Part shown: positions 1 to 34,290 of the stretch, piece by piece
How the letters are laid out: every line of letters begins with the position of its first letter
Position numbering within the stretch: the stretch's first letter is position 1
Virus record (IMG/VR): IMGVR_UViG_3300043427_003033
Coordinates: 1-34,290 of that record
Length of the DNA stretch: 34,290 nucleotides
Strand: one strand, 5' to 3'
From: a virus
Notes under the pieces: model-generated
Told to the model about the DNA's origin: nothing
The model's input: the letters and a program-made list of their open reading frames with translations, nothing else
The model's database searches: none
Made by a program: the position numbers and the translations under genes

Positions 1-2
1 GT

Positions 3-2246
3 AAAAAGAATTTTACTTTTTCTTTACTACTTGCTGATGTACTATTGTTTATTGAACATTTAGGTAATCTTGTTACGTTAACTTTATTCAATACATTAAC
101 TATTGTGTTTCACAATTTAGCAAGTGCAATTGATCAATGGCCCACTAGATTTATCGCTCGACCTATTAGAAAATTTGCATATAGATTACAAGATGGTTCA
201 CAAAGAGAATTGTATTTAATTTCATATCCTGAATGTGAGGAGTGTAATGGTGAAAATTCACTTGGAGTACAAGGGGGATTAGGGAATAGTACAGACTATT
301 GTGAAGTTGGTACTGCGGTAATTGTTGGGACAGATGACCAATCCAATAGATCTTTATTGGTTACGGGATACACATTTTCTAATCCAGCATCGGGAGATGT
401 AGATGATATTTGTTATAGTGCAACAACACCATCAAGCGTAGAAAATTTTGTTTTAAATCAGGCATCATATATTATTACATACGGATTAAATGGAACCGCG
501 TTAACAGGAACAACAATTTTTTCTTATGATAGTGGAACAAGTACACTAACATTTCAAGATACTAACGGACTTTTTCAAGAATCAACTACAATAACTATAC
601 GAGATTTAAATGCATCATCAAGTGGATCCGTCGGGTTAATACCAGTTGAAAGTGGGTGTGAATTATACGATGTACCATACGATGAATCAATTGTTTCAAC
701 GTATTATATTGGTGAAGGAAGAACACCATCATCAACATATAATCCGGGGGACGATATTACTGCAACGAAAATAACAAATAGCGGAGGGTACCAATTAATT
801 ACTTCATATGAAGGAGAATCGTTTACACCAATAACACCATCAGGATTTTCCGAATTCTCAAACGGTATTTTTAAAATGATACCGGGTTCACAAACAAATA
901 CAAGATTATTTGAAATTTTAAGAGAATATCGTAGAAGAAAGAGAGTGGGTACTCTATTTTGTGGAGGTATTGTTAATTATTCATTCATTGATAATTGGTT
1001 ATCTGGTTCTTTATACTTTTTTCAATTTAAAGGTAAAAGGGGAAAATATTGTGAAGATGTTATAAGATACGTTTCATCACAAGATAGATTTTATTATAGG
1101 TCCGCGATTTATACTTCTGAATCTAATTGGGGTGGGTATAAATCCACTCAAATCGGTAGACCTACCACTATGGTTGACTTGGGGCCTAGAGATGAATTCA
1201 TTAAAGAAATATGTATTGACCCAACATTAGACCCAAATTGTTCCGTTAGTAGATCAATTGGATCGACCTCATTTCAAAGTTTTGGTGAGATTTTAGGATT
1301 GGCAATAAATTATAGAATGGATGTTAGTAATAATACATTTGATATAAATAATTTTTTTGACAACGGTGGGTTTTCATATACAACTCGAGTTCTTGACGGA
1401 GATATACTACAATTAATATCTATTAATAATGAGGTTGGTATTGAGGAATTTGATTTGCAAAATCCAAGATATTTGGGTTATTCCTATCAATTTTTAGATC
1501 CCGATATAACACCTGATGTTTTTAAAAATGGAACCTCAGTATATGGACCACTACCAATAACTTTTTATTTAGATGAAGATGGTGAAAGAGTAAGGTCATG
1601 TATAAACGAACCCACACATATTGCAAATGATGGTACAACACAGGTACAGGGTAGACTTACTGAATCATCTCAAAAGGTACCATTCTTTTTATGGGATAAA
1701 GGTGGAACAGGTTTCGGTCCATACAACTCATCAACATTGGATAATCAATCATGGGATTACGGTAATATACAAGTTCAACCGTTACAAGGAATGACATACT
1801 CATACAATTTAACAGGTTCAACTGATGATTCATCTGATAAATACTTACTATTACCTATGACATATACATTTAGTGGATTGACATTGAATACTGGTAACGT
1901 TACAAACGATGTTGAATTTGATGTCATTTCAACAGGAAATACATACACAAATTATAATAGTGAATATCCGGGGTTCACTTATTTATATGTTACGGGTGGA
2001 ACCGAGACTTCACCTACCGCCGGTACCCTATACACCAGATATGGTAACGCGGGTACATGGGATTCACAAGATTGGATTAATACCTATGATTTTGTTATTA
2101 GAAAAACACAAGATTATTATACAGGAAATAAACAAATACTTTCAACACCATTTATGTTCTATTTTGGATTAAAGGTAGGTAAGACTGGATTAGATAAATT
2201 CGTTGAATTATTTGGTGATAAAGGAGCATTTACATCTGCTGAATAA
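3..2246 (+). CDS. Virion structural protein, 5'-truncated
   Basis: The reading frame is open to the left edge, so the true start lies upstream; a TTG at 45 is only the first start-like codon inside the window. About 748 residues are visible. The first 45 visible residues are hydrophobic. The rest is rich in Ser, Thr, Gly and Asn with many aromatic and acidic strands, as in large beta-rich virion proteins. Two Cys pairs occur early (CEEC near residue 75) and a basic RRRKR patch sits near residue 300. The stop overlaps the next ATG by one base (TAATG), so it is probably translated together with the following tail-type genes. I do not recognise a family. Assignment as a tail or baseplate protein rests on context and composition only. 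Confidence 0.6.
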   Translation, partial: KKNFTFSLLLADVLLFIEHLGNLVTLTLFNTLTIVFHNLASAIDQWPTRFIARPIRKFAYRLQDGSQRELYLISYPECEECNGENSLGVQGGLGNSTDYCEVGTAVIVGTDDQSNRSLLVTGYTFSNPASGDVDDICYSATTPSSVENFVLNQASYIITYGLNGTALTGTTIFSYDSGTSTLTFQDTNGLFQESTTITIRDLNASSSGSVGLIPVESGCELYDVPYDESIVSTYYIGEGRTPSSTYNPGDDITATKITNSGGYQLITSYEGESFTPITPSGFSEFSNGIFKMIPGSQTNTRLFEILREYRRRKRVGTLFCGGIVNYSFIDNWLSGSLYFFQFKGKRGKYCEDVIRYVSSQDRFYYRSAIYTSESNWGGYKSTQIGRPTTMVDLGPRDEFIKEICIDPTLDPNCSVSRSIGSTSFQSFGEILGLAINYRMDVSNNTFDINNFFDNGGFSYTTRVLDGDILQLISINNEVGIEEFDLQNPRYLGYSYQFLDPDITPDVFKNGTSVYGPLPITFYLDEDGERVRSCINEPTHIANDGTTQVQGRLTESSQKVPFFLWDKGGTGFGPYNSSTLDNQSWDYGNIQVQPLQGMTYSYNLTGSTDDSSDKYLLLPMTYTFSGLTLNTGNVTNDVEFDVISTGNTYTNYNSEYPGFTYLYVTGGTETSPTAGTLYTRYGNAGTWDSQDWINTYDFVIRKTQDYYTGNKQILSTPFMFYFGLKVGKTGLDKFVELFGDKGAFTSAE

Positions 2247-3991
2247 TGAATCAAAAACAAATCATATTACCAACAAAAAGATTTGCAAATGCAGATGCTG
2301 AGGATATTGATATCCGTATAGGTTTAGATGAAGAAAAATCTCTTTTACGTGAAGGAGATAGAAATATAGTGTTAGATATTAACGAATTATTTTATAAAGA
2401 AAGAAACGAAAGTAAAAACTATAAGATACATGGTAAAATAAAAATGATTTTTAGAAACATGTATTCAGGTACAACAACATATAACCCACTGTTAAAAAAT
2501 TTATATTTAGTTGGTGATGGATCTAGCGGGGAAGACGTAGGATTTTTACCGTACAATGAATTCGCTATACTTAGAAATGATGTTCTTAGAGAAGTCATAG
2601 ACCCTTCATCTGTTAGTGGATCAACACTTTCATCATATTCACCATCATTTATTTTAACGGGTTATACTGGACACACTGTAATTACTCCGATAGAGGCCCC
2701 ATATCATAATTGGAATGTTTATTTAAGTTATGTATATAGTGGTAATACAAATCACCCAATGATTTATACATTATCCGGTAATACCACATACAGTTTTATT
2801 TCAGGAGATGGAATACCTTTTAGAGTTTCTACAGGTTCAACATACACAACCTTAACGTCACCTGTCGAACATGGAATATCGAAAGGAGAACATTTATTAT
2901 TGAGTGGACAAACTGATGTTATTTACATATCGGATGTTGGTAATGAGTTTTATAATTCTGAAAAATATGTTTTGAATATTTTAAATAACGACATACCAAC
3001 AGGATTAACATTTACGAATGATAGTGTTGTAATTGGTAAAAGGTGTATTGATAAAAATAACATAACAGGAACGACTTCACAATATTATGTTCATAAACAC
3101 AAAATTTTAACATCGTCAAAAGATTATATTTTAGATAAAGTTGGATTTGAATCACCTATTTGGGAGGATGAAAAGAAAATTTTATTTGAAAATGCATTAC
3201 AAGAAAATGATGTTATTGTTGAAAGAAATAGAATGGAATCGGTCATATATGACTTTAAGGAACCATTTACATTAACAGGACTGACAAATAATTTAGGGTA
3301 TTCACCCACAGATTTATATGTGACGGTATTATTAAGAAACGGAAATGGTTATTTTAATTATCCACCTAAAGTCGGATGGAAATTCAATTTTCACGATACT
3401 TGGTTAGATACACATTTTAGTGGTGACACATCCGAAGAAATTTCAATGGGAACTGGAACCACGATAACAAGTAACTTATCCGGTACAACATATATAGCAG
3501 GAAACATTTTAACAACAGGAACAAGTGGTTTAACAGGTGCATTTGTTGAATATAATGAAAGTGAATTAAAAGAAAGAATAATAAGTGAGGCATTTCATAA
3601 ATTCACAGCACCAACCACAATTTTCGACCACGGACAAAATGATAGTTCAGTTTTTTCTGGTTCATCGGTAAACAATTTACACGGATTATATTATCAACCT
3701 TACCATAGGGTTAAAATAAGACAATTATCTCCGTATATAGAAACATCTGATACAGATGAAATAATTGATTTACCTGAAAATGTAAAATATTTTGAAAATG
3801 AAGGTGTTTGGAAATGGAGAGACTTGTATGATCAAGGATTTGTTGATCAAGATGGTTATGGGACTAATTATCCGTTCATAAACAATACACATTATATAAA
3901 ACACGATATAAACTTCTATTTAAGAAATGAGAAGGATTATACGAATAAATCTGATGGTTTAAAGAAATTTGATAGTAATAATATTTGTTAA
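2246..3991 (+). CDS. Virion structural protein (tail/baseplate region), unknown family
   Basis: A 581-residue protein starting at an ATG that overlaps the preceding stop as TAATG. It opens with a polar segment (MNQKQIILPTKRFANADAED) and then runs as a beta-rich, Ser/Thr/Gly-rich chain with repeated SGNT, TGTT and SGTT turns that also occur in the neighbouring structural proteins. There is no signal peptide, membrane helix or recognisable enzyme motif. It ends in another TAATG overlap with the next gene. The shared turn composition and the tight coupling suggest that this gene and its neighbours build one structure. I cannot name the T4 counterpart. Confidence 0.6.
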   Translation: MNQKQIILPTKRFANADAEDIDIRIGLDEEKSLLREGDRNIVLDINELFYKERNESKNYKIHGKIKMIFRNMYSGTTTYNPLLKNLYLVGDGSSGEDVGFLPYNEFAILRNDVLREVIDPSSVSGSTLSSYSPSFILTGYTGHTVITPIEAPYHNWNVYLSYVYSGNTNHPMIYTLSGNTTYSFISGDGIPFRVSTGSTYTTLTSPVEHGISKGEHLLLSGQTDVIYISDVGNEFYNSEKYVLNILNNDIPTGLTFTNDSVVIGKRCIDKNNITGTTSQYYVHKHKILTSSKDYILDKVGFESPIWEDEKKILFENALQENDVIVERNRMESVIYDFKEPFTLTGLTNNLGYSPTDLYVTVLLRNGNGYFNYPPKVGWKFNFHDTWLDTHFSGDTSEEISMGTGTTITSNLSGTTYIAGNILTTGTSGLTGAFVEYNESELKERIISEAFHKFTAPTTIFDHGQNDSSVFSGSSVNNLHGLYYQPYHRVKIRQLSPYIETSDTDEIIDLPENVKYFENEGVWKWRDLYDQGFVDQDGYGTNYPFINNTHYIKHDINFYLRNEKDYTNKSDGLKKFDSNNIC

Positions 3992-5310
3992 TGAAAATAT
4001 TAAGAAAAAATATTGACCAAAATATAATACTAAACAAAGAAGACATCTTTAAGACGGATCTTGGTTGGCAGGATAATGCTCAAGAAATGGAAAAAGAAGT
4101 TCTCACGAATATTATAAATCCTGTTCAAAATTTTGAGACTGTTAGGTATATTCATAAACCATACATAGGTGGTACAGGAATTTTACAAACAGACATATTG
4201 TTTAAATTTTGGTTTATTAGTGGTAACACTTATGTACAAGATTACGAACCTACAGGTTTAAGTGCTAGAGAAAATGCTTTAATGTTAAAACAAACAACAG
4301 AAAGTTTCTTTAGATTAGAATTTTTTAAAACCCCAAACGGAGATTCACCAAATAGATCAAATAGAAGATTGGTTTTTGCAAAAAATTTATCTCTACCATT
4401 GGGTGAAAAATACTATTATACAACCTTAAATGATTATATTTTTAAACCTGTTTTTATAGGATCTAACTATAGAAATAAGGAAAATATGTACTTGTTTTGG
4501 TTTCAAGACGATTCGGCATTAAATGAGGAAACCCTAACAGGTGATACTTTTTATATGACCGCAAAGTTTTTCAATGCCGAGGATGGGTCGATTACTGATT
4601 TTACAAATAAACCATTTATTAACGGATTTGATGAACCATCATACCTATCAAGAATAGGAACAACATCAAACCCAATTTTATTTTATCAAAGAGGAATTCC
4701 AAATCCAACACAAGAGGTTAATGAAGATAATGACATGTATTATTGTGTCAAACTAAAAAGAAACGATATTGAATATGGATATGTGTATGATATAGGGTGT
4801 AGTAATTGTTTATTTAGTGGAGGAACGGTTAGTTTAAGTACATTTACTCCCACACCAACCCCAATTATTAACGCAACCCCGACCCCAACTATTACTCCAA
4901 CAATTAACGCAACATTAACCCCAACCATCACACCAACAAATACCATTACACCGACTATTACTATCACATCAACACCACTATCACCGGCGGTAACATTTAG
5001 TGTTAGTAGTGGACAGAATACTAGTAGTTCGGGAACCGGAAGTAGTACGTTTAGCCCAACGATAACAGTAACAAATGGTACCGTCACGATTAGGTTGAGT
5101 GTGACGGTTCAAACTGGTTACCAAGGAGACACAACAATAACAATACCTGGTGGAGGTAGTTTTTCACCAACCGTAGCACAAGGAGCATTAGATAGTACAT
5201 TTGTTGATTTTACTCTTGGTGTTGGTACATACACTAGCGTTGTGTGGGAGGTTAATGCAATATCTGACGGGACATTTACTGTAGTAACTTCAACATTGTC
5301 ACAAGTTTAA
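3991..5310 (+). CDS. Structural protein with short Thr-Pro stalk and beta-domain C terminus
   Basis: I take the ATG at 3991, overlapping the previous stop as TAATG, rather than the in-frame TTG two codons earlier; this gives 439 residues. Residues 1-285 form a globular, aromatic-rich structural domain. Residues about 286-332 are a Thr-Pro stretch ([11 protein letters not shown] units). The last ~105 residues are a Ser/Thr/Val-rich domain with alternating strands (a compact beta-sandwich is likely). The N-terminal ILRKNI is shared with the next gene, hinting at a common attachment segment. The layout of anchor, Thr-Pro spacer and terminal beta domain is the one seen at larger scale downstream. 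Probably a tail appendage; the exact role is unknown. Confidence 0.6.
   Translation: MKILRKNIDQNIILNKEDIFKTDLGWQDNAQEMEKEVLTNIINPVQNFETVRYIHKPYIGGTGILQTDILFKFWFISGNTYVQDYEPTGLSARENALMLKQTTESFFRLEFFKTPNGDSPNRSNRRLVFAKNLSLPLGEKYYYTTLNDYIFKPVFIGSNYRNKENMYLFWFQDDSALNEETLTGDTFYMTAKFFNAEDGSITDFTNKPFINGFDEPSYLSRIGTTSNPILFYQRGIPNPTQEVNEDNDMYYCVKLKRNDIEYGYVYDIGCSNCLFSGGTVSLSTFTPTPTPIINATPTPTITPTINATLTPTITPTNTITPTITITSTPLSPAVTFSVSSGQNTSSSGTGSSTFSPTITVTNGTVTIRLSVTVQTGYQGDTTITIPGGGSFSPTVAQGALDSTFVDFTLGVGTYTSVVWEVNAISDGTFTVVTSTLSQV
4846..4986 (+). repeat. Thr-Pro coding repeat, short copy
   Basis: An imperfect tandem array of ACN-CCN codons encoding TPTP/TITPT units inside the structural protein that starts at 3991. 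Third positions vary freely, so the peptide pattern is conserved better than the DNA. It is the shortest of the larger Thr-Pro stretches in the window and also contains Asn-Ala interruptions (INAT) not seen elsewhere. Confidence 0.85.
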
Positions 5311-5313
5311 AAA

Positions 5314-6504
5314 ATGAGAAAGAATAGATACGAAATATTAAGAAAAAACATTGTTAGTGGATCTTTAGTGTCAATAACAAGTCAAAATTGGTATGATAAT
5401 AATGGTAATTTAATACCATGGTCAGGTAGTATTTACATTGGACCAAACATCGGAGACGGTATATATAATTTCACGGGTAGTGTCGATAATAAATATTCAA
5501 GTAACGTTACTGAAGGTCATTACAAATGGAACGGAACCACTTGGGTTTCAACACCATTGAGTGGATTATCTGAAAGTTATAATTTACCAATTTTCTTAGA
5601 AAGTATGGTGGATGAAATGGGTGTTATGGTTGGTTCTGATGGTGACATTGAACAAGTGGAACAATTGTGTAATTTTTCTTACACACAAACAGGAAGTACA
5701 ATACAAATATATAATACCGTAAACCCGGATAAATTGAGAAAAATTGTTGAACAAACCTATACAATAAATTGGGGGGATGGAAGTACATCGGGATTAACTG
5801 TAAACGATGGTGTAATAGGTAATATTCTACCAACAATTTCACACACATACTCAACATATAGTGGATACACTATAACAATTACTTTAGATGCACCGTGGAT
5901 AAGTCAAAAATTAAGTAAACAGGTTACAATACCACAAGATATAACACAAGATTTAATTGGTGAATTTATATATACGGGCACAAGTTTACCATATTTTAAT
6001 TTACCTTCTGAATATTATTTAGAAAGTGGTAGAACACAAAATTATTTAAATGACTTAGAATATAACCCACCAACAGGATATACTGAATTTACTTATTTGG
6101 GGATTGGTGGCAGTAGAATTGTAGAAAAAATAGAATATGGTACGAATAGTGGTAGTACAATAACCACAGGTACAGATTCGACAGGAAATTATAGTGGATA
6201 CAGTTTTACATATACAGGAAACACCACAGGAACAACTGTTGTAAATTATAGAGATTATGATGATGGAACTACACTAATAACAGGTAATACCACGGGATTT
6301 ACAAAAGAGGAAATTATAAATCAAATGATAACTAGAAATGAACATTTCTTAGGATTTGTTGATGATCCCACCATTTATTCTGACATTTTTGTGGAAAGAG
6401 GAAAACAAGGTGTAATGGAAAAAACATTTAGACTCAGTGAGATAGATAATATGGGAGAATTAGATGTTTACGGAAATGGTTATTTTAAAATACGAAAACA
6501 ATAA
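5314..6504 (+). CDS. Structural protein with a PKD-like domain
   Basis: A 396-residue protein starting three bases after the previous stop. Its N terminus carries ILRKNI like the preceding gene product. Residues about 145-192 resemble a PKD (Ig-like) domain: WGDGS at 153-157, HTY at 177-179 and the closing strand YTITIT at 185-190. PKD domains are usual in surface and carbohydrate-contacting proteins. The C-terminal third has repeated TGNTTG turns and ends in a charged segment. No membrane segments are seen. Likely a decorating or tail-appendage protein; the PKD call is by motif, while the overall role is inferred from location. Confidence 0.6.
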   Translation: MRKNRYEILRKNIVSGSLVSITSQNWYDNNGNLIPWSGSIYIGPNIGDGIYNFTGSVDNKYSSNVTEGHYKWNGTTWVSTPLSGLSESYNLPIFLESMVDEMGVMVGSDGDIEQVEQLCNFSYTQTGSTIQIYNTVNPDKLRKIVEQTYTINWGDGSTSGLTVNDGVIGNILPTISHTYSTYSGYTITITLDAPWISQKLSKQVTIPQDITQDLIGEFIYTGTSLPYFNLPSEYYLESGRTQNYLNDLEYNPPTGYTEFTYLGIGGSRIVEKIEYGTNSGSTITTGTDSTGNYSGYSFTYTGNTTGTTVVNYRDYDDGTTLITGNTTGFTKEEIINQMITRNEHFLGFVDDPTIYSDIFVERGKQGVMEKTFRLSEIDNMGELDVYGNGYFKIRKQ

Positions 6505-6508
6505 AAAT

Positions 6509-6518
6509 TATATTTATT
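6509..6518 (+). promoter_or_regulatory. ATATTTAT-class promoter-like motif
   Basis: TATATTTATT lies in the 25-base gap before the structural gene at 6530, ending 12 bases before its ATG. The same core recurs in front of other structural genes, the candidate small RNA and the spanin-like cluster. A late-promoter role is inferred from that distribution. Confidence 0.4.
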
Positions 6519-6529
6519 AATAAAAAGAT

Positions 6530-7450
6530 ATGGCAGTAGGTAGTTACGGAACAATTAGACCGGCAGATGTGTCTCCAGCTGATGCGGAAATACTTCTTCA
6601 TTATGTACCAAATAGATTATCAACGGCGGAAGTAACTTTAACAAAATTATCTTCTGAAGACATTTTAACGCCAATTTTTCACAATAGTGAAACTACCACC
6701 GAAACCACGGCACAAGATACAGAATTATTAGGTGGATTATATAACTTAAAATTATCTTCTGATACTTTTTCTGATTTAGGGATTTATACATTACAAATTA
6801 GACCAAAACAAATTAGAACGTCAATCACCGACTGTGGTATTTTGGCGTCTTTACCTTCTGTTAGAGGATTAGTAATCGATTTATCAAATGTTTCCGATGA
6901 AGATAGAGGAAAATTTACTCCACAAGGATTAATTGGATATAGAATTGAATATTTGAATGACGACTCAACTAAAGTCACTAATTTTTATAGAATTGTAACC
7001 TCGTCGTTTTATTGTACTCCTGTTATTTCTAACTTAACAAGTTCAACTCAGAAGGCAATTAGATATCAATATAGTAATAGTGTTTCTAATTTATTGTTCT
7101 TAACCGTAACCCCATCATCCGCACCGTCAAGTAGACCTAATGTGGTTCCATTTATAGGTCAACCTGGACAAAATATAATATTAACAAATACATACTTCAA
7201 TCCAACTACAATCGAGATTGAAATGGTTGAACATGATGCATCGACATTAGCACATGCACTTTACGGTAATCAAAGTAAAGCGGTTTCTTCTGGTATATAT
7301 ACCATTTATGATAACAATAACGATAACAGTATCTACAAGCAGTATAACCTATATGAAGTTAAAGACGAATTTAACGAAACACTTTATGAGGTTAGAGAAG
7401 AAAGAGCTGATATCGATGAGACATTAAACTTTGATGATATCACACAATAA
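6530..7450 (+). CDS. Virion structural protein, tail/baseplate region
   Basis: A 306-residue protein with an ATG start after an A-rich leader (AAAAAGAT). It begins MAVGSYGTIRPADVSPADAE, followed by mixed strand segments; a Cys at about residue 102 and another near 162 are the only obvious Cys. The C terminus is polar and acidic. It lacks signal peptide, membrane helices and enzyme motifs. The stop overlaps the next ATG (TAATG), so it is probably co-produced with the giant Thr-Pro protein that follows, perhaps as its partner or adaptor. The ATATTTAT-class motif upstream suggests that a late transcript begins here. Family not recognised. Confidence 0.6.
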   Translation: MAVGSYGTIRPADVSPADAEILLHYVPNRLSTAEVTLTKLSSEDILTPIFHNSETTTETTAQDTELLGGLYNLKLSSDTFSDLGIYTLQIRPKQIRTSITDCGILASLPSVRGLVIDLSNVSDEDRGKFTPQGLIGYRIEYLNDDSTKVTNFYRIVTSSFYCTPVISNLTSSTQKAIRYQYSNSVSNLLFLTVTPSSAPSSRPNVVPFIGQPGQNIILTNTYFNPTTIEIEMVEHDASTLAHALYGNQSKAVSSGIYTIYDNNNDNSIYKQYNLYEVKDEFNETLYEVREERADIDETLNFDDITQ

Positions 7451-10400
7451 TGGCAAGAAGAAAAGTTCCAAGTCAGGCGGCAACTGGTGCAGAAACGTTT
7501 AGTGATAGTTTAGTTGGTAGACAAATTACCGATGGTACTAGTCAATTGACTAATACGAACTTTGCTATTGATAGATCAATTCCCGAAAGAGACTCTAAAA
7601 CATTTAGGACGGGTAACTTTTCAAATTTTTTAACATTAGATGATTTACAAGACGAAAAATTCAAATCCTTAGAAACCGAAAAGGAAGAAAACAATCAAAT
7701 AAAATTTAAAACATCAAAAGATGATGCAAATAAATCTTTATTTGGTTCTCTAAAAAATAGAGTTGGAGTTTCAGTTAAAAACATAATACAAAAATTTCCT
7801 GCAGCTATTTTAATCGATAAAGATAGTACTACAAGGCAATCTGATTATACTGCAGAAAATATTACATTTGATATTAGTTTAAATAATACACAATTTGAGG
7901 TTGATTTTGGTAGATTATACAACCCATTTGATGTTTTATTTATTAAACCGAATAGTCAAGTCGACCCAAACCAAACTAATACATTAAGAAATTTTTATTC
8001 TTCATATACAAAATATGTCATAGAAATTAGTGGTGTTACTTACGACATTATAAATTATACCGAACCAAATACTGATAATAGAATTGTATTAAAAGTAGTT
8101 GGTAAACCATTTGGGCCATCAATAAACTATAATGAAAATATATTATTAAAACCAAATGACGGTTTAATTGAAGATTTTTTTAGTGGATTAGATGATTTAG
8201 AACAATGTTTATTAGATAGAGACACCAATCCAAAATACACAGCAACATTTAGTGTACCAAAAGATAGTTTAGATCAATCTGAAACAATACTATCTGATGT
8301 GGAGGTATCATGGCCAATTTCTAAAGACGGTTGGAATTTGAAAATTGTTGGATTAGAATATGATTTATATATACAACAACTTTCTGGATTATCAGAAGAA
8401 GTAGACGACTACAAATCTAACTTATTTGTTAGATTTATGTCTTCACCACAATTATTTGAATTTGATACCGAAGACAAAAAAACAGAAGCAATATTTCAAC
8501 TGTATGGTCATAGTTTTGACAAAGTAAAAAAATATATTGAAAATATTGCTTACATGAGAAATGTAAGTTATGATACTATAAATAATTTGCCTGATGTTTT
8601 ATTAAAAAATCTAGCAAATACGTTAGGTTTGTCTACTGTAAATTTATTCAACGAAAAAAAATTAGAAGAATTATTATTCACAAAACAAGATACACAATAT
8701 TCGGGTTTAACAAGTGGTAAAAACATTATAGATGCTGAATATGAATTTTATAGAAGATTACTTGTTAACTTATCACACATTTATAAATCAAAAGGAACTC
8801 GACAATCAATTGAATTCTTTTTAAAATTTTTAGGTGCACCTGAACCATTAATCAGGATAAACGAATTTATATATCAAGTTACATCATTACCAAAATCATT
8901 TGATTTAGACGGTGACATTTATGATGTTATTTCGGGTACAAGAATATACAATGTAGCAACATTTAATGAAACAGAATTTACCTATAGTATAACAACAACA
9001 ACAGGATCAACAACTTTTACTTCTACATCATATCCTGTTGAAGAGGGAACAAAACTCCCTAAAACCGCATATGATGAAGCGTCAAATACTTTTTTCCAAA
9101 AGGGTGCTGGTTGGTATGATATAACATTAGACCACAGATCGGTGGATATTATAGACGACGAAAATTCTACATTAACCGGAAGAACTAAAACAATTAAAAC
9201 TAAAAATAAGTCATTCACATATGGTGAAGATTATTTTGATGTTTATAGAAATTTACCTGGTTTAGATACTGGTTATGATATTGTTAGTAAACAAGACAAC
9301 CAACAAAGAAAAATTGTTGATGATAGTTCACCATTCATATTCAATAGAAAGAATATTGAAGTTTACTTATCATCTGCTAATGCAATTAACTATGATATTT
9401 GGAGAAAATCTAGAGAATTAGAAATATCATTTGGTAGTGCAACATTAGAACCACAGACAGGAATTACTTTTATTGAATTTATTAGTAAAACATTAAGTAA
9501 CCAGATTACTAATTCACATTTAATAAAATACAAGAAAAATTACATAAAACTTGAAGATATATACCAAGACTATGTCACATCTACTCAATTTACACCATAT
9601 AATTTTCCAGATGTAAATGAGTTTATTGTTAAAATGGGTCCATATTGGACACAAGTTTTGGATCAAATCATACCATCTACAACTTTGTGGACAGGTGGTA
9701 ATTTAATTGAAAATAATGTTTTTGGTAGACCGAAATACAAATATATCAAACCATGCCAACCAGTAGAAATAATTGAAGAATTGTATCCGGACTTCGAATC
9801 ATTAATTAATGAAATTGAATCCGATGTAAGTGATTCGGAATATGGTGATATTGGTATTACGGATACAAATAAAAACGGATCAATAAGATTTTTTCCAGCG
9901 TTTGAAATTGATGGTGTAACATATTCAGGTGAAACGAATAATACAGATCACTACGCTTTACTAAGTGGATGTACAACTGTTTCAGGTATCGCAGCACAAT
10001 TATATAATGAATGTCTACCCGATATGTCTGATTTCAGTTTAAATCCTGACATAGTTGAGTTACAATCTTTGTGGTTGACTGCTACTGAAAATGTTATTGA
10101 TTATATAAATGAAAATTCACCATTTGAAATACCCAATACTATAACCAATTCAACAGGAGGAACAACTGGTTATACTACAATTGATATTTTTTCTCATGAA
10201 ATTTTTACAGATGAATTTGGTGTAAAGAAAATAAAATTTAAATCATATAAGTATGGTTATAACGATTGTACTATTGGTGATTTACTCTTTAAAGTAATTT
10301 CAATAGAGTACAACGGACCCGCTTATTGTGATTTTAGTGGTGGAACGGCAAATGAAGTTGAGTACAATTGTAATTTTAGTGGTGGAACCGCAAATGAAGT

Positions 10401-12759
10401 AAGCGGGACTCCAACTCCAACCCCAACAATAACTCAAACCATCACACCAACGTTAACCCCAACCCCAACATCAACAATTACACCAACGTTAACTCCAACC
10501 CCAACATCGACAATTACACCAACGTTTACGTTAACACCAACTATCACTGTTACTCAAAGTGTAACACCTACCCCAACCCCAACCCCAACTCAAACTATTA
10601 CACCAACATTTACTATAACACCAACATTTACTATTACACCTACTGTAGATTGTGACTTCACTGTTGATGTAACCTATGTTGCTCCAACCCCAACTCCAAC
10701 CCCAACTCCAACTAATACTATTACCCCTACGTTCACCATTACACCAACCATAACACCAACATTCACTATTACACCAACATTAACACCTAACTGTGATTTC
10801 ACAGTTCAGGTAAATTATATTGCACCAACTCCAACACCGACATCAACTCCAACTCAAACTATTACACCAACATTTACTATTACTCCTACAATAACACCAA
10901 CATTTACTATAACCCCAACTTTAACACCTGACTGTGATTTTACAGTTAGTACTGATTATGTTGCACCAACACCGACTCCAACACCAACACCAACGTTGAC
11001 CATTACACCAACATTTACTATTACACCAACTAATACTATTACACCAACTTTTACACAGACTTTAACACCAACATTTACTATAACCCCAACATTAACACCA
11101 GCATGTGACTTCACTGTTGATGTAACTTATATTGCACCGACCCCAACACCAACCATTACACCAACCATTACCCCAACTAACACTATTACTACAACTAATA
11201 CAATCACCCCTACATTTACATTAACTCCAACATTAACACCTACCCAAACTGTAACTCCGACGTTCACCATAACGCCGACACAAACTATAACACCAACTAA
11301 TACTATTACACCTACACAAACTATAACACCAACTAGTACCATTACACCTACATTTACATTAACGCCAACCATAACACCAACACTAACACCAGCTTGTGAT
11401 TTCACTGTTGAGGTTACATACATCGCACCTACACCAACCCCAACCGTAACCCCAACATTTACATTAACACCGACATTAACCCCTACCCAAAGTATTACGC
11501 CAACTAATACTATTACACCTACTCAAACTATAACACCAACTATAACGCCTACCCAAACTATTACACCAACTAATACTATTACACCTACCCAAACTGTAAC
11601 ACCAACGTTTACATTAACACCGACATTAACACCAACTCAAACAATTACTCCTACACAAACTATAACACCAACATTTACATTAACACCAACCATAACACCA
11701 ACATTGACACCAGCATGTGACTTCACTGTTGATGTAACTTATATTGCACCGACTCCAACACCAACCATTACTCCTACATTTACATTAACCCCAACATTAA
11801 CACCTACCCAAACTATAACACCAACTAATACTATTACACCTACCAGAACTGTAACTCCAACAATTACACCAACACAAACAATTACACCAACTAATACAAT
11901 AACACCTACTCAAACTGTAACGCCAACCTTTACATTAACACCGACATTAACACCTACCCAAACTATAACACCAACACAAACGATTACACCTACTCAAACT
12001 ATTACACCAACCATAACTCCAACTTTAACACCAGCATGTGATTTCACAGTTCAGGTAAATTATATTGCACCAACTCCAACTCCTACTATAACACCAACAT
12101 TTACATTAACACCAACTTTAACTTTAACACCAACACAAACAATTACCCCGACGATAACTCCAACGTTTACAATTACACCAACAATTGATTGTTCATTTGA
12201 AGCATCATTTACTGAATATTTACCCTCGGTAACACAAACACCAACTATTACTCCTACAATGACGATTACCCCAACACCATTACCGATATCGGGATTAACT
12301 TGGACAACATTTACAAATACAACAGGATTTACTCAGTGCTCTGATGCTGGGTGGACTATATCTAATTTGAATCAAACAATTAGATATGATATATCTGACT
12401 CGCTTAACTGTGGAGGTACGTGTAATCAAGTTCAGATAGGATGGGCGGAAGCAACAATTACGGTTGGACCACAAAATACTAATATGTCATTAGACTTTAG
12501 TGGTATTGCGGAATTACAAGATAGTAATTTTGAAAACATTCTATTTAAATTAGATGGTACCCAAGTTGCTAAGGCAACATCACAAGACTTAAATCAAGGA
12601 TGTGCAATGGGTCCCGTGATAAAAACATTTACTGTTCCATCACCATATCTACTATTGGCTGGAACAACACACACACTTAGAATTGAGTTTACAACTAATG
12701 ATGCATTATATCACGTAAATTCATATTACCAAGTTGAATTAGGATTTAATACAGTATAA
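7450..12759 (+). CDS. Giant tail protein: tail-protein-I-like N half, Thr-Pro stalk, terminal beta domain
   Basis: A 1769-residue protein. Residues 1 to about 980 are globular; the segment near 430-475, with YKSKGTRQSIEFFLKFLGAP, resembles the helical region of phage tail protein I/baseplate proteins, where a KGT motif precedes a helix and a GAPE turn. Residues about 987-1610 are an extended Thr-Pro array (TITPT, TPTQT, TPTFT units) broken by seven CDFTV...Y(I/V)APTPTP modules and one degenerate copy. Residues about 1611-1769 form a Cys-containing beta domain that looks carbohydrate-binding, though this is inference. The start overlaps the previous stop (TAATG). The plausible role is a baseplate-anchored fibre whose stalk projects a receptor-binding tip. 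Confidence 0.7.
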   Translation: MARRKVPSQAATGAETFSDSLVGRQITDGTSQLTNTNFAIDRSIPERDSKTFRTGNFSNFLTLDDLQDEKFKSLETEKEENNQIKFKTSKDDANKSLFGSLKNRVGVSVKNIIQKFPAAILIDKDSTTRQSDYTAENITFDISLNNTQFEVDFGRLYNPFDVLFIKPNSQVDPNQTNTLRNFYSSYTKYVIEISGVTYDIINYTEPNTDNRIVLKVVGKPFGPSINYNENILLKPNDGLIEDFFSGLDDLEQCLLDRDTNPKYTATFSVPKDSLDQSETILSDVEVSWPISKDGWNLKIVGLEYDLYIQQLSGLSEEVDDYKSNLFVRFMSSPQLFEFDTEDKKTEAIFQLYGHSFDKVKKYIENIAYMRNVSYDTINNLPDVLLKNLANTLGLSTVNLFNEKKLEELLFTKQDTQYSGLTSGKNIIDAEYEFYRRLLVNLSHIYKSKGTRQSIEFFLKFLGAPEPLIRINEFIYQVTSLPKSFDLDGDIYDVISGTRIYNVATFNETEFTYSITTTTGSTTFTSTSYPVEEGTKLPKTAYDEASNTFFQKGAGWYDITLDHRSVDIIDDENSTLTGRTKTIKTKNKSFTYGEDYFDVYRNLPGLDTGYDIVSKQDNQQRKIVDDSSPFIFNRKNIEVYLSSANAINYDIWRKSRELEISFGSATLEPQTGITFIEFISKTLSNQITNSHLIKYKKNYIKLEDIYQDYVTSTQFTPYNFPDVNEFIVKMGPYWTQVLDQIIPSTTLWTGGNLIENNVFGRPKYKYIKPCQPVEIIEELYPDFESLINEIESDVSDSEYGDIGITDTNKNGSIRFFPAFEIDGVTYSGETNNTDHYALLSGCTTVSGIAAQLYNECLPDMSDFSLNPDIVELQSLWLTATENVIDYINENSPFEIPNTITNSTGGTTGYTTIDIFSHEIFTDEFGVKKIKFKSYKYGYNDCTIGDLLFKVISIEYNGPAYCDFSGGTANEVEYNCNFSGGTANEVSGTPTPTPTITQTITPTLTPTPTSTITPTLTPTPTSTITPTFTLTPTITVTQSVTPTPTPTPTQTITPTFTITPTFTITPTVDCDFTVDVTYVAPTPTPTPTPTNTITPTFTITPTITPTFTITPTLTPNCDFTVQVNYIAPTPTPTSTPTQTITPTFTITPTITPTFTITPTLTPDCDFTVSTDYVAPTPTPTPTPTLTITPTFTITPTNTITPTFTQTLTPTFTITPTLTPACDFTVDVTYIAPTPTPTITPTITPTNTITTTNTITPTFTLTPTLTPTQTVTPTFTITPTQTITPTNTITPTQTITPTSTITPTFTLTPTITPTLTPACDFTVEVTYIAPTPTPTVTPTFTLTPTLTPTQSITPTNTITPTQTITPTITPTQTITPTNTITPTQTVTPTFTLTPTLTPTQTITPTQTITPTFTLTPTITPTLTPACDFTVDVTYIAPTPTPTITPTFTLTPTLTPTQTITPTNTITPTRTVTPTITPTQTITPTNTITPTQTVTPTFTLTPTLTPTQTITPTQTITPTQTITPTITPTLTPACDFTVQVNYIAPTPTPTITPTFTLTPTLTLTPTQTITPTITPTFTITPTIDCSFEASFTEYLPSVTQTPTITPTMTITPTPLPISGLTWTTFTNTTGFTQCSDAGWTISNLNQTIRYDISDSLNCGGTCNQVQIGWAEATITVGPQNTNMSLDFSGIAELQDSNFENILFKLDGTQVAKATSQDLNQGCAMGPVIKTFTVPSPYLLLAGTTHTLRIEFTTNDALYHVNSYYQVELGFNTV
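10408..12279 (+). repeat. Long Thr-Pro stalk repeat with CDFTV modules
   Basis: About 1.9 kb of near-18-base periodicity encoding six-residue TPTxTI-type units, punctuated by seven modules reading (A/D/N)CDFTV[11 protein letters not shown] and one diverged CSFEASF copy. Most variable positions are Gln, Asn, Phe, Leu or Ile; I count only one Arg by eye. Synonymous codon changes are frequent, yet a few stretches are identical (11095-11141 matches 11707-11753). It probably forms an extended stalk. Confidence 0.9.
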
Positions 12760-12768
12760 TTAATATAG

Positions 12769-15039
12769 ATGGCAAGATATTTTCACATATTGATAACAGG
12801 AGGGACGTCACCAGGACCATATTCAGTGTATTATGATTCAGTGAATCCTTCTAACTACGCCACTAGAGTTAGTACAAATGATAATGCGTCAGGAATTACA
12901 TATAGTGATATAACAACAAGCCCAGGTGTTGATGTTTTCGTACCTGATAGTACTGTTAATGTTATTTTATATAATGAATCATGTTTCACTGATATTACAT
13001 TCTACGCTCCAACTCCAACCCCTACCATTACACCAACATTCACATTAACACCGACATTTACATTAACACCAACTCAAACAATTACACCAACACTAACGCC
13101 AACCAGAACTATCACACCTACACAAACAATCACCCCTACACAAACTTTAACACCTACATATACACAAACTATTACACCAACATTTACTATAACCCCAACA
13201 TTAACACCAGCATGTGACTTCACCGTTAATGTAACTTATATTGCACCAACTCCAACTCCTACTATAACACCAACATTTACTGTAACACCAACCTTAACTT
13301 TAACACCAACTAGAACTGTAACTCCAACAATTACACCAACTAGAACGATTACACCTACACAAACTTTAACACCAACACAAACCATTACACCAACTAGAAC
13401 AATTACACCTACACAAACTATTACTCCAACCATAACACCAACTAGAACCATTACACCAACTTTAACACCAGCATGTGATTTCACAGTTCAGGTAAATTAC
13501 ATTGCACCAACCCCAACCCCAACCATTACTCCTACAATCACACCAACTAGAACTATAACACCAACTATTACACTAACACCTACTAGAACCATAACACCAA
13601 CACTAACACCAACCAGAACGATTACACCCACACAAACCCTAACACCAACCTTAACACCAACCAGAACAATTACACCTACCCAAACTATAACACCAACATT
13701 TACTCTTACCCCTACTAGAACTATTACCCCAACACTAACACCAACCAGAACTATTACACCTACCCAAACTTTAACACCTACTAGAACTTTAACGCCAACA
13801 ATTACACCAACATTAACACCAGCGTGTAACTTCACAGTTCAGGTAAATTATATTGCACCAACTCCAACACCAACCATTACTCCAACTTTAACACCAACTA
13901 GAACAGTCACACCAACTATAACAATCACACCTACTAGAACCATAACACCAACTATAACTCCAACCAGAACTATTACACCTACACAAACTATAACTCCAAC
14001 CAGAACCATTACCCCAACAATCACTCCTACTAGAACTATAACACCAACGTTTACAATAACACCAACTCAAACTATTACCCCAACTAGAACCATTACTCCA
14101 ACAATCACACCAACTAGAACTATAACACCAACTATAACTCCAACCATAACACCAACAATAGCACAAATTACAGGAACAATTTCTCAAACAAATATTTCAT
14201 GTAATGGTGGTAGTAACGGTTCAATAACGGTTTCAAATGTTACGGGTGGTAGTGGTGCACCGTATTCTACTAAACTAAATGCGGGTGGAACTTATCAAGT
14301 TTTAACAACTAGTAGAACATATAGTTCGTTAGCCTCTGGTGGTTATACAATTTACATAAAAGATAGTGCGGGTGCGGAAAGAACATACTCCGTAACATTA
14401 ACACAACCAACAGCACAATCTGCAACATTAACCGTCACTCAAAATGATAGTGGTTCATGTACAGGACAAGTTCAAGTTTCATCAAGTGGTGGGGTTTATC
14501 CAAAAACATATAAATTATATCTTGATTCAAGTGCACCATATACAACTTGCGGTGGAACACTTGTAACAACAATTACAGGAGTAACCGAAGCGGCAGCAAC
14601 ACAAACAATTTCAGATTTGTGTGCTGGTGGTTATTGTGTTGAGGTCACAGATGCAAATGGTTGTATAACAAACAGTGGTGTTACTGAATTAATCAGTACA
14701 TCAGGTTTTGTAACATTATCAGTGAGTGTAAGAGATTTGGGTGTAAATCCGGTAACAATTGATTTACTTTATCAAATTGGTGTAGGTAGTACATTTTCAT
14801 TAGTTGCGGGGACAACATTTAATAATTCTTGTCAAAGTAACATCGGATCAATTACAGGATTAACAAATGGAGATACTGTAACATTCTCAACAGGTAACAC
14901 GGCACCAATTAATGGACAATCAGGAACAGGAAACTGTCCAGCATTTGCGGGGTCAAATGGGTTATACACATACACAATTACACAATCAAGCGGAACCGAG
15001 GGGGTTTCATTAACAATCGACACAGACAGTCCTTTATAA
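12769..15039 (+). CDS. Fibre protein: N domain, Arg-rich Thr-Pro stalk, SprB-like repeats, Cys-rich tip
   Basis: A 756-residue protein. Residues 1-80 are a small beta domain with [13 protein letters not shown], resembling the N domain of the next gene. Residues 81-464 are a Thr-Pro stalk with CDFTV modules, unusually rich in Arg (TPTRTI). Residues about 465-545 match the SprB repeat pattern ([13 protein letters not shown] ... [12 protein letters not shown]), a family known from flavobacterial gliding adhesins; a second, diverged copy follows ([11 protein letters not shown]). Residues about 649-756 form a Cys-containing domain shared with the next gene. There is no signal peptide, as expected for a virion protein. 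Probably a receptor-binding fibre. The nine-base gap to the giant gene upstream suggests co-transcription. Confidence 0.7.
13009..14160 (+). repeat. Arg-rich Thr-Pro stalk repeat
   Basis: About 1.15 kb of Thr-Pro hexad units (TITPTR, TPTQT) with three CDFTV/CNFTV modules plus an initial diverged one. By eye I count about 19 TPTRT units against one in the giant gene, and they become denser toward the C-terminal end. A 44-base stretch at 13237-13280 is identical to 12061-12104 in the upstream gene. Confidence 0.9.
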
Positions 15040-15056
15040 TAAAACGATAAAATAAC

Positions 15057-15070
15057 CTATATATTTATTT
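15057..15070 (+). promoter_or_regulatory. ATATTTAT-class promoter-like motif, first of two
   Basis: CTATATATTTATTT in the 74-base gap before the gene at 15114. A second copy follows 13 bases later. Low GC raises the chance background, so the call rests on recurrence in gaps. Confidence 0.35.
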
Positions 15071-15080
15071 TAAAAAATGA

Positions 15081-15090
15081 TATATTTATT
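15081..15090 (+). promoter_or_regulatory. ATATTTAT-class promoter-like motif, second of two
   Basis: TATATTTATT ending 23 bases before the ATG at 15114. This leaves room for a transcription start and short A-rich leader, so it is the better promoter candidate of the pair. Confidence 0.4.
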
Positions 15091-15113
15091 TAAAAGATTA
15101 AACTTAAAAAACT

Positions 15114-15668
15114 ATGGCGTATAACGTATTTTTTACAATATCAGGAGCAGGTTCAGATACCGGCCCATTTAACATTTCAGGTACCACTAATACAGGTACG
15201 GTTGTTTTAATTCAAAGTAATGTCGCAAAGGCAACTTTGGAAGGTGGTTATGAAGTAACTATTTCGAATGATAATATTACGGGAGGAACAATCCAAAGTG
15301 TTGGCACTTGTACAACATCACAACCGTGGGAAAAACCATCTATGTGGTTGTCAGTTTATGCTAGAGATGTAAACGCGGGAGGTGCGACATTAACCTATGC
15401 TGTAAGTTCTGATGGTATTAATTACGGAGTTCCAGAACCTATTCCAGATACTATACCATCTACATGTCAAAACTTTTATACGATAACAGGATTGGTTCAG
15501 GGTGACTATGTAAAATTTGGAACAACTAGTAGTCACGTTATGAGTGGAGCAGATAACACCACATCATGTCCAACACAATCTGGTAGCAACGTGGAATATA
15601 TAACAACAATTAACACACCATCACCTGACTCTGTTGCGATTACAATTAATAGTGGTATCACACCATAA
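15114..15668 (+). CDS. Stalk-less fibre paralogue (N domain plus Cys-containing tip domain)
   Basis: A 184-residue protein that looks like the preceding fibre with its stalk and SprB-like section removed. Residues 1-70 contain TISGAGSDTGPFNISG, aligning with [14 protein letters not shown] of the neighbour. Residues about 78-184 align with that protein's last ~108 residues: LSVxxRD, CQ....ITGL..GD.V.F, CP...GSN..Y and a final VTI-like strand. The aligned Cys pairs suggest a conserved disulfide fold. It has its own upstream motif pair and a strong terminator downstream, so it may be expressed as a separate unit. Likely an accessory or alternative receptor-binding protein; the function is inferred. 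Confidence 0.65.
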   Translation: MAYNVFFTISGAGSDTGPFNISGTTNTGTVVLIQSNVAKATLEGGYEVTISNDNITGGTIQSVGTCTTSQPWEKPSMWLSVYARDVNAGGATLTYAVSSDGINYGVPEPIPDTIPSTCQNFYTITGLVQGDYVKFGTTSSHVMSGADNTTSCPTQSGSNVEYITTINTPSPDSVAITINSGITP

Positions 15669-15694
15669 CAATAAAGATTTTTTATTATAAAATA

Positions 15695-15718
15695 CCCCTT
15701 TATTTAAAGGGGTTTTTT
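15695..15718 (+). terminator. Intrinsic terminator after the stalk-less fibre gene
   Basis: Perfect 8-bp stem CCCCTTTA/TAAAGGGG with a two-base TT spacer (opening to a larger loop when folded), followed by six T residues. It closes the transcript that ends with the gene stopping at 15668. Confidence 0.85.
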
Positions 15719-15737
15719 GTTTAAATTTTTATTATTG

Positions 15738-15747
15738 ATATTTATAA
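15738..15747 (+). promoter_or_regulatory. ATATTTAT-class promoter-like motif, upstream copy
   Basis: ATATTTATAA between the terminator and the gene at 15780. The context GATATTTATAATAA recurs almost exactly at 27600. Its distance from the ATG (32 bases) suits a promoter with a short leader. Confidence 0.4.
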
Positions 15748-15766
15748 TAATAAAAAATATAAAATA

Positions 15767-15775
15767 ATATTTATA
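15767..15775 (+). promoter_or_regulatory. ATATTTAT-class motif next to the start codon
   Basis: ATATTTATA ending four bases before the ATG at 15780. If used as a -10-like element, transcription would begin close to the ATG and give a leaderless or nearly leaderless message; alternatively it is simply an AT-rich initiation region. Confidence 0.3.
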
Positions 15776-15779
15776 CGAT

Positions 15780-16781
15780 ATGGCTAATATTAATGTAGAA
15801 GTGGATTTAGGGACGGTTGGTTCCGATATTACAGGATACACCGTATCCATTTCTGGTTGCACTGGAGGATCTTGTGGTAGTGGATGTTCAAGTTTGTCAC
15901 CATCACAATTTAATGTAGATGATTTTCCGCAAATAATTAGTATTCCCGACAATACAGTATCTTTATTTGTCTTAGTTGATAGTGGACCGTGTTCAGGAAC
16001 AACACAATGTATATCAGTAAACATCGTTACACCAACACCAACTGTTACGATTACACCAACATTTACACCAACTATTACACCAACCGTTGAAGACGTGGTA
16101 ACACCGACTCCAACTGGAACTATAACACCGACTCCAACTAGAACTATAACACCAACATTAACAAACCCTGTTATATATACATTTAGTTTAGGATACAACG
16201 TTAGTACTGGAATCGATGCTTGTTCTGATTTCTTCAGTAGTCCAACAAACTACTACTCGTATAACCCACCACCGTTAGTTAACGGAACTATTTTATACAC
16301 AGGAAGTACATACCCATTAACAGGAAACGCTATAACAGGTTATTATTCTGATGGAACTAATTATGGTTATGTGCCAGGAAATAGTGGTGTGATTACTGAT
16401 TTAGCATCATGTCCAACGGTTACTCCGACCCCGTCAATTACACCAACCGTAACACCACCAATTTTAAATGAATTTTACATAGCTTCTCCTGTGGATAGAA
16501 GTTTAACCGGAACAACATATTGTTCTAGTCCGGGATATGTTATGTCTGGAGTGGTACTATCAGAATCTTCAACAATTTCGGGAATGTTATTTAATCCAAT
16601 ATATGATTCTAACGGTGATCCATTCATTGGACCAGGATCCCCATATGCGTATGCAATTAGTACCATACAATCTCAAAACACATTTGACCTTGGAGCGTGG
16701 AATTGGATTGAAATAGACTCAATGGGAGTTGTTACTGATGTGGGATTACAATCATGTAGTGGTGGAGGTGGACCAGTATAA
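15780..16781 (+). CDS. Fibre/adhesin protein with two Cys-bounded domains and Thr-Pro linkers
   Basis: A 333-residue protein. Residues 1-80 are a Cys-rich beta domain, and a Thr-Pro linker follows (about 84-128). Two related domains follow, separated by a second short Thr-Pro linker (about 212-227). Each begins with a Cys after a short strand (DACSDFF; TTYCSSPG) and closes with a GV(I/V)TD...SC motif (near 204-211 and 317-327). It ends in a Gly-rich tail. The layout repeats that of the two preceding fibre genes. Lack of a signal peptide fits a virion component. Likely another receptor-binding or decoration protein; the two-domain duplication is my reading of the pattern and was not tested by alignment. 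Confidence 0.6.
   Translation: MANINVEVDLGTVGSDITGYTVSISGCTGGSCGSGCSSLSPSQFNVDDFPQIISIPDNTVSLFVLVDSGPCSGTTQCISVNIVTPTPTVTITPTFTPTITPTVEDVVTPTPTGTITPTPTRTITPTLTNPVIYTFSLGYNVSTGIDACSDFFSSPTNYYSYNPPPLVNGTILYTGSTYPLTGNAITGYYSDGTNYGYVPGNSGVITDLASCPTVTPTPSITPTVTPPILNEFYIASPVDRSLTGTTYCSSPGYVMSGVVLSESSTISGMLFNPIYDSNGDPFIGPGSPYAYAISTIQSQNTFDLGAWNWIEIDSMGVVTDVGLQSCSGGGGPV
16029..16163 (+). repeat. Thr-Pro linker repeat in the Cys-domain fibre gene
   Basis: Codons for TPTPTVTITPT-type units, interrupted by an acidic VEDVV. A smaller Thr-Pro linker in the same gene spans roughly 16413-16460. Both separate predicted globular domains. Confidence 0.8.
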
Positions 16782-16788
16782 AATAAAA

Positions 16789-16799
16789 TTATATTTATA
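16789..16799 (+). promoter_or_regulatory. ATATTTAT-class motif next to the start codon
   Basis: TTATATTTATA ending four bases before the ATG at 16804, the same spacing as the copy before 15780. It fills most of the 22-base gap between two structural genes. Confidence 0.35.
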
Positions 16800-16803
16800 A
16801 CAT

Positions 16804-18945
16804 ATGAGTTTTTTAGATAGTAATAATTCAGAGTTTTTATCCGCAAGAATAACCCAAAAGGGAAGAAATTCTATTGCCAAGGGTAACTTCAATATCGAGT
16901 ATTTTCAAATAGGTGATTCTGAATTTGATTACAATTTGATTTATTCAGGATTAACAGGACAAACAACACATCAAAAAGTTTTATCACCCGTTGATAAAGA
17001 GACGGGAGTTAAATATCCATATAAGATAAGTTCATCAACAAGTGGAACAACCTATGGAACACCGGTTGATAGATCATCAACAGATACAATTAGAAATATA
17101 ATGGGACCTGCTGGTTTTGTTTCTGAATATAATGAATTTGTCTCTTGTACAGGAATATCTACAACAATACAATGTGAAACACAAGTTATTGACATTACAT
17201 CTTTAACAGGTGGTACTTCTATTCAAGTATTAACAGGAACAAGTTTTAATGAATGTGAATACATCACAGTTGTATTTGATGAATTTTGTACCACAACAAG
17301 TGCAATCTCAGGTAATTCAAGTAGTTTAATTTATAAAATAGAAAGTGTTTCAGGTAATACATTAAATTTAGATAGAAATACTCCAAACTTCACAGGGTTA
17401 ACAGGAAATATACAAGTAGTATGTAATAAATGTGAAATAGAATATCCAGCAAGTGAGGCGGTAGATGGATGTTTACCATATCCGGTAGATAATTTGGATC
17501 AACAAAATCCATGGACCCTAAACATAGTGTGGGGACAGAAACCAATTGGGTCTGATGTTGGAACAACAAATGAAAGTTTATCAGGTTATATGGGAAACAG
17601 ATTTATTTCCACAAAAGAATTCTTAGGTTACACATCAACAGGACAAACTTTTGAAAATTTAACAGGAGGTACAATAACAGGATTTAGTTCTACAAGCGTT
17701 GGTACTGGATTTAAAAACTCATTTAATGAATTAGTCGAGGTAACACCAAAAGAACAAAGAAGTATTGCAATTATACATTATTCCGAGTTAGGAGACTTAA
17801 TTAATGAACCTGACAGATTTTACAAATATGATGATTATATCAGTTATGATAGTGGTGAATTAGTTTCATTAGCTGTAGATAGAGACGATAATGATATAAC
17901 AGACTCAGAATACTTCGAAGTTTATATTCCATTCATATACTATCATAGAAATACTGGTTCAACATATGGAGCAATTTTCTATATGGATTCTACCGATTAT
18001 TATATTAGATCCACAAAAAATGATAGGCACGATTTATTATTTAGATATCTAATTGATGAACAAGGTAATAAAGTGGGTAAAGTATTTCCTAAAAATAAAA
18101 TAGTCGTTTTTGATGACCAAGAATTAGTTGCGGTATTAGATTATAGAAGTAATAGAAAATACACGTTAGGTGCACCAAAAGTAACAGCGGTACCAAGTAA
18201 TAATGTAGTTGCAAATTCGATTATTAGTGGTACAACAGGTCAGACTTTTTACATTACATACATGTTGTCTGAAACAGATTCAACGACATCATCACTCAAT
18301 ACGTTACCATCAAATTACTATGTTAAACTTTCTGTTAATAATACAGGTGACACTTCATATCAAACAGTAACATATCCTTCAGATATAAATGTTAGGTTTA
18401 GTGGTAGTACATTTGATTTCTTTAGTAGTTCAGGATTTTTAACCGAACTAAAACCCAAACGTTTCTATATCTTAATACAAGAAACAACTGAAAATACTGA
18501 TAGATTACCAAACTCAGATGATTGGAAAATAATTGATTATACTACAGAGGCTGGTGGTTCATCATTATCTGGTTTAACTGGTACAACTTTCACAATCAGT
18601 TATAGTGATTTTACAGGTGCAACAAGTTTTGATTTGGAAACATTTATGGGATCAAATTATTTACTAACAGGAACAACAACAGACTCACAATTTGGTGACG
18701 AACAACCTTTTCCTGGTAGTGTTAGGCTTGTAAGAGCGTCGGATGTGGAACAAATGAACTTCTTAGTTAATTTACCGTCGGGTACATTTGAGACAACACA
18801 AAATCCCACATACACATCAGGTAGTAAATATATTACCGAAATTGCTTTATTGAATTCAAATAAAGAAGCGTTAGTAAAAGGTAAAACCGCAATTCCAGTT
18901 AAAAGAGAAGGAACACAAGTTTTTTCACTTAGATTAGATTTTTAA
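16804..18945 (+). CDS. Virion structural protein, tail/fibre-associated
   Basis: A 713-residue protein beginning MSFLDSNNSEFLSARITQKG, without signal peptide. The N-terminal region contains KGNFNIEYFQIGDSEFDY, a layout seen in phage tail-fibre attachment proteins. The middle is beta-rich with many SGTT/TGTT turns, as in the genes at the left end. Cys cluster around residues 115-220 (including CNKCEIEYP). The C terminus reads ITEIALLNSNKEALVKGKTA before a final strand, resembling the closing strands of phage fibre domains that carry an ITEIxLxD/N motif. It is the last structural gene before the DNA-metabolism block. Role inferred; no firm family. Confidence 0.6.
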   Translation: MSFLDSNNSEFLSARITQKGRNSIAKGNFNIEYFQIGDSEFDYNLIYSGLTGQTTHQKVLSPVDKETGVKYPYKISSSTSGTTYGTPVDRSSTDTIRNIMGPAGFVSEYNEFVSCTGISTTIQCETQVIDITSLTGGTSIQVLTGTSFNECEYITVVFDEFCTTTSAISGNSSSLIYKIESVSGNTLNLDRNTPNFTGLTGNIQVVCNKCEIEYPASEAVDGCLPYPVDNLDQQNPWTLNIVWGQKPIGSDVGTTNESLSGYMGNRFISTKEFLGYTSTGQTFENLTGGTITGFSSTSVGTGFKNSFNELVEVTPKEQRSIAIIHYSELGDLINEPDRFYKYDDYISYDSGELVSLAVDRDDNDITDSEYFEVYIPFIYYHRNTGSTYGAIFYMDSTDYYIRSTKNDRHDLLFRYLIDEQGNKVGKVFPKNKIVVFDDQELVAVLDYRSNRKYTLGAPKVTAVPSNNVVANSIISGTTGQTFYITYMLSETDSTTSSLNTLPSNYYVKLSVNNTGDTSYQTVTYPSDINVRFSGSTFDFFSSSGFLTELKPKRFYILIQETTENTDRLPNSDDWKIIDYTTEAGGSSLSGLTGTTFTISYSDFTGATSFDLETFMGSNYLLTGTTTDSQFGDEQPFPGSVRLVRASDVEQMNFLVNLPSGTFETTQNPTYTSGSKYITEIALLNSNKEALVKGKTAIPVKREGTQVFSLRLDF

Positions 18946-18983
18946 TATTTACTTATCAAAAAATATTACTTATATATTTTGAT

Positions 18984-19601
18984 ATGAGCATAGATATTAA
19001 ATTTAAGAACAAACCAAAGATTTTAGGATTGGACATATCAACCAAAACCATAGGATTTGCATTATTCGACATTACGGGTTCAAAATTACTTGAACTTACT
19101 CATTTTTCCCCAAAAATAAAACCGCAACCTGAGGATAAGATTGAAGAGTTAATCAAAAAGGCGGATACATTTAAAAAACATCTTGAAGGTTATAAGGATA
19201 TGGGGATTACAAGAGTTATCATTGAGGAACCCCTATTACAATCTAATAACATTTATACAGTTGGTACACTTTTAAGATATAACACCTTAATTTTAAAAAA
19301 TTGTTATGATATTTTAGGAGTTTTACCAACGTTCATATCTACTTATAATGCAAGAAAATTTGCATTTCCTGATTTAGTTGGTAAAAATGATAAAAATAGA
19401 AATGTTTTATTTGGGGGATACCCAAAAGATATAGATAAAAAACATGTTATTTGGGAACATGTAAATTCAGTTTGTTCTGATGTTAATTGGTTATACGGAA
19501 AAACTGGTAACCTTAGAAAAGAAAATTATGATATGGCTGATGCTGCAACTGCGGTAATTGGTTATATTAATATGATAAAAGAAGAAAAAACATTTAAATA
19601 A
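18984..19601 (+). CDS. RuvC-like Holliday-junction resolvase (RNase H fold)
   Basis: A 205-residue protein with the RuvC pattern: ILGLDIST with Asp17 in the first strand, VIIEEPL with Glu81/Glu82, and DMADAATAV with Asp183 and Asp186 near the C terminus. These acidic residues fit the metal-binding set of RuvC-family nucleases, which cut four-way DNA junctions. It likely resolves recombination and replication intermediates before packaging, a job done in T4 by the unrelated endonuclease VII. The length is close to bacterial RuvC (about 170-190) with a somewhat larger insertion before the last motif. It sits between the structural block and the small RNA/primase region. The upstream gap holds TATATATTTTG just before the ATG. 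Confidence 0.8.
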   Translation: MSIDIKFKNKPKILGLDISTKTIGFALFDITGSKLLELTHFSPKIKPQPEDKIEELIKKADTFKKHLEGYKDMGITRVIIEEPLLQSNNIYTVGTLLRYNTLILKNCYDILGVLPTFISTYNARKFAFPDLVGKNDKNRNVLFGGYPKDIDKKHVIWEHVNSVCSDVNWLYGKTGNLRKENYDMADAATAVIGYINMIKEEKTFK

Positions 19602-19623
19602 TTTTTTTTTAAAATTATTTATG

Positions 19624-19635
19624 TTATATTTATTA
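19624..19635 (+). promoter_or_regulatory. ATATTTAT-class promoter-like motif before the small RNA
   Basis: TTATATTTATTA sits so that its ATATTTAT core ends seven bases before the GGACGGG that begins the predicted structured RNA. That is the spacing expected of a -10-type element to +1. It supports both the promoter reading and the RNA reading. Confidence 0.45.
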
Positions 19636-19640
19636 TTGTA

Positions 19641-19709
19641 GGACGGGACGTGTAGAAATACATGTTTAGTTGGTTCCCCGGGGAGTGGTGTACCCGGGGA
19701 TTTTTTTTT
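19641..19709 (+). ncRNA. Candidate small structured RNA
   Basis: About 70 bases, GC-rich against an AT-rich background, lying in the 140-base gap between the resolvase and primase genes. It starts GGACGGG. A 7-bp hairpin (19648-19654 with 19659-19665, one G-U pair) is capped by a GAAA tetraloop, and the RNA ends in a strong intrinsic terminator. No reading frame of note is present. A promoter-like motif lies seven bases upstream. It could be a trans-acting phage RNA or a decoy, or merely a leader/terminator region of the resolvase transcript. The structure is read by eye; expression is unproven. Confidence 0.45.
19675..19709 (+). terminator. Strong intrinsic terminator
   Basis: Perfect 8-bp GC-rich stem TCCCCGGG/CCCGGGGA (19675-19682 with 19693-19700), ten-base loop, then nine T residues. 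It is the strongest terminator in the window and separates the resolvase/small-RNA region from the primase operon. Confidence 0.9.
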
Positions 19710-19741
19710 GCAAAATTTTTTTCCTATATTAATAATTAACT

Positions 19742-20680
19742 ATGATGGAAAAGGAAATAGATTACTCGGGCGTTGTGGATATCTTGGAAGACATTTTTGG
19801 TGATTATAAATCCCATAATGACTACCGAGGACAAATTTCTTTTGATTGTCCTGTCTGTTCATATGAAATAAAAGGATTAGAAGATGGTGACGGAAAAGGT
19901 AATCTCGAGATAAACTATAAAAATAGTGTTTATAAATGTTGGGTATGTGCAGAATCACATGACACATACGGGTCATTATTTAAACTACTCAAAAAGTACG
20001 GAACATCTAAACAACTTAAAAAATATCAGTTATTAAGACCTGAAGATGTTGACTCACCTAAAAGAGTCTATAAACAAATAAGACTACCAAAAGAATTCAT
20101 ACCATTTAAAAATGCTAGTGTCGGTTTAAAATTAACACCACAATTTAAACAAGCTTGGAGTTATATTAAAAATAGAAATATTACCGAAGAACAAATAGAG
20201 AGATTCAATATTGGATTTTGTCATGAAGGTTTATATGAACATAGAATAATTATTCCATCTTACGATGGAGATAATAATTTAAATTATTTTATTGCTCGTT
20301 CATACTTGAGTAAGACAAAAATGAAATATAAAAATCCAGAAGTGGATAAGGAAAGTTTGTTATGGAACGAACATTTAATAAATTGGGACGAACCAATCTT
20401 TATTGTTGAAGGGGCTTTTGATTCTATATTTTTAAATAATTCAATTCCAATGTTGGGAAAATATATGACAAAAAACCTTTTTAATAGACTTTATGATTCG
20501 GCTAAAAAGATTATAATTGTTTTAGACCCAGATGCGTGGATTGATGCTGAAAAATTGTTTCATAAATTAAATTGCGGAAAATTAATGGGTAAAGTTTGGA
20601 TAGTTAAATTAGAGGGTGATAAAGATATTGCAGACTTAAAAGGTGATTTAAGTCAGCACGAAATAAAACAATTAGATTAA
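19742..20680 (+). CDS. DNA primase (zinc ribbon plus TOPRIM)
   Basis: A 312-residue protein; the start is either of two adjacent ATGs (19742 or 19745). A four-Cys zinc ribbon lies at the N terminus (CPVC at 36-39, CWVC at 66-69), as in primases that recognise template trinucleotides. A TOPRIM domain follows: IVEGAFDSIF near 221-230 supplies the catalytic Glu, and VLDPDAW near 258-264 the DxD metal site. No helicase domain is fused, so it resembles stand-alone phage primases (T4 gp61 style) rather than T7 gp4. It makes RNA primers for lagging-strand synthesis. It starts an operon that runs into the nuclease gene by a TAATG overlap. The partner helicase is not in this window. Confidence 0.8.
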   Translation: MMEKEIDYSGVVDILEDIFGDYKSHNDYRGQISFDCPVCSYEIKGLEDGDGKGNLEINYKNSVYKCWVCAESHDTYGSLFKLLKKYGTSKQLKKYQLLRPEDVDSPKRVYKQIRLPKEFIPFKNASVGLKLTPQFKQAWSYIKNRNITEEQIERFNIGFCHEGLYEHRIIIPSYDGDNNLNYFIARSYLSKTKMKYKNPEVDKESLLWNEHLINWDEPIFIVEGAFDSIFLNNSIPMLGKYMTKNLFNRLYDSAKKIIIVLDPDAWIDAEKLFHKLNCGKLMGKVWIVKLEGDKDIADLKGDLSQHEIKQLD

Positions 20681-21561
20681 TGAATTTAAAAGAAATATCA
20701 AAAGAGATAAATGATTTATTAGAACAAAGAAGAAATGAATTAGATATAACTTTTGTTGAAGAAGAACACATATATTACATGAGAGATACTGATGGTGTTT
20801 TGAGAAAAACATTTCCATCTGTATCTAAATTAATTAAAAAGTTTCATAAACCATTTGATGCTGAGGGTACAGCACTTAGAATGTGCAATGGTGATCCAGA
20901 GTCCGCTGCTCAATTACAAGAACAATGGAAACAACTTGGTAATTACGCAACTAATATGGGTAGTAGAGTTCATTTTGAATTAGAAATTGAGGCAATTAAT
21001 AGAAATGGAAATTACAAAGATGTTAGACAACCCATATTTGAATGTGACGATGCTCAATTAACTAAAAGTAATAGTATGATTGTTGCAGGTAAACAATTTC
21101 TATCACTAATGGAAGAAAGGGGTGCTGTTTTATTAGATACAGAAATAGTACTCGGAGATAATGAACTAGGGTATACTGGTCAACCTGATAAATGTTGGTT
21201 AATGTTAAATAAAGAAAAAACTGACTTTGGTTTAGTAATAACAGATTGGAAAACAAATCAACCCAAAAATTTCGAAATACAACATTATACGGGTAGAATG
21301 TATTCGCCATTTAATGAGTATCACGACACCGCATTGGGTCATTATTATTTACAATTACCATTTTATGCTAGGTTAATATTGAAAATGTTAAAGGGTACAA
21401 AATATGAAAATTTAAAATTATTAGGTTGTGTAATTGTTTTATTAAAAGAGGATGGCACGTATATAGAATATAAAGTACCTCAAAAAGTCAATAAAATGGT
21501 AATGGATTTAGATTTAACAAAATATATAAGTTATGGTAAAAAGAATTATACATATCGCTGA
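20680..21561 (+). CDS. PD-(D/E)XK nuclease, RecB/Cas4-like exonuclease
   Basis: A 293-residue protein with the RecB-type motif series: GSRVHFELE with His98, a Glu at 155, GYTGQPDK with Asp170, ITDWKT with Asp189 and Lys191, and YYLQLPFYARLI with Gln225. These match the metal site and helix motifs of RecB-family exonucleases, which process DNA ends. The start overlaps the primase stop (TAATG) and its 3' end overlaps the next gene by 29 bases, so these genes are translationally linked. With the SbcD-like protein downstream it likely works in recombination or host DNA degradation. An alternative is nuclease activity in packaging or repair. Family assignment is strong, the exact substrate unknown. 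Confidence 0.75.
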   Translation: MNLKEISKEINDLLEQRRNELDITFVEEEHIYYMRDTDGVLRKTFPSVSKLIKKFHKPFDAEGTALRMCNGDPESAAQLQEQWKQLGNYATNMGSRVHFELEIEAINRNGNYKDVRQPIFECDDAQLTKSNSMIVAGKQFLSLMEERGAVLLDTEIVLGDNELGYTGQPDKCWLMLNKEKTDFGLVITDWKTNQPKNFEIQHYTGRMYSPFNEYHDTALGHYYLQLPFYARLILKMLKGTKYENLKLLGCVIVLLKEDGTYIEYKVPQKVNKMVMDLDLTKYISYGKKNYTYR

Positions 21562-22351
21562 TATTCATATAAGAACGTTTCAATTACATGAATTATATAA
21601 GGAACAGTTCAATAAACTTATCACTGAATTAGGTAATAAAGTTTATGAATGGGCAGAAGAAGGTGTTAATTGGGATGAGATAAGAATTGTAATTGCTGGA
21701 GATATTGCGCATCAAAAAATTAATATTTCTAATGAACAATTAATGTTAACTAGTTGGTTTATTAAAAAATTGACTGACTTTGGTAAAGTTATTATTATTC
21801 CTGGTAATCATGATTTTTTAGAAAACAACACACAAAGGTTAGATAGTATAACACCAGTTGTAGAGTTACTTAATAGTCCCCATATTAATTATTTAAGGGA
21901 TAGTGGACCTTACATTGATGATAATATTCAGTGGGTGGTTTATTCATTATATCAACACAATGAAAGACCTAAATTTGAAAGACAATCCGGTAAGTTTAAT
22001 GTTGGATTGTTTCATGGGGTAATCCAAGGAATGTCCACAGATGTTGGGTTTAAATTTGAAGATGGGTATGATAGTTTAAATTTTGTGGATTTAGATTTAC
22101 TATTATGTGGTGATATTCACAAAAGACAACAATTCAAACTTCCAAACGGAGGCAAGGGAATTATGATTGGTTCATTGATTCAGCAAAATTTTGGTGAAAC
22201 CGTAAAACATCATGGATATGGTATGTATAATGTTGAAACAGATGATTATATTTTTTATGATTTAGAAAACGAACAACCATTTTTACATTTCTCAATTAAA
22301 GATATAACAGATATTGAAAAAGAAAAAGAAGAATTAGTAAACTTAGGATAA
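21533..22351 (+). CDS. SbcD/Mre11-type nuclease subunit (T4 gp47-like)
   Basis: A 272-residue calcineurin-fold phosphoesterase. Metal-binding motifs are complete: ADIHIR (Asp10, His12), AGDIAHQ (Asp57), PGNHD (Asn92, His93), LFHG (His161) and CGDIHKR (His196). With the SbcC-like ATPase at 24482 it should form the complex that resects DNA ends and drives phage recombination-dependent replication. It is shorter than T4 gp47 (339) at the C terminus, so the ATPase-contacting region may be reduced. The ATG lies inside the end of the nuclease gene. Four unrelated-looking genes separate it from its ATPase partner. Confidence 0.85.
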   Translation: MVKRIIHIADIHIRTFQLHELYKEQFNKLITELGNKVYEWAEEGVNWDEIRIVIAGDIAHQKINISNEQLMLTSWFIKKLTDFGKVIIIPGNHDFLENNTQRLDSITPVVELLNSPHINYLRDSGPYIDDNIQWVVYSLYQHNERPKFERQSGKFNVGLFHGVIQGMSTDVGFKFEDGYDSLNFVDLDLLLCGDIHKRQQFKLPNGGKGIMIGSLIQQNFGETVKHHGYGMYNVETDDYIFYDLENEQPFLHFSIKDITDIEKEKEELVNLG

Positions 22352-22352
22352 T

Positions 22353-23063
22353 ATGAAAATTAGTATAATATATCCAACAAGAAAAAGATATGATTTATTT
22401 GTAAAATCAACCGATAGTCTAATTGAAAATTGTTCAGATTTAAACAATTTAGAAATATTGGTTGCAATGGATGATGACGATATTGAAACTATTGAAAAAA
22501 CAAAAAAATACATTATCAATAAACCGTTTATTAAGTTGTTTGTATCGGAAAGACATTTCTATAAAAACTTAAATCTATATGTTAATAGTGCGGCTGAAGT
22601 TGCAACAGGTGAGTTTTTATTATTATGGAATGACGATTGTATTATGGAATCAAAAAATTACGATTTAATAATGGATAAATATAAAAGTCAATTTGTTGTT
22701 GTAAATCCACTTGTTGTTAATCATGAAGAATATTGTAGAAAAGATAATCAAATGTTATTCCCAATTATTCCTAAAGAATGGGTTAACATAACAGGAAGGT
22801 GGTCTAATAGTGGTGCTTGTGATAGTTGGGTTCAAATGATAAGTAATGAATTAAATTTATCTATTTATGAAGACGATATTAAAATTTTTCATGATAGATA
22901 TGATTTAACAAAAAATAATCATGATGAAGTTTATGAAGAATCTTGTTTAGATAAAAATTATATAGCGTTTCATAGTTTTTTTACTGACGAAAAACATAAA
23001 GAAAGGATGGAGGATTTAGACTTAATTAAAGACTATCTAAACAAACAAACACAGAGTGAGTAA
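22353..23063 (+). CDS. Family-2-like glycosyltransferase (GT-A fold)
   Basis: A 236-residue protein starting ISIIYPTRKR, the usual first strand of GT-A glycosyltransferases, followed by AMDDDD (about 38-43) and the sugar-nucleotide metal motif WNDDC (Asp94, Asp95). The rest has a GTWSNSG-like acceptor region and a His/Asp-containing C-terminal half. No membrane segment, so it is probably cytoplasmic. Possible substrates are modified bases in phage DNA, as in T4, or host envelope glycans. Placement between the two Mre11/Rad50-type subunits favours DNA, but that is inference. The start is one base after the previous stop. The donor sugar cannot be read from sequence. Confidence 0.7.
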   Translation: MKISIIYPTRKRYDLFVKSTDSLIENCSDLNNLEILVAMDDDDIETIEKTKKYIINKPFIKLFVSERHFYKNLNLYVNSAAEVATGEFLLLWNDDCIMESKNYDLIMDKYKSQFVVVNPLVVNHEEYCRKDNQMLFPIIPKEWVNITGRWSNSGACDSWVQMISNELNLSIYEDDIKIFHDRYDLTKNNHDEVYEESCLDKNYIAFHSFFTDEKHKERMEDLDLIKDYLNKQTQSE

Positions 23064-23610
23064 TTTTAAAAATAAAAAAACATTAAATTTAGATAATGAA
23101 TTTATACAATATTGTGAAATAAACAATATTAAGGATGTTGATAAACTTGCAAAACAGACATTTAATAATGGGTTTTCATTATTAAAATATCCTGACACAC
23201 CGATTAAATCAACTAAGGAAAAAATAGTAGAAAAAGAAATTATTAAAGAGGTTCCAGTTGAAAAAATTGTTGAGATTATTAAGGAAGTAGTGGTAGAAAA
23301 GATTGTTGAAAAAGAAGTCATCAAAGAAGTGCCAGTTGAAAAGATTGTCGAAGTAATAAAAGAAGTACCCATTAAGGTTAAGGGAGATAAACAAATTATT
23401 ACAAAAGAAGTCATCAAAGAGATTAAAGTTGAAGTACCTGTAATAAAAGAAATAGTAAAGGAGGTAATCAACACAAAAGAAATAGATGAATTAAGAAAAG
23501 AAAACGAAAAATTAAAAAATGAATTGGATAAAATAAATCAATCATTAGATAGATTTAATAAAGCAAAATACATGAAGAATAGTGACTTAGGTAGTTTGTA
23601 TTCTGAATAA
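23056..23610 (+). CDS. Lys-Glu-Val repeat coiled-coil protein
   Basis: A 184-residue protein with a GTG start overlapping the glycosyltransferase stop by eight bases; no ATG is available before the repeat. Residues about 55-135 are tandem copies of an eleven-to-thirteen-residue pattern (KIVEKEVIKEVPVEKIVE) alternating charged and beta-branched residues. Residues about 140-170 form a heptad coiled coil (IDELRKENEKLKNELDKI). The short N-terminal domain resembles small ribbon-helix-type segments only loosely. No signal peptide. The repeat probably makes an extended rod or oligomerisation arm. Function unknown; it could be a scaffold for neighbouring recombination proteins. Confidence 0.6.
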   Translation: MSNFKNKKTLNLDNEFIQYCEINNIKDVDKLAKQTFNNGFSLLKYPDTPIKSTKEKIVEKEIIKEVPVEKIVEIIKEVVVEKIVEKEVIKEVPVEKIVEVIKEVPIKVKGDKQIITKEVIKEIKVEVPVIKEIVKEVINTKEIDELRKENEKLKNELDKINQSLDRFNKAKYMKNSDLGSLYSE

Positions 23611-23625
23611 AATTACGTATATTCT
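23595..23625 (+). promoter_or_regulatory. Candidate host-type promoter (TTTG-N19-TATATTCT)
   Basis: TTTG at 23595-23598 and TATATTCT at 23618-23625, spaced 19 bases. This resembles the Bacteroidota -33 TTTG / -7 TAnnTTTG promoter, with two mismatches in the -7 box. It overlaps the end of the repeat-protein gene and precedes the gene at 23642. Confidence 0.4.
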
Positions 23626-23641
23626 TATAAAATATAAAATT

Positions 23642-23959
23642 ATGGAGATATTGTTTTTATGGGTGCTAGCAGCATATGGTATGACAAACATTTTAGTTTG
23701 GGGTTCAATTTTTGAAAAATTTAGAGAGTGGATTGTTAAACATTCTAAATTTTTTGGTGATTTAATCACCTGTACACTTTGTACATCCACTTGGGTTGGG
23801 TTTTTTATGTCACTTGTATTAGGTGGGTTAACAATTACTTTTATACACACTCATTGGTTAATCGGTTTATTTTTTGACGGAATGTTTACCGCGGGTTCAG
23901 TTTGGGCTGTTAACGCAATAATTGAGTTTTTTGAAGAAAGTAGATTAAACAATAAATAA
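23642..23959 (+). CDS. Small membrane protein, DUF1360-like
   Basis: A 105-residue protein with about three hydrophobic helices (about 2-20, 50-68 and 72-96). The CTLCTSTWVGFF motif with Cys44 and Cys47 sits at the start of the second helix; this CxxC-x-S-x-W-x-GF arrangement is typical of the DUF1360 family seen in phages and Gram-positive spore genes. It should reside in the inner membrane. The function of the family is unknown. The stop overlaps the next ATG (TAATG). A host-type promoter candidate precedes it, so expression may be early or middle. Confidence 0.6.
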   Translation: MEILFLWVLAAYGMTNILVWGSIFEKFREWIVKHSKFFGDLITCTLCTSTWVGFFMSLVLGGLTITFIHTHWLIGLFFDGMFTAGSVWAVNAIIEFFEESRLNNK

Positions 23960-24495
23960 TGCCATTTTTAAGAGGCACTAGTTTTAATGATGGACCTGTT
24001 AGACAGGCGGTCATTAATTTCTTCAGTAAAAAATTTAAATTGTTGTTAAATGAAACACCACATGAAATGAGGGTGATAGATTTAACAGGATCCACTAAAA
24101 CACAAATTGGAGTTGAAGTTGAGGGAGGAGGGTGGTCCGGTGGATTTTGGGAAAATGAAAAATATTCACTAATTTCAGGTTTACCATTTAAGACTATAAA
24201 CATACCAATTAGAAAAGAAAAATATTGGTTAGATGAATACTATTTTTATGGAAAACTTAAGGTAAACCCAACATCTAAAAACAATATTTTCGTAAGGTCA
24301 AATAAAGACTTTACACAAATGATTGTTATTAGACCTGAAACAATAAGAGACCAAAAAAAATTAATTAGAACCAAGTTTCAACCTAATAATAGTGATGAAG
24401 TCGAAGAATGGTTATCATTTAGAAAAGAACACGTAGAAACCTATAATTTAAAAGAGGGCAAATGGGTCCTTGATAAAAATCATGAAATACAATAA
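23959..24495 (+). CDS. Conserved-looking phage protein, unknown function
   Basis: A 178-residue soluble protein without Cys, signal peptide or membrane segments. It has a central GVEVEGGGWSGGFW motif followed by INIPIRKEKYW and a well-ordered IFVRSNKDFTQMIVIRPETI segment. The acidic pair followed by a Lys-rich strand is reminiscent of PD-(D/E)XK nucleases, but the spacing is not convincing, so I do not assign an enzyme. It is coupled to the upstream membrane gene (TAATG) and overlaps the ATPase gene downstream by 14 bases, which implies that it is made with the SbcC-like protein and may act with it. Confidence 0.55.
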   Translation: MPFLRGTSFNDGPVRQAVINFFSKKFKLLLNETPHEMRVIDLTGSTKTQIGVEVEGGGWSGGFWENEKYSLISGLPFKTINIPIRKEKYWLDEYYFYGKLKVNPTSKNNIFVRSNKDFTQMIVIRPETIRDQKKLIRTKFQPNNSDEVEEWLSFRKEHVETYNLKEGKWVLDKNHEIQ

Positions 24496-26824
24496 TCCAT
24501 TTATTAAAGTTACTTGGGAAGATAACCCTGAAAATTTCACTCCTGAAAAAATCAGAAGAGTTAAATCTTATTTTCAAGACAAATATAAAACCAAGTCAAT
24601 ACAGGTCATCACCAAAAGTTTGATAGATAAATCCAATATTAAATTGGAATCATTGGAGGCATCTGATAATATATTGGATCAACAATATCAAAAAAACTTG
24701 ATGAAGGATTTCATCAAAGAAAATAACATTACAACTAAATGGGAACTATTAGATAGATTAGATAATAGGGTTAATGGTGAAATCGATAAACTAAATGAAA
24801 ACAAAGTTAGATATAACAAGTGGTATGTAAAAAAAATACAATTTTCTAATTTTTTATCATTTGGGGATGGTAATGAAATTGATTACACTGAATTAGATGG
24901 GATTACAGTAATTGAATCCACACCTAAGAATTTTGGTGGTAAATCTACATCGTCTGTTGATCTCCTAATGTTTTTATTTTTTAATTCTACAACGAAAACA
25001 AAAACTGCCGGAGAAATCTTTAATAGATTTACTGATAAAGACGAAGTCTTAGTCAAAGGTGAGATAACAATAGATGGTGATGATTACGTTATCGAAAGAA
25101 AACTTGTACGTAAAAAAACAAAACAAGGTGAATACAATGTAAGTAGCAAACTTGAATTTTATAAAAAGAAACCAGATGGAACAATTGAGAATTTATCTGG
25201 TGAACAAAGAAGAGAAACTGAAACTTTTATTGCCTCTGCTATTGGTAGTGAAGAGGATTTTCTATCAACAATTATGACCACGGGTAATAATTTAGAACAA
25301 TTGATAGAATCAAAACCAACAGCAAGAGGTCAGATTCTAACCAAATTTATGGGTCTTGAAAGTTTGAGAAATAAGGAAGAAATTGCAAAGGGAATTTATA
25401 ATGAATGGAGTAAAAAATTAGTATCAAACACATACAACATAACACAACTAGAAATTGATAATTCCAATTATCGAGATAGTATCATTAATTCAGAAAATGA
25501 AATTGAGAGATTTAATTTAGAATTAAAAAGGTTAGATAAACATTTAAAAGAATTAGAAAAAAGAAAGGATGATGTTTTAAGTTCTCGTAATAATGATATT
25601 GACCAAGACTTAATTAAAACTAATCCGGTACTACTACAAAGAGAAATTGATGATTTAATTTCACAAAAAAATGTTAGTAAGAAAAACGCCGATAGTGTTG
25701 ATGTAAAAGAACCATCTAAATATTATGATGAAGATGAACATAAAGAACTTAGGGATGAAATGTCAAAACTTCAGGGTATTGATGTTGCATACAAATATGA
25801 AAAATCTGACAAAGAAAAGTTAATTAAACAATTAACAGAAGGGTCTATTTGTCCTACTTGTAAAAGAGCGTTGGATGACGTTGATCATAGTGATGAGATT
25901 GATAGAATAAAAAAAGAAATCGAAGACATTATTAAAGAAATTGAAATTAATCAGAATCAATATGATGAATTAAAAAAACAATCTGAAGGATACGATTCTT
26001 TAAAAGGTGAGTTTGAAAATTACGAAAGAAATAAATTAAGAAAGGCTAGATATGAATTAGAGGTTGATCAAAAACAATTTGAGGTAGAATTAAAACAAAC
26101 AAAACTTAATAATTACGATAGTAATAAAAAGAAATTAGAAGATAATCAAAAGATTGATGCTGAAATTGTAGCCTTGAGGTCGAAAATTGAGACCGCAAAT
26201 GCCGACATTAGAGTTTCAAATAACTCTATTGAAAAACACAGGGGTAACATCATCAGTATGAATGAAAAAATAAAAATCAACGAAGAATTAATCACCAAAA
26301 TTCAAGGAGAAGAAGAACTGTCATCGGTTTTCAAAACATATTTAACAATATATGGTAAAAATGGTATCTCAAAAATCATCATGAAAAATATGATACCACT
26401 ATTAAATCAAGAATTATATCGTTTATTGGTGGATAGTTGTCATTTTATTTTAGAATTAAATGTCAATGATAAGAATGAAGTTGAATTTGTAATGATAGAT
26501 ACTGAGACAAGAATTGTTAAACCACTTAACGCGGGTTCAGGTTATGAGAGAACAATATCTTCATTAGCACTTCGTAGTGTTTTAACTAAGATTTCGTCAC
26601 TACCCAAACCAAACATTGTAGTCATGGACGAGGTTTTCGGTAAAATAGCTGATGAAAATCTTGAAATGGTTGGAGAATTTTTTAAGAAGATTAAAAACTA
26701 TTTTGAACACATTTTAGTCATATCACATAATCCTTTAATACGTAATTGGTCGGATAATATTATCATGGTTAAAAAGGATGAAAATGTGTCATCAATAGAA
26801 TACGTTACAACTAAAATATCTTAG
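24482..26824 (+). CDS. SbcC/Rad50-type ATPase (T4 gp46-like)
   Basis: I use the ATG at 24482; an in-frame TTG at 24470 would add four residues. The 780-residue protein has a ~115-residue N-terminal extension, then the ABC ATPase start WYVKKIQFSNFLSFGDG, a Walker A of form STPKNFGGKST (about 147-157), long coiled coils and a CPTC zinc hook near 456-459. The signature region (AGSGYERTISSLALR) follows near 685 and Walker B VVMDEVFGKI near 712. This is the DNA-end-processing partner of the SbcD-like protein at 21533. It is longer than T4 gp46 (560), mainly from the N extension and coiled coil. The reading overlaps the previous gene. Confidence 0.85.
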   Translation: MKYNNPFIKVTWEDNPENFTPEKIRRVKSYFQDKYKTKSIQVITKSLIDKSNIKLESLEASDNILDQQYQKNLMKDFIKENNITTKWELLDRLDNRVNGEIDKLNENKVRYNKWYVKKIQFSNFLSFGDGNEIDYTELDGITVIESTPKNFGGKSTSSVDLLMFLFFNSTTKTKTAGEIFNRFTDKDEVLVKGEITIDGDDYVIERKLVRKKTKQGEYNVSSKLEFYKKKPDGTIENLSGEQRRETETFIASAIGSEEDFLSTIMTTGNNLEQLIESKPTARGQILTKFMGLESLRNKEEIAKGIYNEWSKKLVSNTYNITQLEIDNSNYRDSIINSENEIERFNLELKRLDKHLKELEKRKDDVLSSRNNDIDQDLIKTNPVLLQREIDDLISQKNVSKKNADSVDVKEPSKYYDEDEHKELRDEMSKLQGIDVAYKYEKSDKEKLIKQLTEGSICPTCKRALDDVDHSDEIDRIKKEIEDIIKEIEINQNQYDELKKQSEGYDSLKGEFENYERNKLRKARYELEVDQKQFEVELKQTKLNNYDSNKKKLEDNQKIDAEIVALRSKIETANADIRVSNNSIEKHRGNIISMNEKIKINEELITKIQGEEELSSVFKTYLTIYGKNGISKIIMKNMIPLLNQELYRLLVDSCHFILELNVNDKNEVEFVMIDTETRIVKPLNAGSGYERTISSLALRSVLTKISSLPKPNIVVMDEVFGKIADENLEMVGEFFKKIKNYFEHILVISHNPLIRNWSDNIIMVKKDENVSSIEYVTTKIS

Positions 26825-26875
26825 TTTGGATATTTGAAAAATTAAACTTATATTTGTTAAAACAAAACTTATAAC
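26825..26875 (+). promoter_or_regulatory. Host-type promoter for clpP (TTTG-N20-TATATTTG)
   Basis: TTTG at 26825-26828 and TATATTTG at 26849-26856 with a 20-base spacer match the Bacteroidota -33/-7 consensus exactly (TTTG, TAnnTTTG). The expected start is near 26863, leaving a short A-rich leader before the ATG at 26876. It is the clearest host-like promoter in the window. Confidence 0.65.
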
Positions 26876-27547
26876 ATGGAATTAAAGGAAATTAAAAATT
26901 TTGGTCTTTACGCTAAAGACAATGGTATTGGGTCATTAAAATTACATCAATATAACAAACTAATCGAGAGTAGTTTAACCCCTTATATTCTTGAGGAAAG
27001 ACAGATGAACGTAACTGTAATGGACGTTTTTTCAAGGTTAATGATGGAAAGAATCATTTGGGTTGCTGGTGAAGTAAATGACCACATGTCGACAATTGTA
27101 CAGGCTCAACTCATGTTTCTTGACAGTATTGACCACAATGATATCACAATGCATATAGATAGTCCCGGTGGTTCAGTTAAATCGGGTCTTTCTATGGTTA
27201 ATGTTATGGAATACATAAAATCTGACATTAGAACAATATGTACAGGGATGGCCGCTTCCATGGGTTCAGTATTATTAGGTGCGGGAACTAAAGGTAAAAG
27301 AGGTGCGTTAGAGGATTCTGAAATCATGTTACACCAATCTTCAGGGGGTGCAGTTGGTAATATTCAAGATGCTGAAATCACCATGAAATGGTGGAAGAAG
27401 AAAAACGACAGACTATTTGAATTATTGGGTAAGTATTGTGATAAGTCAAAAGAAACTGTAATGGAAGACGCATCTAGAGACTTTTGGTTAACCGCTGAAG
27501 AAGGAGTTAAATACGGTATAATAGACGAGGTTGTTCGTAAAAAATAA
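26876..27547 (+). CDS. clpP: ClpP-type serine protease
   Basis: A 223-residue ClpP-fold protein with the full catalytic triad by position: Ser128 in GMAASMGS, His153 in MLHQSSGG and Asp202 in ASRDFWLTAEEGVKYGIID. The oxyanion loop IDSPGGSV is at 94-101. The N terminus is longer than a mature bacterial ClpP and could be a processed leader. Bacterial ClpP degrades unfolded proteins with a Clp ATPase; no such ATPase is in the window. The product might assemble with host ClpX, redirect host proteolysis, or act on phage proteins such as a prohead protease would. Its place in a non-structural region under a host-type promoter argues against a capsid-only role. Confidence 0.8.
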   Translation: MELKEIKNFGLYAKDNGIGSLKLHQYNKLIESSLTPYILEERQMNVTVMDVFSRLMMERIIWVAGEVNDHMSTIVQAQLMFLDSIDHNDITMHIDSPGGSVKSGLSMVNVMEYIKSDIRTICTGMAASMGSVLLGAGTKGKRGALEDSEIMLHQSSGGAVGNIQDAEITMKWWKKKNDRLFELLGKYCDKSKETVMEDASRDFWLTAEEGVKYGIIDEVVRKK

Positions 27548-27572
27548 AAACATAGCATTTGTAGATAATTTT

Positions 27573-27598
27573 AAAAGGGAGTTCAACTCCCTTTTTTT
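27573..27598 (+). terminator. Intrinsic terminator after clpP
   Basis: Stem AAAAGGGAG/CTCCCTTTT around a short TTCAA loop, continuing into a T run that ends at 27598. It isolates the single-gene clpP transcript from the membrane-protein cluster that follows. Confidence 0.85.
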
Positions 27599-27599
27599 G

Positions 27600-27609
27600 G
27601 ATATTTATA
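27600..27609 (+). promoter_or_regulatory. ATATTTAT-class promoter-like motif before the spanin-like cluster
   Basis: GATATTTATA directly after the clpP terminator, with ATATTTAT at 27601-27608 and the ATG 16 bases later at 27625. The wider context matches that at 15737-15750 (GATATTTATAATAA). Confidence 0.45.
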
Positions 27610-27624
27610 ATAAAACATAATATT

Positions 27625-28011
27625 ATGAAAATAAATAAACAAGATGTTTTATTGGTCATTATCGTAGTTCTTGCAGGATATTCAATCTTACAAATGAAAG
27701 ATATTAAAACAGATGTTGGATATTACAACACTAAGATTGATTTAATACAAAAGGAAATCGATTCAGTCCAAGTAGAGAATGAAAAAATAACCGAAAAAAT
27801 CTCAATAATAGACCATCAGGTGAACAATATTGATGGTGACATTGAAAGAGTGACAAAGAACATAACAATTATTAAAAATCAAACAAATGAAAAAATTGAT
27901 GCTGTTAATGAGTTTACTTTTAGTGACCTCGCTAAGTTTTTCTCAGACCGTTACGAAGGAAAAATCGATAGTACAGGATACGATAGTACCTCTCAAAACC
28001 CCAATCGCTAA
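27625..28011 (+). CDS. Membrane-anchored coiled-coil protein, inner-spanin-like
   Basis: A 128-residue protein with a single N-terminal hydrophobic helix (about 7-23, VLLVIIVVLAGYSIL) followed by heptad-rich sequence from about 30 to 100 (IDSVQVENEKITEKISIIDH). This is the topology of an inner-membrane spanin (Rz-like), which links inner and outer membranes at lysis. The last 125 bases overlap another gene in a different frame, as Rz/Rz1-type pairs do. Motif-level evidence for spanin function is otherwise absent; it could be any N-anchored periplasmic coiled-coil protein. It starts after a terminator and an ATATTTAT-class motif, suggesting late expression. Confidence 0.6.
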   Translation: MKINKQDVLLVIIVVLAGYSILQMKDIKTDVGYYNTKIDLIQKEIDSVQVENEKITEKISIIDHQVNNIDGDIERVTKNITIIKNQTNEKIDAVNEFTFSDLAKFFSDRYEGKIDSTGYDSTSQNPNR

Positions 28012-28312
28012 GTTAGTAATAAAAGATTTATTAAAGGGTGATGGTGCGGTCATAGAAGTAAAAGAACTTGAGAACGTCATAAAATTAAAGGACGAACAGA
28101 TTGGTCTTTTAAAACAAAAAGACACCCTTAAGGATCAAAAAATATTTAACTTAGAAACAATAATTTTAAAAAAGGACGAACAATTTTCTCTTGAAAGACA
28201 AAAATCGGAAAGTTTATTAAAAGAACTTAAAGGTGAGAGAAGAAGAACCTTTTTATATAAAGTGGGTACGTTTGTTGGAATTACTGCGACCTCTTTTTTA
28301 CTTTTAAAATAA
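27887..28312 (+). CDS. Secreted/anchored coiled-coil protein overlapping its upstream neighbour
   Basis: A 141-residue protein with a clear type-I signal peptide (MKKLMLLMSLLLVTSLSFSQ; likely cleavage in the SFS-Q region). A short linker and a coiled coil follow (about 60-115, KLKDEQIGLLKQKDTLKDQK), and the C-terminal segment is hydrophobic (TFVGITATSFLLLK). It would lie in the periplasm with a C-terminal membrane contact. Its first 125 bases are read in a different frame from the upstream gene, and both readings make sensible protein. Likely works with the upstream anchored coiled-coil protein in envelope disruption. No lipobox is seen, so it is not a classical Rz1 lipoprotein. Confidence 0.6.
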   Translation: MKKLMLLMSLLLVTSLSFSQTVTKEKSIVQDTIVPLKTPIAKLVIKDLLKGDGAVIEVKELENVIKLKDEQIGLLKQKDTLKDQKIFNLETIILKKDEQFSLERQKSESLLKELKGERRRTFLYKVGTFVGITATSFLLLK

Positions 28313-28966
28313 ATGAAAAAAATTAAATTTTTAGAATTAAGAAATTTTATAATATTATTTCTTATTATGGTTACAATACTACAATATTGTAATCCTGGTG
28401 GGATTATGCCAAACAGAATAAAATATTCCACAGTAGTGGACTCGATACCATATCCGGTACATGACACAATACCATATGAGGTTCAGGTTGAGGTAGAAGT
28501 ACCATATGAAGTAGAAGTTAAAGTTCCATATGAAGTACAGGTTATACAGTCTGTTGACACTGCAAACATATTAAAAGATTTCTATGCTAAAAATAAAATT
28601 ACAGAAACACTAACATTACCTGATGGAGTTGGTACCTTAGTTTTAAATCAAGTGGTCAGTGAAAATAAAATTATAGAAAGAAACATCTCCAATTCAAAAA
28701 TTAAAAAACAAATAGTTTTAGATACATTAAGGATACCTGAAGTGCCGAAAAATAAGTTTTATTACGGGTTTAATTTTAGTACCAACAAAGAGGATTTTAT
28801 AAATTCAATGGGAGTTGGTATGATGATGAAAACAAAAACGGATAAAATTTATAGAATCGATTTAGGATTAAATAATCGAATATTTGATGGTAATGTTGGG
28901 AAATTCTCACCTTATATTGGTGGTGGGGTTTATTGGAAAATAAAATCAAAAGATAACCAATTCTAA
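28313..28966 (+). CDS. Membrane-anchored protein with PYEVEV repeats
   Basis: A 217-residue protein starting directly after the previous stop. A hydrophobic N-terminal helix (about 10-25, NFIILFLIMVTILQYC) could be an anchor or, with Cys26, a weak lipobox. Residues about 40-75 carry tandem PYEV(E/Q)V units, rich in Val, Glu and Pro, likely an extended rod. The C-terminal half has alternating hydrophobic strands ending GKFSPYIGGGVYWKI, resembling a beta-barrel or surface-associated end. It is third in the anchored-protein cluster and likely spans the periplasm. Function unknown; a role in lysis is inferred from position. Confidence 0.5.
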   Translation: MKKIKFLELRNFIILFLIMVTILQYCNPGGIMPNRIKYSTVVDSIPYPVHDTIPYEVQVEVEVPYEVEVKVPYEVQVIQSVDTANILKDFYAKNKITETLTLPDGVGTLVLNQVVSENKIIERNISNSKIKKQIVLDTLRIPEVPKNKFYYGFNFSTNKEDFINSMGVGMMMKTKTDKIYRIDLGLNNRIFDGNVGKFSPYIGGGVYWKIKSKDNQF

Positions 28967-28968
28967 TT

Positions 28969-29418
28969 TTGAATATAAAGACTTATACACTTTTTATATA
29001 TGGTACATTTGAAGACCATGAGGAAGTGGAATACTTCTGCATGGAAGTGATGTCCAATTCTACGGCAGTAAAAACTTTACGATACGTTATTGAAAACAAT
29101 AACAATATAATTGTTATATTTGATTCTGAGATGGAACCAAAAAATCTATCTACAGAACTATTAACTTTTATGATAAATGACACTATAAAGTATTATTTAT
29201 TATATCCTCTAGATACGTTAATTACGGCTCACTTACCCGAAAAACTTAAAGATTTTATATTTAAACCACAAGAGTTTAATGTCAATATAAAAGTAGAATA
29301 CATTAAACCAAACAAAAAAAACTACGATTTAGATGAGGTTTTAGAAAAAATAGAGAAAAGTGGGGTGGATAGTCTTACAGACGATGAAAAGAATTTTCTC
29401 GACAATTTTGATAAGTGA
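28969..29418 (+). CDS. Small soluble protein with C-terminal DSLTDDEKNFL motif, unknown
   Basis: A 149-residue protein that must start at the TTG at 28969: upstream in-frame stops leave no ATG, and the residues after it (IKTYTLFIYGTFEDHEEVEYF) look like a genuine first strand. The body alternates strands and helices with no membrane segment. The C terminus, LEKIEKSGVDSLTDDEKNFLDNF, resembles a short helical tail (LDKI..SG..SLT..EK.FL) that I recall from assorted Bacteroidota proteins. Function unknown. The gap after it holds a TATTTTTG element ahead of the sigma-factor gene. Confidence 0.5.
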   Translation: MNIKTYTLFIYGTFEDHEEVEYFCMEVMSNSTAVKTLRYVIENNNNIIVIFDSEMEPKNLSTELLTFMINDTIKYYLLYPLDTLITAHLPEKLKDFIFKPQEFNVNIKVEYIKPNKKNYDLDEVLEKIEKSGVDSLTDDEKNFLDNFDK

Positions 29419-29420
29419 AA

Positions 29421-29428
29421 TATTTTTG
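29421..29428 (+). promoter_or_regulatory. Possible -7 element (TATTTTTG) before the sigma-factor gene
   Basis: TATTTTTG matches TAnnTTTG, 32 bases before the ATG at 29461. No TTTG lies at the right upstream spacing, so the promoter is only half-supported. The leader (AAACAAAACTAACACTT) resembles that of clpP (AAACAAAACTTATAAC). Confidence 0.3.
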
Positions 29429-29460
29429 TTATTTTTATTCTATAAACAAAACTAACACTT

Positions 29461-30270
29461 ATGAAAAAATCAGTTATTATCAGCACTGAAGAAATACAAC
29501 AGTATATAAAAGATATTAGAAAGATTCCTGTAATTTCTCACGAAAGACAAGAAGAAATTTTTAAACAATTAAATAATAAAAACCTCGCCAAATCAGAAAA
29601 GAATAAACTTTTCAACGAATTAATAGTTGGTAATTTACGTTTTGTCATATCCGTTGCTAAGATGTACCAAAACCAAGGAATGGATATTATGGATTTAATT
29701 TCCGAAGGTAATATTGGTTTAATTAAAGCGGCAGAAAAATTTAACCCAAGTAGTGGTTTAAAATTTATTTCATATGCAGTATGGTGGATAAGACAATCAA
29801 TCATGGCATCTCTTAACGAGAACGCTAGGACAATTAGAATACCATCTAATTTAGTTCAGGAGGCACAAAAACAAAAAAAGAAAGATGAAATATTAGAAGA
29901 GGATAATTTTTTAGTTTCTGATGACCCAAGTCCGGCAAATAACCTACCATACTGTGTTGGTCTTTTTAGTGAAATAAATGAGGATGGGGATACTTTAATT
30001 GACGTGATACCAAATAGAGATGCCGATTCACCCGAACAATTTTTAAATTCAACCGAGGAAATTAAAAAGAAAGTAAATCTTATGTTGAGTGTTTTAGATG
30101 AAAGGGAAAAGATAATTATTATAAAATATTTCGGTTTGACGGGTGTTGAATCAAATTTAGATGATTTGGGAGAAGAATTTGGATGTACCAAAGAAAGAAT
30201 AAGACAATTAAAAGATAAGGCCATCAAAAAACTTAGAAATGAAAGTTTTGGTCTATTAAACTATTTATAA
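29461..30270 (+). CDS. Sigma-70 family RNA polymerase sigma factor
   Basis: A 269-residue sigma factor close in layout to Bacteroidota housekeeping sigma. Region 1.2-like sequence lies at about 8-36. A complete region 2 lies at about 56-120, with NLRFVISVAKMYQ, MDLISEGNIGLIKA and the -10-reading/melting segment KFISYAVWWIRQSI. A reduced region 3 follows (TIRIPSN at 124-130, then diverged), and region 4 runs from about 203 to 262 (LDEREKIIIIKYFGLTG, helix-turn-helix LGEEFGCTKERIRQLKDKAI). It should bind host core polymerase and redirect it to phage promoters, possibly the ATATTTAT class. The diverged region 3 fits a changed extended -10 or spacer preference. Its DNA specificity cannot be read directly. 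Confidence 0.85.
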   Translation: MKKSVIISTEEIQQYIKDIRKIPVISHERQEEIFKQLNNKNLAKSEKNKLFNELIVGNLRFVISVAKMYQNQGMDIMDLISEGNIGLIKAAEKFNPSSGLKFISYAVWWIRQSIMASLNENARTIRIPSNLVQEAQKQKKKDEILEEDNFLVSDDPSPANNLPYCVGLFSEINEDGDTLIDVIPNRDADSPEQFLNSTEEIKKKVNLMLSVLDEREKIIIIKYFGLTGVESNLDDLGEEFGCTKERIRQLKDKAIKKLRNESFGLLNYL

Positions 30271-30281
30271 AAATAAAAAAT

Positions 30282-30596
30282 ATGGAAAATATTATTGAAT
30301 TTTTAAAAAAACATAAAACTAAACTATTAGTGATATTAGTTGTTTTCTTATTTTTTAAATCTTGTGGTAGTTCACGTAATTTAGACAAACAAGAAAAAAC
30401 CAATAAAGAACAAACACAAATTATCGATAGTTTAACGTTGGTAACAAAAACACAAAAGGATTTAATTAAAAATGAAAAAATAAAAGTTCATACTTTTTAT
30501 GATAATTGGATTAGTGAAAAAAACAGGAGCCCACAATTAATGGAACTTCATTCAGTTGTTAAAGATAACATAAGAAAAGAAGAAGAATCTAAATGA
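30282..30596 (+). CDS. Candidate small lipoprotein or anchored coiled-coil protein
   Basis: A 104-residue protein with a basic N terminus, a hydrophobic segment (about 15-26, LLVILVVFLFF) and KSCGSS with Cys28, a typical Bacteroidota lipoprotein context. The remainder is charged and helical (EQTQIIDSLTLVTKTQKDLI). It could be an outer-membrane lipoprotein, the partner needed by an inner spanin, or a plain anchored protein, since residues before the Cys are bulkier than a standard lipobox. The stop overlaps the next start as ATGA, so the two membrane proteins are co-translated. Confidence 0.5.
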   Translation: MENIIEFLKKHKTKLLVILVVFLFFKSCGSSRNLDKQEKTNKEQTQIIDSLTLVTKTQKDLIKNEKIKVHTFYDNWISEKNRSPQLMELHSVVKDNIRKEEESK

Positions 30597-31927
30597 AAAA
30601 TTGGATAAATAAAAATTACAAAACATTAATTATTGCGGCATTTTTGGTCCCAATCATAACTGTTGCAATTGTTTCAATTTCACACGTTACAATATGGTAT
30701 GGTATATCAAACCCCGTAACGTGGTCTGTTTATTTGTCCATAGGTATTGAAATAGCCGCGTTATCTGCGTTAGCTGCAATATCTGCAAATATGGGATCTA
30801 AAGTTTATTTCCCATTTGCAATTGTTACCATAGTTCAATTCATCGGTAACATATTTTTTGCATACACATTTATCGATATTAACTCACAACAATTCAAAGA
30901 TTGGGTTGATTTAGTTTCACCCTTAGTTGAATATATGGGAGTAGAACCAACTGATTTTGTTGGACATAAAAGGTTCTTAGCTTTCTTTGCTGGAGGTATG
31001 TTACCTGTTATTTCACTTTCTTTCTTACATATGTTAGTGAAGTTTACCGAAGAGGATAGAAAAAAACAAATTGATATTAAAGAAGAGGTTAAAGAAACAA
31101 TTAATGAAATTGTTAAAGAACCTGAACAAACTGAAAGTAAAATAGATGCTAGCGACTTGGTAAGTGAAATATCAAGATTAAGATTATCGGATAACGATTT
31201 AAAAATATTGGAGGAGGTATTATTAAACCCACCATCACCAAATGAGAGATTAGTAGAGGCTGCCAAGAGGTATCAAGAAAAAACTAAAAAAGAATCTGAA
31301 CTTAGTGATGATGAAATACTAAAAAGAGCGGAAGAAATTAAACTTTCTAAAATATTTGAAAAATCCGAAGAAATAAAAAAATCTCGTGAAGAAGAAAACG
31401 GGCCAGATAATATAGAGGACGAACCATTCGTGTTAGCGAATAGTCAATATAAAGAAGATCACTTCGAGAAGGAAATATCGGAAGATTCAACGATAAATGA
31501 AGGTATCGTAGAAACAAACGATAAAGAAAAACAACGAGAACTTCTTGTACAAATGATGGAAGAAGATGAGAAAGATGGTTTGTATGATGATTGGGATAGT
31601 ACCTTTAATGATGGTTTAGATGATGAATCAATTGAACATCCAATAGAGGATGATGATTTATTCCATTACATCCCAACCGAAGAAGAAGAAGAACAAAATT
31701 TTTCCACTATAGAGGAAGATTCCACAAATATTTTCCACGATGAGGAAGTTATTAACGAAACTCCAATTTCAGTTGAAGAAAAGACATTAAATTTAAGGCA
31801 GGTTGTTTTTGAAGAAAGTACCATTCTTGAAACCCCTCAAATAGAAGTTGTTTCCAATGTAGAAGAACCTCAACCACAATCAACCCCATTAATTGAAAAT
31901 GAAGAGGTTGAAAAAAAAAATTTTTAA
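30593..31927 (+). CDS. Four-helix membrane protein with long acidic tail
   Basis: A 444-residue protein. Four hydrophobic helices span about 9-35, 42-66, 71-95 and 127-150. The remaining ~290 residues are highly charged, Glu/Asp-rich and probably disordered or helical (SEEIKKSREEENG; TEEEEEQNF). The ATG overlaps the previous stop. The frame ends at TAA 31925-31927 directly after an A10/T5 tract. The -1 frame then stays open to 32169 and encodes more of the same acidic composition, so the full protein may be 30593-32169 by programmed frameshifting or by a one-base assembly error. Function unknown; holin-like or host-membrane takeover roles are possible but unsupported. Confidence 0.6.
   Translation: MKNWINKNYKTLIIAAFLVPIITVAIVSISHVTIWYGISNPVTWSVYLSIGIEIAALSALAAISANMGSKVYFPFAIVTIVQFIGNIFFAYTFIDINSQQFKDWVDLVSPLVEYMGVEPTDFVGHKRFLAFFAGGMLPVISLSFLHMLVKFTEEDRKKQIDIKEEVKETINEIVKEPEQTESKIDASDLVSEISRLRLSDNDLKILEEVLLNPPSPNERLVEAAKRYQEKTKKESELSDDEILKRAEEIKLSKIFEKSEEIKKSREEENGPDNIEDEPFVLANSQYKEDHFEKEISEDSTINEGIVETNDKEKQRELLVQMMEEDEKDGLYDDWDSTFNDGLDDESIEHPIEDDDLFHYIPTEEEEEQNFSTIEEDSTNIFHDEEVINETPISVEEKTLNLRQVVFEESTILETPQIEVVSNVEEPQPQSTPLIENEEVEKKNF
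31918..31924 (+). other. Candidate -1 frameshift site (A AAT TTT)
   Basis: In the zero frame the codons read A AAT TTT T, matching the X XXY YYZ slippery heptamer rule, and sit just before the TAA at 31925. A ten-A run overlaps it. A small CCTC/GAGG hairpin (31938-31948) follows at about 13 bases. Slipping back one base enters the open frame that runs to 32169. Confidence 0.5.
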
Positions 31928-32169
31928 TAGAAGAGAACCTCTCAGAGGAGGTGGTAAACAACCCCTCAAACACGGAAGATTTTCTATCCTTAGATTTGGA
32001 GGAACCAACCCCAATCTCAACTCCTGATAACTTATATTGGGAAATTGATGATGAGATTACACCTACTGAAGAAAATTTTTTAAACGAACAAGTACCAACT
32101 GAACAACCCATAATAAAAAAAATAGTTTCTAGAAATGTTGGTAATTCAAGACGTAGACGTTTTAGATAA
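31924..32169 (+). CDS. Frame -1 extension of the acidic membrane protein
   Basis: An open frame with no ATG, beginning LIEENLSEEVV after the slip site and continuing with the same acidic, Pro/Thr/Ser-rich composition, then ending in a basic patch (NSRRRRFR). It could be translated only by frameshift or from the GTG at 31951. That GTG has an AGGAGGT-like sequence overlapping it rather than at normal spacing. The composition match to the upstream tail is the main reason to join them. The 3' end overlaps the amidase-like gene by 35 bases. Confidence 0.5.
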   Translation, partial: LIEENLSEEVVNNPSNTEDFLSLDLEEPTPISTPDNLYWEIDDEITPTEENFLNEQVPTEQPIIKKIVSRNVGNSRRRRFR

Positions 32170-32740
32170 AAATAAATTAAACGTTTCAAAGAGGAAAAGT
32201 AAAAAGACTCAAATTTTACTTTACGACACTCAAAGACGAGTTGACGATTTTATACAAAAAATAAAGTATCGTAAAAACGGTAATTACGAAGATATTCCCC
32301 ATTTTGTAATTAGTAAATTGGGGATGGTGTATCAAATATTTGATTCCAATTATTCGTCTAAAACATTTAATAATCCAAAAATAGACACTAAACAAATCAA
32401 AATCGCAATAGAAAATCTTGGATGGTTGAATAAAAATACCATTACCGGGGTTTATGTAAATTGGGTTGGAGATTCTTATAGATCAGAACCATTAATAAAA
32501 AATTGGAGAAATTATTACTATTGGGACAAGTATAATGATGTTCAAATGGAAAAAATCTCAGAATTATGTGATTTTTTATGTGACAAACACGAGATTTTTA
32601 AACAACACGTACCGTCACAGGGGTTTTTCGAAAATGCATCAAAATTTAACGGAATTGTATGTAAATCCAATTTCTCAAATATTTATACAGATATAAACCC
32701 ATCATTTAATTTTAGAATATTATTTAATCATGCAAAATAG
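32135..32740 (+). CDS. Amidase-2/PGRP-like endolysin candidate
   Basis: A 201-residue protein. The core pattern fits the amidase-2 (N-acetylmuramoyl-L-alanine amidase) fold: IPHFVISKLGMVYQIFD with His56 as first zinc ligand, ENLGWL and a GVYVNW strand. A helix runs through YNDVQMEKISELCDFLCDKH, and a C-terminal GIVCKSNFSNIYTDINPSFNF has Cys176 and Asp186 near the expected second-ligand region. The other histidine ligands are not obvious, so it may be diverged or a cell-wall-binding relative. No signal peptide, as for holin- or spanin-assisted endolysins. Its place after the anchored coiled-coil proteins and the candidate lipoprotein suggests lysis. The alternative is a tail-borne wall enzyme. 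Confidence 0.55.
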   Translation: MLVIQDVDVLDKNKLNVSKRKSKKTQILLYDTQRRVDDFIQKIKYRKNGNYEDIPHFVISKLGMVYQIFDSNYSSKTFNNPKIDTKQIKIAIENLGWLNKNTITGVYVNWVGDSYRSEPLIKNWRNYYYWDKYNDVQMEKISELCDFLCDKHEIFKQHVPSQGFFENASKFNGIVCKSNFSNIYTDINPSFNFRILFNHAK

Positions 32741-33236
32741 GAAAAACGTAGGATACGATGAAACCAAAAGAATGTTGAACACATTAAGAAGACTTAATGA
32801 GTCAACCAAAAGTAGTGGTATCTTAAAAGAACAAGGGTCAGAAAACATGACACCAACGGAAGATAATGTTGACAACATAAACGATGTTGATGTTAAATTA
32901 ATTTCAACAGATAAATCAGACATGAAATTAACCGACGACCAAAAAAACAGTATATCAGGACTAATAGATTCTTTCAGAGAACAAGTATCCCAAATTGCAA
33001 ATTTAGAACCGGGTTTAACTTTTAATATGAACCAAATAAGGTTAGATGGTAATATATCAGATGTTGATTTATCTTTTGTCTTAATTGCTGGAGATGATTC
33101 GGGTTTATTTATTAATGCGGACATGTTAAAAGTAGAAGACGAGGTATTATCAACAATTGACAAATTATCAAAATTCCAGTTAATATTTGAGGACACAATG
33201 AATCCGATAATTAGACAAAGAAATAGTAATATATAA
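32730..33236 (+). CDS. Acidic soluble protein, unknown (possible virion-associated)
   Basis: A 168-residue protein whose ATG lies within the end of the previous gene. The N terminus is helical and basic (ETKRMLNTLRRLNES), then an acidic linker (EDNVDNINDVDVK), then a well-formed domain from about 65 (LTDDQKNSISGLIDSFREQV ... IRLDGNISDVDLSFVLIAG). No Cys, signal or membrane segment. The stop overlaps the next start (TAATG), and both genes lead into a gene with a virion-type motif, so a structural or assembly role is possible. Family not recognised. Confidence 0.5.
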   Translation: MQNRKNVGYDETKRMLNTLRRLNESTKSSGILKEQGSENMTPTEDNVDNINDVDVKLISTDKSDMKLTDDQKNSISGLIDSFREQVSQIANLEPGLTFNMNQIRLDGNISDVDLSFVLIAGDDSGLFINADMLKVEDEVLSTIDKLSKFQLIFEDTMNPIIRQRNSNI

Positions 33237-33475
33237 TGCCCTTAACAGACTCAGATAAAAGAGAAATCGAAAGAATCACCAAAAAGGAGATAAAAAGTTT
33301 TATGGACTCAACACAAGCCCATAAGGTTGTTGTTGATATGGTGAAAAAAGAAATGGGAACAAGGGATATAAATGATAAAGTTATTGACTTATCAACCAAG
33401 GTTGTTGTTGAGTTATTTAAAACATTATGGCAAAGAAAGTCATTTTGGGAAAACGCATTAAAAAATGTTAAATAA
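33236..33475 (+). CDS. Small helical protein, unknown
   Basis: A 79-residue protein starting in a TAATG overlap and ending 11 bases into the next gene. It is predicted almost wholly helical and highly charged (DKREIERITKKEIKSFMD), with a conserved-looking aromatic end (LFKTLWQRKSFWENAL). Small proteins of this type, with a closing LY/LFK.LW.RR-like segment, sit beside structural genes in T4-like phages, so it may be an assembly factor or minor virion protein. This is inference. Confidence 0.5.
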   Translation: MPLTDSDKREIERITKKEIKSFMDSTQAHKVVVDMVKKEMGTRDINDKVIDLSTKVVVELFKTLWQRKSFWENALKNVK

Positions 33476-34290
33476 AGATAAACATATTAGACCCGACATC
33501 GAGGGTGAGATGGAAGAAATCCAAAGGTTTTCTCAAGAGTTAAGTCGTGATGAAGATATCGAAGTTTCGGTGGATGAAGTCATTAAGTCACTTAAAAAAT
33601 CGGAGGAACAATCTCTAACTAATGACATATGGAACGTATTAGAAAATACAGAATCCAATGAAATTGAATTGGGGGATTGGAAAACAGTTAATAGAATTGC
33701 ACGGGAGTATAAAAAAACCAGTCCTAAAATACTTAAAAAGGCAATTGAAAGTGGGGAATATAAAAGACCATTAATCGCTGAATTAGATGGTAGATATATC
33801 CTAATGGCTGGAAATACACGACTTTGTACCGCGGCCGCAATGGGAGTTAATCCTAAAGTATTTATCGCTAAAATCGATACAATAAACGAAAGCGAAGAAA
33901 TTAAAGGTGGGTTAGCGGATAATAAAACATTGGTACAAATAGCAAAGAAACATGATGCTAAAGGTTATTATCATATTCAAGACATGATTAAATATCTCAA
34001 GAATCAACTTGAGATGGGTTTAAAAGTGGAAATGGAACATACTGATAATAAAGATGAGGCTAAGGAAATTGCTTTAGACCATCTATGGGAAGACCCAAGT
34101 TATTATTCTAAATTGAAAAAAATAGAAACCAAAGAATCTATGGGTGCCGATTCATCCGGTGCATTTGTTGGACCTGCTTTTGGTGGTGTTATAAAGAAAA
34201 AAGATTTATATAAACCAAATAACTTTAAAAAATATAATGTTAATGAGGTTGTAGATTCATCTTCAGTGGGTGCATATGATGCACCATTTG
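33465..34290 (+). CDS. ParB-like / DUF5661-like protein, 3'-truncated
   Basis: The frame starts at the ATG at 33465, overlapping the previous gene by 11 bases, and is open to the window edge; 275 residues are visible. A ParB/sulfiredoxin-like segment (about 68-135) has the GNTRL motif at 116-120 (MAGNTRLCTAAAMG). A second segment (about 155-220) matches the DUF5661 pattern: LAKKH-like IAKKHD, GLKVEMEHT, AKEIALDHLWEDPSYYSKL. Then come two copies of a Ser-Gly-aromatic motif: ADSSGAFVGPAF (228-239) and DSSSVGAYDAPF (264-275). Such mixtures occur in phage virion-associated proteins. DNA binding or nucleotide use by the ParB-like part is possible but untested. Confidence 0.65.
   Translation, partial: MLNKDKHIRPDIEGEMEEIQRFSQELSRDEDIEVSVDEVIKSLKKSEEQSLTNDIWNVLENTESNEIELGDWKTVNRIAREYKKTSPKILKKAIESGEYKRPLIAELDGRYILMAGNTRLCTAAAMGVNPKVFIAKIDTINESEEIKGGLADNKTLVQIAKKHDAKGYYHIQDMIKYLKNQLEMGLKVEMEHTDNKDEAKEIALDHLWEDPSYYSKLKKIETKESMGADSSGAFVGPAFGGVIKKKDLYKPNNFKKYNVNEVVDSSSVGAYDAPF

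Follow-up and report, generated by a model that had tools for sequence, protein, structure and literature searches.

Does the short gap between a resolvase gene and a primase gene in an uncultured phage hold a gene of its own? The gap lies in the IMG/VR virus fragment IMGVR_UViG_3300043427_003033. The whole analysed stretch of this record, 34.3 kb (34,290 nt), is called the window here. By direct reading the RuvC reading frame ends at 19601 and the primase reading frame starts at 19742, which gives a gap of exactly 140 bases, as the initial annotation of this DNA had said. That annotation also saw a GC-rich island in AT-rich DNA. Base composition bears this out: GC content is 56% for 19641-19701, 5% for the 39 bases before, 16% for the bases after and 31% for the whole window. 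The features of the locus are as follows.

18984-19601, plus strand: RuvC-like resolvase (phrog_159, E=1e-6), the usual upstream neighbour of the RNA
19625-19632, plus strand: -7/-10-like box TATATTTA, putative promoter of the RNA gene, 8 bases before the first G of GGAC
19641-19709, plus strand: structured small RNA of ~69 nt (CM R1 match at 19641-19706, 77.4 bits; covariation; fold z -3.3)
19641-19649, plus strand: conserved 5' motif GGACGGGAC, the 5' side of the helix-1 base (columns 2-8 96-100% conserved, n=52)
19642-19671, plus strand: helix 1, made of GAC/GUU, a G-R mismatch, GGAC/GUUU and a covarying upper stem, with a GAAA cap at 19655-19658
19664-19673, plus strand: conserved linker GUUUAGUUGG (consensus GUUURGUUGG; columns 31-39 94-100% conserved except the R column)
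19675-19709, plus strand: intrinsic terminator with an 8-bp stem, a loop and nine T; all 9 stem pairs covary in homologues
19685-19691, plus strand: terminator loop GUGGUGU; UGGUG is invariant in 52 main-family RNAs and GGUG is kept in diverged relatives
19725-19730, plus strand: TATATT box, putative separate promoter of the primase, just 3' of the terminator
19742-20680, plus strand: DNA primase of the DnaG type (phrog_47, E=1e-45; Pfam DNAG_N; 80 loci), the constant downstream neighbour

The locus and its putative promoter

Among the gene families in the window are RuvC, the DnaG primase, an exonuclease, an SbcC/SbcD-like pair, a head maturation protease and a phage sigma factor. The protease is closest to those of huge metagenomic phages and Prevotella Lak phages (45-57% identity). 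For the primase the nearest named isolate is the Flavobacterium phage Immutovirus, at ~34% identity. Hence these large uncultured phages, with related contigs of up to 335 kb, likely infect Bacteroidota. The described 'moraphages' (PMC12619734) resemble them in habitat and gene list. No tRNA genes were found in the window. The 335-kb relative (G001, the L054 contig) carries four at 90452-91590 (Glu, Ser, Met, Thr), and none were found in two other large relatives.

The RNA folds with an energy of -28.2 kcal/mol (z = -3.3), which none of 200 shuffled sequences equalled. Its ends probably lie at A19640 or G19641 on the 5' side and within the T-run on the 3' side. The core of hairpin 1, ACGUGUA-GAAA-UACAUGU (19648-19665), has seven base pairs, one of them G-U. 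This hairpin, a perfect 8-bp terminator stem and nine T had all been read correctly, but hairpin 1 is longer than noted: GAC/GUU and GG/UU pairs lengthen the stem to 19642-19671 around the G/R mismatch. The terminator pairs UCCCCGGG (19675-19682) perfectly with CCCGGGGA (19693-19700) over eight base pairs, followed by T9 at 19701-19709. It is the strongest terminator hairpin in the window.

A promoter-class motif had been placed seven bases before the first G, and ATATTTAT does end there, at 19633, ahead of G19641. The bare motif TATWTATT occurs 16 times in the window where 20 are expected. Without enrichment it is weak evidence. The upstream box gains weight because its position is conserved in homologues: a TATATTTA-type box, with variants, stands at the same spacing (~8 nt before GGAC) in 38 upstream sequences that are less than 90% identical to each other. 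The same upstream sequences show a weaker TTTTA-type block near -37. We take box and block together to resemble the TTTG/TAnnTTTG promoters of Bacteroidota. With a candidate promoter at a conserved position and, at the 3' end, an intrinsic terminator (8-bp GC stem and T9, nine covarying stem pairs), the RNA locus looks like a transcription unit of its own, predicted from sequence to be transcribed in infected cells.

A GGCAAC block is also kept upstream of the RNA in homologues (equivalent to window 19580-19602, ~-49 from the RNA start). In some contigs it forms the last RuvC codons and in others it lies in non-coding DNA. It may belong to the RNA promoter. Elsewhere in the window, (A)TATATTTATTAA-type boxes precede structural genes (15044-15110, 6510-6527 and 16780-16803, with a tandem at 15058 and 15083). 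They may form a class of phage promoters recognized by the sigma factor that the phage encodes at 29461-30270.

Covariation, strand and conserved letters

We analysed covariation in two alignments, one of 39 rows made by sequence-driven MAFFT and one of 52 distinct rows fitted to the model. In the first, 97.6% of cells are paired, and 169 cells show changes on both sides compared to a shuffled mean of 46. In the second, 98.6% are paired, with 245 double-change cells compared to a mean of 69. None of 500 shuffles reached the observed value in either case. Shifting the partners by one to three columns destroys the pairing signal, and the collapse is already seen at one column.

Hairpin 1 covaries independently of the terminator. 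In helix 1 alone 98.8% of cells are paired, and its four upper pairs account for 63 double-change cells, with GC, AU, UA, CG and GU types all represented. By parsimony on the primase tree, these four pairs went through 5, 17, 13 and 10 changes of pair state, both sides in step. The covariance search against related phages that the initial annotation had proposed thus supports its central claim, and the outcome that would have spoken against it, only the terminator retained, did not occur. A chance GC-rich island is ruled out by the covariation of two helices and the pair-state changes on the primase tree. The island is a genuine structured RNA and a real RNA gene, whose fold was kept while most stem letters changed.

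The wobble pairs identify the strand. Among the 52 sequences, 211 cells hold G-U or U-G and one holds A-C or C-A. Hence the plus strand is the structured RNA strand, and an RNA on the minus strand is ruled out. The RNA has no coding role: ATG is present in just 14 of the 52 homologous RNAs, a conserved reading frame is absent and the covariation is of the RNA type. Here, too, the earlier reading was right.

Conservation is concentrated outside the stems. Terminator loop columns 57-61 (UGGUG) are 100% conserved in the 52 sequences, compared to ~42-65% for the flanking stem columns. Among ~115 terminator hairpins in three phage contigs, GGUG occurs in the loop of this RNA alone, the usual loops being GAAA or T-rich. 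The loop GUGGUGU, the most conserved part of the RNA, was missing from the initial description, which emphasized the GNRA loop of hairpin 1 instead. That emphasis does not hold, as the cap varies between homologues (GAAA, GUAA, GCAA, (G)UUAAAA octaloops and UUUA) and GNRA is one of several interchangeable forms. The compact unit of promoter-like box, structured body and strong terminator stands without it.

Distribution beside the primase gene

A search with the primase yielded 80 loci. In all of the closest 75 the element lies upstream of the primase, complete from the TATATTTA box through the T-run. In the remaining five (L077-L081) the element is diverged. Scans with DNA patterns brought many further homologues, so that the family comprises ~100 or more IMG/VR contigs of up to 335 kb. 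It is kept across primases down to ~60% identity. In very diverged relatives (L238-L250, L283, L290) there is no relationship in helix 1 or the stems, and the loop is still (U)GGUG.

The RNA lies a constant ~95 nt upstream of the primase. At least 99 of 101 matches to a loop-and-terminator pattern are directly upstream of a primase gene; of the others, L189 is cut by the contig end and L344 is a chance match. Neither the pattern scans nor the loci examined contained the RNA away from the primase. About 20 large contigs (100-335 kb) were searched for further copies, with one confident copy per contig. One locus, L285, lacks the RNA, and its RuvC and primase genes adjoin each other directly.

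The neighbourhood on the RuvC side is less fixed. In L098 and L179 the RNA is set apart from RuvC by ~840 additional bases, with its distance to the primase still ~95 nt. In L304, likewise, other DNA separates RuvC from the RNA, and the RNA remains beside the primase. L249 carries an enlarged RNA (2828-2957), in which an inserted CCAACC pairs with the GGUUGG linker and an additional hairpin (UUGUUGCCAG/CUGGUAACAA) precedes the terminator, whose loop is CACGGUGUAA.

No homologues were found in isolate phages, where only chance-level matches occurred (E about 4), and Immutovirus, Lak-B5 and four other large phage records gave no convincing match. As for bacterial carriers, 13 exact-pattern matches in GTDB genomes are chance matches. 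One of 198 Bacteroidota genomes gave a 31-bit match without the GGUG loop, which is consistent with chance given 198 genomes. This look-alike (L294, 1501-1566, on a Bacteroidota chromosome) consists of GGUUGGU and a terminator. On either side of it lie a gene resembling seryl-tRNA synthetase and a TPR-like gene, and it is probably a chance match.

Function and relation to known RNAs

What could such an RNA do? The locus is probably, though by no means certainly, an independent gene from which the phage would make a small RNA of ~70 nt, and this RNA would act in trans via its loop and linker. This reading builds on the conservation, folding, strand, covariation, single copy, primase synteny and separate primase promoter of the element. 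The promoter at ~19625-19632 would start the RNA at A/G19640-19641, and the intrinsic terminator would end it at 19701-19709. Of its two hairpins, the first would serve largely as a scaffold, given that its upper stem keeps its pairing although letters there and in the cap vary freely. Contact with a partner during infection, either a protein or another RNA, would be made by the parts that do not vary: the junction of GGACGGGAC and GUUURGUUGG at the base, and GUGGUGU in the loop of the terminator hairpin.

Several specific partners and structures were considered. At phage gene starts, examined in three contigs, sequences complementary to the loop or the linker show no enrichment and are mostly depleted. 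Pairing of the RNA with the primase start is not conserved among homologues, and the RNA overlaps neither RuvC nor primase, so that it does not act as an antisense RNA to an adjacent gene in the manner of OOP. A two-tier G-quadruplex was dropped as an option, since homologues do not keep the first GG tract.

The RNA was never found away from the primase, which would also fit a role in cis. The element could be an attenuator or leader of the primase, in which transcripts from the TATATTTA box reach the primase only if formation of the terminator is prevented, for example by a protein on the conserved loop or junction. A structured element followed by a terminator is classical attenuator anatomy, and both the constant distance and the loci in which the RNA stays with the primase despite intervening DNA after RuvC (L098, L179, L304) suit it. 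However, a TATA(TT/AT/CT) box stands 5-13 nt before the primase ATG, between it and the terminator, in 27 of the 34 distinct loci, compared to 4.7 in shuffles, and L285, which lacks the RNA, keeps this box. Hence the primase would not need transcripts running on from the RNA, which would make the RNA a separate unit that can be inserted, and not a primase leader. Furthermore, the sequence of the terminator stem turned over fully between lineages while the upstream half stayed constant. With terminator arms that differ completely, a conserved antiterminator pairing would be impossible. This leaves room for a switch worked by protein only, and overall we regard an attenuator as unlikely.

Alternatively, the RNA could be a replication element: a short G-rich transcript that primes an origin or forms an R-loop there, while the AT-rich DNA that follows is where the strands unwind. 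Such origin transcripts are known in T4 and ColE1. The RNA does lie within the replication module, and it is G-rich between DNA of 5-16% GC. But no turn in GC skew was found at the RNA in three large contigs, an intrinsic terminator would free the RNA from its template, and it is not obvious what a conserved terminator loop would contribute to priming. An origin primer is thus improbable. Like the attenuator, it stays alive because of the fixed primase synteny, which is kept even with DNA between RuvC and the RNA.

A third possibility is a specific form of the trans-acting small RNA that we prefer. The GUGGUGU loop and the GGUUGG linker may be a decoy that titrates an RNA-binding protein of the host or, through complementarity, one of its RNAs (tRNA CCA ends or 16S rRNA), and the RNA would then serve host takeover or counter-defence. 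CACCA is complementary to UGGUG. The conserved letters do lie in loop and linker and not in the stems. Phage decoys against small RNAs are known (PMC4104026), and Bacteroidota are rich in RRM proteins that bind single-stranded parts of small RNAs (PMC11697453). A complement of 5-6 bases, however, matches many RNAs by chance and leaves a statistical test without power, and we give this special case little credence.

Finally, the element could be no more than the usual promoter and terminator at an operon boundary, the RNA itself being meaningless. This would account for a terminator that also separates RuvC from primase, but it is highly improbable, since hairpin 1 covaries, the slide control counters an alignment artefact as the source of that covariation, and 5' motif, linker and loop are conserved across families with unrelated stems, none of which a plain terminator needs.

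The small RNA gene we favour belongs to a known kind. The OOP RNA of lambda also adjoins a replication gene. OOP, 24B_1 (PMC10732415) and the anti-sRNAs of EHEC (PMC4104026) are likewise short phage RNAs with their own promoter and an intrinsic terminator, and phage small RNAs have been reviewed (PMC12197685). In contrast to the OOP-like RNAs, the RNA described here is not antisense to its neighbour, has two covarying hairpins and a conserved terminator loop, and yields neither a sequence nor an Rfam match.

The Bacteroides small RNAs FopS and GibS, which are bound by RbpB (PMC11697453), are also short Bacteroidota RNAs ending in an intrinsic terminator. FopS is deposited in Rfam and forms a multicopy family with a single-stranded 5' seed and one terminator hairpin, whereas the phage RNA has a 5' hairpin, a single copy, seed-like letters in the terminator loop and no Rfam match. 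T-box and attenuation leaders share a structured RNA with a terminator upstream of a gene and a UGG motif, but the phage RNA lacks a specifier stem and an antiterminator, and a separate promoter lies downstream of it.

None of 4227 Rfam families matched in the window. The best matches below threshold, BSnc120 (21.5 bits, gathering 114) and NsiR1 (21.1 bits, gathering 39), also have two hairpins ending in a terminator and share only generic terminator features with it. No published description of this RNA was found in the open-access literature. With no Rfam family, isolate phage or convincing bacterial genome among its matches, the suspicion that it is undescribed gains ground: the family appears to be new, and its conserved terminator loop is unusual.

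For giant phages, and particularly for phages of Bacteroidota, the small RNAs are almost uncharted. Here a single RNA gene beside the primase was kept over large divergence with textbook covariation, and it illustrates that a terminator loop can hold the most conserved letters of an RNA. The model, the boundaries and the invariant letters provide a precise handle for RNA pull-downs and deletions. More tentatively, the RNA may represent a new class of phage regulator in which the terminator hairpin is the active site: the UGGUGU loop would bind a host factor while the stem drifts freely. If true, giant Bacteroidota phages of one clade would share this terminator-loop RNA as a means of host takeover or of replication control.
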